64,000 nucleotides of DNA from Gammaproteobacteria bacterium. GTDB lineage: Bacteria > Pseudomonadota > Gammaproteobacteria > Steroidobacterales > Woeseiaceae. The notes below the pieces were generated by a model. That model worked only from the letters and a program-made list of their open reading frames with translations. It made no database searches and had not been told where the DNA came from. Of this stretch, positions 1-64,000 are shown one piece after another; within the stretch, counting starts at the first letter, position 1, and each line of letters starts with the position of its first letter. The position numbers and the translations under genes are program-made. The stretch covers positions 1 to 64,000 of the forward strand of contig JAOTYE010000015.1 in NCBI GenBank assembly GCA_029862045.1, in the 5' to 3' direction.

Positions 1-27
1 ATCAACACCAACGTAGCTAAGCTTCAT
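1..27 (-). CDS. 5' end of an unidentified gene leaving the window
   Basis: An ATG on the minus strand opens nine codons (MKLSYVGVD) that run off the left edge. A strong Shine-Dalgarno (AAGGAG, + positions 35-40) lies 7 bases upstream, which is the main support. Nine residues do not identify a family. It is separated from the oxidoreductase operon behind it by about 240 bp, so it may be a distal operon member or an independent unit. Confidence 0.5.
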
Positions 28-269
28 GAGTGGACTCCTTCTCTCATTGCGACTCGAGCCGAATCTCAAGTCTGGGCACAGTGATGCCGAAAAAGAGAGC
101 AGGAGTCCATCCCATTGCTTCTGGCCGTTAGCTGCCCTTCGATTTTCCAGATATTGAGCTGATCGAATGACCGCTTTGAATGAAAGCGGTCATTCAAATG
201 TCTATTCCTGTAGCGTTGAATCGAGAAGCCGCTTCAGGCGCACCATGAGATAGCCATGTGCAGCTGACG
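28..269. other. Intergenic region downstream of porB
   Basis: No convincing gene. It holds the Shine-Dalgarno of the left-edge gene and a perfect 13-bp hairpin at 165-195. No T-tract follows the hairpin on the minus strand, so it is not a standard terminator for porB. Confidence 0.5.
165..195. repeat. Perfect 13-bp inverted repeat with 5-nt loop
   Basis: GAATGACCGCTTT (165-177) and AAAGCGGTCATTC (183-195) are exact reverse complements around GAATG. A second overlapping hairpin can form from TTTGAATGA (175-183) and TCATTCAAA (191-199), so the element can fold two ways. It resembles short dispersed hairpin repeats of gammaproteobacterial intergenic regions; that is recollection, not a search result. 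Confidence 0.75.
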
Positions 270-1196
270 CTATCTGTCCGCCGGGTATTGCTTTGCAAGT
301 GCGTGCAGGCGTTGCATGCGGTCCGAGCAGGCACGGCGTGCTGCATTCAGGTCGATCTCCTCATCCTCGAACCGGCGTTGCCGATGGAAGTATTCCGCCG
401 GATCGGACCCGTCAGGCTCAACATTGATCTTGTAGGAGGCGCCGTCGTAAACCTCGTAGAGCGGGAACAAACCGCTCGCCACCGCCAGACGAACCAGTTC
501 GACGGAGTCACCCGGGTCTGATTTCCAGCCGGTTGGGCAGGGCGAGTGCAGCAACAGAAAGCGCATTCCCGTAGTGGAAAGCGCGGTTGATATCTTGTTA
601 GCGAAGTCGTCCGGATGAGCGATAGACAGGGTCGCCGCATAGGGAATCCGATGGGCAGCCATGATCGACATGATGTCTTTCTTGTCTTCGATTTTGCCCC
701 GCGGCGTGGTCGACGTTCGAGCACCGGCAGGTGTTGCCGAAGAGCGTTGTCCGCCAGTGTTGCCGTAAATCTCGTTGTCGTAACAGATGTAAATGATGTT
801 CTCGTTGCGCTCTGCAGCCGCCGACAGCGTCGCAAGGCCGATGTCATAAGTGCCACCGTCGCCCGCCCAACAAATGACCTGGCCCGGTTCGGCGTTGAGG
901 TCACGAATAGTCGCTACGCCCGACGCAACGGCCGACGACGATGCGAACGTGGTCGCAATTGTCGGCACGCCGTAGCTCGTCGTCGGAAATGCGCCCGCCG
1001 TCACGATACCGCAGCAGGCAGGGATTACGAGCGTACAGGTGTCGCCGGCATCGGCGAGCGCGCGACCCAACATGGTCAGGCCAACGCTCATCCCGCAGCC
1101 GCCGCAATTGGTGTTACCGGGACGGAGCAGACACTCCTCGGAGCACGGAATCGTCGGACGATTCTGAAGGCGGCCAGGCACCGCGGTCGCAGTCAT
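270..1196 (-). CDS. porB: Pyruvate-type 2-oxoacid:ferredoxin oxidoreductase, beta subunit
   Basis: 308 aa. TPP-binding beta subunit that decarboxylates a 2-oxoacid, forming (or, in reverse, using) an acyl-CoA and reduced acceptor. Visible are the early cysteines C31/C34 (NCGGCGM) and C61/C62 expected to bind a [4Fe-4S] cluster, the TPP/Mg motif GDGGTYDIG, and the family block NTGGQRSSATPAGA. The C-terminal part (GWKSDPGDSVELVRLA, GLFPLYEV) is typical of pyruvate enzymes. The start is the ATG that overlaps the porA stop as ATGA and follows GGAAGGGAG; a longer in-frame extension runs inside porA and is rejected. Pyruvate is the likeliest substrate, but phenylglyoxylate or another aryl/alkyl 2-oxoacid is possible given the flavoprotein partner. 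Confidence 0.88.
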   Translation of the reverse strand: MTATAVPGRLQNRPTIPCSEECLLRPGNTNCGGCGMSVGLTMLGRALADAGDTCTLVIPACCGIVTAGAFPTTSYGVPTIATTFASSSAVASGVATIRDLNAEPGQVICWAGDGGTYDIGLATLSAAAERNENIIYICYDNEIYGNTGGQRSSATPAGARTSTTPRGKIEDKKDIMSIMAAHRIPYAATLSIAHPDDFANKISTALSTTGMRFLLLHSPCPTGWKSDPGDSVELVRLAVASGLFPLYEVYDGASYKINVEPDGSDPAEYFHRQRRFEDEEIDLNAARRACSDRMQRLHALAKQYPADR

Positions 1197-2386
1197 TGCA
1201 AGGTCTCCCTTCCGGTCTCGATGCCCATCCATACCGGATCGCCGGCCTCGGCCCGCGCTGTGAGGTCGGCCAGAATCTCGTCGATTACGGCCGGTGTGAC
1301 GTCGCCGCCGCACAATCCCGTTAGGTAGTTCTGAATTAGTACGTCGTCGCGATGACCCTGAAAGGCGGCGCGGGTGTCCTGCCAGAATATGCCGCCGGCG
1401 CCGGCCGCGTAGTTGCGGTCCAGCACCGCCACGCGTGTCGCGGACTGGCAAGCCTCGCGCAATGCCACGTCGGGAAACGGCCGGAACATTTTCAGTTTCA
1501 CGAGGCCGATTTTCTCGCCCGCCTCGCGTCGCCGCCGCACGACTTCGCGCGCCGTCGTCGCCATCGTGCCGCTCGCGACGATGACCAGGTCGGCGTCGTC
1601 GGTGCCAAACCTCTGGATCACATCGCCGGGATCGCGGCCGAAGATGTCTGTGAAACTCTCCCGGCATTCCTGGTAGACATCGGGTACGCGCTTCATTGCC
1701 TCGTCGATCTCCAGGCGCATCGACAGGCCTTCATGCGGCCAGGCGAGTCCGCCGAGCGTGCGCGCCTCGTCATAGTGCATGCGATGCGGCAGGTCGAGGT
1801 CCGGCAGGAAGCGATCGACGTCGGTCTGTTCCGGGAGCGCGGTCTCGGTCTGCGTATGCGAAACGATGAACGCGTCCATACACGTCAACACCGGCAACAG
1901 AATGCGCTGATCCTCCGCCAGCCGAAAGGCGAGCAGTGTGGTATCCAGCACCTCCTGATTGTCCTCACAATAAAACTGCAGCCAGGCAAAGTCCCTGAGC
2001 ATCAGCGTGTCACCCTGATCCGCCCAGATATTCCATGGCGGGCCCAGGGTACGATTGACCGCGACCATCACGATCGGCAGCCGGTAATAACCAGCCACCA
2101 TGAAGTTCTCCGCCATGTAGGCCAGGCCATTCGCCGAGCTTGCGGTGAAGGCTCGCGCGCCGCTCATGGATGCACCCATGGACACGGCTATCGCGCTGTG
2201 TTCGCTTTCCACCGGCACGACTCGCCCCTTGCTGAACGGGAACTTGGCCACGTACTCCACGATCTCGGTCTGCGGCGTGATCGGGTAGATTCCACACGCG
2301 ACGCCCCGGGCCGTTCGATTGGCCTCGCCCGCGACGCTCAAAGCGTAGCCGGCGGCATGGTTTCCAGTTATGACCTGTACAGGCAT
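1193..2386 (-). CDS. porA: Pyruvate-type 2-oxoacid:ferredoxin oxidoreductase, alpha subunit
   Basis: 397 aa. Carries the pyrimidine-binding domain (YPITPQTEIVEYV near residue 34; VESEHSAIAVSMGA; GARAFTASSANGL) and a transketolase-C-like domain II towards the C-terminus. It pairs with PorB to form the active site. It starts 18 bp after the stop of the upstream fusion gene and overlaps porB by 4 bp, so the three genes form one translationally coupled operon (fusion-porA-porB). The size matches separate-subunit alpha chains rather than the single-chain bacterial enzyme. The substrate is not determined by sequence alone. Confidence 0.88.
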   Translation of the reverse strand: MPVQVITGNHAAGYALSVAGEANRTARGVACGIYPITPQTEIVEYVAKFPFSKGRVVPVESEHSAIAVSMGASMSGARAFTASSANGLAYMAENFMVAGYYRLPIVMVAVNRTLGPPWNIWADQGDTLMLRDFAWLQFYCEDNQEVLDTTLLAFRLAEDQRILLPVLTCMDAFIVSHTQTETALPEQTDVDRFLPDLDLPHRMHYDEARTLGGLAWPHEGLSMRLEIDEAMKRVPDVYQECRESFTDIFGRDPGDVIQRFGTDDADLVIVASGTMATTAREVVRRRREAGEKIGLVKLKMFRPFPDVALREACQSATRVAVLDRNYAAGAGGIFWQDTRAAFQGHRDDVLIQNYLTGLCGGDVTPAVIDEILADLTARAEAGDPVWMGIETGRETLQ

Positions 2387-2404
2387 GGTTGCTCTGACTC
2401 CCGG

Positions 2405-4651
2405 CTATAGATGACTCATGAAAATGACGCTGCGCGGGCACTCTGTCACGCATACGCCGCAACCCTTGCAATACGCATAGTCGAATTCGAGATGGTGACC
2501 CACTCGTTTCAATACGCCTTCCGGACAATACGTGCAGCAAAGGTCACACTCGTTGCAGACACCGCAGGACAGACAGCGAGCAGCCTCGCTTGCGTCTTCG
2601 AGACCCATGTGCACTTCGTCGAAAGTCGAGCGTCGCGCAGCCATGCTGAGTGAATCGCCTTCGGCTGTGGGTTGACGCTCGAACAGATGCAACTTCAATG
2701 CATCGGCACGGATGACCTCGTCACTCCAGACATCGACGTCGCGCAGCGCGTCGGCATGCTCGGAGATACGCACTTGCGCTCCGCTCAGCACGTTGTGAAT
2801 GTGCACGGCCGCGCGCCGGCCACTGCCAATCGCACCGGCCACGGTCCCGTCGCGCGTGGCGAGATCACCGATAGCGAACAATGGTGTCTCCAGCAGGCCG
2901 AGGAGCTGAGAGTTCTCTCTGACCTCTGTGCCGTCCGGAAACACCGACACGTCCGGCGACTGGCCGAGTGCGAGGATGACCCGGTTGCAGGCCAGTTCGA
3001 AATCCGAGCCTGGAATTTCTATCGGTGCACGACGTCCCGACTCGTCCGGCTCGCCGAGTTCCATGCGTCGGCAGGTCAGTCGATAGCGTCGCCGGACGCC
3101 GTCGCCCGGCGCTTCGTGCAAAGCAACGGGTTGGGTGAGCATTTCGATGCAGACGCCTTCCTCTGCTGCCTCGTGGATTTCTTCGCGGATGGCGGGCATC
3201 TCCTGACGGCTGCGCCGGTACACCACGCGTACGCTCCTGGCACCCAGGCGCAACGCCGAGCGGGCAGAATCCATCGCCGTGTTACCGCCACCGATTACGA
3301 CAACGGCCTCGCCATCCACCCGCGCATCTCCCCGATGCACATGATCGAGAAAATCGATGCCCTGGACCACGGCCTCGGTGCCGTCCATGCCCAGTTGCAG
3401 ATCGCGCTGTTCCTGGAGCCCGGTGGCAACAAGCACCGCATCGTGATCACGCGCCAACTCAAGCAGTGCTTGTCGATCAATTTGGTGGTCTGTCTCAACG
3501 GCTACACCTAGACCGAGTATGCGGTCAATCTCACGTGCAACCACGTCCTCGGGCAGTCGAAATTCGGGAATCCCGGATCGGAGCAGTCCGCCGACTTCGG
3601 GTCCGGACTCGACCACTTTGACGCGGTAGCCGAAGCGCGCGAGATGATAAGCGGCCGTCAGGCCGGCGGGTCCCGAGCCGACGATCGCGATTCGTTCGTC
3701 GCGTTCCGCGAGCGGTTCAGTAGTCACCTGGCCATGATCGCCGGCATAGCGCTCCATCTGGCGCACATTGACCGCGCCGTCGACCTCGATGCGGTTACAG
3801 GCCTCCATGCAAGGGGCGGGGCAGGCTCGGCCGCAGATCGACGGGAACGGAGTAGTGCGCAACAGGATCTCCAGCGCTTCGTCGGGTTCGTCGTGAGCCA
3901 GAGCGTTGAGGAATCCCTGCACGTTGTTTCCTGCCGGGCAGATGTGATTGCAGGGTGGAATCATCTGCCGGCGTTGTGGTTGCTCGGTGGCCCATTGGCC
4001 CGTTTTGAGCGCCGGCAGCGACGCGCCGGCACCTTCGAGGATGCTGGGCCCACGTCGTTCGTCCGCCGGTGCCGCTAATCCTCCAGGAGGGCCGACGTCG
4101 TGCGGCGATTCAAGGAGCCGCAGCTCCTCGTAGGCACGGGTAGCGGCAGTCAGGTTCGGACCTTTGAAGCCCAGATGCTCGAGCGCAGCGCACACCTCAT
4201 GGAGCGGAAATGCGAGCATCCGGCCCACCGCCCCGGCGAGCGCAGTATTGACGATAGGTACGCTACGCGTACCCAGGTTGTTGTCGCGGGCAATAGCGGT
4301 CGCATCCACCGTTGCGAGACGGTTACGGGCAAACTGGCTGGCAAATTCCTCTGGCGGCTGCGGCGAGTTGATCAGGAGCCAGCCGCCGGCTTTCAGCCCT
4401 GCTACGATCGCTGCTCCGACCAGGGTCGGATCCAGCACGATAACGTGGTCCGGCTCGTAGATCAGATTGCGATTGCTGATGGGTTCTTCGGAGTAGCGGC
4501 AGAATGCCTGGATTGGCGCGCCTGAGCGCTCGGCCGCATACAGGCCGAACGCCTGTACCGACAGACCTTGCAGAAATCGCGATGTGGCGATCAGCTTCGC
4601 CAGGGTCACACCACCCTGGCCGCCACGGCCATGTATTCGGATCTCAATCAT
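2405..4651 (-). CDS. Fusion: OFOR gamma subunit + GltD-like FAD/NAD(P)H oxidoreductase + ferredoxin
   Basis: 748 aa with three modules. Residues 1-182 are a PorG-type gamma subunit (IHGRGGQGGVTLAKL). After a linker, residues 228-620 match the NADPH-dependent glutamate synthase small-subunit family: Fe-S cysteines C234, C238, C273, C277, C281 and C285, an FAD dinucleotide site (IVGSGPAGLTAAYHLA, from 323), an NAD(P)H site (VVIGGGNTAMDSA, from 451) and the closing FAD motif LFAIGDLAT. Residues 690-748 are a ferredoxin with two clusters (C693-C709 and C728-C738). The arrangement suggests that electrons from the 2-oxoacid pass through the ferredoxin clusters and FAD to NAD(P)+, or in reverse. Phenylglyoxylate:NAD+ oxidoreductase uses comparable parts as separate subunits. 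No frameshift is visible, so this looks like a true fusion. Confidence 0.88.
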   Translation of the reverse strand: MIEIRIHGRGGQGGVTLAKLIATSRFLQGLSVQAFGLYAAERSGAPIQAFCRYSEEPISNRNLIYEPDHVIVLDPTLVGAAIVAGLKAGGWLLINSPQPPEEFASQFARNRLATVDATAIARDNNLGTRSVPIVNTALAGAVGRMLAFPLHEVCAALEHLGFKGPNLTAATRAYEELRLLESPHDVGPPGGLAAPADERRGPSILEGAGASLPALKTGQWATEQPQRRQMIPPCNHICPAGNNVQGFLNALAHDEPDEALEILLRTTPFPSICGRACPAPCMEACNRIEVDGAVNVRQMERYAGDHGQVTTEPLAERDERIAIVGSGPAGLTAAYHLARFGYRVKVVESGPEVGGLLRSGIPEFRLPEDVVAREIDRILGLGVAVETDHQIDRQALLELARDHDAVLVATGLQEQRDLQLGMDGTEAVVQGIDFLDHVHRGDARVDGEAVVVIGGGNTAMDSARSALRLGARSVRVVYRRSRQEMPAIREEIHEAAEEGVCIEMLTQPVALHEAPGDGVRRRYRLTCRRMELGEPDESGRRAPIEIPGSDFELACNRVILALGQSPDVSVFPDGTEVRENSQLLGLLETPLFAIGDLATRDGTVAGAIGSGRRAAVHIHNVLSGAQVRISEHADALRDVDVWSDEVIRADALKLHLFERQPTAEGDSLSMAARRSTFDEVHMGLEDASEAARCLSCGVCNECDLCCTYCPEGVLKRVGHHLEFDYAYCKGCGVCVTECPRSVIFMSHL

Positions 4652-4786
4652 TGCACCGTTCCGCGGGCGACTTTCTCACCGCGGTTACTCCAATGAATGC
4701 TCGCACAAGGAGTGCTTAATCAGCTCTGAATATACAGTTTCCCGGCGGTTACCCGAATAAGTAGATTCCGTCCGGAGCCGGTGATG

Positions 4787-4816
4787 AAAAGGGCGCCCTG
4801 ACTGATGGCCGGGCGC
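4787..4816 (-). terminator. Possible intrinsic terminator of ygfZ
   Basis: GCGCCC (4793-4798) and GGGCGC (4811-4816) can pair around a 12-nt loop. Read on the minus strand the stem is followed by CCTTTTC, a short T-run. It sits just after the ygfZ stop. The stem is short and the loop long, so support is moderate. Confidence 0.4.
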
Positions 4817-4828
4817 GCGTTCATCCAG

Positions 4829-5566
4829 TTAGTGTAAATACGGCAACGGCACGTGTTGCAGCGCGACGCCATTGACCGTCAAACCCGCTGCGGCTTTGTC
4901 GATCGGGACAATGGCGAGAATGTCGTCGCCGATCGCATTAAGCACTTCACCGACATCGCGTTCGCCAGCCGAGACTTTGTCACCTGGTGCGACGGGGCTG
5001 GCGCTTTCAAATCGGTGCAAGCGGCGCTTCGTCGCACCCCGAAAATGGGTGCGGGATACGATCTCCTGTCCCGGGTAGCAGCCCTTGTCGACGCTGACCG
5101 CATCGAGCAGATCGAGGTTCAGCATGTGCGGCGTGAATTGCTCGGATTGAGGCTGCAGAATCTCCGGAATACCGGCGCACAGATTGTCGAGCCGCCATTC
5201 GTCATACGTGCTTTTCATATCGAGCTGCTCTGCCGTCGCCACTTCGATCGCAAACCCGACCTTGGCCCGAAAGCGAAACATCGTCAGCCGCTTCACGACC
5301 TCGTCGGCCAGCTCAGTTGGCAATGTCAGCGAAAGGCCTCCTTCAATGCCGGTTACTCGAAACAGGCAAATCACCCGGCCTTTCGGGTTGCACCAAGCTG
5401 AAAGGATCGGTTCAGTTGATCCTACGCGATCTTGTTGATCAGGGTGACGGCGGGAAAGTTGGGTATTGCCGCCGAACCGGCTTAGGTCAGCCGCCAGTTG
5501 CGCCTGTAGAAAGTCGAACGCATCGTCGCCGATGACGTTGATCGTTGAGTACGGTAGGTCTGACAT
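4829..5566 (-). CDS. ygfZ: Folate-binding Fe-S cluster maintenance protein YgfZ
   Basis: 245 aa, GcvT-like fold. The diagnostic motif KGCYPGQEIVSR is present at about residue 160, including the conserved cysteine required for YgfZ function in E. coli, followed by TKRRLHRF. The family supports repair or assembly of [4Fe-4S] proteins using tetrahydrofolate. It is shorter than E. coli YgfZ, and has an unusual polar stretch (about residues 33-50, GNTQLSRRHPDQQDRVG) near the N-terminus. It diverges from the sdh operon across a 78-bp gap, a sensible location since SdhB is an iron-sulfur protein. The start ATG is the first in frame. Confidence 0.87.
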   Translation of the reverse strand: MSDLPYSTINVIGDDAFDFLQAQLAADLSRFGGNTQLSRRHPDQQDRVGSTEPILSAWCNPKGRVICLFRVTGIEGGLSLTLPTELADEVVKRLTMFRFRAKVGFAIEVATAEQLDMKSTYDEWRLDNLCAGIPEILQPQSEQFTPHMLNLDLLDAVSVDKGCYPGQEIVSRTHFRGATKRRLHRFESASPVAPGDKVSAGERDVGEVLNAIGDDILAIVPIDKAAAGLTVNGVALQHVPLPYLH

Positions 5567-5644
5567 CTTGTTGGAATTCTATCCTGTTACGCTCAGGTAC
5601 ATGTCGCTCATGCAGGTCCATGCCGTGTCTGGCATACTGCCGCC

Positions 5645-5830
5645 ATGCCAACAGACGACGCAGACAATAAGGCCGCTTCGGGCGATACCAGGCCGGTGAC
5701 GGCGACGCGTGACGCCGACACTAACAAGCAGGAAAACGCCGCGCCACCAACGGAGATTGGTGGTCGAAAGGGCCCGGATCCGACGCGCTACGGCGATTGG
5801 GAGAAAGCCGGTCGTTGCATCGATTTCTAG
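5645..5830 (+). CDS. DUF1674 / SDHAF4-type succinate dehydrogenase assembly factor
   Basis: 61 aa. The C-terminal half carries the family signature GGRKGPDPTRYGDWEKAGRC followed by IDF at the end, as in mitochondrial and alphaproteobacterial SDHAF4 proteins, which chaperone flavinylated SdhA before it joins SdhB. The N-terminal half is polar and low in complexity. It lies 29 bp upstream of sdhC and reads in the same direction, so it is the first gene of the sdh operon. This context supports the function well. The ATG at 5645 is the only in-frame start. Confidence 0.85.
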   Translation: MPTDDADNKAASGDTRPVTATRDADTNKQENAAPPTEIGGRKGPDPTRYGDWEKAGRCIDF

Positions 5831-5859
5831 GTATATAAGTATTGAAATAACAAAAACTT

Positions 5860-6237
5860 ATGAGCAATACTGAAAGACCTTTATCACCTCATTTATCGAT
5901 CTATCGCTGGCCGATTACGATGACATTGTCGATCCTGCACCGGGCGACCGGTGTGGCGATGTCGATTGGCTTGATCGTATTGGCGGCGTGGCTCGCGAAT
6001 GCGGCAGCGGGACCTGAGGCATACGATCGGTTTGCGGCAATGATGGCGACGCCGATCGGACGCGTCGTGTTGATCGGCTGGAGCTTCTCGTTCTCTTACC
6101 ACCTGGCAAACGGCATTCGTCATCTCGTCTGGGACACCGGACGTGGATTTGAGAAGCGTCAGGCAAATGCCTCCGCCTGGTTCGTATTGATCGTGGCGAT
6201 TGTCGTGACAGGCGCATTCTGGATGGTCCTGGCATGA
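5860..6237 (+). CDS. sdhC: Succinate dehydrogenase cytochrome b556 subunit
   Basis: 125 aa, three predicted membrane helices. N-terminal RPLSPHLSIYRW and the conserved SILHRATG quinone-site segment are present. The motif YHLANGIRHLVWD (H81, H88) contains the candidate axial heme b ligand. It anchors the SdhAB catalytic dimer to the inner membrane and helps to reduce ubiquinone. The ATG follows an AT-rich 29-bp spacer after the SDHAF4 gene. The 3' end overlaps sdhD by 4 bp (ATGA). Confidence 0.93.
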   Translation: MSNTERPLSPHLSIYRWPITMTLSILHRATGVAMSIGLIVLAAWLANAAAGPEAYDRFAAMMATPIGRVVLIGWSFSFSYHLANGIRHLVWDTGRGFEKRQANASAWFVLIVAIVVTGAFWMVLA

Positions 6238-6614
6238 GCCTCCGGGCGCCGCTCGGTCGGGTACTCGGCCTTGGGACTGCGAAGGATGGCACGGACCACT
6301 GGTGGGGGCAGCGCATATCGGCCGTAGCTCTGGTATTGCTCGGACTGTGGTTTGCGGTATCGCTGGTCGTTCTTCCCAGCCTGGAACATCACATTGCAGT
6401 TGAGTTTATCGGTACACCGCTTAACAGTGTGCTGCTGTCGTTGCTGTGCGTGACGACGGCTTATCATTCCTATCTGGGTGTGCAGGTCGTTGTCGAAGAT
6501 TACGTACACGCTGCGGGACTCAGGATCACGTCCCTGATCCTGTCGCGCTTTGCCCATGTGTTCGTGGCAGTCGTGTCGGTATATGCCATTTTGAAGATCG
6601 GTCTGGCCGCATGA
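6234..6614 (+). CDS. sdhD: Succinate dehydrogenase membrane anchor subunit
   Basis: 126 aa, three predicted helices. [12 protein letters not shown] near residue 23 and [16 protein letters not shown] near residue 77 match the SdhD family; the histidine of YHSYLG is the candidate second heme ligand and the DY following it is part of the quinone site. It overlaps sdhC and sdhA by 4 bp each, which indicates tight translational coupling. Confidence 0.92.
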
Positions 6615-8395
6615 GCGACTACGAATTCATCGATCACAGCTACGACGTCGTGGTTATCGGTGCCGGTGGCGCCGGTCTCCGCGCCACGTTTGGCCTGGCG
6701 CAGGCCGGTTTCAAAACGGCCTGCGTAAGCAAAGTATTCCCGACTCGTAGTCATACGGTCGCGGCGCAGGGTGGCATCAGTGCCGCACTGGGCAACATGG
6801 GCGAGGACGACTGGCGCTGGCACATGTACGACACAGTCAAGGGCTCCGACTGGCTCGGCGACCAGGACGCGATCGAGTATATGTGCAAGGAAGCGCCCGA
6901 CGCTGTTATCGAACTCGAGCATTATGGCGTGCCGTTTTCGCGTACTGAAGAGGGCAAGATTTATCAGCGCCCCTTCGGCGGCATGACCACTCGGTTCGGC
7001 AAGGGTACGGCGCAACGAACCTGCGCGGCGGCCGATCGAACCGGACATGCGATGTTGCACACTTTGTACCAGCAGTCGCTGAAACACGATGCCGAGTTCT
7101 ATATCGAATACTTCGCGGTGGACCTGATCATGGAGGATGGCGCCTGCCGCGGCATTGTCGCGGTCGACCTCGCTACCGGGCGCTTGCATCGTTTCCGCTC
7201 GCAGCAGGTCATTCTCGCCACGGGCGGCTACGGCCGGGCCTATTTCTCCTGCACGTCGGCGCATACGTGTACAGGCGATGGCAGCGCTATGGTGCTGCGC
7301 GCCGGATTGCCGGTACAGGACATGGAGTTCGTGCAGTTCCACCCGACCGGTATCTATGGTGCGGGAATGCTGATTACCGAAGGCGTACGTGGCGAGGGCG
7401 GCTACCTGACGAACTCGGATGGCGAGCGTTTTATGGAACGCTATGCGCCCAATGCGAAGGACCTCGCGTCACGTGATGTCGTTAGCCGGTCAATGACCGT
7501 TGAGATTCGTGAAGGCCGTGGAGTCGGTGGCGAACAGGATCACATTCACCTGCATCTCGAACACCTGGGTCCGGATGTCATTGAAGAACGCCTGCCAGGC
7601 ATTGCCGAGTCGGCGAGGATCTTTGCCGGTGTCGATGTTACGAAGGAACCCATTCCGGTATTGCCAACTGTGCACTACAACATGGGCGGCGTGCCGGCGA
7701 ACTTCAACGGCCAGGTCATCACGAGCAAGGACGGTGATCCCGAGTCAGTCGTACCGGGCCTGATGGCCGTTGGCGAAGCCGCATGCGTATCAGTGCACGG
7801 TGCCAACAGACTTGGCTCGAATTCCTTGCTCGATCTGGTGGTCTTTGGCCGCGCAGCAGCACATTTCTGTGCTGCAACGATGACACCGGGCGCACGGCAT
7901 AAGGCGCTCGCGGCTGAGGCAGGACAGGACAGCGTTGAACGCATTGACAGGCTGCGCAATGCGAATGGCAGTCGACCGACGGCCGAGATTCGACTCGAAA
8001 TGCAGAAGATCATGCAGAGTCACGCTGCGGTCTTCCGCACAGGCGAGACTCTTCAGGAGGGCGCCGATCTCCTCAAGAAAACATTTGCGACCTTAAGCGA
8101 CATCAAAGTCACGGATCGGTCGCTGATCTGGAACACTGATCTCGTTGAGACGATGGAACTCGAGAATCTGATGCTCAATGCAACCGCAACGATACAATCA
8201 GCTGCGAACCGTCTCGAGAGCCGCGGCGCACACGCTCGCGAAGACTACGCAGAACGCGACGATGAGAACTGGATGAAGCATACGCTGGCCTGGGTAGACG
8301 ATAACGGTCAGGTCGAATTCAGGTACAGGCCGGTTCATCAGGAAACGCTGACGGACGAGGTCGACCCGATCCCGCCGAAGACTCGGGTTTACTAG
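6611..8395 (+). CDS. sdhA: Succinate dehydrogenase flavoprotein subunit
   Basis: 594 aa. FAD dinucleotide fold [13 protein letters not shown] (residues 13-25), [10 protein letters not shown] with H48 as the expected covalent FAD site, and the catalytic-domain block [18 protein letters not shown] are all present. It oxidises succinate to fumarate in the TCA cycle and respiratory chain. The start is the ATG overlapping the sdhD stop; a longer upstream reading frame lies inside sdhD and is not used. It is followed by an unusual 49-bp tandem repeat before sdhB. Confidence 0.95.
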
Positions 8396-8401
8396 GTTAG
8401 T

Positions 8402-8548
8402 GGTCGCAATGAACCAATTCCACCCCAGGTTTGGATCTGCTAGAGGTACCTGTCGCAGTGAATCAATTCCACCGCAAGTCAGAGTCTGTTAGGGGTACCT
8501 GTCGCAATGAATCAATTCCACCGCAAGTCAGAGTCTGCTAGGGGTACG
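8402..8548 (+). repeat. Three tandem 49-bp repeats between sdhA and sdhB
   Basis: Units are 8402-8450, 8451-8499 and 8500-8548. Units 2 and 3 differ at 3 of 49 positions; unit 1 differs from unit 2 at about 11. Each unit carries an SD-like run (AGAGG or AGGGG) followed by GTACC/GTACG, and a potential start codon (ATG, GTG, ATG) in the context TGAATCAATTCCACCGCAAG. The last AGGGG (8540-8544) is placed to serve as the sdhB ribosome-binding site. The unit also resembles the sdhB 5' end (TGAATTCAGACTTCCACCG), which suggests degenerate duplication of that start region. Confidence 0.85.
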
Positions 8549-8552
8549 TGAG

Positions 8553-9335
8553 TTGGCTGAATTCAGACTTCCACCGAACTCCAGAATAAAGAAGGGCAAG
8601 CACTTCGATGCGTCGCATGGTGCAGCGAATGTGCGCCGCTTCGCCGTGTACCGTTACGATCCGGACAGTGGCGAGAATCCGCGTGTCGATACCTACGAGG
8701 TCGATCTCGATAGTTGCGGCACGATGGTTCTGGACGCGCTGATCAAGATCAAGAACGAGGTCGATCCGACGCTGACGTTTCGTCGCTCGTGCCGCGAAGG
8801 AATCTGCGGTTCGTGCGCAATGAACATCGACGGTGGCAATACGCTGGCCTGTACGCGCTCGATCGACAGCGTCAAGGGTGTTGTCAAAATCTATCCGTTG
8901 CCGCACATGCCGGTCGTCAAAGATCTTGTGCCTGACCTGACAAATTTTTACGCGCAGTACGCGTCGATCAAACCATGGTTGCAGACCCGCACGCCGCCAC
9001 CGCCGGATCAGGAGCGTCTGCAAAGCAAAGAAGACCAGGAACTGATCAACGAACCTGCCGCGTGCATCCTGTGCGCTTGCTGTTCGACGAGTTGTCCGAG
9101 CTACTGGTGGAACAGCGATCGTTATTTGGGCCCGGCCGCGTTGCTCGCCGCGTATCGCTGGCTCGTGGACAGCCGTGATGAGGCAACCGGAGAGCGCCTG
9201 GATGAACTTGAGGATCCGTTCCGCTTATACCGCTGTCACACGATCATGAATTGCACACAAACCTGCCCGAAAGATCTGAACCCAGCCCAGGCGATCGCCG
9301 AGACCAAGAAGATGTTGGCCGAACGCCGTTATTAA
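8553..9335 (+). CDS. sdhB: Succinate dehydrogenase iron-sulfur subunit
   Basis: 260 aa. Three clusters are visible: [16 protein letters not shown] plus a later cysteine ([2Fe-2S]), [12 protein letters not shown] ([4Fe-4S]) and [17 protein letters not shown] ([3Fe-4S]). It relays electrons from SdhA to the quinone site. The start is a TTG; the encoded [18 protein letters not shown] matches the normal N-terminus of gammaproteobacterial SdhB, and AGGGG from the last repeat unit lies 8 nt upstream. No in-frame ATG gives a full-length protein. The 157-bp gap from sdhA is unusual in this otherwise compact operon. Confidence 0.93.
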
Positions 9336-9339
9336 CGGC

Positions 9340-9408
9340 ATGCAGTCCTCCAAACTCAGGTGGCAATGCCGGTCACACTGGCAAACATATGCAACAGTCC
9401 AGACTTAA
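9340..9408 (+). other. Possible 22-codon leader ORF made from a duplicated sdhE start
   Basis: Starts 4 bp after the sdhB stop, reads MQSSKLRWQCRS then diverges, and stops at TAA 9406-9408, 17 bp inside sdhE. No clear Shine-Dalgarno precedes either this ATG or the sdhE ATG, so ribosomes may pass from sdhB to the leader and then to sdhE by coupling. It could equally be a non-functional relic of duplication. Confidence 0.35.
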
Positions 9409-9437
9409 GTGGCAATGCAGACGAGGCATGCGTGAGC
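9340..9437 (+). repeat. sdhE: 49-bp direct duplication of the sdhE start region
   Basis: 9340-9388 and 9389-9437 align without gaps; over the first 30 bases 23 are identical, and the identity fades afterwards. Both copies begin with ATG and encode nearly the same peptide, MQSSKLRWQCR in copy 1 and MQQSRLKWQCR in copy 2. Copy 2 is the real sdhE start. Because 49 is not a multiple of three, copy 1 is out of frame with sdhE. Confidence 0.8.
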
Positions 9438-9625
9438 TTGACGAGCTATTGCTCGCTTATCTCGAGCATCGCTACACAGACGCGCCCGCAGCGGATAAGA
9501 AGGCATTCTGCTCGCTTTTGCAGCTTTCCGATCCGGAACTCATGGGTTACCTGTTGCAAAGGGAGCAGCCAGCAGCCGAACTAGCCCGTGTCATCGCACA
9601 CATACTCGACCGAACTCAGACCTGA
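9389..9625 (+). CDS. sdhE: Succinate dehydrogenase flavinylation factor SdhE (SDHAF2 family)
   Basis: 78 aa. The family signature RRGMRELDELL (residues 11-21) includes the RGxxE motif needed for covalent FAD attachment to SdhA, followed by a helical domain (LLQLSDPELMGYLL). The size matches the family. The start is copy 2 of the duplicated segment; a longer in-frame extension overlaps sdhB and is not supported. The 3' end overlaps the YgfX-like gene by 38 bp, the common sdhE-ygfX pairing. Confidence 0.9.
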   Translation: MQQSRLKWQCRRGMRELDELLLAYLEHRYTDAPAADKKAFCSLLQLSDPELMGYLLQREQPAAELARVIAHILDRTQT

Positions 9626-10028
9626 GCCCCTGCTGCGCTGCGTTGTCATCATTGCCGGAGTGGCGGCGACCGTGCTCGGTGTCACGATGATTCTGGCTTT
9701 GTCGGTTCCTATCGCCTGGCGTGCCGCCGCCGCGGTCGTCTGGCTGCTCATGAATACCCGCGAACTGCTCGTAATTACCAACGGGTATAAGCGATGTCAG
9801 CGCATACGCATGGAACACGATGGCGAGCTTGCAGTCCTGGCGCCGGATGGTTGTTGGATTGGGGCAACACTTCTTGCGGGTAGCGTCGTCTTGTCCAGAT
9901 TTGCATGGCTCCGATTCGAGTCCGATGATGGGCAACGATTTGCCGAGTTGATGCGCGAAAAAAGGCAAAAAAACAAGGACTGGCGCCGCCTGCAGGTGAT
10001 CTGGCGGCACTTGGGAGCAGGGGGGTGA
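9588..10028 (+). CDS. YgfX/CptA-like membrane protein
   Basis: 146 aa. Two hydrophobic helices (about residues 18-58) are followed by a cytoplasmic tail with LLVITNGYKRCQRIRM and a C-terminal basic stretch (REKRQKNKDWRR). Size, topology and position overlapping sdhE match the YgfX family (named CptA in E. coli, where it was reported as a toxin affecting MreB/FtsZ, with sdhE once proposed as its partner). Sequence conservation is low, so the assignment rests heavily on context. GTG start. No strong terminator is seen before rpoE. Confidence 0.7.
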   Translation: MSSHTYSTELRPEPLLRCVVIIAGVAATVLGVTMILALSVPIAWRAAAAVVWLLMNTRELLVITNGYKRCQRIRMEHDGELAVLAPDGCWIGATLLAGSVVLSRFAWLRFESDDGQRFAELMREKRQKNKDWRRLQVIWRHLGAGG

Positions 10029-10093
10029 AGCTGCTAACATGCCCCGGCCGCGAACTGAGTCACATTATGCGCATGATAAGGGTTGTTTTTCGA

Positions 10094-10119
10094 GAACTTT
10101 CAATGGCCGGGCCGGTCTA
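10094..10119 (+). promoter_or_regulatory. Sigma-E (RpoE/AlgU) type promoter of rpoE
   Basis: GAACTT (10094-10099) and GTCTA (10115-10119) are separated by 15 nt, matching the sigma-E consensus (GAACTT, 15-17 nt, GTCTAA / TCTGA). It lies about 50 nt upstream of the rpoE ATG, as expected for autoregulation of an rpoE-rse operon. Confidence 0.75.
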
Positions 10120-10166
10120 TCCGGGTGTCGAGCCGTTGCGTCTCACAAACACTGGGACACAACCGC

Positions 10167-10742
10167 ATGTCGAATGAATCGACAGACAAGGAACTGGTCA
10201 AGCGGGTGCAGAAGGGCGATAAGGGCGCGTTTGATCTATTGGTGCTCAAATACGAGCAGAAGATCGTCAATCTGGTAATGCGATATGTGCGTGACCCGGA
10301 GCAGGCGCTGGACATCAGCCAGGAGGCCTTCATCAAGGCGTACCGGGCGCTGCCACGTTTTCGCGGCGACAGTGCGTTTTACACCTGGCTTTACCGGATC
10401 GCTGTGAATACCGCAAAGAATTACCTTGCGGCACAGCGTCGGCGGCCGATGGACATTGAGCTCGACTTGCAGGACCCGGAACAGTATGGGTTGCATGCCA
10501 AGCTGAAGGAGACGGATACCCCGGAAGGAGTAACGCTCAGTCACGAATTACAGGAAACACTGGAACGTGCCATCGAAGCACTGCCAGATGATCTAAGAAC
10601 GGCGATTATCTTGCGTGAGTTGGATGGTATGAGTTATGAAGAGATTGCGCAGACGATGGATTGTCCCGTTGGTACCGTGCGATCGAGGATTTTCAGGGCC
10701 CGCGACGCGATTGGCAAAAAAGTCGGGACTCTGGTGCGATAA
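10167..10742 (+). CDS. rpoE: RNA polymerase sigma-E factor
   Basis: 191 aa ECF sigma factor. Region 2 reads DISQEAFIKAYRALPRFRGDSAFYTW-like sequence in two blocks (QALDISQEAFIKAYR; FYTWLYRIAVNTAKNYL), and region 4 has LPDDLRTAIILRELDGMSYEEI with VGTVRSRIFRARD. It closely resembles AlgU/RpoE, which directs the envelope-stress response. The ATG at 10167 gives the standard N-terminus (ELVKRVQKGDKGAFDLLV); an earlier in-frame start would lie over the sigma-E promoter. The anti-sigma gene follows 14 bp later. Confidence 0.94.
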   Translation: MSNESTDKELVKRVQKGDKGAFDLLVLKYEQKIVNLVMRYVRDPEQALDISQEAFIKAYRALPRFRGDSAFYTWLYRIAVNTAKNYLAAQRRRPMDIELDLQDPEQYGLHAKLKETDTPEGVTLSHELQETLERAIEALPDDLRTAIILRELDGMSYEEIAQTMDCPVGTVRSRIFRARDAIGKKVGTLVR

Positions 10743-10756
10743 ATGGGCGGGGACCT

Positions 10757-11374
10757 ATGAACGATGCAATAAAAACTCAAATTTCGGCATTCGTCGACGG
10801 TGAATTGCCGCAGAACGAAGCTGAGCTACTGTTGCGCAGACTGTGTCAGGACCGGGAACTCCGGCAGCAGGCTGCCGAATACCTGGCAATGGGCCGGGTT
10901 ATGCGCGGCGAACGCCGTGTTGCCGGTATGGACAGGCTGCGCGAGCGCATATCGGCGGTTCTCGATGACAAATCACTGCAGGAAGAGTTTGCAGTTGCCG
11001 AGTCGGGCGCGCCGCGGTATTTGCGGCCAGTGGCGGGCGCCGCCATTGCTGCCACCGTTGCGCTGGCCGCGGTTATTGGTTTGCAGCAGATGTATGCCGT
11101 ACCCGACGTAGATCCGGTGCCGGGTAATGAGACGATCGCTGCATCCGTCGACGGCAGCGCCTACACGGTGCCCGTTCAGGACGATGATCAGCTGCGCGAT
11201 TATTATTTACGCCACAGCGCAACGTCGTCCTATTTCGGCGCAAACAGCATTAATGCACGGCTTGTCACGCTGCAGCTTAGAGAGGGCGTGATCATCGATG
11301 CCGAAGATTCAGAAGCGCCTGTTGATGAGGATGAGGCCGCATCGACCGACACCGTAGACGCACAAACGCCGTAA
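10757..11374 (+). CDS. rseA: Sigma-E anti-sigma factor RseA (MucA family)
   Basis: 205 aa. The cytoplasmic N-terminal domain (ISAFVDGELPQNEAELLLRRL) matches the RseA sigma-binding domain. One membrane helix (about residues 93-112, VAGAAIAATVALAAVIGL) is followed by a periplasmic tail that ends in an acidic stretch. RseA holds sigma-E at the membrane until it is cleaved by DegS/AlgW and RseP. The start ATG follows GGGGACC; a longer frame that begins inside rpoE is rejected. Confidence 0.88.
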   Translation: MNDAIKTQISAFVDGELPQNEAELLLRRLCQDRELRQQAAEYLAMGRVMRGERRVAGMDRLRERISAVLDDKSLQEEFAVAESGAPRYLRPVAGAAIAATVALAAVIGLQQMYAVPDVDPVPGNETIAASVDGSAYTVPVQDDDQLRDYYLRHSATSSYFGANSINARLVTLQLREGVIIDAEDSEAPVDEDEAASTDTVDAQTP

Positions 11375-11379
11375 TCACG

Positions 11380-12354
11380 ATGACCACGCGACGACGACAT
11401 CTGACCGCAACTGCCTGTGTTGCGCTTGGCAGCCTGTTTGTGGGCGTTCCTGACGCATCAGCTCAGGACGTCGGGCCGCGCGACTGGCTCAACAAGATGG
11501 CAAGCGCCGTACAGTCAACGAATTACGAGGGCACCGTGATTCGCCTCCAGAACGGCAAGGTCGAGGCGCTCAAAGTTGCGCATATGAACTCGGACGGCGT
11601 CATTCGCGAGAAGGTGCTTGTTCAGGAAGGCAACGGTCTGGAAATCATCCGCAATGGCAACGAAGTGCAATGCATCTTGCCGGATAAGAAATCTGTACTC
11701 GTCGAAGAATGGAATGATCAAAGCACGTTGTTTTCGACACTTCCTTCGAGCGATATTCGCTTTGGCAGTGAGTACGATGTATCCATCGTGCGCCAGGAGC
11801 GGGTTGCCGGCCGCAAGGCCATAATGTTGGCGATACGGCCGCATGATGATTACCGTTACGGTCATCGTATCTGGCTCGATATTGCCACCGGCTTTCCACT
11901 CCAGACCAAACTGATCGGTGATAATGGCGAGGCTATCGAACAGGTAAAATTCGCGGACATCAGCATTGACAAGGAAATTCATGCCAGCGCGCTGGCGCCG
12001 TCAATCAGCACCGAGAATTTCCGCTGGATCACGCAGCCACGGCGTTCGATCGTACTTGCTGTTGACAGTGTCTGGGGCGCCGCCAATTTGCCAAAAGGCT
12101 TTCGTGTCGTATCTACCCATGAAGAAGAATTGCCCAGCAGGGAAGCGTCGGTCACGCACATTCTGTATAGCGACGGGCTCGCTAATGTGTCAGTGTTCAT
12201 CGAGCCAGCAAGCGGCAATAAGATCGCGCGTCGTTCACGTGTCGGCGCATCAAATTCCTACAGCATCGAGATTGGCGGCTATCAGATAACCGCCGTTGGT
12301 GAGGTGCCGGCCGCGACGTTGGAGCAGATCGCGACCTCCATGAATCCCAACTAG
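11380..12354 (+). CDS. rseB: Sigma-E regulatory protein RseB/MucB
   Basis: 324 aa. N-terminal signal peptide (to about VPDASAQ), then the MucB/RseB N-terminal lipid-sensing domain (WLNKMASAVQSTNYEGTVIR) and C-terminal domain (GFRVVSTHEEELP). It is a periplasmic protein that shields RseA from DegS cleavage. It begins 5 bp after rseA, and the next gene, rseC, follows 7 bp after its stop. Confidence 0.9.
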   Translation: MTTRRRHLTATACVALGSLFVGVPDASAQDVGPRDWLNKMASAVQSTNYEGTVIRLQNGKVEALKVAHMNSDGVIREKVLVQEGNGLEIIRNGNEVQCILPDKKSVLVEEWNDQSTLFSTLPSSDIRFGSEYDVSIVRQERVAGRKAIMLAIRPHDDYRYGHRIWLDIATGFPLQTKLIGDNGEAIEQVKFADISIDKEIHASALAPSISTENFRWITQPRRSIVLAVDSVWGAANLPKGFRVVSTHEEELPSREASVTHILYSDGLANVSVFIEPASGNKIARRSRVGASNSYSIEIGGYQITAVGEVPAATLEQIATSMNPN

Positions 12355-12361
12355 TTCGTCG

Positions 12362-12802
12362 ATGGACAACCCCAAAGGAAGAGTTGTGTCGCTCGTTGAC
12401 AGTGCCGATGGTGTGCGCGCGATCGTCAATGTTGATGTTGCTGCTGCCTGTCCGCGTTGTGCCGCAGGCAAGGGTTGTGGGGCAGGTCTTCTCACCGGCT
12501 CTGGCGGCGATCGGCAGGTCGAGGCAACGATTCCTTCAGGGCTGGACATCGCCGAGAATGACGTCGTCGAAATCTCGCTCGCGCCCGATAATCTGTTGCG
12601 CGCTGCGGTAATCGTTTACGGCCTGCCGATGCTCGGCGCCGTAGCGGCTGCCGCTATTGCTTATGTTTTTTCGCTTGGTGACGCAGCTGCAGCAGTCGCT
12701 GCGCTATCTGGTCTGGGATTGGGTTTCGCTGTCAGCCGCTGGCGCCTGCGGCGCACAGCCTGTTTGCGCCGTTTCATACCATCGGTGGAGCGCCTTAGTT
12801 GA
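12362..12802 (+). CDS. rseC: SoxR-reducing / sigma-E modulating protein RseC (MucC)
   Basis: 146 aa. A small N-terminal domain with the cysteine cluster CPRCAAGKGCGAG (about residues 35-47) is followed by two closely spaced membrane helices (about residues 80-121) and a basic C-terminus. This is the RseC/MucC architecture. It is the fourth gene of the rpoE operon and overlaps the next gene by 4 bp (TTGA). I see no mucD/degP protease gene downstream, unlike Pseudomonas. Confidence 0.88.
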   Translation: MDNPKGRVVSLVDSADGVRAIVNVDVAAACPRCAAGKGCGAGLLTGSGGDRQVEATIPSGLDIAENDVVEISLAPDNLLRAAVIVYGLPMLGAVAAAAIAYVFSLGDAAAAVAALSGLGLGFAVSRWRLRRTACLRRFIPSVERLS

Positions 12803-13053
12803 AATCCCTTGAGATTTACAGCCGCCAGGGGTGCCATCTTTGCGAGACAATGATCGACGAACTGCTACCGCTCGTACGTGGCCGGTTTGAGATCGTCGTC
12901 CACGATATTGACACCCGGGAGGACTGGAAAAGGAAATACGACACCCGTATTCCAGTCCTCGAATATGACGGCGAGCTCGTCTGCCAGTATCATCTCGATC
13001 GCGAAGCGCTCACACGGATATTGAGCAGCACCCCAAATGAACCGAATTCGTAA
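12799..13053 (+). CDS. Glutaredoxin-like (DUF836) thiol-disulfide protein
   Basis: 84 aa. Thioredoxin-fold with the redox motif CHLC at about residues 12-15, cis-Pro segment [11 protein letters not shown] and a short C-terminal helix. TTG start overlapping the rseC stop; no alternative in-frame ATG keeps the CHLC motif. The 3' end overlaps lepA by 17 bp, so this gene bridges the sigma-E operon and the lepA operon. Substrate unknown. Confidence 0.8.
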
Positions 13054-14827
13054 CTTCTCGATCATTGCTCACATAGACCACGGCAAGTCCACGCTTGCTG
13101 ATCGGTTCATTCAGTTGTGTGGCGGTCTTGCCGATCGGGAGATGGCCGAACAGGTTCTGGACTCGATGGATCTCGAGCGCGAGCGCGGGATTACGATCAA
13201 GGCACAAAGCGTATCGCTAAACTACGAAGCGAAAGATGGCGAGGTGTATGAGCTTAATTTCATCGATACGCCGGGCCACGTCGACTTCTCCTATGAGGTA
13301 TCGCGTTCGTTAGCCGCTTGCGAAGGGGCGCTGTTGGTCGTCGACGCGGCGCAGGGCGTTGAAGCCCAAAGCGTCGCAAACTGCAACACGGCGATCGATC
13401 AGGGGCTCGAAGTATTGGCGGTCCTGAACAAAATCGACCTGCCCGCGGCTGAGCCGGATCGAGTCAAGGCAGAGATAGAAGACATCATCGGTGTCGATGC
13501 GCAGGACGCCGTTGAGGTCAGTGCCAAGACTGGCGATGGTGTGCCGGAGTTACTCGAGGCGCTCGTCGACAAGATTCCGCCGCCCGAAGGCGTTGCGGAC
13601 GGCGCATTGCAGGCGTTGATTATTGACTCATGGTTCGACAACTATGTGGGCGTGGTTTCACTCGTGCGTGTCGTCAACGGCAGCTTGCCGAAACGCAGCA
13701 AGATCACGGTCATGTCAACAGGTGACTCCTATGTCGTCGATCGAGTCGGCTGTTTTACGCCGAAAATGCAGGATCGCGATGCGCTACAGACCGGCCAGGT
13801 CGGATTCGTAATCGCAGGCATCAAAGACATTTACGGTGCGCCGGTCGGCGATACACTGACCCTGACGCGTCAGCCTTGTGAACAGCCGTTGCCCGGGTTC
13901 AAGCAGGTACAGCCAAAGGTGTTCGCCGGGCTGTTTCCGATTCAATCGGATGACTACGAGAATTTTCGAGAGGCGCTAAAAAAGTTACGCCTCAACGACG
14001 CGGCGCTGCATTTCGAGCCCGAGACATCTGCTGCCCTCGGGTTTGGTTTTCGTTGTGGTTTCCTCGGCATGTTGCACATGGAAATCGTACAGGAACGCCT
14101 TGAACGCGAATACGATCTTGAATTGATTACGACGGCACCCACCGTAATCTTCGAAGTCGTCGATAACACGGGCAAGGTTTTTTATGTCGACAATCCGTCG
14201 AAGTTGCCGCCTGCTAACGAAATCAGTGAGCTTCGCGAACCAATAATTACGGCGAACATACTCGTCCCGGAGAAGCACGTTGGCGCGGTTATCAAACTGT
14301 GTATCGAGAAGCGCGGGGTGCAGAAGCATATTCGTTACCTTGGAAGTCAGGTATCGGTCGAGTACGAGATGCCGCTCGCGGAAGTCGTGCTCGATTTTTT
14401 CGATAAGCTGAAGTCGGTTAGTCGTGGCTACGCCTCATTCGATTACCATTTTGAGCGTTTCGAGCCAGCGCAATTGGTACGCCTCGACTTACTGATCAAC
14501 AAGGAGCGCGTCGACGCGTTATCGATTATCATTCATCGAGCAAAAGCACAGTTGCGCGGACGCGATCTCGTTGAGCGGATGCGGAAGATAATTCCACGGC
14601 AAATGTTCGATGTTGCGATTCAATCGGCGATTGGCAGTCAGATTATTTCCAGAAGCACGGTCAAGGCCCTGCGCAAGAACGTCACGGCGAAATGCTACGG
14701 TGGTGACGTGTCTCGCAAGCGCAAGCTCCTGGAGAAGCAAAAAGCCGGCAAGCGCCGTATGAAACAGGTAGGATCCGTTGAAATTCCGCAGGAAGCGTTT
14801 CTCGCCGTTCTGCGCGTCGATAAGTGA
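13037..14827 (+). CDS. lepA: Elongation factor 4 (LepA)
   Basis: 596 aa, the usual length. GTP-binding motifs [10 protein letters not shown] (G1), [10 protein letters not shown] (G2), DTPGHVDF (G3) and NKIDLPAA (G4) are present, followed by the EF-G-like domains and the LepA-specific C-terminal domain ([20 protein letters not shown]). It is a ribosome-associated GTPase that remodels stalled complexes and aids initiation/assembly. The ATG at 13037 gives the canonical [17 protein letters not shown]-terminus, inside the 3' end of the glutaredoxin gene. Confidence 0.96.
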
Positions 14828-14837
14828 GACCGTTGTT

Positions 14838-15593
14838 TTGAGTATTAATCTGGCACTAATTCTGACCGTCCTGACACTGATAACCGGCATGGTTGTCGCA
14901 CTCGACAAGTTCGTATGGGGACGAGACGGGGAAGAACGTGATGGATCCGTCGCGCTGCAAACACTGGTCGAGTATTCGCGGTCGTTTTTTCCGGTACTTC
15001 TATTCGTACTGGTCATCCGTTCGTTCGTGTTTGAACCATTTCGAATTCCGTCGGGTTCGATGATGCCGACGTTGTTGCAGGGCGATTTCATTTTCGTCAA
15101 GAAGTATGCCTACGGACTCCGATTGCCTGTGACGGAAGCCAAGGTGATCGAAACGGGCGAGCCATCGCGTGGCGATGTCGTCGTGTTTCGGCTGCCGTCC
15201 GATCCAGGCATCAACTACATCAAGCGCGTCGTCGGATTGCCTGGCGATGAGGTCACCTATGAACGCCACCGACTCATCATCAATGGTGAACAGGTCGATC
15301 TTGAGCAACATGCTGATGCAACGCCGACGTATCCGCGTTTTGTCGAGCAGCTCGGCGAGCGCCAACATGAAATCCTGATCGCGAATTCAGGCTACATGGT
15401 CCGGGATGGTGTCTACCGCGTACCTGAGGGACACTATTTCGTGATGGGCGACAATCGCGATAACAGTCGTGACAGCCGCTTTATTGGCGCGATTCCTGAA
15501 ACGCACCTTGTCGGCGAAGCGGTCCGCATCTGGATGCACATAGACGGCCTGTCCTGGCCGCGCTGGGACCGCGTCGGCAACAAGATTCAATAA
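14838..15593 (+). CDS. lepB: Signal peptidase I
   Basis: 251 aa. Two N-terminal membrane helices (residues 2-22 and about 50-66), then box B with the catalytic serine (S74 in PSGSMMPTL), box D with the general-base lysine (K129 in NYIKRVVGLPGDE) and box E (GDNRDNSRDSR). It cleaves signal peptides on the periplasmic side of the inner membrane. I chose the TTG at 14838, 11 bp after the lepA stop, because it gives SINLALIL as the first helix; an earlier in-frame TTG lies inside lepA and would add a charged extension. Confidence 0.93.
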   Translation: MSINLALILTVLTLITGMVVALDKFVWGRDGEERDGSVALQTLVEYSRSFFPVLLFVLVIRSFVFEPFRIPSGSMMPTLLQGDFIFVKKYAYGLRLPVTEAKVIETGEPSRGDVVVFRLPSDPGINYIKRVVGLPGDEVTYERHRLIINGEQVDLEQHADATPTYPRFVEQLGERQHEILIANSGYMVRDGVYRVPEGHYFVMGDNRDNSRDSRFIGAIPETHLVGEAVRIWMHIDGLSWPRWDRVGNKIQ

Positions 15594-15691
15594 TGTGGTG
15601 CAAGTCACTGAATTGGCCGCTAAAATTGCGTTAAATTTGGTTTAGATCTGAGCTAGATGACGCGCTCGTATTAGGGTGCAGAGGTTTCGTT

Positions 15692-16087
15692 ATGACCCTC
15701 ACAAAACGATCACGATACGGAATCGCCAGGCGCCAGGCCGGTGTAACGACGCTAGGGTTAATCGTCCTCGCGCTGTTTCTCGGCTTGTTTGCATTCGGAG
15801 CGCTGCGCCTGACGCCGGTGTATCTCAATTACATGAAGGTCATCGGGGTCGTCGAGGGCGTACGTGAGGAGTTCGACGGCCAGAAGCCGACTCGGGCAGT
15901 TATCCGCAGCTCAATCTCGCGGCGGTTCGATGTCGAAAGTGTCGGTATCATCACGTATCGGGATGTCACGGTAACGGCGGTTGATGGTGGTTTCGAAGTT
16001 GCGGCAGTCTACGACCATTCGGTTCCATTCATTGGCAACATTTCGTTTACTGTGCACTTCAACAAGACCGCTCTCGTGCGCCGATAA
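15692..16087 (+). CDS. DUF4845 membrane protein
   Basis: 131 aa. One N-terminal membrane helix (about residues 19-40) with a short basic cytoplasmic start, then a soluble domain of about 90 residues. DUF4845 proteins commonly sit between lepB and rnc in gammaproteobacteria, as here. Function unknown. RTRQAGVTTLGLIV-like type IV pilin appearance at the N-terminus is superficial. Preceded by about 100 bp that could hold a promoter. Confidence 0.8.
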   Translation: MTLTKRSRYGIARRQAGVTTLGLIVLALFLGLFAFGALRLTPVYLNYMKVIGVVEGVREEFDGQKPTRAVIRSSISRRFDVESVGIITYRDVTVTAVDGGFEVAAVYDHSVPFIGNISFTVHFNKTALVRR

Positions 16088-16138
16088 CGCCGCGGTAGCC
16101 GCGACGCGTTGAGCGCGAGACAATACTAACGAGCGATA

Positions 16139-16828
16139 GTGTTAAAAAAAGCCGAGACCTGGCTCAGGAAATCGCTGGATTACCAATTCAACGATGTGCG
16201 ATTGCTTGAGCAGTCACTGACTCATCGCAGCGCGCCCGGGGACAACAACGAACGTCTCGAATTTCTCGGCGATGCGGTGCTCGATTTTGTTATTTCCGAA
16301 GTCGTCTTTCGGGTGCACCCTTTTGCACCCGAGGGTGACCTGAGCCGGCTGCGGGCGTCACTGGTCAAGGATACGACGTTGGCGGAACTTGCGGCCGATC
16401 TTGGGCTTGGCGAACACTTGATTCTTGGCAGCGGTGAGCGCAAGACCGGCGGTCATCGCCGTGAATCTATTCTTGCCGATGCCCTGGAGGCCATATTCGG
16501 TGCCGTGTATCTTGATGCAGGATTTGACGCGGCAAGCAAGGTCGTCGAGCGCGCGTTCGGCGAACGTTTGCAGGTATTTCCCACTGTCGATGAGCTTCGA
16601 GATCCGAAAACTCACTTACAGGAATGGTTGCAGGCGCGGCAGCTGGGCTTACCGGTCTACGAGCTTGTCAAGGTGACAGGCCAGGCGCATCGTCAAAAAT
16701 TCGAGGTATGTTGCAGCGTCAATGGACTGGAGACAACAACAAGCGGCAGTGGCACAAGTCGTAGAAATGCCGAGCAAGACTCGGCGGCAAGCATGCTCGC
16801 ACAGCTCAGCGAGAGCAGTGTCGAATGA
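16139..16828 (+). CDS. rnc: Ribonuclease III
   Basis: 229 aa. The RNase III signature ERLEFLGDAVLDFVI contains the catalytic acidic residues, with a second acidic cluster in ADALEAIFGAVYLD. The C-terminal dsRNA-binding domain starts near DPKTHLQEWLQ. It processes rRNA precursors and cleaves structured mRNAs. GTG start; overlaps era by 4 bp (ATGA). Confidence 0.95.
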   Translation: MLKKAETWLRKSLDYQFNDVRLLEQSLTHRSAPGDNNERLEFLGDAVLDFVISEVVFRVHPFAPEGDLSRLRASLVKDTTLAELAADLGLGEHLILGSGERKTGGHRRESILADALEAIFGAVYLDAGFDAASKVVERAFGERLQVFPTVDELRDPKTHLQEWLQARQLGLPVYELVKVTGQAHRQKFEVCCSVNGLETTTSGSGTSRRNAEQDSAASMLAQLSESSVE

Positions 16829-17718
16829 GTGACATGCGTTGTGGTTTCGTCGCCGTGGTAGGCCGCCCAAACGTCGGCAAATCGACATTGATCAATGCGA
16901 TCATGGGAACGAAGATCAGCATTGTTACGGCGAAGCCACAGACAACACGGCATCGTATCCTCGCCGTTTACACAGAAGACAACGTGCAGATCGTCTTTGT
17001 TGATACGCCGGGCCTGCATCGCAAAGCCGGCAAAGCAATGAATCGCATGATGAATCGAACGGCCGCCAACGCGTTGGCCGACGCAGATCTTGTGCTGTTT
17101 GTCACTGAAGCGGGCCGCTGGACGGATGAGGATGGCGATGTACTACGGCGATTGGAATCAATTTCGGCACCGGTGATCGCGGCACTGAATAAAGCCGATC
17201 TCGTGCAGCCGAAAGAAAAACTACTTGAGGCACTGGCCGCAACTGCCGATCGGCACGAGTTTGTCGATATTCTGCCGGTGTCGGCCAAAAAGCACGACAA
17301 TCTCGACATCCTATTGACTCTGATTCCGAACTACTTGCCCGAGTCGCCAGCGTTGTTTCCGGAGGACATGCGAACCGATCGCAGCACGGAATTTCAGGCC
17401 GCCGAAATCATACGCGAGAAACTGACCTTGTCGCTGCATCAGGAACTGCCATACGGCCTGACTGTGCAGATCGAGCGCTTCGAGACTGATGAAAAACGAA
17501 TTACGATTAATGCCGTCATCTGGGTTGAACGAGATTCGCAAAAGGGCATGGTCGTCGGCAAGGGCGGTAGCGTTCTGAAACGTGTTGGCAGAGCTGCGCG
17601 GCTGGATCTCAAAGAGCAATTCAGGTGTCCGGTGCACCTCGAGCTTTGGGTCAAGGTCAAAGACAACTGGGCGGACAGTGAGAAGGACTTGCTCAGTCTC
17701 GGCTATGAGTCGCCATAG
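16825..17718 (+). CDS. era: GTPase Era
   Basis: 297 aa. G1 GRPNVGKSTL (13-22), G3 DTPGLH, G4 NKADL, and the C-terminal KH domain (GMVVGKGGSVLKRVG). It binds the 3' end of 16S rRNA and helps 30S maturation. Translationally coupled to rnc, the usual rnc-era pairing; recO follows 18 bp later. Confidence 0.95.
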   Translation: MSDMRCGFVAVVGRPNVGKSTLINAIMGTKISIVTAKPQTTRHRILAVYTEDNVQIVFVDTPGLHRKAGKAMNRMMNRTAANALADADLVLFVTEAGRWTDEDGDVLRRLESISAPVIAALNKADLVQPKEKLLEALAATADRHEFVDILPVSAKKHDNLDILLTLIPNYLPESPALFPEDMRTDRSTEFQAAEIIREKLTLSLHQELPYGLTVQIERFETDEKRITINAVIWVERDSQKGMVVGKGGSVLKRVGRAARLDLKEQFRCPVHLELWVKVKDNWADSEKDLLSLGYESP

Positions 17719-17736
17719 CCGCCGCGCGATACGACG

Positions 17737-18477
17737 ATGACGACGCAAAGGCGAGTACAACAGCAAGCCGCTTTCATTCTCCATCATCGACCATTTCGCG
17801 ACTCGAGTCAGATCCTGGACGTAATCAGCCGCGACCACGGCAAGCTGGCGCTTGTGGCAAGGGGCAGTCGCGGTGCACGCTCTCGCCTGAAAGGCATACT
17901 GCGGCCATTCATGCCGTTGTCGGTGTCGTGGGTAATCAAATCTGACCTCGGCACGTTGACCGGCGCAGAGGTCCGAGGCGCTCCACTGCGCCTGTCAGGT
18001 GATGCCTTGCTATCAGGGTATTACGTGAATGAACTGATATTGCATCTTCTGCATCGCCACGACCCGCAACCGGAAATATTCGATACCTACGGCCATACGA
18101 TCCGGGCATTGGCAGCCGCGGGTAACGATGTCACACCCAGTCTGCGGCAGTTTGAAGTCGAGCTACTGCGCCAGGTCGGATACGCGCTCAATCTCGACCA
18201 TGAATACGGTTCACATGTGGCACTCGATGCGCAGCAACATTACGAATACCGGCTTGAGCAGGGTCCGGTCGCGGTCAGCCGTACTGATGGGCCACTGGTG
18301 TTCACCGGGGCGGTGCTGGCCGCGATCGGCGAGCAGCGCTTTGATCAGCCCGATGTCCTGCGCGCGGCCAACCGATTATTGCGCGAAGTCATCGCATTTC
18401 ATCTTGGCGGTAAGGAGCTCAAGAGCCGCAAGGTGCTCGTCGATATTCATCGGGTTAGAATTGACGACTCGAAATAA
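17737..18477 (+). CDS. recO: DNA repair protein RecO
   Basis: 246 aa. N-terminal OB-fold with the family start QQQAAFILHHRPFRDSSQILDVIS and GSRGARS, then a helical C-terminal domain. RecO loads RecA with RecR at single-strand gaps. Cysteines of a zinc module are not evident, as in many proteobacterial RecO proteins. Part of the rnc-era-recO-pdxJ-acpS run. Confidence 0.9.
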   Translation: MTTQRRVQQQAAFILHHRPFRDSSQILDVISRDHGKLALVARGSRGARSRLKGILRPFMPLSVSWVIKSDLGTLTGAEVRGAPLRLSGDALLSGYYVNELILHLLHRHDPQPEIFDTYGHTIRALAAAGNDVTPSLRQFEVELLRQVGYALNLDHEYGSHVALDAQQHYEYRLEQGPVAVSRTDGPLVFTGAVLAAIGEQRFDQPDVLRAANRLLREVIAFHLGGKELKSRKVLVDIHRVRIDDSK

Positions 18478-18489
18478 GAGGCACAGCGA

Positions 18490-19230
18490 GTGAGCGACAA
18501 AAATCCACTGCACCTGGGCGTCAACATCGACCACGTGGCAACCCTGCGTCAGGCGAGAGGTACACCCTATCCCCGGCCGGTTGAAGCTGCGGTTATGGCT
18601 GAGCAAGCAGGGGCAGACAGCATCACAGTTCACCTGCGCGAAGATCGTCGCCATATTCAGGATTATGATCTGGTCGCAATACAGGAGGTCATGCGCACGC
18701 ATATGAATCTGGAGATGGCCGTGACTGAGGAAATGCTTGGAATTGCCGGGAAGATCCGGCCATCCGATTGCTGCCTTGTTCCCGAGAGTCGCGAGGAACT
18801 CACGACCGAAGGCGGGCTCGACGTCATTAGTCAACAGGACAAGGTGCGCGACGCCTGCTCAAGACTCGCCGCGATGGAGATCCGCGTATCACTTTTTATC
18901 GATCCGGACCCCGCGCAACTGGATGCGGCGGTCGCAGCAGGCGCGCCGGTCGTTGAGTTGCACACGGGCAGCTATGCCGATGCGGAAGGCGATGAGCAAT
19001 GCAAGGAACTCAGGCGTGTCGTCGCGGCGGCCGAACATGCTCATAACATCGGCTTGACCGTAAATGCCGGGCACGGGCTCCACTACGGTAACGTCGCGGC
19101 AATCGCAAAGATCGATCCAATCGTCGAACTCAACATTGGCCACGCTATCATTTCGCGCGCCGTTTTTGACGGCTTGTCGACTGCTGTCAGCGACATGAAA
19201 AATCGGATGATCGAGGCCCGCTCCGGGTGA
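18490..19230 (+). CDS. pdxJ: Pyridoxine 5'-phosphate synthase
   Basis: 246 aa. The family start [17 protein letters not shown], then [13 protein letters not shown], and the C-terminal [11 protein letters not shown] phosphate-binding stretch are all present. It condenses 1-deoxyxylulose-5-phosphate with 3-amino-2-oxopropyl phosphate to form pyridoxine 5'-phosphate. GTG start 12 bp after recO; acpS follows 7 bp after its stop. Confidence 0.95.
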
Positions 19231-19237
19231 GCTGCCG

Positions 19238-19621
19238 ATGATATTCGGTGTCGGGACCGACATCGTCGAGCTATCGCGCGTCCAGGCGACATACGACAGA
19301 TTCGGCGAACATTTTGTGCGCCGCATACTCATGGACGAGGAGCTCGAGCTGTTCCGCAAGACGAAGTGGCCAGTACGATTTCTCGCGATGCGATTTGCGG
19401 GCAAAGAAGCAGCTGCCAAGGCAATGGGCACTGGGTTTCAGCATGGTATCTGGGTCCGCGACGTTGGCATTACGAACAATGACCGGGGTCGTCCCCTGAT
19501 TATCTGGTCCGAGCGTGGCCGCAAAGTGTGTAATGCGCTTGGAATCGGTAATGGTCATGTCAGCCTGACCGACGACGCAGGCCTTATTATGGCGTTTGCT
19601 GTTGTCGAAACTGCTGCGTGA
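19238..19621 (+). CDS. acpS: Holo-[acyl-carrier-protein] synthase
   Basis: 127 aa. FGVGTDIVELSRV carries the magnesium-binding aspartate and RFAGKEAAAKAMGTGF the second motif of AcpS-type phosphopantetheinyl transferases. It activates acyl carrier protein using CoA. It completes the pdxJ-acpS pair seen in E. coli and relatives. Confidence 0.94.
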   Translation: MIFGVGTDIVELSRVQATYDRFGEHFVRRILMDEELELFRKTKWPVRFLAMRFAGKEAAAKAMGTGFQHGIWVRDVGITNNDRGRPLIIWSERGRKVCNALGIGNGHVSLTDDAGLIMAFAVVETAA

Positions 19622-19651
19622 TGCTGATGCAACGACACAGGTAGATGAGAG

Positions 19652-20422
19652 ATGCATTGTTTTTCGTTTGATATAGAGACCGTCCCCGACGTCGAATTCG
19701 GGCGTCGCATGTGGCATCTCGAGGGTGTGTCCGATGAAGACGTCGCCACAGCTATGACGTTCAAGCAGTTGCAGAAGACGGGGCGGGACTTCCTGCCATT
19801 GCACCAACACCGCATCGTCGCGATATCAGTCGCGTTGCGCACCGGCGATACATTTCGTGTGTGGAGTCTCGGTGACGAGGATGCAGCGGAAGCAGAATTG
19901 GTGCGCCGTTTCTTCGACGGGATTGACCGCTATACGCCGGACCTTGTCTCCTGGAACGGTGGTGGCTTCGATCTGCCCGTATTGCACTATCGGGCGCTCA
20001 AGCACGGCGTCCAGGCGCGACGCTATTGGGAAAGCGGTAATTCGGACCGTGACTTCAAGTGGAATAATTACCTGAGCCGCTTTCATTCGCGGCATACCGA
20101 TCTCATGGACGTACTTGCGGCGTATCAGCCGCGCGCCAGTGCGAGCCTCGATCAAGCCGCAGTTCTGCTGGGATTCCCAGGCAAGCTCGGCATGCGTGGC
20201 GACCAGGTGTGGGGCAAGTTCATGGAGGGCGGTATTCGCGAGATTCGCGACTACTGCGAGACCGATGTTCTCAATACCTGGCTCGTCTTCCTGCGCTTCG
20301 AATTGATGCGCGGCAATCTCGACCAGGCCGATCTCGCACGCGAATACGAGCTCGTCCGCAGCACCCTGCAATCGATGGATCGGCCGCACCTCAACGAGTT
20401 TCTTGACGCCTGGGACCACTGA
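19652..20422 (+). CDS. Predicted 3'-5' exonuclease, PolB-like DEDDy family
   Basis: 256 aa. Exo I FDIET (D7, E9), Exo II NGGGFD (102-107, D107) and Exo III YCETD (Y201, D205) give a complete DEDDy set, as in DNA polymerase B exonuclease domains, but no polymerase domain follows. The family is PF10108-like (DNA_pol_B_exo2). It acts on nucleic acid 3' ends; the cellular role is undefined. The stop overlaps the rlmD start by one base. Confidence 0.85.
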   Translation: MHCFSFDIETVPDVEFGRRMWHLEGVSDEDVATAMTFKQLQKTGRDFLPLHQHRIVAISVALRTGDTFRVWSLGDEDAAEAELVRRFFDGIDRYTPDLVSWNGGGFDLPVLHYRALKHGVQARRYWESGNSDRDFKWNNYLSRFHSRHTDLMDVLAAYQPRASASLDQAAVLLGFPGKLGMRGDQVWGKFMEGGIREIRDYCETDVLNTWLVFLRFELMRGNLDQADLAREYELVRSTLQSMDRPHLNEFLDAWDH

Positions 20423-21741
20423 TGGCCCGACGTCGCCGCCGCGAGCCGGAAACTGCGCGAATCGAGTCCTTCAGTCACGATGGTCGAGGCATCGTTGCAG
20501 GAGGCGGCAAGAAAGTGTTTGTCGCGGGGGCGCTCGAAGGCGAAGAAGTCCGTTTTCAGCGCCGTAAATCGCGGCGCAACTTCGATGAAGCGGAATTGCT
20601 CGAGGTCCTCGAGGCCTCGCCGGAGCGAATCGACGCGCGCTGCGAGGCATTTGGCCGCTGCGGCGGGTGTGCGCTACAGCATGTTTCGGCTGAACAGCAA
20701 CGGCAGATCAAGGCGCAGACCTTACAGGACAACCTGCTGCGGATCGGGCAAGTCACGCCCGACCGCTGGCTCGATCCGATCGTCGGTCCGATCTGGAATT
20801 ATCGGCGCCGTGCGAGATTGGGGGTAAAAGACGTCTATGCGAAAGACCGGGTACTGGTCGGGTTCCGCGAGCGTCACGCGCCGTACATCACGGATATGCA
20901 TCGTTGCGAAATACTGGCCGAGCCTGTCGATAGCATGATCGATCCATTGAGCGATTTGATTGGCGAATTGTCGATAAAAGCACGACTGCCGCAAATAGAA
21001 ATCGCCGTGGCCGACAACGCCATTGCGCTCGTATTTCGCGTCCTGGATACGCCATCTGCAGCGGACGAAGCGTTGCTAAGGGGGTTCGGGGAAGAACACG
21101 GTCTACGCATCTATTTGCAGCCGGGAGGCCCCGATTCTGTTGTGCTGTTGTATCCTGAATCGCCGCCGGACTCGCTGTACTACGACCTGCCTGAATTCGA
21201 CGTGCGCATCGCGTTCGATGCGGTCGGTTTCGTTCAGGTCAACAGCGACATCAACCGTAGCATGGTGAGTCACGCTGTTGAGTTGTTGGATCCTGGTTCC
21301 GATGACCGCGTGCTGGATCTCTACTGTGGGATCGGCAATTTCTCGCTACCGCTCGGGCGGCGTGCTGACACAGTGCTCGGTGTCGAAGGTGAGGCAATGC
21401 TGGTCAAGGCGGCAAGCGACAACGCTACGCTCAATGGCGCAGACAACGTGTCTTTTCGCCAGGCAGACCTGAGTGCCATCGACGGCTCGGAGCGCTGGCT
21501 GCGCGACGGTTGGGATTGCGTTCTGCTGGATCCGGCACGCAGCGGGGCGCAGGAGATTGTGAATCATATTGATACCATCGGACCGAGGCGGATTGTGTAC
21601 GTCTCCTGCCATCCCGGAACGCTGGCGCGCGATGCCGGCACATTGGTCAATGAAAAGGGTTACCAGTGCGAGGCTGCGGGTATTATTGACATGTTTCCAC
21701 ATACGGCACATATCGAGTCGATTGCGGTATTCAATAAGTAA
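20422..21741 (+). CDS. rlmD: 23S rRNA (uracil(1939)-C5)-methyltransferase
   Basis: 439 aa. N-terminal TRAM domain (RIESFSHDGRGIVA), the [4Fe-4S] cysteines (CEAFGRCGGCALQH and a later cysteine near MHRCEI), SAM-binding motif VLDLYCGIGNFSLPLG and the catalytic cysteine in YVSCHPGTLARD. It methylates U1939 of 23S rRNA. U747-specific RlmC is a less likely alternative because of the TRAM domain. Overlaps the exonuclease gene by 1 bp. Confidence 0.93.
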   Translation: MARRRRREPETARIESFSHDGRGIVAGGGKKVFVAGALEGEEVRFQRRKSRRNFDEAELLEVLEASPERIDARCEAFGRCGGCALQHVSAEQQRQIKAQTLQDNLLRIGQVTPDRWLDPIVGPIWNYRRRARLGVKDVYAKDRVLVGFRERHAPYITDMHRCEILAEPVDSMIDPLSDLIGELSIKARLPQIEIAVADNAIALVFRVLDTPSAADEALLRGFGEEHGLRIYLQPGGPDSVVLLYPESPPDSLYYDLPEFDVRIAFDAVGFVQVNSDINRSMVSHAVELLDPGSDDRVLDLYCGIGNFSLPLGRRADTVLGVEGEAMLVKAASDNATLNGADNVSFRQADLSAIDGSERWLRDGWDCVLLDPARSGAQEIVNHIDTIGPRRIVYVSCHPGTLARDAGTLVNEKGYQCEAAGIIDMFPHTAHIESIAVFNK

Positions 21742-21782
21742 CAATATTTCAATTGGTTATGAAGTTTATCTAGAATTATTAT

Positions 21783-22829
21783 ATGTCTCTCGGACCAGTG
21801 ATGCTTGATGTTGACGGGGTCACGCTGACGCCAGCGGACCGCGAATTGCTACGCGAGCCGGCCGTCGGCGGTGTCATTCTGTTCACTCGCAACTACGAGT
21901 CGCCGGATCAGATCGCGGATCTGGTTGCCGAAATACGCGCGCTGCGTAGCCCGCCGTTGCTCGTCGCGGTGGATCACGAGGGTGGTCGAGTGCAGCGATT
22001 TCGTGATGGGTACAGCGCGATTCCGGCGATGCGTCATCTCGGCCTCGAATTCGACACAGACCCCGACGCGGCGACGACCCTGGCGCGTCAGGCAGGTTGG
22101 CTCATTGCATCCGAGCTCAGGGCTGCCGGCATTGATCTGTGCTTTGCGCCATGTCTGGATCTTGACTGGGGCGTCAGTGAGGTTATCGGCGATCGCGCAT
22201 TTCACAAAGATCCCGATAGTGTCGGTGAATTGGCGGCGGCGTTCTCGCGCGGATTACGCAGTGCGGGCATGGCGGCCGTCGCCAAGCACTTTCCGGGGCA
22301 TGGCGCCGTCGTTGCGGACTCGCATCTGCAGTTGCCAGTGGATCGTAGAGAATACGGCGACGTCCTGGACGACATGCGGCCCTATGAAAAGTTGGTCAGC
22401 AATGGGCAGATCGCGGGCGTGATGCTTGCACACGTCGTGTATCGGGAGATGGACGAGATGCCTGCCGGCTTTTCTGAGTTTTGGATTGAACGCGAACTGC
22501 GCGGGCGCCTGGGTTTTGGGGGTGCCGTGTTTTGCGATGATTTGAGCATGCAGGCGACAAAGGCCTACGGATCCATGCGTCGAAGGGCAAGACGGGCTCT
22601 GATCGCGGGTTGCGATATGGTGCTTATCTGCAACGATCGCCGTCGCGCAGAGCAGGCCGTGCAGGCTCTCGCTGATTACTCGAATCCACTCTCACTGGTC
22701 AGGCTCGCGCGGCTCCATGGCACGGGTCATGTCTTGCGAGAGTCATTGCGTGCGAGCGAGTTGTGGCAGCAGGCAAATGCCGCCCTGGCGCGCTGGACCG
22801 AACGGCCGCAATTGCAGCTCGATGCGTGA
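21783..22829 (+). CDS. nagZ: Beta-N-acetylhexosaminidase NagZ
   Basis: 348 aa, GH3 family. DHEGGRVQRF, KHFPGHGAVVADSH (168 on, including the catalytic histidine) and the nucleophile region VFCDDLSMQA are present. It removes N-acetylglucosamine from anhydro-muropeptides during cytosolic cell-wall recycling and so influences AmpC induction where that exists. It starts at the ATG after an AT-rich 41-bp gap. Confidence 0.94.
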   Translation: MSLGPVMLDVDGVTLTPADRELLREPAVGGVILFTRNYESPDQIADLVAEIRALRSPPLLVAVDHEGGRVQRFRDGYSAIPAMRHLGLEFDTDPDAATTLARQAGWLIASELRAAGIDLCFAPCLDLDWGVSEVIGDRAFHKDPDSVGELAAAFSRGLRSAGMAAVAKHFPGHGAVVADSHLQLPVDRREYGDVLDDMRPYEKLVSNGQIAGVMLAHVVYREMDEMPAGFSEFWIERELRGRLGFGGAVFCDDLSMQATKAYGSMRRRARRALIAGCDMVLICNDRRRAEQAVQALADYSNPLSLVRLARLHGTGHVLRESLRASELWQQANAALARWTERPQLQLDA

Positions 22830-22980
22830 ACTCGACGGCAACTATGCCTGCCTGTCTCTGCTCGTGAATTGTGCTGCCGGGCGTGGTGAAAAGCCCATAC
22901 ACGAACCCGTCGAATCCAGTACCCTGACGGCGAGAATGCAAGCCAGGCAGGTGCTCAAGCAGTTTTTCAGGCCGCGTTGA
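22822..22980 (+). CDS. Small unknown protein between nagZ and the GGDEF gene
   Basis: 52 aa. The ATG overlaps the nagZ 3' end by 8 bp and the stop overlaps the next gene's ATG (TGATG), so the frame fills the gap exactly. The peptide contains two cysteines, a PIHEPVESSTLTARMQA segment and a basic end (QVLKQFFRPR). I recognise no family. The perfect fit argues for a real coupled gene; the small size argues for caution. Confidence 0.4.
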   Translation: MRELDGNYACLSLLVNCAAGRGEKPIHEPVESSTLTARMQARQVLKQFFRPR

Positions 22981-23861
22981 TGTCCATTAATCGAAAAATC
23001 CTCGAGCAGGTCATCGAGTCATCGGCGGAGCCGCTCGTCATTGTACGTGTGGATCATCCCGACTGGCCTGTCGAACTCAGCAACGCGGCGTTCAAAGCGA
23101 TTGGTGGCGAGGACACGAGCAAGAAGCCGTTTGCCGACGTCATCGAGCAACTTGTTGGACGTGAGCTTGCGCTTGAGATTTCCGAATCCGTGCGCTCGCA
23201 ACAGGAGACCAGCTTTCCCGTGGAAATCGGCGGCCGTGAATTTTTGCTGGCGCTGAAACCATTGGCGCTGCCGAGTGAGTCCGATGCCCGCTTCTATGTC
23301 GCGTTCTGGCGTGGAGGCGCCGGTAATGGTGCCGTCGCCGGCAGCGATATGCACCATGCCCTGCTCAATGCGAAGCGGCGCATTCGTGACCTGTCGCGAG
23401 ACGATCCGGTTACCGGTCTGCTGAATGGCAGGGCGTTTCGTGAAGTCCTCGAACACGATTGGGCGGTCGCAGCAAGGGAAAAAAGCACGCTCGCGCTCGT
23501 CGTCTTCACACTCGATGATTTCGACGCTTACATCGACGTGTTCGGCCGACATGCATCGGATTCATGTTTGCGTCGTGTCGGTCAGGCAATTCGTCGTTGC
23601 CTGCGGCGGGCAAGCGATGTCGTCGGACGGCTGGATGGGGCCGAGCTGATCGTATTGTCACACGCGTCCGATGAGGACGGTGTGCGGGAGTTTGCGACGA
23701 GGATATCCGCGGCGGTTCGTGAACTGGGCCTGCATCACCCGCGCTCGACAGCGTCAAAATTCGTTACCGTGTCGTTTCGCGTTGCCGTCGGGAATTCGGC
23801 AGTAGAAAAACGCCCGGCAAGAGTATTCATGAACGACCTATTGTCGCGCGCGGCTGAGTAG
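22980..23861 (+). CDS. PAS-like/degenerate GGDEF domain protein
   Basis: 293 aa. Residues 8-115 look like a PAS sensor (SSAEPLVIVRV, VELSNAAFKAIGGED). Residues 137-293 are a GGDEF domain, beginning DDPVTGLLNGRAF, but the signature is DGAEL (219-223) instead of GGDEF, and the following block is LSHAS. Diguanylate cyclase activity is therefore doubtful; c-di-GMP or GTP binding or a scaffold role is more likely. ATG at 22980 preferred, TTG at 22977 possible. The 3' end converges on and overlaps csiV by 24 bp. Confidence 0.8.
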   Translation: MSINRKILEQVIESSAEPLVIVRVDHPDWPVELSNAAFKAIGGEDTSKKPFADVIEQLVGRELALEISESVRSQQETSFPVEIGGREFLLALKPLALPSESDARFYVAFWRGGAGNGAVAGSDMHHALLNAKRRIRDLSRDDPVTGLLNGRAFREVLEHDWAVAAREKSTLALVVFTLDDFDAYIDVFGRHASDSCLRRVGQAIRRCLRRASDVVGRLDGAELIVLSHASDEDGVREFATRISAAVRELGLHHPRSTASKFVTVSFRVAVGNSAVEKRPARVFMNDLLSRAAE

Positions 23862-24644
23862 CTGCTGCGCTATATCATCTTTCTCCGCATCCTCGTCGTC
23901 TTCTTCCTCGACACGGGTGATTTTCGCCAGGACGCCAAACTTCGGATGGTCGAAGTAGCGTATTTCACCATTCTTGACTATGCGGTTTTCCTGAATGCGA
24001 AAGCGCACTCGCTGCGACTGCTGTGCAAAGCCATCGTCGTTCTGCAGTCGTGCATCGCCGAAGTCATAGGCAGGGTCACTACTGTAGATTGGCGTATTGA
24101 TTGCGGCTGACCCACCGGAGGTTTCTGGCCCATCGAGTGCAAGATCGACAACGAGGTGCAAGTAACGGCTCAAATACAATGTGAAGGTGCCGTCAAGGCC
24201 CGCCGGTGGTTTGCCGAGGATGCGTAGCTCGATTGGCGGCGTTTGTTCCTGCGGGTAGGTTGGCTGTGTCCATCCGAAGTGCATGATCGTTTCGTACACA
24301 TCGAGCAACGCGAATTGCCTGGCGGCTTTGTCGAGCGTGAAGTCTTCCTTGTCGAGCAAGACGAGTTCAAGTTCCCTGATGATTGATTCGGTATCTTCTT
24401 TGGCCATGACTTCGTCAGGCTTTATGTCTGTCTCATCCTCATCGAGCAGGGAGTTTTTTGCAACCGGAGCCTCGTCGGGAAGAAAGATTTCGGTGCCGAC
24501 GGAGACATTCTCCTCGTAAGAGAAGATGATAATTTCGACCGTGTACTGACGTACGACTTCTTCCAGCTCCTCGAGAAACTCATCCTGAGCAGCGGCTGAC
24601 GCGAAGCACAAGGCGGTGATCAGGAGTGTAGCAATTTTTTTCAT
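23838..24644 (-). CDS. csiV: CsiV-family exported peptidoglycan-associated protein
   Basis: 268 aa. Signal peptide (KKIATLLITALCFASAAAQ), then a domain with VEIIIFSYEENVS, a long acidic insert (about residues 55-85), and the C-terminal FDHPKFGVLAKI block of the CsiV family. In Vibrio, CsiV activates the LpoA/PBP1a system and is needed for growth with D-amino acids. The ATG at 24644 was chosen because it begins the signal peptide and has AAGAG upstream; an in-frame GTG 24 bp earlier is less likely. It follows mfd in the same direction, a known arrangement in Pseudomonas. Confidence 0.8.
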   Translation of the reverse strand: MKKIATLLITALCFASAAAQDEFLEELEEVVRQYTVEIIIFSYEENVSVGTEIFLPDEAPVAKNSLLDEDETDIKPDEVMAKEDTESIIRELELVLLDKEDFTLDKAARQFALLDVYETIMHFGWTQPTYPQEQTPPIELRILGKPPAGLDGTFTLYLSRYLHLVVDLALDGPETSGGSAAINTPIYSSDPAYDFGDARLQNDDGFAQQSQRVRFRIQENRIVKNGEIRYFDHPKFGVLAKITRVEEEDDEDAEKDDIAQQLLSRARQ

Positions 24645-24670
24645 GACGCTACTCTTTGCAGTGCTCACAG

Positions 24671-27600
24671 TTATCCCGCCATCGCCGTCGTTTCTTTGAC
24701 CGCAAGTTGATTGAGTAGTTTCTCGACCGTGTCGAAACGGATATCGAGATTACTCAGGTCCTGGCGAAATTGCAGTCGATGCGAGCCCTGTAATTTGTAA
24801 ATTAGGCTGTCATTTTGCACTAATTGCACGAGCGCGACAGGATCAATATGGCTTTGTTGTCCGAACAGGAGGTAGCCACCGCCGGCCGCAGCGTCGATCT
24901 TCTCGATGCCCAATGCCGTTGCGGTCTGCTTGATTGCGGCCATTCGTAGCAGGTTCCTGGCGGCGACCGGCAACAGGCCGAAACGGTCGATCAGCTCCAC
25001 CTGCAGTTCGCGCAGATCCTCCGGTGACCCGGCCGCCGATATACGCTTGTAGAGAATCAGCCGTAAATGCACGTCCGGCACGTAGTCATCCGGCAGCAAT
25101 GCCGGCACGTGCAGGTTGATGTCGACGCCGGCATCGAGCGGTCCCTCCAGGTTCGGTTCATGTCCTGCCCGTAATGACTCAACCGCACGACCGAGTAACT
25201 CGGTATAGAGCGAAAAACCGATCTCCTGGATCTGTCCGCTTTGCGTGTCGCCGAGTAGTTCGCCGGCGCCGCGAATCTCGAGATCGTGGGTGGCAAGCGT
25301 GAATCCGGAGCCGAGATCTTCCAGCGAGTCGATGGCTTCGAGCCGCTTGACGGCGTCTGCGGTCATCGCAGCCTTCGGTGGCGCCACGAGATACGCGTAG
25401 GCGCGGTGGTGAGAGCGGCCGACCCTGCCGCGCAGCTGATGCAGTTGCGCCAGCCCGAAACGATCGGCACGGTTGATTACGATCGTGTTCGCGGTTGGGA
25501 CGTCGAGGCCGCTTTCGACGATCGTTGTGCACAACAGAATGTTGAAGCGGCGGTGATAGAAGTCGAACATGACCTGCTCGAGTTCACGTTCAGGCATCTG
25601 ACCATGGCCGACACGAATCTTGGCCTCGGGCACGAGTTCTGCCAGGCGCTCTGCGATTCTGCCGATATCCTCGACCCGGTTGTGAATGAAGTACACCTGT
25701 CCGCCACGCTTGATCTCCCGCAGGCATGCCTCGCGAACCAGGACGTCATTCCACTCGGTGACGAAGGTCTTTACGGCGAGTCGCTCTGCGGGCGGCGTCG
25801 TGATCAACGACATGTCGCGTATACCGCCGAGCGCCATGTTCAATGTTCGCGGTATCGGCGTTGCAGTGAGCGTCAGCACGTCGATCTCACTGCGCAAGGA
25901 CTTGATCGCCTCTTTGTGTCGCACGCCGAAGCGATGTTCTTCGTCGATGATAACGAGGCCGATATCCTTGATGTCTTTGGTATGTTGCAACAGGCGGTGC
26001 GTGCCAATCACGATATCCACGGTGCCCGTCCGCAGGCCCGCGACGATCGACTTCATGATTTTCGGTGACTGAAAACGCGACAGTACCTCGACGCGAACCG
26101 GCCATTCCGCGAAGCGGTCCCGGAAATTCTGTCCGTGCTGCTGCGCAAGCAATGTGGTTGGCACGAGAATCGCAACCTGTTTGCCGCCATGCACGGCGGC
26201 GAACGAAGCGCGTAACGCGACTTCGGTCTTGCCAAAACCGACATCGCCACAAACGATGCGGTCCATTGCTTTGTGGGACGACAGGTCCTCGAGAACTTCG
26301 TTTATGGTCCGTGCCTGGTCATCCGTAGCCTCGAACGGGAAACCATCTTCGAATGCTCGATAATCAGTCTCAGGCCAGCTGAAGCTGTGTCCTGGGCGCG
26401 CCGCACGGCGGGCGTAAACGTCGAGCAGTTCCGCGGCGACGTCGCGAATCTTGCGGATCGCGCGCCCGCGTGCTTTGGCCCACTGATCGCTGCCCAGCCG
26501 GTGCAGCGGCGCGTGGTCGGCCGACGCACCGGTGTAGCGAGAGATCAATTCGAGTGCGTGTACGGGAACGTACAGCTTGTCACCGTCGGCATACTCGAGT
26601 TCAAGAAACTCCGCCGTGATGCCGCCGGTCTCAAGTGTCGTCAGACCCAGGTAGCGGCCGACGCCGTATTCGGCATGCACGACCGGGGAGCCTTGCTCAA
26701 GGTCGTTGAGTTGACGAATGATAGTCTCGGGATCGCGCTCGATACGATGGCGCCGGCTCTTGTGCCGCACGCGTTCACCGAACAGCTGCTGCTCACTGAT
26801 AATCGCAACGCCTGCGTCGGGCAGCAGAACGCCGTTCTCGAGTGGTGCAATGGCGACACCAATACGATATTCACCGCTCGCAAACGCGGCCCAATCGTCA
26901 ACGCGAGTCAGGTCCAGGCCGCGCCCGGCGAGCAATTCGTATATCTGTTCGCGACGGCCGGCTGAATCGCTGGTGAAAAGCACGCGTCCTGCAAAGTTCT
27001 CAAGGAACTGCATCAGTGCGCCGGCTGCATCTTCATACCGTGCCTCGATTTTCAGGGCGGGAGGCAGTCGCGTCGGCAGGTTGTGGTTGTCCCGATGCGC
27101 CGCAAGCGACTGTGCCGAAAAACGTACCTGCCGTAAGCCCCACAGCTCCGTCAGCATCGTTTCAGGCGTATTGAAAGTCTCGTTTGCCGACAGGATCGGT
27201 CTCTCGGGATCGAGCCGGCAGAGCTCGAAGCGTTCCTCCACCTCAGCCCATGACAGTTGCAGTAAAGTCTCGAGAGAGTGCGGCGCGAGCAACGCACAGC
27301 CTTCAGGAAGGTAGTCGATCAGATTTGCTGTTGCTGTAAAGAACAGCGGCAGGTAATACTCGATGCCGCCGTGTGCGATGCCGTCGGACACATCGCGATA
27401 CACACGTGAGCGCCCCGGTTGACCTTCGAATCGCTCGCGGTAGCGCTCGCGAAACGCCCGGATGGAATCGGCATCCAGCGGTACCTCCCGGGCCGGCAGA
27501 ATATCGATGGCGTCGATGATCTCCCCTGACAGCTGAGATTCGGGCGAGAAGAAACGCAGTGTTTCGATGTCATCATCGAAGAAATCGATACGAATGGGCT

Positions 27601-28147
27601 GCGCCGATCCCATCGGAAATACATCAATCAGCGAACCGCGGACGGCGAATTCGCCGTGCTCGCCGACCTGCGGCACGCGCAGGTAGCCCGCTGCCGACAG
27701 CGAGTCGATGAACGCCTCTCTCGGCAGCGTCTGGCCGGCCCGCAAAGACAGCGAACCGGCTGCGACATAGTCGACCGGAGGCAGTCGTTGCAGCAGCACC
27801 GGAGCCGAGGCGACGACAATGCCGGAGCGCATGTCCTTTAGCGTTGCAAGCGCAGACAGCCTTGCGGAAACAATATCCTGGTGTGGTGAGAAGCTGTCCC
27901 AGGGCAGGGTTTCCCACTCGACGAAGTGCCGTACATCAATATTGTCTGCCGCGAAGAAACGTATCTCGGCTTCGAGCTGATCAGCCTGCCGTGGATCGTC
28001 GGCGAGAACCAGCAAAGGGACGTCGATTTTGTCTGCGAGTTCGGCGGCCGCCAGCGCGATGCTGGCACCAATCAGACGACCCCAGCCGCAACTGTGCCCG
28101 GGCTGCGGCAGCTGCAGCGAAGCGGGAATGAGGAGAGGTTCGTGCAC
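24671..28147 (-). CDS. mfd: Transcription-repair coupling factor
   Basis: 1158 aa. UvrB-like N-terminal region, RNA-polymerase-interacting domain (VVHAEYGVGRYLGL), Walker A GDVGFGKTEVALRA, DEEH box VIIDEEHRFGVRHK and helicase motif VI (LHQLRGRVGRSHHRAYAYL), then the TRCF C-terminal domain. It displaces stalled RNA polymerase and recruits UvrA. GTG start; no clear Shine-Dalgarno precedes it, and an inverted repeat lies just upstream. Confidence 0.95.
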   Translation of the reverse strand: MHEPLLIPASLQLPQPGHSCGWGRLIGASIALAAAELADKIDVPLLVLADDPRQADQLEAEIRFFAADNIDVRHFVEWETLPWDSFSPHQDIVSARLSALATLKDMRSGIVVASAPVLLQRLPPVDYVAAGSLSLRAGQTLPREAFIDSLSAAGYLRVPQVGEHGEFAVRGSLIDVFPMGSAQPIRIDFFDDDIETLRFFSPESQLSGEIIDAIDILPAREVPLDADSIRAFRERYRERFEGQPGRSRVYRDVSDGIAHGGIEYYLPLFFTATANLIDYLPEGCALLAPHSLETLLQLSWAEVEERFELCRLDPERPILSANETFNTPETMLTELWGLRQVRFSAQSLAAHRDNHNLPTRLPPALKIEARYEDAAGALMQFLENFAGRVLFTSDSAGRREQIYELLAGRGLDLTRVDDWAAFASGEYRIGVAIAPLENGVLLPDAGVAIISEQQLFGERVRHKSRRHRIERDPETIIRQLNDLEQGSPVVHAEYGVGRYLGLTTLETGGITAEFLELEYADGDKLYVPVHALELISRYTGASADHAPLHRLGSDQWAKARGRAIRKIRDVAAELLDVYARRAARPGHSFSWPETDYRAFEDGFPFEATDDQARTINEVLEDLSSHKAMDRIVCGDVGFGKTEVALRASFAAVHGGKQVAILVPTTLLAQQHGQNFRDRFAEWPVRVEVLSRFQSPKIMKSIVAGLRTGTVDIVIGTHRLLQHTKDIKDIGLVIIDEEHRFGVRHKEAIKSLRSEIDVLTLTATPIPRTLNMALGGIRDMSLITTPPAERLAVKTFVTEWNDVLVREACLREIKRGGQVYFIHNRVEDIGRIAERLAELVPEAKIRVGHGQMPERELEQVMFDFYHRRFNILLCTTIVESGLDVPTANTIVINRADRFGLAQLHQLRGRVGRSHHRAYAYLVAPPKAAMTADAVKRLEAIDSLEDLGSGFTLATHDLEIRGAGELLGDTQSGQIQEIGFSLYTELLGRAVESLRAGHEPNLEGPLDAGVDINLHVPALLPDDYVPDVHLRLILYKRISAAGSPEDLRELQVELIDRFGLLPVAARNLLRMAAIKQTATALGIEKIDAAAGGGYLLFGQQSHIDPVALVQLVQNDSLIYKLQGSHRLQFRQDLSNLDIRFDTVEKLLNQLAVKETTAMAG

Positions 28148-28151
28148 GATG

Positions 28152-28214
28152 GGGACAGTTTACTGAATTGCCGGGCAAATCATCGGGCTTGCAGTCAATT
28201 AAGTAAACCGTCCC
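28152..28214. repeat. Imperfect 19-bp inverted repeat just upstream of mfd
   Basis: GGGACAGTTTACTGAATTG (28152-28170) and CAATTAAGTAAACCGTCCC (28196-28214) pair at 17 of 19 positions around a 25-nt loop. It begins 5 bp from the mfd start codon, so the mfd leader would fold over the region where a Shine-Dalgarno should lie. It looks like a short dispersed palindromic element. Confidence 0.7.
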
Positions 28215-28227
28215 GGTTTCGCACGCA

Positions 28228-28261
28228 ATAAAAAACGCCCGGGCAGTTTCCTGCCCGGGCG
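28228..28261 (-). terminator. Strong intrinsic terminator of the small exported-protein gene
   Basis: Perfect 11-bp GC-rich stem (28236-28246 with 28251-28261) with a 4-nt loop, followed on the minus strand by TTTTTTATT. It lies 14 bp past the stop of the 28275-28562 gene and separates it from mfd. Confidence 0.92.
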
Positions 28262-28274
28262 CTTCAGATGTTCT

Positions 28275-28562
28275 TTAGCTTGCTGTTTTGCGCTTAACGA
28301 CGGCGTGAATGACGCGGTCATACTCGAAGAAGACGACGAAATTCGTGTATTCCCATCGCGAGATAGGTGGGTCGCCAACAGCCGCGTCTTTCGATTGGGG
28401 AGCGCCGAACTTCGACTCGACACTCGCCGCGGTCATACCGCGAGTCGGGCGGCCCGAGTTGGATTCCGGTGCCATACCTTCCATATCCAGCGTTTCGGCA
28501 GTACTGATGCCGAAAGCACCGAAAAACAGGGCGAAAACAGTCAATATTCGCAGCTTGGCCAT
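28275..28562 (-). CDS. Small exported protein, SmpA/BamE-like fold
   Basis: 95 aa. Signal peptide (LRILTVFALFFGAFGISTAE), a linker, then a short domain with GMTAASVESKFGAP and ISRWEYTNFVVFFEYDRVI. The pattern GM-x5-V-x2-KFG-P followed by W-Y resembles SmpA/OmlA-type domains, but no lipobox cysteine is present, so it should be periplasmic and soluble. Excellent Shine-Dalgarno (AAGGAGAAG) and its own strong terminator make it a monocistronic unit. Exact function unknown. Confidence 0.78.
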   Translation of the reverse strand: MAKLRILTVFALFFGAFGISTAETLDMEGMAPESNSGRPTRGMTAASVESKFGAPQSKDAAVGDPPISRWEYTNFVVFFEYDRVIHAVVKRKTAS

Positions 28563-28931
28563 CGCAGCTTCTCCTTCAATTGTTTGCGACTATATCACTC
28601 TAAGTCATGCCAAAAAACAATTGATATCAAAGGATTTTAGACTTCTCCGAAATCTGTGAATCACGTCACGATTTTGGACGAATTCACCTGTTGGAGCCCG
28701 CCCCAGCGGGCGACCAGATCAAAAAGGCCGCGACCGGGACATTCGTCATCTTCATGGCTCGGTCCGATAGCTTGCTGATGTGCCATCTGAATCTCAGCAG
28801 CCTGTTGACTACGCTGCGCTTTACTTGCGATGACGAACGTCCCACCCACGGCCGCAGGGTGTTCGAACATGACCCGCCGGGGCGGGTTCCGACAGGCGCT
28901 CCAACTATCGGATGTGGTTTAATGCGTGGCG
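28563..28931. other. Divergent intergenic region with a repeat-bounded insert
   Basis: No supported gene in 369 bp; a 69-codon minus-strand frame at 28661-28870 has no recognisable domain and coincides with the repeat element below. The region should hold the promoters for the small exported-protein gene (minus) and lolC (plus), but no clear -35/-10 pair was identified. Confidence 0.5.
28690..28905. repeat. Inverted-repeat-bounded element (MITE- or REP-pair-like)
   Basis: GTTGGAGC (28690-28697) and GCTCCAAC (28898-28905) form terminal inverted repeats. Just inside each end lies the same palindromic core in opposite orientation: CCCGCCCCAGCGGG (28697-28710) and, reverse-complemented, CCCGCCCCGGCGGG (28873-28886), 13 of 14 identical. 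The right end has 13 extra bases between the outer and inner repeats. No transposase is encoded. Confidence 0.6.
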
Positions 28932-30176
28932 ATGATCAACCCCGTCGAACTGTTTATCGGGCTTCGCTACCTCCGGGCGAAGCGCCGCACCCGATTTGTG
29001 TCTTTTATCACGCTGATTTCGCTGCTCGGCATCGCGTTGGGTGTCGCCGCGCTGATCGTGATTCTGTCTGTCATGAACGGCTTTGAAGGTGAGTTGCGTG
29101 CGCGGCTGCTGAGCATGTCCGCCCATGGCTATGTCACGGGTCCGAATCGTGTTACCGAGGACTGGCGTGAACTCGTTCGTGAAGTATCAGCCGAACCCGG
29201 CATCGCGGCGGCGGCGCCGTTTGTTCAGCTCGAGGGAATGATTCAGTCCGGTCGGGACCTCAAGGCGGTGCTGGTGCACGGCGTTGATCCAGAGTACGAG
29301 CAAGCCCTGTCAGGATCGATGATGAATTTGATCGAGGGTGAACTCCGCGTCCTGCAAGCCGACAGTCGCAGCATCATCCTGGGGCGATTGTTAGCGCTCG
29401 ATCTTGGCGCACGAATCGGCGACGGGGTTGTATTGCTGATTCCGCGGCCGGTCGGTGATGGCACATTACAGCCCGTGTTGGAACGATTTGTGCTTCGTGG
29501 TGTGTTTGAAGCGGGTCTGCAGGATCATGACGGCCTGCTTGCGCTCGTCAATGCGCGAGATGCTGCCGGCGTCCTGGCAATCGCGGATGAAATGACGGCC
29601 GTGAGGTTTCGGGCCGACGATGTCATGGCTGCGCCGGCTATTGCGCAGCGTTTGAGTGATCGTCTTGGCGACGATGTCATAACGAGCGACTGGACTATCG
29701 AGAATGCCAGCTATTTTCGAGCGATTCGGCTCGAGAAAATGATGATGTCGCTAATTCTATCGCTGATTATTGGCGTCGCGGCATTCAATATCGTTGCCAG
29801 CCTGGTCATGGTCGTGACAGACAAGACCAATGACATAGCGGTGCTTCGCACGCTGGGCATGAAATCAGGCGGCGTGGTGCGTGTCTTTTTCGTGCAAGGT
29901 GCGGTAATCGGCTGGGCCGGAGTTTTTATCGGTGTTCTTCTCGGCGTCGTTGTTGCGATCAATGTGCCGGTTATCGTTCCGGTTCTCGAGCAAATGCTCG
30001 GCTTTCAGATCATGCCGGGCGACGTTTACTACGTGACCCGGATTCCCTCCGAACTCGAAACAGCAGACGTCGTTACGATCGCGATCTCGGCGTTTGTGCT
30101 GACGTCACTGGCGACGCTCTATCCGGCTCGAAGAGCTGCGCTGGTCAAGCCAGCCGTTGCATTGCGCTACGAGTAG
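28932..30176 (+). CDS. lolC: Lipoprotein-releasing ABC transporter permease, LolC-type
   Basis: 414 aa. FtsX-like permease with an N-terminal helix (about 22-48), a large periplasmic domain and three C-terminal helices. NPVELFIGLRYLRAKRR and ISLLGIALGVAALIVILSVMNGF are typical LolC/E N-terminal motifs. It extracts lipoproteins from the inner membrane together with LolD and LolE. The ATG at 28932 fits the family N-terminus better than the GTG at 28926. LolC versus LolE naming is by position and is not certain. Confidence 0.87.
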   Translation: MINPVELFIGLRYLRAKRRTRFVSFITLISLLGIALGVAALIVILSVMNGFEGELRARLLSMSAHGYVTGPNRVTEDWRELVREVSAEPGIAAAAPFVQLEGMIQSGRDLKAVLVHGVDPEYEQALSGSMMNLIEGELRVLQADSRSIILGRLLALDLGARIGDGVVLLIPRPVGDGTLQPVLERFVLRGVFEAGLQDHDGLLALVNARDAAGVLAIADEMTAVRFRADDVMAAPAIAQRLSDRLGDDVITSDWTIENASYFRAIRLEKMMMSLILSLIIGVAAFNIVASLVMVVTDKTNDIAVLRTLGMKSGGVVRVFFVQGAVIGWAGVFIGVLLGVVVAINVPVIVPVLEQMLGFQIMPGDVYYVTRIPSELETADVVTIAISAFVLTSLATLYPARRAALVKPAVALRYE

Positions 30177-30180
30177 ACAA

Positions 30181-31428
30181 ATGAGTCGACATTTCGAATT
30201 CTGGATCGGCAATCGCTATGTGCGCTCGCGCAGCAGCAATCGATTCGTGTCCCTGATTTCCGCAATTTCGATGCTCGGCATTGCGATAGCCGTCTCGGTC
30301 CTGATCCTCGTGCTTTCGGTAGTGAACGGTTTCGAGCGTGAGCTGCAGGATCGCCTGCTTGCCATGACGGCGCACGCAAGTATCGAGGACATCGACGGCA
30401 GCATGAGCGATTGGGAAGCGCTGTCGGCGGTCGCCGTGGACAACTCGCGAGTCAGGGCAGCGGCGCCATTTATCGATGGTCAGGCATTGCTCGTGTTCGG
30501 TGAGCAATTGAGTGGCGCCGGGCTTCGCGGTATCGATCCGGCCGCCGAAGACGCGGTCTCGGGCGTCGGTAGTACGATGCTGCAAGGCGAACTTGGCAGT
30601 TTGCGGGCGGGCGCGTTTAACGTCGTTCTGGGTGTTGAGCTTGCCGATGCACTCCAGGTTGGTATCGGCGACAAAGTAACCGTGACGCTTGCAGAAGGAA
30701 TCGTGACACCCGCTGGGGTTGTGCCACGTACCAAGCGCTTTACCGTCAGTGGCTTGTACCGTGTTGGTATGTACGAATTCGATCGCCGGCTGGGGTTCAT
30801 TAATCTTGCAGATGCACAAAAACTGTACCGTAAGAAAGATGCTGTGACCGGCGTCCGTCTTGCCGTTACAGAAATCTTCGAAGCATCTGCAATCGTTCGC
30901 GAGGTTGCACTCGAGCACGGCGAAGTCGTGCTTGTAAGCGATTGGACGCGGCGCCATGTCAATTTCTTCCGCTCGATTCAGATAACCAAGTCGATTCTGT
31001 TTGTCATCCTGTTACTCGTTATCGCGGTTGCGGCGTTTAACATCGTGTCGACGCTTGTCATGGTGGTCAAGGACAAACAGGCGGACATCGCGATACTGAG
31101 AACTATCGGTGCGCGTCCAGCCAGCATCCTTAAGATTTTTGTTACGCAGGGTAGCGTGATTGGCATCGTCGGTACCGTTGCCGGTATTGTGTTTGGTATT
31201 CTGCTCGCCTTGAACCTGGAGACGATTGTGGTGAGCCTCGAAGCCGCGTTCGGCATCAAGTTTCTTGCGGCCGATGTGTATTTCATCAGTGATCTTCCGG
31301 CCGAACTTCGTGTGGCGGACGTGGCGGTGATTGCATCGATCGCGTTGGTACTGAGTTTGGTATCCACTGTTTACCCGGCTTGGGTTGCCGCACGAACAGC
31401 ACCTGCAGAGGCATTGCGATATGACTGA
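30181..31428 (+). CDS. lolE: Lipoprotein-releasing ABC transporter permease, LolE-type
   Basis: 415 aa. Same architecture as the preceding permease and clearly homologous to it (SMLGIAIAVSVLILVLSVVNGFERELQDRLL). It forms the heterodimeric membrane part of LolCDE. The ATG at 30181, 4 bp after the lolC stop, gives the usual FEFWIGNRYVRSR start. The 3' end overlaps lolD by 8 bp. Confidence 0.87.
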   Translation: MSRHFEFWIGNRYVRSRSSNRFVSLISAISMLGIAIAVSVLILVLSVVNGFERELQDRLLAMTAHASIEDIDGSMSDWEALSAVAVDNSRVRAAAPFIDGQALLVFGEQLSGAGLRGIDPAAEDAVSGVGSTMLQGELGSLRAGAFNVVLGVELADALQVGIGDKVTVTLAEGIVTPAGVVPRTKRFTVSGLYRVGMYEFDRRLGFINLADAQKLYRKKDAVTGVRLAVTEIFEASAIVREVALEHGEVVLVSDWTRRHVNFFRSIQITKSILFVILLLVIAVAAFNIVSTLVMVVKDKQADIAILRTIGARPASILKIFVTQGSVIGIVGTVAGIVFGILLALNLETIVVSLEAAFGIKFLAADVYFISDLPAELRVADVAVIASIALVLSLVSTVYPAWVAARTAPAEALRYD

Positions 31429-32116
31429 TCAGGAACGCATGGTCTTGCAATGTCGCGGGGTAGTGCGCCGATTCAGCGAGGGCGACTCGGTACTCGAAGT
31501 ATTGAGTGGTGTCGACCTCGAAGTGCGTGCGGCAGAACGCGTTGCCATTATCGGCGTATCGGGATCCGGTAAAACGACACTCCTGCAGATCATGGGTGGT
31601 CTGGATGATCCGGACGAAGGCGAGGTGTTCGTCGATGGCCGGGCGATGCACGGCAGCAACGAATTATCGAAAGGTGAGCTGCGTAATCGTTACATCGGAT
31701 TCGTCTATCAGTTTCACCACCTGTTGCCCGAATTCAGCGCCGAAGAAAACGTCGCAATGCCGTTGCTGATTCGGCGCGAATCGAAACCGGCAGCGCTCGA
31801 CAAAGCGAGGGACCTGCTGGCACGTGTGGGACTTGGCGAACGGCTTACTCATAAGCCGGGGGAGCTCTCAGGCGGCGAAAGACAACGGGCCGCCGTTGCT
31901 CGCGCGCTGATCACTCGCCCGCAACTCGTGCTGGCCGACGAACCGACCGGCAACCTCGACGCCGGCAACGGCGAACATGTGCTGAACTTGATGCTCGAAC
32001 TCAATCAGGAGTTACAAACCAGCCTGGTAATCGTCACGCACGATCATTCGATCGCGGCGCGTATGGACAGGATGCTGGTGCTGGAGAATGGCCGGCTAAG
32101 GCCCTACGAGCGCTGA
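31421..32116 (+). CDS. lolD: Lipoprotein-releasing ABC transporter ATPase LolD
   Basis: 231 aa. Walker A GVSGSGKTTL, the LolD motif YQFHHLLPEFSAEENVAMPL, signature LSGGERQRAAVARAL and Walker B LVLADEPTGNLD are all present. It powers lipoprotein extraction by LolCE. The start is the ATG inside the lolE 3' end; a longer frame that begins further inside lolE is rejected. It converges with the DUF2062 gene (13-bp overlap). Confidence 0.93.
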   Translation: MTDQERMVLQCRGVVRRFSEGDSVLEVLSGVDLEVRAAERVAIIGVSGSGKTTLLQIMGGLDDPDEGEVFVDGRAMHGSNELSKGELRNRYIGFVYQFHHLLPEFSAEENVAMPLLIRRESKPAALDKARDLLARVGLGERLTHKPGELSGGERQRAAVARALITRPQLVLADEPTGNLDAGNGEHVLNLMLELNQELQTSLVIVTHDHSIAARMDRMLVLENGRLRPYER

Positions 32117-32619
32117 TTGCGCTTTTTCGTCTTGTAATCGTGGACCGAGTATCGCCACAACGCATCAAGCGTCACATAGCCGATCAGTGCGGCAGTCGAA
32201 CCGATCAGCAAGCAGCCGAGCAGTAACGGCTGCCAAATGGATGTGAATACGGTCGTCACCCAGTCGATGGAAAGTTCAACACTGAACGGTCCCGGCTCGA
32301 TCGAAAGCAGAAATGCACCAAGCCGGTACGCAGAATAAAACAGTGGGCCGACCGTCAGCGGATTCACGACGAATGTCGTCAATGTAGCCACCGGTATATT
32401 GATGCGCAGTGCGAGGGCGGCGAGCGCTGCGAGCACAAAATGTATCGGAACCGGCAAGAATGCGATGAACAGGCCCAGTGAGAACGCCGGTACAATCGTT
32501 TTGCGACGAATACCCCACAATCGCTGATCATGAAGCAGGTGTTGAAACGGTGACATGAACCACTTGCGGCTCACTTCATGGCGTTTGAACCCAAACTTCC
32601 TAAAAAACCGCCTTGGCAT
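32104..32619 (-). CDS. DUF2062 membrane protein
   Basis: 171 aa. Three hydrophobic segments (about 42-72, 80-108, 125-150) with the family pattern RKTIVPAFSLGLFIAFLPVP and NIPVATLTTFVVNPLT. DUF2062 proteins are of unknown function and usually neighbour comEC and lol genes in gammaproteobacteria, as here. It is divergent from comEC. Confidence 0.85.
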   Translation of the reverse strand: MPRRFFRKFGFKRHEVSRKWFMSPFQHLLHDQRLWGIRRKTIVPAFSLGLFIAFLPVPIHFVLAALAALALRINIPVATLTTFVVNPLTVGPLFYSAYRLGAFLLSIEPGPFSVELSIDWVTTVFTSIWQPLLLGCLLIGSTAALIGYVTLDALWRYSVHDYKTKKRNQRS

Positions 32620-32671
32620 TCTTGGCTCGTTCCATTTCGATAGAGGTTGATGGACTAAATACAGAGGGACC

Positions 32672-34960
32672 GTGATGATTCGAGCCTGCCTGTTCCTTCT
32701 GGCAGGCGTTTACGCGCTGCAGCTTAGCAGCTTTGACTTTGATTCCGACCTGATTGCGACCGCAATGGTTGCATTATTTGTTGCTCTGGTTGTGGGAAAG
32801 ACCCGACTCGTGTTGCTCCTCATTGCAGGCGTGGCGATATTTACGCTGGCCGCACTCGAGATCTTTAACTCGCGAATTGCACCGCAATTTGTTGGCGACA
32901 GCATCGTCACGCAGGTCAGGATCGTCGATTTTCCGAAATCCAACCTGACAAATGTCAGTCTTGTGGCCGAGACCATCGGTAATACACGCCTGCCGCGGCG
33001 CATACGGGTGAGCTGGTACAAGCCGCCCGTGCCAGTTCGCTTTGGTGACATCTGGCAATTCGAGCTGCGGCTGCGCCGACCGCGCGGCAGCATTAACCCG
33101 GGTGGTTTCGACTACGAGGCGTGGCTACTGCGTGAACGGATTGGCGCCATTGGCTACGTCGTCGATGGTCGCCGTAATCAGCTATTGCGCTCAGGCGAAT
33201 TGCACATGACGGAGAGAGTGCGGCTGCACGTTGTTAACCGCGTGATACGACTCATTCCTGAAACTGAACATGCCGCCGTTCTTGCTGCGATATCAGTCGG
33301 CGCAAGACACCTCGTCACACCGCAGCAGTGGCAGCGATATGCACGCACAGGCACGAGTCACCTCATGGCGATCTCCGGCCTGCATGTGGGAATGGCGGCG
33401 GCGGGCGGCTATTTCCTTGCAGCCATTCTCGGCGGCTTATCGCGGTGGCGTCGCAACCAGCATCTAGCTGCAACGATGTCCGCTCTTTTCGTCGCTGCAT
33501 GTTACGAAGTGTTCTCGGGTCTCGGGATTCCGGCGCAAAGGGCGAGTCTGATGATAGCCCTGCTGGCGACCGCTGTGCTCGCCGGGCGACAAGTGCGGCC
33601 ATTGAGCATTATCGCGACGGCCTGCGTGGTCGTCGTCCTGTTGTCACCCCTTGCTACGATGACGCCCGGTTTTAAGCTCTCGTTCTCCGCGGTGCTTATA
33701 CTCATCTGGCTCGCGCGACGATATCCGGGACGAAACGACAGACGCCGAATGCTGCGGCCGCTCACTGCGATTCGGCAACTCGGCGCCGTGCAACTGGCGT
33801 TGTTGCTTGGCTTGCTACCGCTAACCGTGCTGCTATTCAGTCGTATTGCCTTTGCAGCACCGCTCGTAAACCTGATCGCCGTGCCGATCTTCAGTTTTGT
33901 TACCGTACCTTTCACGCTTGCAGGTCTGTTGCTTGACGGTGCTCTTCAGGCCGCAGGTGATCGCGCATTGCTGGCCGCGGCGTTCAGCTTGAAGATCATA
34001 GAATCCTTGATAGTCGCGGTGGCCGATCTGCCGTGGGCGAGCCTCACGACTACCGAAATCTCACACCGGGCATGGTTGTACCTTGTCATGCCGCTGGCCT
34101 GGGTCGTCTTCCCGCCGGGGTGGCCAGGGCGGACCGTCGCGTTCGTCGCAGTGGTGGCGCTCGTGCTGTATCAGCCGCCGCGACCCCCTGCAGGATGTGC
34201 CGATATCGACACGCTCGATGTCGGTCAGGGCCTTTCAATCGTTGTCACGACCCGCAAGCATGTTGTGGTCTACGACGCAGGCCCGGCATTTCGCAGCGGC
34301 GGCAGTGCCGCGGCAACTGTTGTCCTGCCGTTCCTTGCCAACCGCGGCATCGATCGCGTTGACAAGCTTGTTGTCTCGCACGCAGATCTCGATCACGCCG
34401 GGGGCATTGCGGCTATTGTTGCCAATGTCGAGGTCCTCGACATGCGCGTTGGAGAGCCTTTGGCCGGCCTGGTGTCGTCTGCAGTTCGTTGTCTCGCAGG
34501 CGAAAGGTGGCGTTATGACGGCGTGGAGTTTTACTTCGTCCACCCGGCGGCGCCCGTGCAGCACGACGGCAACGACGCATCCTGCGTGCTCATGATTCAA
34601 ACGGGCGATCGCCGCGCACTGCTCACCGGTGACATCGAGCGGCCGGTCGAAAATGAACTCGTTCGCAGCGGCGCCGTCCGCGACGTCGACGCGGTCATCG
34701 TTCCGCATCACGGCAGCCGAACGTCATCCAGTCTGCCTTTCGTGCACGCGTTACGCCCATCGGTGGCGATTGTCTCAGCCAGCTACGGCAACCGCTGGGG
34801 GTTCCCCAAGGACGATGTGGTTGAGCGCTGGCACGCAGCAGGGGCGCAAGTACTTGTGACATCCACGTCGGGCGCAATCGGTATGCGCCTGTGCGAGGAG
34901 GGCGGAGTGGTGTCGCTGGTCCAACACCGGACCCAGCAGCGTCGAATCTGGCATGAATAA
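32672..34960 (+). CDS. comEC: DNA uptake channel protein ComEC/Rec2
   Basis: 762 aa. N-terminal OB-like ComEC domain (GDIWQFELRLRRPRG), central multi-helix Competence domain (TSHLMAISGLHVGMAAAGGYF) and C-terminal metallo-beta-lactamase domain (SHADLDHAGGIAAI, VPHHGSRTSS). It is the inner-membrane channel for transforming DNA, so the cell may be naturally competent; no other com or pilus genes are in the window. GTG at 32672 or ATG at 32675. Confidence 0.92.
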   Translation: MMIRACLFLLAGVYALQLSSFDFDSDLIATAMVALFVALVVGKTRLVLLLIAGVAIFTLAALEIFNSRIAPQFVGDSIVTQVRIVDFPKSNLTNVSLVAETIGNTRLPRRIRVSWYKPPVPVRFGDIWQFELRLRRPRGSINPGGFDYEAWLLRERIGAIGYVVDGRRNQLLRSGELHMTERVRLHVVNRVIRLIPETEHAAVLAAISVGARHLVTPQQWQRYARTGTSHLMAISGLHVGMAAAGGYFLAAILGGLSRWRRNQHLAATMSALFVAACYEVFSGLGIPAQRASLMIALLATAVLAGRQVRPLSIIATACVVVVLLSPLATMTPGFKLSFSAVLILIWLARRYPGRNDRRRMLRPLTAIRQLGAVQLALLLGLLPLTVLLFSRIAFAAPLVNLIAVPIFSFVTVPFTLAGLLLDGALQAAGDRALLAAAFSLKIIESLIVAVADLPWASLTTTEISHRAWLYLVMPLAWVVFPPGWPGRTVAFVAVVALVLYQPPRPPAGCADIDTLDVGQGLSIVVTTRKHVVVYDAGPAFRSGGSAAATVVLPFLANRGIDRVDKLVVSHADLDHAGGIAAIVANVEVLDMRVGEPLAGLVSSAVRCLAGERWRYDGVEFYFVHPAAPVQHDGNDASCVLMIQTGDRRALLTGDIERPVENELVRSGAVRDVDAVIVPHHGSRTSSSLPFVHALRPSVAIVSASYGNRWGFPKDDVVERWHAAGAQVLVTSTSGAIGMRLCEEGGVVSLVQHRTQQRRIWHE

Positions 34961-34995
34961 ACTGTATATTCCATTTTTCCTCTGAGTCGGGTTGT

Positions 34996-35616
34996 ATGGT
35001 TGAGATAGTTAAATCTGGCGGCTGGTTGATGGCGCCCATCATCCTCTGCGCAATCATCGCAATGGGGATCATTCTCGAGCGATTCTGGACGCTGCGGCAA
35101 AAGCGCGTCATCCCCGAAGACCTGACCAGCAAGGTGTGGGGCTGGGTCAAGAAAGACCAGCTCGATCAGAAGCAGATTCAGAGCCTGCATCAGGGGTCGG
35201 CGCTCGGACAGATCCTCGCGGCCGGGCTGATCAATCGCGATCGCGAACGCACGGTAATGAAGGACAGCATCGAGGACACGGGCCGACACGTCGTGCATGA
35301 ACTCGAGCGCTACCTCGAAACGCTCGGCACCATCGCCGCGGTGTCACCATTGCTGGGGCTTCTTGGCACGGTAATCGGCATGGTCAAGGTCTTTACGGCG
35401 ATTACGACACACGGTGTCGGCAATCCAACGGTGCTTGCGGGCGGCATCGCAGAAGCGCTGATAACGACGGCGGCCGGCCTTACCGTCGCTATTCCTGCTT
35501 TGATCGGTTTTCGGTATTACCGCAATCGAGTCGATACACTGGTCGTCGATATGGAAAAGGAAGCGATCAAGCTCGTCGAGGCACTGCACCGGCGTCAGGA
35601 AAAGGGTAACGGATGA
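34996..35616 (+). CDS. exbB: MotA/TolQ/ExbB proton channel family protein
   Basis: 206 aa. Three membrane helices (about 10-29, 110-140, 157-177) with VSPLLGLLGTVIGMVKVF and the conserved AGGIAEALITTAAGLTVAIPAL. It forms the proton channel of an ExbBD-type motor, probably energising TonB-dependent import. In Pseudomonas the homologous pair also sits between comEC and lpxK. Overlaps exbD by 4 bp. Confidence 0.9.
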   Translation: MVEIVKSGGWLMAPIILCAIIAMGIILERFWTLRQKRVIPEDLTSKVWGWVKKDQLDQKQIQSLHQGSALGQILAAGLINRDRERTVMKDSIEDTGRHVVHELERYLETLGTIAAVSPLLGLLGTVIGMVKVFTAITTHGVGNPTVLAGGIAEALITTAAGLTVAIPALIGFRYYRNRVDTLVVDMEKEAIKLVEALHRRQEKGNG

Positions 35617-36038
35617 GACTCAGCCTGCGGCCCAGGACTCAGCCTGAGGTTAATCTGACGTCGCTGATCGATGTCGTGTTGTTGTTGCTGATATTTTTTA
35701 TGGTGTCGACGAGCTTCGTCAAGCAATCGCAGATCTCTATCAGCTTGCCGCAGGCCGATAGTGCAGCGATCGTCGAGGAAGTGCCGCAGCAGATCGACAT
35801 CATGATCACCGAGACGGGCACCTTCCTTGTCAATGGTCGCGAACTCATCAATAGCCGCGTGGAGACGATACGTAACGCCCTGCAAAAGATTTCGGGCGGC
35901 AACAATACGCTGCCGCTGACGATAAGTGCAGACGCTAACGCCAAACACCAGGACGTTGTAACAGCCATGGATGTGGCCGGTCGGCTCGGATTCAAGAAGA
36001 TCAGCATTGCGACGGTCAACGATCCGGCGTCCGAGTAG
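35613..36038 (+). CDS. exbD: ExbD/TolR-type biopolymer transport protein
   Basis: 141 aa. Short cytoplasmic N-terminus, one membrane helix with the protonatable aspartate (SLIDVVLLLLIFFMVS, D at about 20) and a periplasmic domain (ISADANAKHQDVVTAMDVAG). Partner of the adjacent ExbB. No tonB gene is next to it, so the energised partner is elsewhere. Confidence 0.9.
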   Translation: MRLSLRPRTQPEVNLTSLIDVVLLLLIFFMVSTSFVKQSQISISLPQADSAAIVEEVPQQIDIMITETGTFLVNGRELINSRVETIRNALQKISGGNNTLPLTISADANAKHQDVVTAMDVAGRLGFKKISIATVNDPASE

Positions 36039-36062
36039 GATCGGCTGAGGTCGTGCAATACC

Positions 36063-37814
36063 GTGACTAATCGAATCGATCCCAGAGCCCGCATCATCTA
36101 TCGACGACTGTGGCGCTATGTCGTGCCTTACAAGCTGGTCGCAGTGGTCGCGGTGGTTGGAATGGCGTCGACGGCGCTCATCGAGGCGAGTCTGGTGTAT
36201 CTGCTCGAGCCGTTGATGGACGAAGCACTCGTCGCGCAGAATCTCGAAACCGTACGCTGGATGCCGATCGCATTTATCGCGATTTTTGTTGCACGCGGCG
36301 TTTCGGGGTTCGCCACAGAGCTGTCACTGGGCTGGATCGGCCGCAATGTAATCAGCTCGTTGCGTCGCGACGTATTTCGCAAATTCCTCACGCTGCCCGC
36401 CCGCTTCTTCGAATCGCACAGCACCGGACCACTATTGTCGCGCCTGACCTATAACGTCGAAATGGTCGCCGAATCTGTGACCAACGTTGTCACAATTGCC
36501 GTACGCGACGTCCTGACCGTCATCGCCGCATTTTCCGTCATGCTGTTACAGAGTCCGAAACTGACACAGTTTGTCGCCATTCTGATCCCCATCATCGCGT
36601 TGCTCGTACGTGTTATGGGTATCGCGTTTCGTCGCTACAGCGGCCGCATCCAGGACTCAGTTGGCGAAGTCACCCAGGTTACCGAGGAAATCGTCACAGG
36701 CAATCGTGTCGTAAAGATTTTCGGTGGCTACGAGTACGAGAAAGATCGCCTCGATGAAGTCGATGAACGCAACAAGGGCCAGAACCTGAAACTGATTCGG
36801 GTGCGCTCGATGGGGGTTGCCGTTACGCAATCAATTTTCGGATTGGGCATGGCCGGCGTGATTTATATGGCGGGTCGGGAATCGGTTGCAGGCAATCTGA
36901 GTCCGGGCGAGTTCATCTCGTTTTTCAGCGCAATGATGCTAATGCTGCAGCCGGTGAGGCGCATCACCAACGTCAACGCGACATTGCAACGCGGCGTTGC
37001 CGCAGCCGACAGCCTGTTCTCGGTGATGGATGAACCGGAGGAAATCGACACTGGTACTGAAACGATCGGCCGCGCTAGAGGAATTGTCGAGTTTCGTAAC
37101 GTCAGTTTTTCCTATGGGCATGACACCGAAACGGTGCTCGAAGATATTTCGGTTACTGTGGAACCCGGACATACACTGGCAATTGTCGGCCAGTCAGGCG
37201 GCGGCAAATCGACGCTCGTCGGCTTGTTGCCACGCTTCTACGACGTTGACGACGGTGAGATCCTGCTTGATGGCAAACCAATTCGTGACTACACGCTGAA
37301 GAGCTTGCGCGACAACATCAGTCTCGTTAGTCAGGATGTCATTCTGTTCGATGACACGATCGCAAATAATCTCGCCTACGGCGAACTGCGACAGCATTCA
37401 ACAGAAGAACTGATGCAAGCTGCGGAAGCGGCGCACGTGCTCGATTTTACGAACGATATGCCGGACGGCCTCGAGACCATGGTTGGCGATCGAGGCGTGT
37501 TGCTGTCGGGTGGACAGCGGCAACGCATTGCGATCGGTCGTGCGCTCCTGAAAAACGCACCCGTATTGATTCTCGACGAGGCGACATCATCTCTTGATAC
37601 ACGATCCGAGCGCCGTATTCAGGAGGCATTGAACGAATTGATGAAAAACCGAACAACACTCGTCATTGCACACCGCTTATCGACGGTCGAACGCGCCGAT
37701 CACATTATCGTTTTGGACAGTGGTCGTATTGTTGAAGCCGGCTCTCACCAGGAGTTGCTTGCGCGGGACGGCCAGTATGCGGCTCTTTACCATATGCAGT
37801 TCACCGAGGAGTAG
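36063..37814 (+). CDS. msbA: Lipid A export ATP-binding/permease protein MsbA
   Basis: 583 aa half-transporter. Six membrane helices in residues 1-310, Walker A GQSGGGKSTLVGLL, signature LSGGQRQRIAIGRALL and Walker B VLILDEATSSLD. It flips lipid A-core across the inner membrane. GTG start 24 bp after exbD. The stop overlaps the lpxK GTG by one base, so export and lipid A kinase are coupled. Confidence 0.93.
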   Translation: MTNRIDPRARIIYRRLWRYVVPYKLVAVVAVVGMASTALIEASLVYLLEPLMDEALVAQNLETVRWMPIAFIAIFVARGVSGFATELSLGWIGRNVISSLRRDVFRKFLTLPARFFESHSTGPLLSRLTYNVEMVAESVTNVVTIAVRDVLTVIAAFSVMLLQSPKLTQFVAILIPIIALLVRVMGIAFRRYSGRIQDSVGEVTQVTEEIVTGNRVVKIFGGYEYEKDRLDEVDERNKGQNLKLIRVRSMGVAVTQSIFGLGMAGVIYMAGRESVAGNLSPGEFISFFSAMMLMLQPVRRITNVNATLQRGVAAADSLFSVMDEPEEIDTGTETIGRARGIVEFRNVSFSYGHDTETVLEDISVTVEPGHTLAIVGQSGGGKSTLVGLLPRFYDVDDGEILLDGKPIRDYTLKSLRDNISLVSQDVILFDDTIANNLAYGELRQHSTEELMQAAEAAHVLDFTNDMPDGLETMVGDRGVLLSGGQRQRIAIGRALLKNAPVLILDEATSSLDTRSERRIQEALNELMKNRTTLVIAHRLSTVERADHIIVLDSGRIVEAGSHQELLARDGQYAALYHMQFTEE

Positions 37815-38851
37815 TGGCGGGCACAATGTACAAATGGTTGCATCGCGTGTGGTACGAAGGGGCGTCGTCCTATCAGATGTTACTTCCGCTCAGCGGTTTA
37901 TATTGGCTTCTGATTACGTTGCGGCGCTGCATGTTCCGTTTCGGGTTGCTCGGCCGCTATCGCGCTACCGTACCGGTCGTCGTGGTCGGGAATATCACGG
38001 CGGGGGGCACCGGCAAGACGCCGGTTACGATTTGGCTGTCCCGCGAATTTCGGGAGCGGGGATTCTCGCCCGGCATCGTCAGTCGCGGCTACGGTGGAAG
38101 CAGGTCAACCACGTCGATGCGCGTGGATTCGGCCAGCGATCCCAACGTCGTTGGTGACGAGCCGGTTCTGCTGGCAAAGAAAACCGGATGTCCCGTTGTC
38201 GTTGATGCCGATCGTTCCAGGGCGGCGCAAATGCTCGTCGACGACGGCGTGAACGTGATCATTGCGGACGACGGGCTGCAGCATTATCGGCTGGAGCGGA
38301 GCTACGAGATCTGTGTGATCGACGGGTCGCGTGGACTGGGCAATCGCTTATTACTGCCGGCCGGTCCGCTGCGGGAAACGATCGATCGTCTCGGTCAAGT
38401 GGATCAGGTGCTGATCAATGGGCGAACGAGCGAAAAAAGCGCGGAACTGACGGTGGTTGAGCAGAATGCGATTGAATTCGAATTGATTGCCGAGGAGGTC
38501 ACTCGACTCAATGGTTCGCTGACGCGGCCGATTGCGCGCTTCGCCGGCACCACCGTACATGGCGTTGCGGCGATCGGCAATCCAGTGCGGTTTTTCGATT
38601 TGCTGCGCACGCACGGAATTCAGGTTATTGAACATGCATTACGCGATCATGCGAAGCTCGACGTCAGGGATCTGAGTTTTGGTGACGACTTCGAGATACT
38701 GATGACGGAAAAAGATGCTGTCAAACTCAAAGGTACGACTTCGGACAAGTACTGGACCGTGCCGGTAGAAATGAAAATCGATCCTGTTGTGGCGGGGCCC
38801 TGGCTGGAGCAGATCGAGTCACGCTTACGTAGCGAACTGGAAATTCAATGA
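37814..38851 (+). CDS. lpxK: Tetraacyldisaccharide 4'-kinase
   Basis: 345 aa. Walker A variant GNITAGGTGKTPVTIWL (about 56-72), SRGYGGS, DEPVLLAKK and the DDGLQH motif of LpxK are present. It phosphorylates the 4' position of the lipid A precursor at the inner membrane. GTG at 37814 overlaps the msbA stop; the ATG 12 bp later is a possible alternative. Overlaps kdsB by 4 bp. Confidence 0.94.
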   Translation: MAGTMYKWLHRVWYEGASSYQMLLPLSGLYWLLITLRRCMFRFGLLGRYRATVPVVVVGNITAGGTGKTPVTIWLSREFRERGFSPGIVSRGYGGSRSTTSMRVDSASDPNVVGDEPVLLAKKTGCPVVVDADRSRAAQMLVDDGVNVIIADDGLQHYRLERSYEICVIDGSRGLGNRLLLPAGPLRETIDRLGQVDQVLINGRTSEKSAELTVVEQNAIEFELIAEEVTRLNGSLTRPIARFAGTTVHGVAAIGNPVRFFDLLRTHGIQVIEHALRDHAKLDVRDLSFGDDFEILMTEKDAVKLKGTTSDKYWTVPVEMKIDPVVAGPWLEQIESRLRSELEIQ

Positions 38852-39594
38852 GCGATTTTGTCGTCGTCGTACCGTCACGCTATGCGTCAATTCGCTTGCC
38901 GGGAAAGCCGCTGCGCGAGATCAACGGCAAGCCCATGCTCGAGCACGTGTTTGAGCGCGGCACCGAGAGCAATGCGAGTGAAGTTGTTATTGCCACCGAT
39001 GATGAGCGCATTGCCGAGGCTGCTGAAGGATTTGGCGCACGCGTTTGCATGACGGGCAATCAGCACCGATCCGGCACCGAGCGTATCGCCGAGGTCTGCG
39101 ATCTGTTGGATTGGGGTGACGATAAAATCGTCGTAAATCTCCAGGGTGACGAACCCACGATGCCCGCGGCACTGATAAACCAATGCGCCGCATCGCTTGA
39201 TGACAGTACAGCGGATATCGCGACGCTTGCATCGCCGATCGCATCACAGCAGGATTTCGAGAACCCGAATGTTGTCAAAGTCATTGTTGACGATAACAGC
39301 AACGCAATCTATTTCAGCCGTACGGCGATTCCCTACCCAAGAGACAGCGAACGACAATCCGAGGCGCGGTGTGCAGCTTTGCATCATCATGGCATCTACG
39401 CTTATCGATGCGGGGTGTTGCGACGACTCGTCGCCGCGGAGCCGTCGCGACTCGAAGTATGCGAACAACTTGAGCAATTGCGCGCGCTGTCGCTCGGCAT
39501 GACGATTCGAGTGGCCGTGCCATCGAATCGGCCCGGGGCAGGCGTTGACACGGAGCAGGATCTCGCTGTGGCCGCCGCGGAGCTGGCGCAATAA
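38848..39594 (+). CDS. kdsB: 3-deoxy-manno-octulosonate cytidylyltransferase
   Basis: 248 aa. VVVPSRYASIRLPGKPL nucleotide-binding start, ATDDERI, and NLQGDEPTMP with the catalytic aspartate. It makes CMP-Kdo for lipopolysaccharide. The usual small Trm112-like gene between lpxK and kdsB is absent. It is the last gene of the conserved block before the accessory region. Confidence 0.95.
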   Translation: MSDFVVVVPSRYASIRLPGKPLREINGKPMLEHVFERGTESNASEVVIATDDERIAEAAEGFGARVCMTGNQHRSGTERIAEVCDLLDWGDDKIVVNLQGDEPTMPAALINQCAASLDDSTADIATLASPIASQQDFENPNVVKVIVDDNSNAIYFSRTAIPYPRDSERQSEARCAALHHHGIYAYRCGVLRRLVAAEPSRLEVCEQLEQLRALSLGMTIRVAVPSNRPGAGVDTEQDLAVAAAELAQ

Positions 39595-39674
39595 CCCCGA
39601 GATACGCGACACCAAAGGGCGGCTTCGAGGTCCGATACTTTGGTTTTGAGGTTCTTCGGGATATAGTTTCACGC

Positions 39675-39971
39675 ATGCGCAGGCTTTTCGGAAATGCGTG
39701 GCCGTTCGCCAATGCAGCGCTGATCTTCTTGCTGATCACGGCGCAGACCGGTGCGATCGCGCATTCTTACGAGCACGAATTGGGCATAGCGCAAGATACG
39801 ACTTGTGCATCTTGCGCAACGGCCAGTCAAATTGCTGCTGGCTGCATTGACACCGGTGTCGTGCAGGACATCAAACGATTTATCTCTGGTCACGACGTTG
39901 GCCCGTATATGCCAGGCAATTCAAATTGCGCGCTGACAGTTCGACAACGCGGTCCCCCGCAGTCACTCTGA
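39675..39971 (+). CDS. Small exported His/Cys protein of a zinc-uptake group
   Basis: 98 aa. Signal-anchor or signal peptide (ANAALIFLLITAQTGAIAH), then a short mature part with HSYEHELG, CASC and a third cysteine (AAGC). The HxxxH plus CxxC arrangement is a plausible metal site, and it resembles small DUF2946-like proteins found beside metal transport genes. It lies upstream of an outer-membrane barrel and znuAB on the same strand. Function not known. Confidence 0.6.
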   Translation: MRRLFGNAWPFANAALIFLLITAQTGAIAHSYEHELGIAQDTTCASCATASQIAAGCIDTGVVQDIKRFISGHDVGPYMPGNSNCALTVRQRGPPQSL

Positions 39972-40083
39972 CGTTTTTCTGAACGACCAAGCAACGGATT
40001 GCATCACTGGCGCGGGCTAGGTGGTCCTCGTCGCACGACGGCAGCTGGAGAGAACTTCACTTGCCGGCAGCAGAACAGAGTAA

Positions 40084-41415
40084 ATGACAATGAAATTCAA
40101 GTCCGTAATCGCCTTACTATTCATCGTTGGCGCCTACGCGCCAGTTGCATACGCAGAAAATCTCGCAGTTGAAGTCGCAGAGCTTCGGGCTCTGCTGATG
40201 GAGACGCGGCGCGATTATGAAGATCGGATAAGCGATCTGGAAACCAGGCTCGCCAGTGCTGAGCAACTGGCGAGCGGCGCAAAACGCGACGCAAGCGAAG
40301 CATTCGAGATTGCCGAGCAGACCGCGATTGACCAGTCGTCTAGTACTTCCGCGGCGAACACATTTAATCCAGCGCTTGGCGCGGTGCTCTCCGGTCGTTA
40401 TGGGAGCGTCGACGAGGCGTGGGAGGAAATTCCGGGATTCCAGCCGGCTGGAGAAATCGGTACAGGCGAATCCGGTTTCGCGCTCGGCGAGGCCGAAATC
40501 AATCTAAAGGCGAACGTTGATGACAGGTTTTTCGGCAACCTGACGTTCGCAATTGCTGACGAAGAGGGTGAGGTTGAAGTCGAGCTGGAGGAGGCCTGGC
40601 TGCAAACCGCCGGACTACCCGCGGGAATTACCGTGACCGGCGGCCGCTTGTTCTCGGCGACAGGCTACATCAACGGCTTTCATCGGCACACGGACGATTT
40701 CGCTGATCGACCGCTACCGTATCAGGCGTTTTTCGGCGGTCAATACGTTGTCGATGGACTGCAAGCCCGCTGGATCGCACCAACTCCACTCTTGTTCGAG
40801 TTAGGTGCCGAGCTGAACTGGGGCAGCGGCTTTCCGGCCGCCGGTGAAGCTGATTCCTCGCCCGGAGCATATACGTTATTCGCCAAACTCGGTGGTGACG
40901 TCGGCGTGAGCCACAGTTGGCAACTCGGTATCTCGTGGCTGAGTGCCGATGCGCTTGAGCGCGGCGATACCGCGACGTTTAGCGGCGATAGTGAGCTGGC
41001 GGTAGCCGACTTTGTCTGGAAGTGGGCGCCGCATGGGAATTCAGTGCAACGAAATCTCAAGCTGCAAGGCGAGTACTTCAGCCGCTCGGAATCCGGTGTT
41101 TTTGACGGTTTGGTGTACGACGGTGATCAGACGGGTTGGTATTTGCAGGGGGTATGGCAATTTACGCCCCGGTGGCGGCTCGGATTGCGGCACGATGTTG
41201 TCGATGCGGATAACGGACCGTTACTCGTCGGCACACAACTGGAGGACCCTGGGCGCAGTTCGAGCCGCGACAGCCTGATGCTTGACTGGTCGCCGAGCGA
41301 GTTCAGCCGATTGCGTCTGCAATACACGAATGACCAGGTGCTTGCCGATACCGGTCAGCAGTGGTTGTTGCAGTACATCATGAGTCTCGGTGCCCACGGT
41401 GCCCACGCTTTCTAG
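40084..41415 (+). CDS. Outer-membrane beta-barrel protein linked to znuAB
   Basis: 443 aa. Signal peptide (about 1-24, ending VAYAE), a coiled coil (about 27-75), then a beta-barrel-like region from about 95 rich in alternating hydrophobic strands and aromatic residues, ending in HAF, with a terminal phenylalanine typical of outer-membrane insertion. No TonB box or plug domain is visible, so it is not a normal TonB-dependent receptor. Its place 10 bp before znuA suggests a porin-like role in metal entry. That role is inference. Confidence 0.65.
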   Translation: MTMKFKSVIALLFIVGAYAPVAYAENLAVEVAELRALLMETRRDYEDRISDLETRLASAEQLASGAKRDASEAFEIAEQTAIDQSSSTSAANTFNPALGAVLSGRYGSVDEAWEEIPGFQPAGEIGTGESGFALGEAEINLKANVDDRFFGNLTFAIADEEGEVEVELEEAWLQTAGLPAGITVTGGRLFSATGYINGFHRHTDDFADRPLPYQAFFGGQYVVDGLQARWIAPTPLLFELGAELNWGSGFPAAGEADSSPGAYTLFAKLGGDVGVSHSWQLGISWLSADALERGDTATFSGDSELAVADFVWKWAPHGNSVQRNLKLQGEYFSRSESGVFDGLVYDGDQTGWYLQGVWQFTPRWRLGLRHDVVDADNGPLLVGTQLEDPGRSSSRDSLMLDWSPSEFSRLRLQYTNDQVLADTGQQWLLQYIMSLGAHGAHAF

Positions 41416-41425
41416 AGGATTCCGC

Positions 41426-42319
41426 ATGAAATCGGTAGCAACGCTAATCTTGTTGATTGTTACGCCGGTATCGGCCAGCGCAATCGACATCTTTGCCTGT
41501 GAGCCTGAGTGGGGTTCGCTGGCGACGGAACTGGCAGGCGACAAAGCGAATGTCACTGTTGCAACAACGGCGTTTCAGGACCCACATCGCCTGCAGGCGA
41601 AACCAAGCCTGATCGCTGCGATTCGCCGCGCAAATATGGTGATTTGCACTGGTGCGGATCTGGAAATAGGCTGGCTGCCGCTACTGCTGCGACGTGCCGG
41701 CAACTCAAGCATTCAGGCTGGTAATCCGGGCCACTTCATGGCGGCGGACTATGTGCGTAAGCTCGAAGTGCCAAAGATCATCGATCGATCGCAAGGCGAT
41801 ATTCATCCGCAGGGCAATCCACACGTACATCTTGACCCGAGAAATATCCGCCGTATTGGTATTGCTCTCGGCGACCGGCTTCGCGAAATAGATCCCGCGA
41901 ACGCTGCGTACTATGATTCGCGGCTCGCCGATTTTCAAAGTCGTTGGAATGAATCAATTGACGTCTGGGAGCAAAACTCGGCGGATCTTGCCGGCATCCG
42001 CCTGGCGTCGAATCATCGCAGCTTCAGCTATTTCGCGGCGTGGCTTGATCTGAATATCGTCGCGACACTCGAACCGAAACCGGGCATACCCGCGAGTGGG
42101 GCGCAACTTGCCACATTGCTCGAGCAGCTTTCGTCGAATCCGCCAGCGGCTGTCATTCGAACACCGTATGCAAACGAAAGACCGTCGAAGTGGTTATCGA
42201 CACAACTTAAAATTCCGGAAGTCAAGTTGCCGTATACCATCGGTGGTGCAGACAATGTCAGCGATCTGTTTGCTTTGTTCGAAGAATCAATTGCCATTCT
42301 GCGGGAGCTGGCTCAGTGA
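41426..42319 (+). CDS. znuA: Zinc/manganese-type ABC transporter substrate-binding protein
   Basis: 297 aa. Signal peptide (MKSVATLILLIVTPVSASA), cluster A-I fold. Candidate metal ligands are H54 (DPHRLQ), H133 (NPHVHLDP) and H197 (SNHRSF), with an acidic residue expected near the C-terminus. The His-rich loop of classic ZnuA is almost absent. Zinc is the likeliest substrate, manganese possible. The ATG with upstream AGAGGA is preferred to an earlier frame inside the barrel gene. The stop overlaps the znuB GTG. Confidence 0.82.
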   Translation: MKSVATLILLIVTPVSASAIDIFACEPEWGSLATELAGDKANVTVATTAFQDPHRLQAKPSLIAAIRRANMVICTGADLEIGWLPLLLRRAGNSSIQAGNPGHFMAADYVRKLEVPKIIDRSQGDIHPQGNPHVHLDPRNIRRIGIALGDRLREIDPANAAYYDSRLADFQSRWNESIDVWEQNSADLAGIRLASNHRSFSYFAAWLDLNIVATLEPKPGIPASGAQLATLLEQLSSNPPAAVIRTPYANERPSKWLSTQLKIPEVKLPYTIGGADNVSDLFALFEESIAILRELAQ

Positions 42320-43068
42320 CCGCCTCGGAAATCAACATCATCGTTCCTGCGTTCTTCGCCTGTCTGCTGGTGCTGAGTACGCACGTGCCACTGGGCACAG
42401 AAGTGCTGCGCCGCGGCATTATCTTCATCGATTTGGCTATTGCACAAGTCGCCGGACTCGGCGTCATTGCCGCCGATACAATGGGATGGGAGGCAGAAGG
42501 GTGGATGGTGCAATTTGCGGCCGTGACAGCCGCAATGCTGGCGGCTTTCATTTTGCATTTGACCGACAAGCGCTATCCCGAGATTCAGGAAGCCCTGATC
42601 GGTGTGGCCTTCGTGCTCGCAGCTACGGTCGGAATTTTGCTGCTGGCCGGCAATCCGCATGGCGGCGAACATCTTAAAGAGTTGCTGGTCGGACAAATCT
42701 TGTGGGTGAACTACGAGCAGCTGCTTCCTGCCGCAGTCGTTTGTGCATTGGTCTTGATGGCCTGGTACCGGATACGTGACCGACTGCAGCATTTTGGGTT
42801 TTACGCCATTTTCGCGTTTGCCGTAACGGTATCGGTACAACTTGTCGGCATCTACATGGTATTCGCATGCCTTATCATCCCGGCACTCGCAACACGGCGA
42901 ATAGAGCGGCGGGGAGTCAGGATTGCGAGCGGTTACGCCGTTGGTATCGCCGGCTGTATGCTCGGCCTGATTCTGACGTTACGTGCCGATCTGCCAGCGG
43001 GCGCTGTGATCGTGATGTGTATGGCCGTCGTCGCACTGCTATTCGCGCTGCTACTCAAATTTCGTTGA
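42316..43068 (+). CDS. znuB: Zinc/manganese-type ABC transporter permease
   Basis: 250 aa, seven to eight membrane helices, ABC-3 family (LSTHVPLGTEVLRRGIIFIDLAIAQVAGLG; VQLVGIYMVFACLIIPAL). It forms the membrane channel for the ZnuA-bound metal. No ATPase gene (znuC) follows or precedes it; the next 90 bp hold no gene. Confidence 0.85.
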   Translation: MTASEINIIVPAFFACLLVLSTHVPLGTEVLRRGIIFIDLAIAQVAGLGVIAADTMGWEAEGWMVQFAAVTAAMLAAFILHLTDKRYPEIQEALIGVAFVLAATVGILLLAGNPHGGEHLKELLVGQILWVNYEQLLPAAVVCALVLMAWYRIRDRLQHFGFYAIFAFAVTVSVQLVGIYMVFACLIIPALATRRIERRGVRIASGYAVGIAGCMLGLILTLRADLPAGAVIVMCMAVVALLFALLLKFR

Positions 43069-43160
43069 TCAGTACGGCGCTCTCGGTAAGTTCGTATAAC
43101 AAATCGGGCCGTGGTACGTAAAAGTGAAGATACACGGTCTTAAATGAGCAGCCCCTGACT

Positions 43161-44252
43161 ATGAACCACATCTTTTCCTGCGTAGCATTGCTGGCGCTTA
43201 CGCTGGCTGGCGGCACGAGCGCTGCCAAAGAGCAGCGGCTGTTTCAGAACGATGCGCCCTTGAAAGCCGTCCTGACAGCGCCGATCACGCAGACATACGG
43301 GCAGCGGCATCAGGATGTACGCCTCTACCATCCGGGTCAGTGGACTTATATCGACAACGACGGCCAGACAAAGAGACTGGAGGTGTCCATACGTACGCGC
43401 GGGCACTTTCGTCGCGAGTACTGCGAATTGCCGCCGCTGCAACTGAATTTCAAGAAGTCCCAGGTCAAAGGAACTCTTTTTGCAGGCCAGAACAAGTTAA
43501 AAGTAGTCGCTCCGTGCAAGGACAGCGGAAGATATCAGCAATATGTCATCCTCGAATACCTGGCGTATCGAACGTTCGAAATCATCACTGATCACAGTTT
43601 TAAGACAAGGTTGGTGCGACTCAGTTATGTTGATAGCGACGAGAAGTTGGAGTCCTGGACAGATCTCGTATTTGTCATCGAGGCTGATGCCGATGTGGCA
43701 AAACGGCTGAGATTGGACAGGCTGCACCTGCCGTCCCTCAAGTACGCTCGCCTGGATCATCCACAGACCGCGTTGGTGCAGCTGTTCCAGCTGTTGATCG
43801 CCAATAACGATTTCTCGGTAATAAAAGGGTCACGCGACCAGGATTGCTGCCACAACGTTCTGGTTCTGGGGACGGAGGATGTCGACAGCGCGCGTGTTCC
43901 AGTCCCTTTCGATTTCGACATGTCCGGGATGGTAAACACTGGTTACGCGGCGCCGCCCAGCCAGCTGCCGATTAACGATGTGCGGCAGCGCTACTTTAAC
44001 GGGCTTTGTCAGCCGGACGAGATTCTGGCTGAGGCGATAGCGCATGTGCAGTCGAAACGGGATGAAATTCTCGCGTTGTACGAAAACTCAGCAGAGCTCG
44101 ATGCCAGGAACAAATCGAAGTCAGTGGACTACATTAAAGACTTCTTCGACATCCTGGACAGCCCGAAACGCATACAGCGTGAAATCGTTGGTCGTTGCAG
44201 GGGCAGGGGCCTGATGGAGCAGATGCTCGAGTCGTCTACAGACCCGACCTAG
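43161..44252 (+). CDS. Exported CotH-kinase-like protein
   Basis: 363 aa. Signal peptide (about 1-22). The order of blocks resembles the CotH family: IRTRGHFRREYC, LVRLSYVD near the middle, LLIANNDFSVIKG, and VPFDFDMSGMVN in place of the usual late D-FD motif. Four or more cysteines suggest disulfides in the periplasm. CotH proteins are secreted atypical kinases. It converges on the DUF4956-like gene (17-bp overlap), a family often found together with CotH. Kinase activity is unproven. Confidence 0.6.
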   Translation: MNHIFSCVALLALTLAGGTSAAKEQRLFQNDAPLKAVLTAPITQTYGQRHQDVRLYHPGQWTYIDNDGQTKRLEVSIRTRGHFRREYCELPPLQLNFKKSQVKGTLFAGQNKLKVVAPCKDSGRYQQYVILEYLAYRTFEIITDHSFKTRLVRLSYVDSDEKLESWTDLVFVIEADADVAKRLRLDRLHLPSLKYARLDHPQTALVQLFQLLIANNDFSVIKGSRDQDCCHNVLVLGTEDVDSARVPVPFDFDMSGMVNTGYAAPPSQLPINDVRQRYFNGLCQPDEILAEAIAHVQSKRDEILALYENSAELDARNKSKSVDYIKDFFDILDSPKRIQREIVGRCRGRGLMEQMLESSTDPT

Positions 44253-45027
44253 GATCGATCGGATCGGACTTCGCCTGCTGCTCGAGCGCTTTGGCAGCTT
44301 TTTCGCCTCTGCGGAGGATTTTTCGTCGTACGAGATATTGCGACTCCAGACCATCGCCAAATGCGCAGACCAGCACCGCCGCGTAGTTGAAAAACACCGT
44401 CAGTACAACCGCAATCTCGATCGACTTGATGCCGGCAGCGATGCCGACGCCTATCGATGCGAGAATGAACAGGGTGTCGAAGGTATCGCTGAGTGCCCTG
44501 CGAAAACGAACGCCAGCCACAATCCCGGCAAGGCTAAACGCCAGGGCCAGACTGTGTTGCACGACAGTGACGATGCCAGCCACCACGGCCGGCAATACCA
44601 GTGCCGTCGTGTCGATCGAGTGATCGTAGACACTGTCGGCGTGAATGGCTTTGTAGACCCAGGAAACCGGCAGCATTAAAACCAATGTTGATAGCATCGC
44701 GTAGAATAGCGCCAGTGCTCCGCGCAGCCAGGCAGGTGGACGGGCCAGTTGTGCCCGCTGGGTTTCGGTCACTATGTCTTCGAGTTCCTCGTCATCGGCG
44801 CTCAGGAAAGCTTCTTCGAGGTCGAGCGCGCTGGAACTGCCGTAATAGGCGATATCGCCGACGCCGCCCAGGGGGAGTTCGTCGACAAAGCCCGGAAATA
44901 CCGCAACCGTGAGGACGAGCAATGCCGCGAGGCCAGCGTAGTAAATCGTTATTTTCGCTAGCACGTCACGCAATTTCTTGCGGTGTCCTGCAATATGGGC
45001 GCCGACTTGCGTTTTTTGGTCCATCAC
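44236..45027 (-). CDS. DUF4956-like membrane protein
   Basis: 263 aa. About five membrane helices: one at about 29-48, one at about 102-123, and three in 140-225. The core IVAGVRFRRALSDTFDTLFILASIGVGIAAGI matches the DUF4956 pattern (arginine-rich turn followed by a Gly-rich helix). These proteins associate with CotH and VTC (polyphosphate polymerase) domains in bacteria. An acidic stretch (about 70-92) lies in the first long loop. Function unknown. Confidence 0.65.
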   Translation of the reverse strand: MMDQKTQVGAHIAGHRKKLRDVLAKITIYYAGLAALLVLTVAVFPGFVDELPLGGVGDIAYYGSSSALDLEEAFLSADDEELEDIVTETQRAQLARPPAWLRGALALFYAMLSTLVLMLPVSWVYKAIHADSVYDHSIDTTALVLPAVVAGIVTVVQHSLALAFSLAGIVAGVRFRRALSDTFDTLFILASIGVGIAAGIKSIEIAVVLTVFFNYAAVLVCAFGDGLESQYLVRRKILRRGEKAAKALEQQAKSDPIDPRSGL

Positions 45028-45181
45028 GCAACCTTAATCGTGGAATGCGGTCGTGGCAATCACCACACGTACGCACATTCCGCGATCCCGGCAGGCGGCG
45101 ATGAATGGTATACGATGACCGCAAGTAGGCCCCTTGCGTCTCTGCATGTCGCTGGGGCCCCGCAGTTCAGGAGTTGAGGCA

Positions 45182-45475
45182 ATGAATTCGGCCGATAGCG
45201 TCGCGCGAAAACCGATGGACCTTGCCCAGGCCGATGTGCCTCGGGGTGAGGTGCATATCGTCGCCGAGCGCTGCAAGGAATGCAGCTACTGCATCGTCTA
45301 TTGCCCGGAAGACGTGCTGGTTTACACCGAGGAGACCAATGCGAAGGGTTATCACTATCCAATGATCGCAGAGGGCAAGGCCGAGGCGTGTGTGCTGTGC
45401 AAGTTCTGCGATCTGATCTGTCCCGAACTGGCCATTCATACCACCGACGCCAGCGACGAAGCACAGGGGAGCTAG
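45182..45475 (+). CDS. korD: 2-oxoglutarate:ferredoxin oxidoreductase, ferredoxin subunit
   Basis: 97 aa. Two [4Fe-4S] motifs: C31, C34, C37, C41 (CKECSYCIVYC) and C70, C73, C76, C80 (CVLCKFCDLIC). First gene of a five-gene operon, 3 bp from korA. The ATG at 45182 follows an upstream GAGG. It should relay electrons from KorAB. Confidence 0.88.
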   Translation: MNSADSVARKPMDLAQADVPRGEVHIVAERCKECSYCIVYCPEDVLVYTEETNAKGYHYPMIAEGKAEACVLCKFCDLICPELAIHTTDASDEAQGS

Positions 45476-45478
45476 GCG

Positions 45479-46663
45479 ATGCCGCCGGAAACAGCAGCAA
45501 AGACAGTCGCACCAGAGGCGGCGCAACGTGTTTTAACGGGCAGGCGATTCATGTTGGGCGATCATGCCTGCGCCGAAGGTGCCCTGGCTGCCGGCCTCGA
45601 TTTCTTCGCCGGCTACCCCATTACGCCATCGACGGAAGTCGCGGAACACCTCGCGAGCAGGCTACCGGCGGTTGGCGGCCGATTTGTGCAGATGGAAGAC
45701 GAGTTGGGCAGCATCGCCGCCATTATCGGTGCTTCTGCCGCGGGCGCGCGAAGCTTCACGGCGACCTCCGGTCCTGGCTTCAGCCTGATGATGGAGAACA
45801 TCGGTCTGGCAGCGATGATGGAAATCCCGTGTGTGATCGTCAACGTACAGCGCGCGTCCCCGTCCACGGGCTTGCCAACCATGGTGGGGCAGTCCGATAT
45901 CCTGCAGGCTCGCTGGGGCTCGCACGGCGACTACGGCATCGTCGCCTACTGCCCTTCGTCACCGCAGGAATGTTTCGACCAGACAATAGATGCTTTCAAT
46001 ACGGCTGACCGCTACAGGATCCCGGTCTTTATCCTGATGGATGAGGTCGTCGGACATATGGCCGAGCGAGTGGAAATCCCCGCGGCGAACGAGATTCCCC
46101 ATGTGCCGCGCAAACGACCGCGGACGAAACCCGAAGAGGGGATCTTCCTGTCTTACGCGCCAGATGAAGACCTGGTACCGCCGATCGCACACGCGGGTGA
46201 GGGCTACAAGGTCCATATGACCGGACTCACGCACGACGAACGCGGTTATCCTGAACTGACGCCGGAAACACACGACAAGCTGGTAAACAGGCTCGTGGAC
46301 AAGGTCCGTCTCAACGCACTGGATATCGTGGATTTCGACGAACAGCATGTCGACGATGCGGAATGCGTCGTCATTGCATACGGCTGTACGGCGCGGTCGG
46401 CCAGCGCGGCTGTCGATCAGGCACGGGCCGAGGGTTTACGCTGCGGTTTGCTGCGGCCAAAAACGATCTGGCCGTTTCCCGAAGAACGCGTGCGGCGACT
46501 CCTGGAGATCGGCAAAATAAAGAGATTCATCGTCCCGGAGATCAACCTCGGCCAGCTGCGGCGCGAAGTCGAACGCCTGACGCAGCTGCCAACAATAGGT
46601 CTGAATCACGCCGGTGGCGCGATGCCTACTCCCAACGCGATACTGGAGATAATCAGGTCATGA
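45479..46663 (+). CDS. korA: 2-oxoglutarate:ferredoxin oxidoreductase, alpha subunit
   Basis: 394 aa. AGYPITPSTEVAEHLA (pyrimidine-binding), VQMEDELGSIAAIIGAS, and ATSGPGFSLMMENIGLA are closely matched to KorA-type alpha chains, as is the LPTMVGQSDILQARWG stretch. It converts 2-oxoglutarate and CoA to succinyl-CoA with reduced ferredoxin, or runs in reverse. Branched-chain 2-oxoacids are an alternative substrate. Only distantly like PorA at 1193-2386. Overlaps korB by 4 bp. Confidence 0.87.
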   Translation: MPPETAAKTVAPEAAQRVLTGRRFMLGDHACAEGALAAGLDFFAGYPITPSTEVAEHLASRLPAVGGRFVQMEDELGSIAAIIGASAAGARSFTATSGPGFSLMMENIGLAAMMEIPCVIVNVQRASPSTGLPTMVGQSDILQARWGSHGDYGIVAYCPSSPQECFDQTIDAFNTADRYRIPVFILMDEVVGHMAERVEIPAANEIPHVPRKRPRTKPEEGIFLSYAPDEDLVPPIAHAGEGYKVHMTGLTHDERGYPELTPETHDKLVNRLVDKVRLNALDIVDFDEQHVDDAECVVIAYGCTARSASAAVDQARAEGLRCGLLRPKTIWPFPEERVRRLLEIGKIKRFIVPEINLGQLRREVERLTQLPTIGLNHAGGAMPTPNAILEIIRS

Positions 46664-47484
46664 GCACACCCCAACAAGACGATTTCGCCGTCGTACATCC
46701 GTTCGATCACCTGATGCGCGCCGACCGTCTACCTCATATCCTGTGCGGCGGATGTGGCATCGGCACGGTAATTCACGGCTACGTGCGTGCGGTCAGTGAA
46801 TCCGGCGTCGATCCGGACCGGCATGTTTGCGTGTCCGGCATTGGCTGCAGCGGGCGGGCGGCCGGCTATGTCAATGTCGACTCGTATCACTCGACGCACG
46901 GTCGCGCGCTACCCTTCGCACTGGGCATCGCGGTCCACAATCCCGAATTGAAAGTCACGGTTATCAGTGGCGATGGCGACCTCATGGCGATAGGCGGCAA
47001 TCATTTCATTCACGCCGCGCGGCGCAACGTCAATCTGAATGTCATCTGCATCAACAATTTCAACTACGGTATGACCGGCGGACAAGTGGGACCCACCACG
47101 CCGATCGGTGCGAAGGGAACAACTGCACCGCAAGGAAGTATCGAGCATCCGTTCAACCTGCCGTATCTGGCGAAAGCCTGCGGAGCCTCGTTAGTTGCGC
47201 GCTGGACGATCCTGCATGTCCGCCAGTTCACGGATGCGGTATTGCGGTCGATGGACAAGGATGGGTTCTGTTTCACGGAAGTCCTCTCGCCGTGTCCCAC
47301 CAGCTTCGGGCGGCGCAATAAACTGGGCGAGGGACTCGATGAGGTCGAAATGTACCGCGAGCGCTGTCACATCGAGAACGGCGCCCAGAATCTCGAAGAG
47401 CTGGATATCGATATCGTCGATCACGAGCAGCCGATCACGGTGGGCAATTTCGTCGATATTGAACGCTCGGCTTTTCATGCATGA
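46660..47484 (+). CDS. korB: 2-oxoglutarate:ferredoxin oxidoreductase, beta subunit
   Basis: 274 aa. Cluster cysteines C29/C32 (LCGGCG) and C63 (GIGCSGR), TPP motif GDGDLMAIGGNHF (from 104), and NNFNYGMTGGQVGPTTP typical of KorB. The ATG at 46660 overlaps the korA stop (ATGA); the longer frame inside korA is rejected. Confidence 0.88.
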   Translation: MSTPQQDDFAVVHPFDHLMRADRLPHILCGGCGIGTVIHGYVRAVSESGVDPDRHVCVSGIGCSGRAAGYVNVDSYHSTHGRALPFALGIAVHNPELKVTVISGDGDLMAIGGNHFIHAARRNVNLNVICINNFNYGMTGGQVGPTTPIGAKGTTAPQGSIEHPFNLPYLAKACGASLVARWTILHVRQFTDAVLRSMDKDGFCFTEVLSPCPTSFGRRNKLGEGLDEVEMYRERCHIENGAQNLEELDIDIVDHEQPITVGNFVDIERSAFHA

Positions 47485-47493
47485 TCAACAGCG

Positions 47494-48051
47494 ATGCCTA
47501 AAGCGATGAATGACAGTATCGAAATTCGCCTGGGCGGCGTGGGTGGACAGGGTATCGCGCTGGCTGGCACCCTGTTGGGTAATGCGGCCGCGCTGTACGA
47601 CGATAAGGAAGCCGTATTCACGCAGACCTATGGCCCGGAAGCGCGTGGTGGCGCATCCCGGGCGGACATCATTATCAGCGATAACCCGATCGCCTATCCG
47701 TTTGTTACACGCCCGCATGTTGTGGCCGTTCTGTTTCAGGAGGCATACGAGAAGTTTGGGCAAGAGCTTGCGCCGGGTGGGCTGTTGATCGTCGAAAACG
47801 ATCTCGTCAACGCGCGCACAGACGATGCCGACGTGGTCAGGCTCCCTGCCGTAAAGATCGCAGAGGAGCTTGGCAATAAATTAGCCGCTAATATCGTCGT
47901 GCTCGGATATCTGATCGGCGCCACCAACGCGGTCAGCTTGCATGCGATGGAGGAAGCCATTCGCGCGACAGTCAACGCACGCCATCTGGACCTCGACATG
48001 CAGGCGCTCAATGCCGGTTTCACGCTGGCCGTCGAGGCCGGCAATGACTGA
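47494..48051 (+). CDS. korC: 2-oxoglutarate:ferredoxin oxidoreductase, gamma subunit
   Basis: 185 aa. Pyruvate/ketoisovalerate oxidoreductase catalytic domain: LGGVGGQGIALAGTLLG, TQTYGPEARGGASRADIIISD and NIVVLGYLIGATNAV. It completes the four-subunit enzyme. The 3' end overlaps the next gene by 8 bp, which ties the HdrA-like protein to the complex. Confidence 0.88.
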   Translation: MPKAMNDSIEIRLGGVGGQGIALAGTLLGNAAALYDDKEAVFTQTYGPEARGGASRADIIISDNPIAYPFVTRPHVVAVLFQEAYEKFGQELAPGGLLIVENDLVNARTDDADVVRLPAVKIAEELGNKLAANIVVLGYLIGATNAVSLHAMEEAIRATVNARHLDLDMQALNAGFTLAVEAGND

Positions 48052-49426
48052 CTCTATCCTTATCGTCGGTGGCGGCGTTGCAGGCCTTACAGCGGCAATT
48101 GCATGTGCCGAGGCGGGAGTGCGTGCCATCGTCGTCGAGCATGACGCCATCGTGGGCGGCAGGCTGGCCGCGGCGATGACGCAAAAATCCTCGGTCGGCG
48201 ACAGCATTGACGGCGTCCCGATACCGAAACTCGACGCCTTGGCCAAAATGAGCAACATCGAGATTTTCACGTTGGCCAATTTAGAAGAGATCCAGGGCGG
48301 ACCAGGCAATTTCGATATCTCCATACGCGAGCGTGCTCGATTCGTCACCGAGGACTGTACGCTCTGCAATCACTGCCGCCCCGTGTGTCCCGTCGTGCGC
48401 TCCAACGAACACGACGCTGGCCTGAGTTATCGCAAGGCAATCTACGCGCCGTTCCCGGAGACGATGCCGCCGGAGTTCGTCATCGATATTGATGCCTGTC
48501 TCAATACGCCCCCCAACTATTTGCCGTGCAATCGATGTACCGAGGTGTGTGACGACGATGCCATTCATTTTGACGTGCCGCTGGAGCGCCTGCACCAACG
48601 AAAGGTCGGCGCAGTTGTTCTTGCAGCAGGGTTTGAAACTGCGACCGACAGCGGCGCCAGCCATCGCGGCTATGGTGAATACCCCGATGTTGTGACGACA
48701 GCGGAAATGGAACGGCTGCTCACGGCGCCCGGGCCGACCGGCGGTTTCGCCGCCAGGCCTTCCGACGAAGAATATGCGAATAGCATCCTTTTCATACTCG
48801 ATGAACTGACGCCGTTTGCGGTACACATTGTGGCCAGCCAGATTGGTCGGCTGATCGCGCAGGATGTCACCAAGATTGCGCTGCTGGTGACGAATCAGCC
48901 CGGCAACGGCGAACAAGGCAGTTTGCTACAGGGATTTCCCGAGGGCCTGACGGTTAACTACGGATTGCTGCAGAAAGTCGAAGCCAGGGCAGACAACAAG
49001 ATCACGGTGACCTATGCGGACTTTTCCAGTAGCCGGATACCGGAGGAGCAATACGACCTGGTGGTATTGAATTCGATTGTCAGTCCGGCATCGGGGCTCG
49101 ACGGGCTCGCGCAGGTGATCGGTTGCGAGCTCGCCGATAATGGCTACGTCTCCAGGCCGGACTCCGATAACTCCTGCGCAACGAGCCGTCCAGGTATTTA
49201 CGCAGCAGGCGGCGCCGCTGGAGCGACGATCCTCGGCACAGCCGTAGCGGAGGCAGAGGTAGCAGCATCGGCCGCACTGGCGCACCTCGACCCGCGATTG
49301 CTGGGTGATGGGCATGCGGCCGCAGGGGACAGTGAGGCGGGCCTGGAGGCGGCGGTTGCATCGCAAGAAGAACTTCGTGCCCGGATCGAGCGTGCCTTGT
49401 TTGCGATGCTCGAGAGCGGCGAGTGA
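48044..49426 (+). CDS. HdrA-like FAD/iron-sulfur electron-transfer protein
   Basis: 460 aa. FAD site ILIVGGGVAGLTAAIACAEAG (5-24 core) with VVEHDAIVGGRLA, then two cluster motifs: C105, C108, C111, C115 (CTLCNHCRPVC) and C152, C162, C165, C169. The block SYRKAIYAPFPETMPPEFVI and DDDAIHF is the signature core of heterodisulfide reductase subunit A. The methanogen N-terminal insertion and C-terminal ferredoxin domain are missing. A C-terminal Gly/Ala segment (YAAGGAAGATILGTAVAEAE) closes the FAD fold. Being encoded in overlap with korC, it probably accepts or delivers electrons for KorABCD. Bifurcation is speculative. Confidence 0.85.
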   Translation: MTDSILIVGGGVAGLTAAIACAEAGVRAIVVEHDAIVGGRLAAAMTQKSSVGDSIDGVPIPKLDALAKMSNIEIFTLANLEEIQGGPGNFDISIRERARFVTEDCTLCNHCRPVCPVVRSNEHDAGLSYRKAIYAPFPETMPPEFVIDIDACLNTPPNYLPCNRCTEVCDDDAIHFDVPLERLHQRKVGAVVLAAGFETATDSGASHRGYGEYPDVVTTAEMERLLTAPGPTGGFAARPSDEEYANSILFILDELTPFAVHIVASQIGRLIAQDVTKIALLVTNQPGNGEQGSLLQGFPEGLTVNYGLLQKVEARADNKITVTYADFSSSRIPEEQYDLVVLNSIVSPASGLDGLAQVIGCELADNGYVSRPDSDNSCATSRPGIYAAGGAAGATILGTAVAEAEVAASAALAHLDPRLLGDGHAAAGDSEAGLEAAVASQEELRARIERALFAMLESGE

Positions 49427-49521
49427 GAGAATCCGTCCTTTTGGAGTGCTTGCGGGCCTGACTGGCGCCAGCATTTTTTGGCCAAACGGAGGTATCATCA
49501 CCGCATAACAGAGGGAATCAC

Positions 49522-51066
49522 ATGTTGCCGCATCAAGACGTCGTTGCCGAGATCCTGGAGCTGCCCGATGGGCCGCAGATCGGCGCATTCTTCGACTTCG
49601 ACGGGACCGTAATATCCGGTTACTCCGCATTCGCATTCATTGAGGAACAGATCAGGCGTGGCCACTTGTCGCCGCGCGAACTTGTCGAGCTATTCGGGGC
49701 GATGGCCAGTTTTGGCATGGGCAATATGGGTTTCTCGGCCATGATGCTCGCAACGACACAGTTCTTGCGCGGCATTCGCGAAGACAGCTATGCGGCCTTC
49801 GGTCAGGAGTTGTTCGAATCGCATATCGCGCGCTCAATCTATCCGGAATCGCGAGCGTTGGTGCATGCGCATATTCGCAAAGGCCACACGGTCGCGATCA
49901 TTTCGTCGGCGACGCCATACCAGGTTGAGCCGGCCGCGCGTGACCTCGATATTGAGCACGTACTCTGCACGCGACTCCAGGTCGAGAAAGGGATGTTCAC
50001 TGGCGCCGTTGTGCGACCAACGTGTTTCGGCCCGGGCAAGGTTACGGCCGCCGAGTCACTCGTTGATCAGTTCGGGGTCGATCTTGGGCAGAGTTTTTTT
50101 TATTCTGACAGTGACGATGATATTCAGCTGCTTGAGCGTGTCGGTAATCCAAGGCCCCTGAATCCAAACAATAAGCTGCTTGCGATCGCCGAACGGCGTG
50201 GCTGGCCCGTGCGCAAGTTTGGCAGCCGCGGTGAAACGCATATTTCAGACTGGATTCGTTCACTGATGATGCCGGTAAGTCTGGTCGGATCGTTCATCGC
50301 CGGTTTGCCGATATGGGCACTGACGGGCTCCAGACGCGAAGCGCTGAATTTCTCCGTGTCGCTTTTTGCGGACACGGCGAGCGCACTAATCGGACTGCAT
50401 CTGAAAATCAAAGGCGAACATCACCTGTGGTCACATCGACCCGCCGTGTTCATATTCAATCACCAGAGCAACGTCGATCTCGTCATTGTGGCCCGCTTGT
50501 TACGTCGCGACATCACCGGTGTTGGTAAGCGCGAAATTCGGGACATGCCGATCGTCGGACGCATCATGGAAGCGGCGGGTGTTGTACTGATCGATCGCAG
50601 GAACACGGCGAACGCAATTGAGGCGATGACGCCGCTTGTCGACGCGATGCGTGTCGAGGGCAAGTCCGTTTGCCTGTCGCCCGAAGGCACCCGTGCGATC
50701 ACGCCCAAGCTTGCACGGTTCAAGAAAGGTGCGTTCCACCTGGCGATGCAGGCTGGCGTGCCCATCGTACCGATTGTGATTCATAACTCAGGCGATGTGC
50801 AGCCCAAGGGCGATATCCTCTATCACCCGGGAACTGTCGAGATCGAGGTCTTGCCACCGGTTGATACCAGCAACTGGTCACTCAGTAAGATCGAAGACCA
50901 CGTTACCGAGGTAAGGAACATGTATCTTCAGGCGCTGGACCAGGACGAGGCTCCAAAAGTCGTCGAAATAACAAAGAAGAGACCGGCCGCCAAGTCGAAA
51001 CCGCGAGCGAAGCGAAAAACGCAGCGGGTTTCGCCCACCAACGATTCCGCGCTGAGTTCGGAGTAG
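49522..51066 (+). CDS. HAD phosphatase-PlsC acyltransferase fusion
   Basis: 514 aa. N-terminal HAD-IB domain (FFDFDGTVISGY, D25/D27; SSATPYQVEPAA; YSDSDDDIQLLE) and C-terminal 1-acylglycerol-3-phosphate acyltransferase (NHQSNVD at about 312, SPEGTRAI), ending in a basic tail (AAKSKPRAKRKTQR). It could acylate lysophosphatidate and also dephosphorylate the product, thus feeding diacylglycerol to the wax ester synthase/DGAT 6 bp downstream. Good Shine-Dalgarno (GAGGGA). Confidence 0.87.
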   Translation: MLPHQDVVAEILELPDGPQIGAFFDFDGTVISGYSAFAFIEEQIRRGHLSPRELVELFGAMASFGMGNMGFSAMMLATTQFLRGIREDSYAAFGQELFESHIARSIYPESRALVHAHIRKGHTVAIISSATPYQVEPAARDLDIEHVLCTRLQVEKGMFTGAVVRPTCFGPGKVTAAESLVDQFGVDLGQSFFYSDSDDDIQLLERVGNPRPLNPNNKLLAIAERRGWPVRKFGSRGETHISDWIRSLMMPVSLVGSFIAGLPIWALTGSRREALNFSVSLFADTASALIGLHLKIKGEHHLWSHRPAVFIFNHQSNVDLVIVARLLRRDITGVGKREIRDMPIVGRIMEAAGVVLIDRRNTANAIEAMTPLVDAMRVEGKSVCLSPEGTRAITPKLARFKKGAFHLAMQAGVPIVPIVIHNSGDVQPKGDILYHPGTVEIEVLPPVDTSNWSLSKIEDHVTEVRNMYLQALDQDEAPKVVEITKKRPAAKSKPRAKRKTQRVSPTNDSALSSE

Positions 51067-51072
51067 CTGCAA

Positions 51073-52512
51073 ATGCAACAACTAAGTCCGCAGGACGCTC
51101 AGTTCCTCTACATGGAGTCGGACGACAGCCTGACGCACGTGACGTCGATCGTGATTCTTGATCCGACGACAGTCCCCGGCGGCAAAGCCGTGCGTTTCAA
51201 GGAAATATTGGCGCACGTCGAAGGCCGCATTCACATGAGCCCGCTGTTTCGGCGCCGGCTTGTCCGTGTGCCACTCGAACTCGACTTTCCCTACTGGGTT
51301 GATGACGAGAAATTCGACCTCGAGTATCACGTTAAGCACGGCCGTTTGCCGGAGCCGGGAGACTGGCGTCAGTTCTGTATCCATATGGCACGCTATCACT
51401 CGCGCCCGCTGGACATGAACAGACCCCTGTGGGAAATGTACGTCGTCGAAGGCCTGGACAATGTCGGCTGGTTGCCGAAAGGCAGCTACGCGCTTGCGAC
51501 CAAGATTCATCATGCCGCCGTCGATGGTTCGTCGATTATCGGTTTTGCCAATGCAATGGCTGACATCGATAACAAAGGTACACCTGCGGTGCCGCTCAAT
51601 AACGCGAAGCTCAATCGCAACCCGCAACCGAGCCTGCTGGATATGGCCGTCCGTGCAACCTGGCATACAATTCGTTCACCAATAGGCATGATTGACGGCG
51701 TCATGCGCGCCGCACCAGGTCTGTACAAATTGGCGCAGGGTGCCTTGAGATCGAAAGGCGAAGAAAAGTACCGTGTGCCAGAAACTCGTTTCAATTGCCC
51801 GGCGTCTCCGCACAAAATGTTCGACGCGACTTCTTTTCCTCTGCAAGATCTAAAAGGCATACGTAAGGCCGTGCCGGGCAGCACGATAAACGATGTCGTG
51901 CTGGCCGTTTGTAGCGGCGGATTGCGTCAGTATCTTACGCGGCACGACGAGTTACCCGACGACTCTCTGGTCGCGTGGGTACCGATTAACGCGCGCCCGA
52001 CAGGCGCCGTGGACAGCGACCGTCCGGGCAATAACCTTACGTCGATGACCACACCCATTTTCACCGACGTGGAGGATCCGATTGAGCGCTTGCGTTACAT
52101 ACATCGCGCGACGCAGCGAAGCAAGCAGACTAAAGCCGGCGTGTCCGCTCGTCTGATGACGGATCTCAGCAAACACGCGCCGGCTGCTACGCAGGTCATG
52201 GCCGGCCGACTTGTGCTTAATGCGGGACTTGCGGCGCGCATGTGCAACCTGTTCATCTCCAATGTGCCGGGGCCACAGGTGCCTCTGTATATGAACGGTG
52301 CCCGACAAGTCGCGACCTACGGACTGGCGCCATTGGTCGAAGGCATGGGTCTGTTTATTGCAACGCCGAGTTATAACGGGCAGATCACGTTTGCCGTTAC
52401 GTCCACACGAGACGCCATGCCTGATATCCGGCTTTTCGTGACCTGTTTAGAGAAAGCGATGGCCGAATTGAAGCGTGCAGCGAAACCGATCAGGCAGCGC
52501 GATGCCGGTTGA
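51073..52512 (+). CDS. Wax ester synthase / acyl-CoA:diacylglycerol acyltransferase
   Basis: 479 aa. WS/DGAT family: catalytic HHAAVDG (H146, H147, D151), PLDMNRPLWEMYVVEG, STINDVVLAVCSGGLRQYL and the C-terminal NVPGPQVPLYMNGARQV. It esterifies fatty alcohols or diacylglycerol with acyl-CoA to make storage lipid. It follows the HAD-PlsC gene by 6 bp and converges with the alpha/beta hydrolase gene (23-bp overlap). Confidence 0.92.
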   Translation: MQQLSPQDAQFLYMESDDSLTHVTSIVILDPTTVPGGKAVRFKEILAHVEGRIHMSPLFRRRLVRVPLELDFPYWVDDEKFDLEYHVKHGRLPEPGDWRQFCIHMARYHSRPLDMNRPLWEMYVVEGLDNVGWLPKGSYALATKIHHAAVDGSSIIGFANAMADIDNKGTPAVPLNNAKLNRNPQPSLLDMAVRATWHTIRSPIGMIDGVMRAAPGLYKLAQGALRSKGEEKYRVPETRFNCPASPHKMFDATSFPLQDLKGIRKAVPGSTINDVVLAVCSGGLRQYLTRHDELPDDSLVAWVPINARPTGAVDSDRPGNNLTSMTTPIFTDVEDPIERLRYIHRATQRSKQTKAGVSARLMTDLSKHAPAATQVMAGRLVLNAGLAARMCNLFISNVPGPQVPLYMNGARQVATYGLAPLVEGMGLFIATPSYNGQITFAVTSTRDAMPDIRLFVTCLEKAMAELKRAAKPIRQRDAG

Positions 52513-53431
52513 GGTAGTCGAGGTGTGCTGACGCAGACTCGGCAGGACATTCCAGCATAGGTACGTGCCCTGCGTCTTCGAACACGACGCAGTGGTTGAC
52601 TGGAATTTTGTCTTGCATTGTTGTCGTACAACTGATGTCGATCACCCGGTCATGACGACCCCATATGATGAGGGTCGGGGCAGAAATCTGGTGCAGCTGA
52701 TCGTCTAACGGCCGGATTTCCATGTCCTCAAAAAGTGTCCAGAAGATTGGCTCCAGAAAATCCTTCTGGGCGATTGCCTGTTTGCCAACTTCCCGCTTGA
52801 TAATCGCGGGCAGGGATATCGGCTTAAATGCCACAAACTTCATCAGCGTCTCAAACTCGTCGAGTGTCGAAACAACCAGCACGTTCTCGCCACGAGCGGC
52901 GGCCAGTTCGACCTCGCTCTTGTTCAGGCTGCGGACGCCAGCATTGTTCAATAGTGCGATCGTAATAACATTCGACGCGTGCGCAAGCGCGTACTTGAGG
53001 GCGAGAAAACCACCCATCGAGTTGCCTGCGATGTGAAATCTGTCGATGCGCATCGCCTGCACGAAGCTGTGTAAACGTTCAGCCTGGGCGTCCATCCCAT
53101 AGTCAGCGCCGGGATCTTTGGCGTTTTCCCCGAAGCCGGGCAGGTCCGGGATGATCACCCGATATGCACGGCGCAGGAAGCGCGCATAGAGCGGCCAATT
53201 ATCCTTGTCACCACCGAAACCGTGCAGGAGAATTACGACGTCGCCGAACTTGGGGCCGCCTTCGAGATAGGGCCAGGTAACGCCGGCGATATCAATAGAG
53301 CGGGCTTTGAAACCTGCAAACCCTCGCAAGCCATGCAACAACATCGTCGCGAGGTGTTTGGGAAAGACAAAATACGCGATCAGAACGGCAACGAGCAGGC
53401 CGATTGCCAACAGCACGATTGCGGAGGTCAT
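52490..53431 (-). CDS. Membrane-anchored alpha/beta hydrolase (lipase-like)
   Basis: 313 aa. N-terminal membrane helix (about 3-23), oxyanion region LLHGFGGDKDNW, nucleophile S138 in GNSMGG, acid in WGRHDRVID and catalytic histidine in DAGHVPMLECP. The set of residues is complete. The closest likely role is a monoacylglycerol or ester lipase. It is co-transcribed with, and 4 bp downstream of, the patatin gene. Confidence 0.85.
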   Translation of the reverse strand: MTSAIVLLAIGLLVAVLIAYFVFPKHLATMLLHGLRGFAGFKARSIDIAGVTWPYLEGGPKFGDVVILLHGFGGDKDNWPLYARFLRRAYRVIIPDLPGFGENAKDPGADYGMDAQAERLHSFVQAMRIDRFHIAGNSMGGFLALKYALAHASNVITIALLNNAGVRSLNKSEVELAAARGENVLVVSTLDEFETLMKFVAFKPISLPAIIKREVGKQAIAQKDFLEPIFWTLFEDMEIRPLDDQLHQISAPTLIIWGRHDRVIDISCTTTMQDKIPVNHCVVFEDAGHVPMLECPAESASAHLDYLNRHRAA

Positions 53432-53435
53432 TGTG

Positions 53436-54908
53436 TCAGCTCGCGTGGCGCCTCATGCTGCCGCTTATCCGTGGCAGTCGGTGGTCCAACTCTCCGAGGA
53501 TTTGCTCGAGCTTGCGACTGATTTTGGTCTGGACGCGGATTTGTTCTATCTTCGGCCAGGTGGCTTTTTCGCCCATGGCGATCAGATCGATGACTTCCTC
53601 AACCGAGCGATGGGCAAGCCACCTAAGCGGATTGAAGAACCGTTGATCCGGCAGGATATTGATGTCGCCAACATAGTCCTGATTGATAATGCCCAATGCC
53701 ACGTTAGTTAAACGGCCGACCACCGGATTCAATGCCAGCGGCTTTTCCAGCAGCGCCGCACCGGCGTTGATCCACTCCCGTGCCGTTTCTTTGGTAGCGT
53801 GTTTTACAGTCGACAATACGCTCTTCTCGCCCTCGCTATCATTCACGAACGGAAACACGTGCGGATTGACCTGACTCACAATAAAGTGATTAACGCCGTA
53901 GACACGTGCCAGCCGCTTTGTGGGCAAGTCGTCGCTCAGCGAACCGTCAACCCATTTCCGTGCGGGCAAATACGCCTGCCTTTTGCCTTGATCATTTTTC
54001 GCAGCGAGCGCGACCGGTGGAAAAAATCCGGGAATCGCTGCAGAGGCCATGACGGCTTCGCGAACGTAAACAGTGGGCGTTGTGATTGCGTTGAGCAAAC
54101 GGGATGTCTGGTGCTTTTCGGCAGCCGCTATTGAGACATTGAGGTGCCGGCCTGTGCGTTCAAATGCTTCCAGAAATGTCAGATCCGGAATCAGTCGCTC
54201 GAGTACCTCCTGGATGTCCTCGGCCTTTGCGATATCCGGTTTGAATGCCGAGAGATGCCTGAGTATTCCCTCATCCCTTTCGATTTCGTGTACCAAATTC
54301 TCGGGCTCAAAGATCCTCTCCAGGCCTTTGTCGGCGTGCGTGCTGACAAGACTGCCGACAATCGCGCCGCCACTGCTGCCGGACAGAATCCCCGGCAGCA
54401 GATTGAGTTGCCAAAGTGCCTTGGCAACGCCCACATGGAAAAATAGCAATGTGCCGGCACCGCTCATCATCAGTGCCGAGCAGCCGTTACAGTGCTGCGC
54501 GCGGCGGAAAAAATCCAGGCGTTCAGCAAATGGAATGTCGTCCGCATCCGCACTCGCGAGCAGCTCAAGTGCCCCGGCTACTTCGTCGACATAGTCAACA
54601 ATTAACTTTTTGGTGCCGAATTTTGCTTTGCTATGGAGTCGGGCGTGCCCCATGCCAGCGATGTTGCCGTGGATACCTTCGTTAAGCGCGAATAGAATTC
54701 CGGCATGGTCACCCTTGGCCCTGAGCCTGCGCAGCTTCCTGAGCCGCTGACGAATGGACGCGTAATCGAAATGTTTCGATTCGTCCGATTTTTTCCATTC
54801 CGCGACACCAGTCTCTTTGTCATGCGCAATCGCGGCATCCTTCCACTCTTCGTAACTCGTGGCGGCATCCATGTCTGCTTGCAAACGCTTGGCAACTGAG
54901 AAAATCAT
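53436..54908 (-). CDS. DUF3336-patatin lipase (triacylglycerol lipase-like)
   Basis: 490 aa. N-terminal DUF3336-type region (SYEEWKDAAIAHDKETG), followed by a patatin domain with nucleophile S179 in GSSGG, and the dyad aspartate in WVDGSLSDDLP. This architecture is that of yeast Tgl3/4/5-type lipid-droplet lipases and bacterial relatives. Together with the alpha/beta hydrolase it should mobilise the lipid made by the facing WS/DGAT operon. Confidence 0.87.
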   Translation of the reverse strand: MIFSVAKRLQADMDAATSYEEWKDAAIAHDKETGVAEWKKSDESKHFDYASIRQRLRKLRRLRAKGDHAGILFALNEGIHGNIAGMGHARLHSKAKFGTKKLIVDYVDEVAGALELLASADADDIPFAERLDFFRRAQHCNGCSALMMSGAGTLLFFHVGVAKALWQLNLLPGILSGSSGGAIVGSLVSTHADKGLERIFEPENLVHEIERDEGILRHLSAFKPDIAKAEDIQEVLERLIPDLTFLEAFERTGRHLNVSIAAAEKHQTSRLLNAITTPTVYVREAVMASAAIPGFFPPVALAAKNDQGKRQAYLPARKWVDGSLSDDLPTKRLARVYGVNHFIVSQVNPHVFPFVNDSEGEKSVLSTVKHATKETAREWINAGAALLEKPLALNPVVGRLTNVALGIINQDYVGDINILPDQRFFNPLRWLAHRSVEEVIDLIAMGEKATWPKIEQIRVQTKISRKLEQILGELDHRLPRISGSMRRHAS

Positions 54909-55263
54909 ATTGATTGCACGTGCAGCTGTCGTTCGTTGCAGCCTACACCCAAACTGTAATGGGGGCGAGGTGTTGTTTTTAAAAGGATTAGGTCATTGAC
55001 GCCTCCTGCTCTCGTCGCGTCGGCGGTGTATCGCCCCAGGCATCGGCGAACCTCATTAACTGACATAATGTGACGTTACACGGCATGCTGAACAACGTAT
55101 TTCGTGGCATTCGCAGGCGGTTGCCCGGACCCGCAAGAAGCAGGCTTTATGCGCCTGATATTGTCTGTAGAATTACGCGCCTGACGGCCGTCAGGTGCTG
55201 CGCAAACCGGGCATTTATCGACGCAAACCGGACGAAACAAAAGACATGAGAAAAGAACTGTAA
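54909..55263. other. Intergenic region at the right edge of the accessory block
   Basis: 355 bp without a supported gene. It holds a 16-bp palindrome (55180-55195), a possible -10 (TAGAAT, 55168-55173) with only a weak -35, and a direct repeat GCAAACCGG at 55201 and 55222. A five-codon frame (MRKEL) abuts the phosphatase start. Confidence 0.45.
55180..55195. promoter_or_regulatory. 16-bp perfect palindrome upstream of the phosphatase gene
   Basis: CCTGACGGCCGTCAGG is self-complementary. It would lie at the transcription start of the weak TAGAAT promoter, which is a typical operator position. No regulator can be named. Confidence 0.4.
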
Positions 55264-55746
55264 ATGACTGAAATAAATGAAACAATATCCGTCTTATTTG
55301 TCTGCATGGGCAACATCTGCCGATCGCCAACGGCTGAAGGCGTGTTTCGACATTTCGTGCGTGAGGCCGGGCTTGCTGAGCGAGTTGAAGTCGACTCGGC
55401 GGGCACACATGCATACCACGTGAACGAGCCACCTGACAGGCGTGCTCAGGTAGCGGCACAGCGCCGTGGTTTTTCCATGTCCGATATTCGTGCGCGGCGC
55501 GTGCAGTCAAGTGACTTCGAACGGTTCGACTACATCATCGCGATGGACCGCGATAATCTCGCGTTGCTGACCGATGAAGCTGACACAGCACATCACAGCA
55601 AGATTCGTTTGTTTCTTGAATTCTCGTCCGGGCACGAGGACGAAGTGCCCGATCCCTACTACGGCGGTGCCGCGGGTTTTGAACGGGTACTTGACCTGGT
55701 TGAGGAAGCGTCTCGAGGATTACTCGAGACGCTGCAGAAATCCTAG
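55264..55746 (+). CDS. Low-molecular-weight protein-tyrosine phosphatase
   Basis: 160 aa. P-loop CMGNICRS (C14-S21) and the general acid in VPDPYYGG. The family removes phosphate from tyrosine or arginine. The homologue in Pseudomonas sits next to kdsB and near rne; here it is beside rne but separated from kdsB by the accessory block. It converges with rne (4-bp overlap). Confidence 0.92.
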   Translation: MTEINETISVLFVCMGNICRSPTAEGVFRHFVREAGLAERVEVDSAGTHAYHVNEPPDRRAQVAAQRRGFSMSDIRARRVQSSDFERFDYIIAMDRDNLALLTDEADTAHHSKIRLFLEFSSGHEDEVPDPYYGGAAGFERVLDLVEEASRGLLETLQKS

Positions 55747-58460
55747 TCGCTCGGCGGGTTGTCCGAATCCCACGGTAACAAGCGTCCCTCAGGTTTAGGC
55801 TGCGGTTTGGGTTCGACTGTCACCTCAGCTTTCGGTTCAGGTTTGGCCTCCGGCTTCGGTGCCGGCTTGGCCTCCGGTTTCGGTTCCGGCCTGGATTCCG
55901 CCCTTGCTGCCGCTACCACTTCAGCAGGCTTCGGTGTCGCGATTGCTTCGCGCTTGGGTTCCGTCTTGGGTTTCGATTCCGTCTTTGGCTCCGTTGAACC
56001 GTTACCCGATGACGCTGGCGCTTCTTTCCTGCGCGCTTGCGCCGCTTGCGGCTCTGCAACCGCCGTCAGATTTGGTGAGGCCTGATCCACGGCCACTGCT
56101 TTCTTTGGCCTTGTCACCGCATCCTCCGCACGCTCTGCATCGGTGCGCGCTTTGGGTGGTCCGCTGTCGGCCGGTTTCTCTTGCCTGGCCGCCGCCGCCG
56201 GTGCAGCAGCCGATTGCGCTTGCTTGGCGGCAACGGGCTTGACGACCGGCATGTCAGAATCTGGTTTGCTAACCGCTTGTTGCGCTTGTTGCTCTTGTTG
56301 CCCTTGTTGCTTCGGGCCGGCTGACTCTTCTGCGGGGCTCACCGGTTTTTCCGCGGCATTTTCGACCGCTTGCGTAGCGTCCTGCGCCGGCCGTTCGCCG
56401 CTGCGCCGACGGCGACGCCCGCCGCGACTGCGCCGGCTACGTGACGGCTTGCGCTCGTCACTACGCGCATCATCACGCTTCTCCTGAGTTGCCTCTTTGG
56501 GCTGTGGAGCTTGATTGCCGGTGCTCTCTTTTTTCCTGCGGGGCTGATCTTTTGCGGCGGTTTTTCTTGTCGCAGTCTTCTTGGTTGCGGTCTTCTTGGT
56601 TGTGGACTTCTTGGTCGTGGACTTCTTGGTCGCGGTCTTCTTTGAGCGCTTCTTCGTGCTGCGAGTGTCATCTGCACGCTTCGTATCCGGCCGCCGACGG
56701 CTACGTTGCCCGCCACGGGAACGGCTGTCCTGGCCCGAGGTCTTGCGGCGTCTCGCCTGCGGCTTTTTCTTTGCAGGTTCTTTCTGACTGCCTGAGAACA
56801 GTCCGAACAGACCGGCCCAGAAGCCCTTGTCCGTTGATTTGCGCTTTGGAGCTTGTGTCGAGGGCTTCATCACTGCGATCGCTGCCGGTTCAATGGCTTT
56901 GCGTTCCAGAATGGCCTGCGGAGTCTCCGGCTCTGCATCGGATTCGGTGAGCTCGTAACTGGCACCGGCATTCTCGGGTAATTCAGTTTGGTCGTCACGC
57001 ACACGCCGCACGTCGTAATGCGGCGTCTCAAGTAATGGATTAGCGACCAGGACCACCTGCATCTCGTTGCGCGATTCGAGGCTCTGCACCCAGTCGCGTT
57101 TCTCATTCAACAGATAGGTTGCAACCTCGACCGGCAGTTGTGCGATAACCTTGGCGGTCCGTTCCTTGCGCGCTTCCTCGCCGATGATGCGCAAGATCGC
57201 AAGCGCAAGCGATTCGACGCTGCGAATCGTGCCAATACCGGAGCACCGGGGGCAGGTCAGGTAACTCGACTCGCCGAGTGAAGGCCTGAGTCTCTGGCGG
57301 GACATTTCCAGCAGTCCGAAACGTGAAATCTTGCCGATCTGCACGCGTGCGCGGTCCTGGCGCACAGACTCACGCAGCCGATTTTCGACATCGCGTTGAT
57401 TTTTCTGCGGTCCCATATCGATGAAGTCGATGACGATCAGTCCGCCAAGGTCACGGATGCGCAATTGCCGCGCAATCTCTTCGGCAGCTTCGAGGTTGGT
57501 GTTGTGAGCCGTTGCCTCGATGTCACCGCCTTTGGTCGCACGAGCGGAGTTGATATCGATCGAAACGAGTGCTTCCGTGTGATCGATGACAACGCTGCCG
57601 CCTGAGGGCAGGTTGACCGCATGTGTAAACGCGGACTCAATCTGGCTCTCGATCTGAAATCGCGTAAACAGCGGCACCGGGTCATCGTAATGCTTGAGCT
57701 TGCGCAGGTTGTGCGGCATGACCTGCTGGACGAACTCTATCGCCTCTTTGTAGGTTTGTTCGTCGTCGATCAAGATCTCGCCAATATCAGTTGTGAGATA
57801 ATCTCGCAGCGCGCGAACGACGGAATTGCTCTCCCGGTAAATCAGGAATGGGGAGGAGCGTTCCAGCACAATATTGAGGATCGCGGTCCAGATTGTCAGC
57901 AGGTTCTCAAGATCCCAGGCGAGTTCCTCAGCACTGCGATCGATACCCGCGGTGCGTAAGATGACGCTCATGCCTTCCGGTATTTCAACTTCGTTGAGTG
58001 ATTCTCTTGCGAGGTCCCGATCGGCGCCGACGATACGGCGCGAGACTCCGCCGGAGCGGGACTTGTTCGGTTTCAGGACGACGAAGCGTCCGGCGAGGCT
58101 GACAAACGTTGTGAGCGCGGCACCCTTATTACCGCGTTCTTCCTTGTCGATCTGCACGACAATATCCTGGCCCTCTTTCAGGACGTCTCTGATATTGGCT
58201 TTCTTACCGGATTCGACCGGCTTGACGAAATACTCGCTGGAGATTTCCTTGAGTGGCAGGAAGCCGTGGCGATCAGCGCCGAAGTCGACAAACGCGGCTT
58301 CGAGGCTGGGCTCGATGCGCGTTATCTTTCCTTTGTAGATGTTGGCTTTTTTGCGTTCGCCTGCTGGTAATTCAATATTTAGATCATAGAGGCGTTGGCC
58401 ATCGACCATCGCCATGCGCAACTCTTCTGCCTGAGTTGCATTCATTAACATTCTTTTCAT
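55743..58460 (-). CDS. rne: Ribonuclease E
   Basis: 905 aa. S1 domain at about 37-120, catalytic metal aspartates D302 and D345 (SIDINSARA, IVIDFIDMG), Zn-link C403/C406 (CPRCSG). From about residue 515 the tail is low complexity: arginine-rich, then a lysine/threonine run of five-residue units (KKSTT, KKTAT), then proline/glutamate/lysine repeats (KPEAKPEPKAE-like) up to a WDSDNPPSD end. This tail is the expected degradosome scaffold and RNA-binding region. The start ATG has no close alternative. Confidence 0.94.
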   Translation of the reverse strand: MKRMLMNATQAEELRMAMVDGQRLYDLNIELPAGERKKANIYKGKITRIEPSLEAAFVDFGADRHGFLPLKEISSEYFVKPVESGKKANIRDVLKEGQDIVVQIDKEERGNKGAALTTFVSLAGRFVVLKPNKSRSGGVSRRIVGADRDLARESLNEVEIPEGMSVILRTAGIDRSAEELAWDLENLLTIWTAILNIVLERSSPFLIYRESNSVVRALRDYLTTDIGEILIDDEQTYKEAIEFVQQVMPHNLRKLKHYDDPVPLFTRFQIESQIESAFTHAVNLPSGGSVVIDHTEALVSIDINSARATKGGDIEATAHNTNLEAAEEIARQLRIRDLGGLIVIDFIDMGPQKNQRDVENRLRESVRQDRARVQIGKISRFGLLEMSRQRLRPSLGESSYLTCPRCSGIGTIRSVESLALAILRIIGEEARKERTAKVIAQLPVEVATYLLNEKRDWVQSLESRNEMQVVLVANPLLETPHYDVRRVRDDQTELPENAGASYELTESDAEPETPQAILERKAIEPAAIAVMKPSTQAPKRKSTDKGFWAGLFGLFSGSQKEPAKKKPQARRRKTSGQDSRSRGGQRSRRRPDTKRADDTRSTKKRSKKTATKKSTTKKSTTKKTATKKTATRKTAAKDQPRRKKESTGNQAPQPKEATQEKRDDARSDERKPSRSRRSRGGRRRRRSGERPAQDATQAVENAAEKPVSPAEESAGPKQQGQQEQQAQQAVSKPDSDMPVVKPVAAKQAQSAAAPAAAARQEKPADSGPPKARTDAERAEDAVTRPKKAVAVDQASPNLTAVAEPQAAQARRKEAPASSGNGSTEPKTESKPKTEPKREAIATPKPAEVVAAARAESRPEPKPEAKPAPKPEAKPEPKAEVTVEPKPQPKPEGRLLPWDSDNPPSD

Positions 58461-58695
58461 GATGCCCTACTTGATATGTGAGAGAGGGCAGAGAGTCGGG
58501 GCGAAGTGCCAGGGGGCGTGCGCAGGGGGCCTCACACAGGAAAATCTGGCGCAAAATGGCGCCGCCCGTGAGGCGAAAAACCTTGTTTTGGGCCCGATCC
58601 AAAGTTATCAGGTCCCGTAAAAAATCTAGCATGAATTCCCTGCGGCCTTGCCGCTTTGGCGCTCGCTGCTGTCCGTGCTCGCTGCCATCTTGGTC

Positions 58696-58714
58696 GGCCT
58701 CGCGCTGCGAGGCC
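58696..58714 (-). promoter_or_regulatory. Hairpin in the rne leader
   Basis: GGCCTCGC (58696-58703) pairs exactly with GCGAGGCC (58707-58714) around a 3-nt loop. No T-run follows it on the minus strand, so it is not a terminator; a leader structure recognised by RNase E is a reasonable guess. Confidence 0.5.
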
Positions 58715-58824
58715 AAGAAAAAACGATGATTACTGTCTGTTTACTGCGCGGCCGATCCAGGATTGGTGGCCGCTCGGTTTCTGTGCATTGCCCGGTTTGT
58801 AGTGCCGGGGTGTCACATGGCGTT

Positions 58825-58852
58825 AATATAACACACCCTTTGAATCCATCAA
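58825..58852 (-). promoter_or_regulatory. Candidate sigma-70 promoter of rne
   Basis: On the minus strand, TTGATG (58852-58847) is 16 nt from TATATT (58830-58825). Transcription would begin near 58818 and give a leader of roughly 360 nt. Confidence 0.5.
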
Positions 58853-58862
58853 GTTACTGATC

Positions 58863-59849
58863 ATGCAGCAAAAGTCGGACGGCAGCGCGGACTCGGTCGT
58901 CACAAAAGTGAGAAAAATCCGCATTGATCAGGAGCAGGCCGGGCAGCGCATCGACAATTTCCTGCGCCGCCAGCTTCCGGGTGTGCCGAAAGGACGCGTG
59001 TACCGCCTGCTCAGGCGCGGCGAGGTACGCGTCAACGGCGGCCGTATCAAGGCTGAGTACAAGCTGCAGGAGGGCGATGAAGTTCGCGTGCCGCCGGCGC
59101 GCGTCCGGGTACCCGGCGACGTCCCGAGCACTGGGCTGGCGGCAAAAATGGTTGATCGTGTGCTCTATGAAGATAAGCGGGTACTGGTCGTCGACAAGCC
59201 TACAGGCGTTGCTGTCCACGGTGGCAGCGGCATCAGCCACGGCGTCATTGAGCTGCTGCGGCATGCCCGTCCTGAGCTCAAAGACCTGTCGCTCGTGCAC
59301 CGGCTCGATCGGGAGACCTCGGGCTGCCTGGTGCTTGCAAAAAGGCGCAGCGCATTGCGCGAGTTGCATGCCAAATTCCGCGCTGGGGTGGTGGAGAAAA
59401 ACTACCTTGGACTCGCTGTCGGCGACTGGCAGCTCGGCGAGCAACTGATCGACGAACCGCTGCTGGTGCAAAATCGCAAGGGCGGAGAGCGGCATGTCGT
59501 TGTCAGCGCCGGTGGCAAGCCGGCACAGACGCGCGTGCAATTGTCGCGCACATTTGGCCAATACAGCTTGCTGCAGTGCTCACCGCTGACAGGTCGCACG
59601 CATCAGATTCGCGTGCATCTGCAGCATGTCGGATTTCCGCTGGCCGGCGACGAGCGCTATGGCGACGAGGAAGAAAACCGCCGCGCGAAGAAATCTGGTT
59701 TGCCGCGCCTGTTCCTGCACGCACAGTCGATCGCCTTTCCAGACGACAGCGGCAACGAACTGCACTTCACGGCGCCGCTGGCCGATGACCTCGAGCGGTT
59801 CTTGACGATCGGTATTGTCGATGCTCGCCGCCAGCGCGACCAGGCGTAG
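58863..59849 (+). CDS. rluC: 23S rRNA pseudouridine synthase RluC
   Basis: 328 aa. S4 domain (GQRIDNFLRRQLPGVPKGRVYRLL in part) followed by the RluA-type catalytic domain with the aspartate in HRLDRETSGCL and the late GRTHQIRVHLQHVGFPLAGD block. It is divergent from rne, as in E. coli and Pseudomonas, which supports RluC over RluD. Confidence 0.9.
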   Translation: MQQKSDGSADSVVTKVRKIRIDQEQAGQRIDNFLRRQLPGVPKGRVYRLLRRGEVRVNGGRIKAEYKLQEGDEVRVPPARVRVPGDVPSTGLAAKMVDRVLYEDKRVLVVDKPTGVAVHGGSGISHGVIELLRHARPELKDLSLVHRLDRETSGCLVLAKRRSALRELHAKFRAGVVEKNYLGLAVGDWQLGEQLIDEPLLVQNRKGGERHVVVSAGGKPAQTRVQLSRTFGQYSLLQCSPLTGRTHQIRVHLQHVGFPLAGDERYGDEEENRRAKKSGLPRLFLHAQSIAFPDDSGNELHFTAPLADDLERFLTIGIVDARRQRDQA

Positions 59850-59863
59850 CCATCAGGTGACAC

Positions 59864-61123
59864 ATGCCGGATGCCAGTGATCAGGTAGCCGCGCCAAAAC
59901 TCGGATTGCGAGCCAACCTGGTGCAATTCACCCTGCTCGTTATCGTCAACGCATTCGTTGGCGCGATGGTCGGCATGGAACGAAGTATTTTGCCTGCGAT
60001 TGCAGAGCAGGAGTTCCTGCTGGCGGCAAGGACCGCAATTCTGTCCTTCATCGTCGTATTCGGAATCAGCAAAGCCTTCACCAATTATCTTGCGGGGCAT
60101 CTTGCGGATGTTTTTGGGCGCAAGGTCATACTCGTTGCCGGCTGGCTGGTTGCGATACCGGTTCCGTTCATACTCATGTGGGCGCCATCCTGGTCGTGGA
60201 TCTTGTTCGCGAACCTGCTGTTGGGTGTTAGTCAGGGTTTCACCTGGTCGATAACCGTGATCATGAAGATCGACCTGGCCGGACCCAGGCGTCGGGGTCT
60301 TGCAATGGGCCTCAATGAATTCGCTGGTTACTTTGCCGTGGCTGCTGCAGCACTTGCGACCGGCTACGTTGCCAGTATCTGGGGTCTTCGACCCGAGCCA
60401 TTCTATCTCGGCGTCGGATTCGTTGTGATCGGCCTGTTGCTGTCCGTAATGCTGGTTCGGGAAACCCGCCATCACGCCGATTACGAAGCAACGCTCGGCG
60501 GTGATACGGCGACACAGGAACTGCCGGGCAAGCGAGAAGTCTTCCTGCAAACGTCTTTCCGGGATCGAAATCTGTCATCGATCAGCCAGGCCGGGATGAT
60601 CAACAACCTTAACGACGGCATGGCATGGGGGTTGTTTCCGCTGTTCTTTGCTGCAGCCGGAATGAGTCTGAAACAAATTGGCTGGCTGGCCGCAATCTAT
60701 CCGGCTGTTTGGGGTATCGGCCAGCTTTACACCGGGGCGCTGTCCGATCGAATCGGCCGCAAGAGCCTGATTTCGGGCGGTATGTGGTTGCAGGCGCTCG
60801 GTATTGGCGTGCTTGCGCTGTCGTCAGATTTCGCCGGCTTCGCCGCCGGTGCCGTAATGCTCGGCGCCGGAACTGCAATGGTGTATCCAACATTATTGGC
60901 GGCCATCGGCGATACCGTCAGCCCGTCCTGGCGCGCATCCGCAGTCGGAGTCTATCGGCTATGGAGAGACCTTGGCTATGCTGTCGGGGCGGTGCTCGCA
61001 GGTGTCGTCGCTGACCTGGCAGGGCTCGATGCGTCGCTGTGGTGTATTGCTGCGCTGACGTTCGTTTCCGGAGTGATCGTGCGCATCCGTATGACGGAAA
61101 CCCACACCTACGCTGACAAATAG
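59864..61123 (+). CDS. MFS transporter
   Basis: 419 aa, about 12 membrane helices. Motif A-like GHLADVFGRKVIL between helices 2 and 3 and a repeat of it (GALSDRIGRKSLI) between helices 8 and 9. The substrate cannot be told. It follows rluC by 14 bp and converges with maf (16-bp overlap). It is not part of the usual rluC-maf neighbourhood I know from Pseudomonas. Confidence 0.85.
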   Translation: MPDASDQVAAPKLGLRANLVQFTLLVIVNAFVGAMVGMERSILPAIAEQEFLLAARTAILSFIVVFGISKAFTNYLAGHLADVFGRKVILVAGWLVAIPVPFILMWAPSWSWILFANLLLGVSQGFTWSITVIMKIDLAGPRRRGLAMGLNEFAGYFAVAAAALATGYVASIWGLRPEPFYLGVGFVVIGLLLSVMLVRETRHHADYEATLGGDTATQELPGKREVFLQTSFRDRNLSSISQAGMINNLNDGMAWGLFPLFFAAAGMSLKQIGWLAAIYPAVWGIGQLYTGALSDRIGRKSLISGGMWLQALGIGVLALSSDFAGFAAGAVMLGAGTAMVYPTLLAAIGDTVSPSWRASAVGVYRLWRDLGYAVGAVLAGVVADLAGLDASLWCIAALTFVSGVIVRIRMTETHTYADK

Positions 61124-61701
61124 CCCAGCTGCAACAGGCGATCCGCGACCCAGATCATGGGCAGTCCGATCAATGCAGTTGGATCGTCCGTGTTCACCGC
61201 TTCAAACAACACTAATCCGGCGCCTTCGAGCTTAAAACTCCCGGCGCAGTCATACGGTTCATCGTGGCGCACGTACGATTCAGCCAAGCGGCGATCAAAT
61301 TGGCGAAAGCGCACCTTGGTCTTGTCGACGTGTTCATAGCGTGCCCGCGCGACGGGATCGAGAATACACACGGCGGTCAGAAATGTGACGACCTTTCCAG
61401 AAGCAGCCAACAGCTGTTCGACGGCTTTCTGGTGGTCACCGGGTTTGCCGAGCACCTGGTCTTCAAGCACTGCGAGTTGGTCCGCACCGATAATCAATGA
61501 ATCTCGCGCGGTCATCGACACCGTCTCTGCTTTTTTTCGCGCCAGGTGACGTGCCAGCTTCTTTGGGCTCAGTCCGGCACTATTGCTCTCGTCGATGTCG
61601 GGCGAGACCGTATCGAAGTCGTCGAGAAAGCGATCAAGCAGATCGCGCCGGTACGGCGACGCGGACGCGAGGATAATTGCTGGGGCCGAAGGATTTTGCA
61701 T
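61108..61701 (-). CDS. Maf-family nucleotide pyrophosphatase (YceF-like)
   Basis: 197 aa. SASPYRRDLLDRF start, DIDES motif, and GADQLAVLEDQVLGKP. The YceF branch hydrolyses m7GTP; the neighbourhood (yceD-rpmF-plsX) supports this subgroup. Divergent from yceD across 117 bp. Confidence 0.9.
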   Translation of the reverse strand: MQNPSAPAIILASASPYRRDLLDRFLDDFDTVSPDIDESNSAGLSPKKLARHLARKKAETVSMTARDSLIIGADQLAVLEDQVLGKPGDHQKAVEQLLAASGKVVTFLTAVCILDPVARARYEHVDKTKVRFRQFDRRLAESYVRHDEPYDCAGSFKLEGAGLVLFEAVNTDDPTALIGLPMIWVADRLLQLGYLSA

Positions 61702-61818
61702 AAAATCAATTGCTTGGCGCGAAAAAAACGCAGTTTACTCAGTTTAACGGCTGCAACCGATATTTTCCCAGTCGCGCACTTTGACAGTTGCCCAAGAGGT
61801 CCTTATCATGCGCGCGCC

Positions 61819-62391
61819 ATGGGCAATCCGCTGCGAGATCGCCGTACCCCGTCAGAATTGGCGGCGCGCGGTCAACTGATTGAATTTTCGGAGAAAATCG
61901 GTGATTTTGAGCAACTGGCGGCAATTGTCGAAAGTGATCTAGAGGCGCTGGACCCTGATAAACTACCGTCCGACTGGCGCAATGCGACCGTATATGGACA
62001 GTTGGCCTTCGGTTTCGCCGCTGCGCACGGTGGCTTGCACCCCACGGGCCTGTGGCCAGCTGTCGAAGGCAGGGTTGCGGTAACGGTCGACGCGGTTTGC
62101 CAGCGGTGTCTGGAGCCGTTTCAACTGCCGCTGGTTACCGAATTGCGGCTGGTGTTTGGCGGGGATCAGGCCGCCGCCGTCGAAGATGCTGGCTACGAGG
62201 TCTGGGAAGTCGAGCAAGACCAGTTTCGGCCGATGGATCTCGTTACAGAGGCGCTGGTCATGGCGATGCCGCTCGCGGCAACGCACATCGATAATGCGGT
62301 ATGCCATGAGCCTGAGGCGTTAGAAGAAGACTCGGGCGATAGAATACGGCCGTTTGCGGCGCTAAAGTCGCAAATGGGAAAAGATGACTGA
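61819..62391 (+). CDS. yceD: DUF177 protein YceD
   Basis: 190 aa. The conserved CQRCLEPFQLP block and acidic C-terminus (CHEPEALEEDSGD) match YceD, a protein needed for normal 23S rRNA accumulation and usually co-transcribed with rpmF. The ATG at 61819 was preferred; a longer frame that overlaps maf has no support. Confidence 0.88.
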   Translation: MGNPLRDRRTPSELAARGQLIEFSEKIGDFEQLAAIVESDLEALDPDKLPSDWRNATVYGQLAFGFAAAHGGLHPTGLWPAVEGRVAVTVDAVCQRCLEPFQLPLVTELRLVFGGDQAAAVEDAGYEVWEVEQDQFRPMDLVTEALVMAMPLAATHIDNAVCHEPEALEEDSGDRIRPFAALKSQMGKDD

Positions 62392-62434
62392 ATTGACTAA
62401 TGGCGCTGCCGCGTCATTGTGACTGGAGAAAAAT

Positions 62435-62632
62435 ATGGCTGTTCAAAAGAGTCGCAGAACCCCTGCAACGCGCGGCATGCGACGTTCGCATGACAAGCTG
62501 AAAAAACCTGCTGTGTCGGTCGATCCGACGTCCGGCGAGACACACCTGCGGCATCGCGTTTCGCCTGACGGTTTTTACCGTGGCCAGCAGGTGGTCACGC
62601 AGCCGGAACCCAACGACGAAGACGACGAGTAA
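62435..62632 (+). CDS. rpmF: 50S ribosomal protein L32
   Basis: 65 aa. [20 protein letters not shown] is the classic start. It lacks the zinc-binding cysteines of some bacterial L32 proteins. Good Shine-Dalgarno (GGAGAAAA). The order yceD-rpmF-plsX is the usual one. Confidence 0.96.
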
Positions 62633-62677
62633 GTACACTTTGTAAACAGGTCGTTTTGACGAGCGATCTGCTTCTCT

Positions 62678-63688
62678 GTGGCGACACACTCGATCATTTC
62701 CCTGGATGCGATGAGCGGCGACCTCGGTGCCGAGGTTGTTGTGCGCGCGGCGTATCAGGCTCTGCGCAAACACCCGATGCTGGAATTGCTAGTCGTCGGT
62801 GACCAGGACGAACTACAAGAACACGTTACGCGCATTGTTGGTAACGAGCCGCGACTCTCGATCGTTCACGCGAGCGAAGTCGTTGCAATGTCAGAGTCAC
62901 CCGCGGACGCGCTGCGCAAAAAGAAAGACTCGTCCATGCGCGTCGCGATTAACCTCGTCAAAGAAGGAAAAGCAGGGGCGTGCGTCAGCGCCGGCAATAC
63001 CGGTGCGCTGATGGCCACGGCGAAATTCGTTTTGAAAATGTTGCCGGGCATTGACCGGCCGGCAATTATCACAGAGTTGCCGGCGAAAGGTGGTTCACTG
63101 CACATGCTCGACCTTGGTGCCAACACGGTGTGTACGGCCGAGCACCTGTTCCAGTTTGCGGTCATGGGTTCGATCGTTACCGAGGATATAACCGGTGTCG
63201 AACGTCCCCGCGTCGCATTGCTCAATATCGGCGCAGAAGATTCCAAGGGCCACGGTACGGTCAAGGATGCTGCCAGTATGCTCAGCGCCAGCACACTAAA
63301 TTATGTCGGTTTCATCGAAGGCAGCGAGTTATTTTCGGGTAAAGCCGATGTCGTCGTAACTGACGGCTTCACGGGTAATGTGGCGCTCAAGACGATGGAA
63401 GGGACAGTCGGATTAGTTGCGCATTCACTGAAAAGGGCGTTTACGCGCAATCTGTTCGCGAAAATCCAGGCATTAATCGCACGGCCGGTACTTAACAACA
63501 TCGCTGGTCGATTGGACTCCCGTAAATACAACGGTGCGACTCTCGTCGGTCTAAATGGTATTGTAATTAAGAGCCACGGCAGCGCCGATGCTTTTGCATT
63601 CGAGCACGCGATTGATACGGCTGTCGTCGAGGTACAGAACCAGGTACCGCAGCAAATCGGTAAGTTGCTGCGACAGGAAGCTGCATGA
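62678..63688 (+). CDS. plsX: Phosphate acyltransferase PlsX
   Basis: 336 aa. ISLDAMSGDLGAEVVVRAA start (usual motif DAMGGD appears as DAMSGD), GACVSAGNTGALMATAKFVL, and VVTDGFTGNVALKTMEG. It converts acyl-ACP to acyl-phosphate for phospholipid synthesis. GTG start. Overlaps fabH by 4 bp. Confidence 0.94.
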   Translation: MATHSIISLDAMSGDLGAEVVVRAAYQALRKHPMLELLVVGDQDELQEHVTRIVGNEPRLSIVHASEVVAMSESPADALRKKKDSSMRVAINLVKEGKAGACVSAGNTGALMATAKFVLKMLPGIDRPAIITELPAKGGSLHMLDLGANTVCTAEHLFQFAVMGSIVTEDITGVERPRVALLNIGAEDSKGHGTVKDAASMLSASTLNYVGFIEGSELFSGKADVVVTDGFTGNVALKTMEGTVGLVAHSLKRAFTRNLFAKIQALIARPVLNNIAGRLDSRKYNGATLVGLNGIVIKSHGSADAFAFEHAIDTAVVEVQNQVPQQIGKLLRQEAA

Positions 63689-64000
63689 TGTACACGAGGA
63701 TTGCCGGAACCGGGCGCTACCTGCCCGAAAAGATATTGACGAACTTCGATCTCGAGAAGATGGTCGACACGAGCGACGAGTGGATACGCACGCGCACCGG
63801 TGTGGAGCGTCGGCATCAGGTCAGGGATGACCAGACTACCTCGGATATGTGTGTCGAGGCGGCCAAGATAGCTATCGAAGATGCCGGAATTGATGTCAGT
63901 GACATCGATATGGTGTTTGTTGGAACCACCTCACCGGACCTGGTTTTTCCAAATGCCGCGACACTCGTACAGCAACGACTTGGAATTCCCGCATGCCCGT
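63685..64000 (+). CDS. fabH: Beta-ketoacyl-ACP synthase III, 5' part
   Basis: First 105 residues; runs off the right edge. RIAGTGRYLPEKILTNFDLE, TSDEWIRTRTGVERRH and the approach to the active-site cysteine (LVQQRLGIPACP) match FabH. Either of two adjacent ATG codons (63685 or 63688) could be used. It starts fatty acid synthesis from acetyl-CoA and malonyl-ACP. Confidence 0.94.
   Translation, partial: MMYTRIAGTGRYLPEKILTNFDLEKMVDTSDEWIRTRTGVERRHQVRDDQTTSDMCVEAAKIAIEDAGIDVSDIDMVFVGTTSPDLVFPNAATLVQQRLGIPACP

Follow-up and report, generated by a model that had tools for sequence, protein, structure and literature searches.

Positions 45182-49426 of the window, by which we mean the whole stretch of 64,000 nucleotides that was analysed, hold five open reading frames (ORFs), all on the forward strand, which encode KorD, KorA, KorB, KorC and a 460-aa HdrA-like protein. 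The first (45182..45475) encodes KorD, a dicluster [4Fe-4S] ferredoxin subunit of 97 aa with a Pfam Fer4_7 match, whose best NCBIfam model is OGOR_delta, below cut-off. The gene korA (45479..46663) encodes the 394-aa alpha subunit of a 2-oxoacid:acceptor oxidoreductase, identified by Pfam POR_N and PFOR_II and by PDB entries 1yd7, 8ys5 and 6n2n; it also passes the cut-off of a general family model of NCBIfam (PRK08659.1, 540 bits against 411). The ATG of korB (46660..47484), which encodes the thiamine-diphosphate beta subunit (274 aa, TPP_enzyme_C), overlaps the korA stop codon by 4 nt. It is followed by korC (47506..48051, with an alternative start at 47494), encoding the gamma subunit of 181 aa, which matches Pfam POR and, below cut-off, NCBIfam PRK08537.1.

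Alpha, beta, gamma and dicluster delta subunits are all recognised by Pfam and NCBIfam, and the locus thus encodes a four-subunit KorABCD. This is a 2-oxoacid:ferredoxin oxidoreductase whose substrate, judging from its best-matching families, is probably 2-oxoglutarate, though the scores stay under the cut-offs of the 2-oxoglutarate-specific NCBIfam models: 369.5 bits against 579 for alpha, 56 against 125 for delta and 230 against 364 for beta, this last model (2-oxoglutarate ferredoxin oxidoreductase beta) being the best NCBIfam match of KorB.

The last ORF (48044..49426) encodes what we call the HdrA core, an FAD domain with an inserted ferredoxin domain, recognised by partial matches to NCBIfam HdrA2 and HdrA, by HdrA entries of the PDB, and by AF2 modelling and Foldseek. 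Its ATG (48044) precedes the korC stop codon (48049-48051), which gives an ORF overlap of 8 nt and confirms the coupling by gene overlap of KorDABC to an HdrA core that the original prediction had proposed.

Retained and lost features of the HdrA core

In the HdrA core the FAD domain is supported by Pfam, while Fer4 models match below their cut-offs. The AF2 model (pLDDT 83.3) has HdrA structures as its top Foldseek matches (8rwn, 5odc; TMq 0.77), so that a thioredoxin-reductase-like domain with predicted FAD is recognised both in sequence and in predicted fold. The Rossmann motif GxGxxG (residues 9-14, 48068..48085) has G9, G11 and G14 invariant in the 12 orthologues. As had been noted before, two four-cysteine motifs follow in the inserted domain: C105-x2-C108-x2-C111-x3-C115 (48356..48388) and C152-x9-C162-x2-C165-x3-C169 (48497..48550), the second with a stretched loop, CLNxPPNYLPC, whose residues are also invariant. 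The spacing at the start of this second motif is C-x9-C in the core, C-x7-C in full-length HdrA adjacent to KorC and C-x2-C in 5odc. Loss of cluster ligands in orthologues had been set as a test of the original prediction; in 12 of 12 the inserted 2[4Fe-4S] ferredoxin domain has kept all eight cysteines.

The remainder of HdrA is missing. In all 12 cores the N-terminal cluster domain is absent, the hhalign profile alignment beginning at HdrA residue 142, and no cysteine lies in the region equivalent to Cys197. The cluster pattern of the thioredoxin-reductase domain (CxGSxD...CSxxCC) is found in none of the 12, and it is present in 38 of 38 HdrA and QmoA-like rows (36 distinct); the label QmoA we take to suit the short HdrA-like proteins encoded next to aprBA. 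The site of these cysteines and of the FAD-N5 lysine was located at 48794..48847 by MAFFT, hhalign and listings of the 12 rows, and this segment is 11 residues shorter in the core than in full-length HdrA, with no cysteine and with neither Lys nor Arg at the lysine position. The residue at FAD N5 is Lys409 in 5ODC/5ODQ (PMC6405883, PMC10734219). Its counterpart is residue 265 by MAFFT (Ser in 11 cores, Asn in one) or residue 266 by hhalign (Gln in the window), and residues 264-267 are without Lys or Arg in 12 of 12. The C-terminal ferredoxin domain is absent as well: past residue 412 there is no cysteine in 11 cores and a single one in the twelfth. The core scores 237 bits with NCBIfam HdrA2 and fails its curated cut-off of 1100, as does the QmoA-like protein of its own genome (368 bits).

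Conservation and selection

The overlap of the KorC and HdrA-core ORFs recurs in each of the 12 distinct genomes where the core was found, and the gene order D-A-B-C in 11 of these loci, the contig of the twelfth ending inside korB. Within the sampled order, 11 of 396 genomes have a core, and these are also the ones whose KorB scores reach 534-599 bits; below them follow KorB-like matches of 228-238 bits in four genomes whose short visible flanks hold no HdrA core. The association of Kor with the core is therefore real, specific and conserved. The genome searches extended over relatives and over the order, class and phylum to which the window belongs, and the contig scan with peptide patterns of the window's protein is of a kind that detects close relatives only. 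Absences in these genome searches are soft, since part of the first-pass candidates was scored (4 of 45 in the window's own genome in the search for cores, for example). In the tree the 12 cores form a single clade with full support (100/100).

Against its nearest relative the HdrA core shows a dN/dS of 0.203/1.55 = 0.13, which indicates purifying selection, with values of about 0.05 for KorA and about 0.04 for KorB. The core, 70% identical to this relative where KorA and KorB are 89% and 93% identical, thus evolves faster than both. Since the junction is conserved in 12 of 12 loci and the dN/dS is 0.13, chance or a broken gene can be rejected. The protein had been called a truncated HdrA, which holds in so far as domains are missing; the "truncation" is, however, a conserved reduced architecture and not a broken gene.

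Neighbourhood and host metabolism

The gene rnfB adjoins the operon in five of the 12 loci, in two arrangements, and in one of them (L046) it overlaps the stop codon of the core by 4 nt. An Rnf neighbour was not seen in the other seven loci, two of which have no upstream flank. The rnfB-PFOR-rnfC-rnfD cluster of the window's genome sits on a different contig (L053).

No HdrB gene had been noticed alongside, and indeed a CCG-type HdrB pattern gave nothing in the window or in locus L057 (C36:60000-79999), a result for the local neighbourhood; the positive controls, loci L059, L070 and L080, were matched. Across the 12 operon loci its only match was a 101-residue low-complexity frame in L046. A plasmid search returned a single record, an HdrABC cluster from Ilyobacter.

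2-Oxoglutarate dehydrogenase E1 and RnfC were each found in five of the five genomes tested. ATP-citrate lyase was matched in none of them (the positive control, genome G270, was matched) and RuBisCO rose above cut-off only in genome G315, with no match in the other four; these absences are soft in the sense given above. The presence of 2-oxoglutarate dehydrogenase E1 and RnfC, with ATP-citrate lyase unmatched, leans towards oxidation that feeds a ferredoxin/Rnf pool, the reverse direction being a possibility.

Proposed electron route

We suggest, with about an even chance of being right, that the HdrA core serves KorDABC as a dedicated FAD/2[4Fe-4S] adapter, which does not bifurcate and works with the ferredoxin/Rnf pool. 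In the oxidative direction that we infer, and given a physical complex with its cofactors loaded, electrons from keto-acid oxidation would pass from TPP to the KorB [4Fe-4S] cluster, the KorD 2[4Fe-4S] clusters, the inserted ferredoxin domain and FAD. The flavin would collect single electrons and hand them to one acceptor, for which RnfB/the ferredoxin pool or a two-electron acceptor are candidates. In HdrA structures the polyferredoxins MvhB and FmdF dock on the inserted ferredoxin-like domain, according to the available part of PMC12350162, and by analogy this may be a precedent for the docking of KorD. The route between FAD and inserted domain in HdrA has been described as running via the cluster of the N-terminal domain (PMC9012536); the core is without this domain, which counts against a continuous chain, and the conserved CLNxPPNYLPC loop is a candidate for compensating the missing cluster. 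Direct reduction of NAD(P)+, as by the window's second oxidoreductase, was also considered: no nucleotide-binding motif for a two-electron acceptor was recognised in the core, which matches only positions 2-58 of the 291 of Pyr_redox_2, whereas the second oxidoreductase matches 2-288.

Discussions of HdrA usually treat it as a bifurcation centre, and this role had been expected here. A bifurcating or confurcating Kor-HdrA enzyme, in which FAD couples Kor to high- and low-potential partners, would be in keeping with HdrA as the bifurcating subunit of solved complexes and with the electron-bifurcating complex feeding Kor that, in the available part of PMC6315080, is proposed for tubeworm symbionts in which HdrA lies next to Kor. 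Nevertheless, in 12 of 12 cores the inserted domain is the one Fe-S arm left, those to HdrBC and from MvhD being gone: the cores have neither the N-terminal cluster domain nor Cys197, neither the C-terminal ferredoxin domain nor the cluster of the thioredoxin-reductase domain, through which HdrBC is reached. The N5 lysine is missing too, and the visible neighbourhood holds no HdrB-like gene. All this argues against bifurcation, which we regard as highly improbable. Should the core be instead a separate ferredoxin-dependent flavoprotein that shares the operon, such as a small-disulfide reductase or an oxygen guard, its faster evolution would be accounted for, and the modelled thioredoxin-reductase-like fold would be compatible with other substrates; the strict korC junction, the co-occurrence with one Kor type and the lack of any invariant CxxC outside the cluster motifs in the 12 rows make this improbable.

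The system could also run reductively, membrane-potential-driven Rnf and the HdrA core supplying low-potential electrons with which KorDABC carboxylates succinyl-CoA to 2-oxoglutarate, either for anaplerosis or as part of a reverse oxidative TCA cycle that does not depend on ATP-citrate lyase. Since 2-oxoglutarate dehydrogenase E1 is also present, an oxidative Kor would be partly redundant, and the rnfB neighbours, the ubiquity of RnfC in the tested genomes and the location of published gammaproteobacterial four-subunit Kor in reverse-TCA clusters, as far as the available texts go, fit this as well. Yet ATP-citrate lyase and, in all but one genome, RuBisCO were unmatched, and the core, having no second Fe-S arm, would not be able to lift electrons by bifurcation; we consider reductive running unlikely. 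The non-bifurcating adapter may be extended further: KorDABC and a minimal HdrA core would together make up a new class of 2-oxoglutarate oxidoreductase with five subunits, the core wiring Kor to an Rnf-PFOR membrane system and bypassing free ferredoxin. This is speculative and rather doubtful; if true, keto-acid chemistry would allow respiring bacteria to power an ion pump or to fix CO2.

This lineage has retained the flavin domain and a single ferredoxin arm, lost the rest and stayed tied to one enzyme, and its core is a minimal module, provided by nature, in which the role of the HdrA flavin outside a bifurcating environment can be studied. An HdrA gene next to Kor in an environmental genome does not necessarily imply electron bifurcation. 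The repeated occurrence of rnfB beside the operon points to an economy based on ferredoxin and Rnf in Gammaproteobacteria that have 2-oxoglutarate dehydrogenase as well.

Comparison with known systems

Kor beside full-length HdrA is already published, in reverse-TCA clusters. The reduced form, with no HdrBC nearby and in genomes where ATP-citrate lyase was unmatched (0 of 5), did not turn up in the literature searched. The available parts of PMC12542636 and PMC10804542 name both HdrA and korABCD and describe no reduced-core KorDABC, nor do those of PMC12533140, PMC9723716, PMC7894505 and PMC4914600.

Methanogen HdrA (PDB 5odc, 8rvu, 7bkb) has FAD and inserted ferredoxin domains that resemble those of the core in both sequence and fold. 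A reduced HdrA-like proteobacterial subunit is sHdrA of Hyphomicrobium denitrificans (PDB 6tjr, 349 aa), matched by sequence and fold (TMq 0.59), more weakly than HdrA; we take it to be part of a sulfur-oxidising sHdr complex and not of a keto-acid oxidoreductase. The QmoA-like short HdrA of Gammaproteobacteria, found in the window's own genome next to aprBA (contig C33), measures about 420-515 aa by ORF and is also without the N-terminal cluster domain. It is a mirror image of the core: the thioredoxin-reductase-domain cluster and the lysine are kept, and 13 of 15 rows lose cysteines of the inserted domain (L007 and L012 retain them). NCBIfam supports aprA and aprB and names the QmoA-like proteins HdrA2-like, below cut-off. 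A QmoA identity was rejected for the core, which falls in a separate clade with the opposite pattern of cluster loss and does not show the QmoA-like combination of kept cluster, common clade and a position beside aprBA in tandem with a second, longer gene of HdrA2-like type.

In tubeworm symbionts and Thioflavicoccus, korABCD is interspersed with flxABCD-hdrABC in reverse-TCA clusters, according to the available parts of PMC6315080 and PMC11636981; the likeness to our locus is a four-subunit Kor beside HdrA. Genomes G154 and G270 (loci L059 and L060), taken to be of this Kor-Hdr-Flx kind, have HdrB- and HdrC-like genes (G154) or an MvhD-like gene (G270) beside Kor, whereas the neighbourhood in the window has no HdrB pattern, and G270 carries on its Kor contig the ATP-citrate lyase that was unmatched in the five genomes of the window's type. 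On these two differences we rejected the assignment of the locus to the published type of reverse-TCA cluster. In both genomes HdrA directly follows korC, as in the window, and the Kor subunits of the window are 43-54% identical to theirs (BLASTP); their HdrA has 650 aa and all domains, whereas that of the window is reduced.

The KorDABC-HdrA operon

Five plus-strand ORFs within 45182-49426 encode KorD, KorA, KorB and KorC of a 2-oxoacid:ferredoxin oxidoreductase (Kor), followed by a 460-aa HdrA-like protein (the HdrA core, 48044-49426). The original prediction called this Kor "2-oxoglutarate-type"; the Kor subunits are firmly assigned in Pfam, and the substrate class can be rated only as likely from the model matches, because none of the 2-oxoglutarate-specific models, which rank first for the beta and delta subunits and second for KorA, reached its own cut-off. 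The sole model exceeded was the general 2-oxoacid model PRK08659.1, by KorA (540 bits against a cut-off of 411). The core matched the HdrA2/HdrA models partially (237 bits; the best stretch pairs residues 3-251 with model positions 140-381 of 777) and also solved HdrA chains (PDB 5odc, E 5.8e-52). Its AlphaFold2 model, computed with no templates (pLDDT 83.3, pTM 0.81), retrieved HdrA chains at the top in Foldseek (TMq 0.74-0.77), then sHdrA 6tjr (0.59).

The ORFs of korA and korB overlap by 4 nt and those of korC and the core by 8 nt. This predicted coupling by gene overlap was borne out in relatives: in 12/12 genomes the core lies directly after KorC and the two ORFs share 1 to 8 nt, given the starts chosen. 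These genomes come from a contig scan, which gave four MAG loci with 38-70% identity, and a search in which the alignment of those loci was run against the window's order (E <= 1e-60); there 11 of 396 genomes carried the core, including the window and three of the four scanned MAGs. The D-A-B-C order is intact in 11 loci; in the twelfth, L093, the contig stops within korB. In locus L098 (genome G891, 737-1884) korA occupies two overlapping frames, a frameshift or an assembly error.

A KorB search of the order gave 534-599 bits in precisely the 11 core-bearing genomes. Four more scored 228-238 bits; their Kor genes share 29-52% identity with those of the window, and their 3.6 kb loci, three of which end about 0.8 kb past KorC, show no HdrA core. 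The class sample held KorB matches in 7/274 genomes, the window among them: G154 and G270 have korC followed by full-length HdrA, G172 had no HdrA match within 12 kb around Kor, and G251, G303 and G158 had lower KorB scores and no HdrA in their short loci. A phylum search (6/398) returned the window and five QmoA-like proteins, which are short HdrA relatives. Presence of the core is patchy, since one search of 24 same-genus genomes found none with it (two had a QmoA-like match), yet four congeners carry it in the order search. Where present, it is under maintaining selection, as follows from its dN/dS of 0.203/1.554 (0.13) between the window and the related locus L043; KorA and KorB gave lower values. 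In a 49-row tree the 12 cores form one clade on a long branch (support 100/100), separate from 3 HdrA and 34 QmoA-like rows; no sister can be assigned to it, as long branches meet in this unrooted tree.

Domains of the core and proposed electron path

HdrA has four domains. As described in the excerpted text of PMC9012536, the C-terminal ferredoxin domain takes electrons from MvhD, the thioredoxin-reductase-domain cluster passes them to HdrBC and the inserted ferredoxin domain to ferredoxin, while the N-terminal cluster draws on Cys197 of the partner subunit. Lys409 lies at FAD N5 (excerpts of PMC6405883 and PMC10734219), and is stated in the former to be conserved among HdrA homologues.

Each of the 12 cores retains the FAD motif and the full set of eight cysteines in the inserted domain, predicted as two four-cysteine motifs. 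The second motif is lengthened by the loop CLNxPPNYLPC (48497-48529), with one variable position in 12 otherwise divergent cores. Absent from all 12 are the first ~140 residues of HdrA, any Cys in the Cys197 region and the pattern CxGSxD...CSxxCC. The C-terminal ferredoxin domain is also absent; beyond residue 412, 11 cores have no Cys and L098 has one. No Lys or Arg occurs in the 12 cores at residues 264-267, where two alignments place Lys409; position 265 is Ser (11) or Asn (1) and position 266 Gln (10), His (1) or Leu (1). The cluster pattern and the lysine occur together in 38/38 HdrA/QmoA-like rows (36 distinct). The number Lys409 was assigned within the motif by counting positions in the 5odc/8rvv alignments, with Cys386/399/403/404 as a further guide.

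By analogy with methanogen complexes, in which polyferredoxins dock on the inserted ferredoxin domain of HdrA (PMC12350162, in excerpt), it is most likely that KorD would pass electrons into this domain of the core and that the FAD would then reduce one acceptor. The suggestion that the HdrA-like protein is a bifurcation centre fared worse: the FAD is kept, but with a single Fe-S arm left and Lys409 gone in 12/12 cores, flavin bifurcation is improbable. The weak point of the path from KorD is that in HdrA the route between FAD and inserted domain uses the N-terminal cluster, missing in the cores, and its continuity is thus unproven.

A telling contrast is offered by the second 2-oxoacid oxidoreductase of the window (270-4651, minus strand; beta, alpha, gamma), whose gamma subunit (748 aa) is a fusion with an NAD(P)-binding flavoprotein of the GltD/PRK12771 type that carries a ferredoxin at its C terminus and gives an intact Pyr_redox_2 match. 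Putative succinate dehydrogenase genes (6446-9335) adjoin it.

Gene neighbourhood and metabolic setting

Flanks were compared using ORFs of at least 90 aa (E 1e-12), with antisense shadow ORFs set aside. The only non-Kor genes common to more than two loci were rnfB, of the membrane electron-transfer system Rnf, and a large keto-acid oxidoreductase fusion (PFOR-like, ~1650 aa where whole). The operon is adjoined by rnfB in 5/12 loci, and all five products have the RnfB-type FeS domain in Pfam. The gene is downstream and collinear in L044 (one small opposite ORF intervening) and L046 (in the latter with a 4-nt overlap between its ORF and the stop codon of the core), and upstream and divergent in L095, L097 and L098 (contig edge). 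The PFOR-like gene follows rnfB in all four loci with further sequence. Among the seven loci with no rnfB, L093 and L094 have no visible upstream flank. From the two arrangements in distant members we infer that adjacency by chance is unlikely. In the window's own genome, Pfam signatures of RnfB, RnfC and RnfD flank the PFOR-like gene on contig C4 (34000-46000), where a 1650-aa fusion lies between rnfB and rnfC/rnfD (locus L053, 3308-11514). It is unusual for a keto-acid oxidoreductase to lie within such an Rnf cluster; the rnfB-PFOR pair stands beside KorDABC-HdrA in four other genomes.

Physiology genes were checked in five genomes (the window's and those of L043-L046). OGDH E1 was found, and RnfC was above cut-off, in 5/5; RuBisCO was above cut-off in G315 only (best 82 bits), the other four having no match. 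ATP-citrate lyase was found in 0/5, the positive control being G270, with a match on its Kor contig; since 14 control genomes were all silent, G270 is the one measure of this search's sensitivity. The window's genome (3.5 Mb) has five POR_N loci, among them two further two-gene KorAB-type oxidoreductases on C29 (L055) and C9 (L056). On contig C33 (62000-78000; L054, 5832-11722) aprB-aprA is followed by two HdrA2-like (QmoA/QmoB-like) genes, a gene content that suggests dissimilatory sulfur metabolism.

Comparison with known systems

An association of Kor and HdrA is already known: in the excerpted texts of PMC6315080 and PMC11636981, Kor is placed beside HdrABC and Flx in tubeworm symbionts and Thioflavicoccus, and a complex is proposed. 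For ANME, excerpts of PMC9012536 report HdrA paralogues that lack domains. In the open-licence PMC literature, sampled in part, we came across no description of an operon that joins KorDABC to a reduced HdrA core, and we therefore take the reduced core to be what is new, a novel form of a known association. The QmoA-like short proteins are its mirror image: they keep the thioredoxin-reductase-domain cluster and 13 of 15 aligned rows lose cysteines of the inserted domain, whereas the cores keep these cysteines and have lost that cluster.
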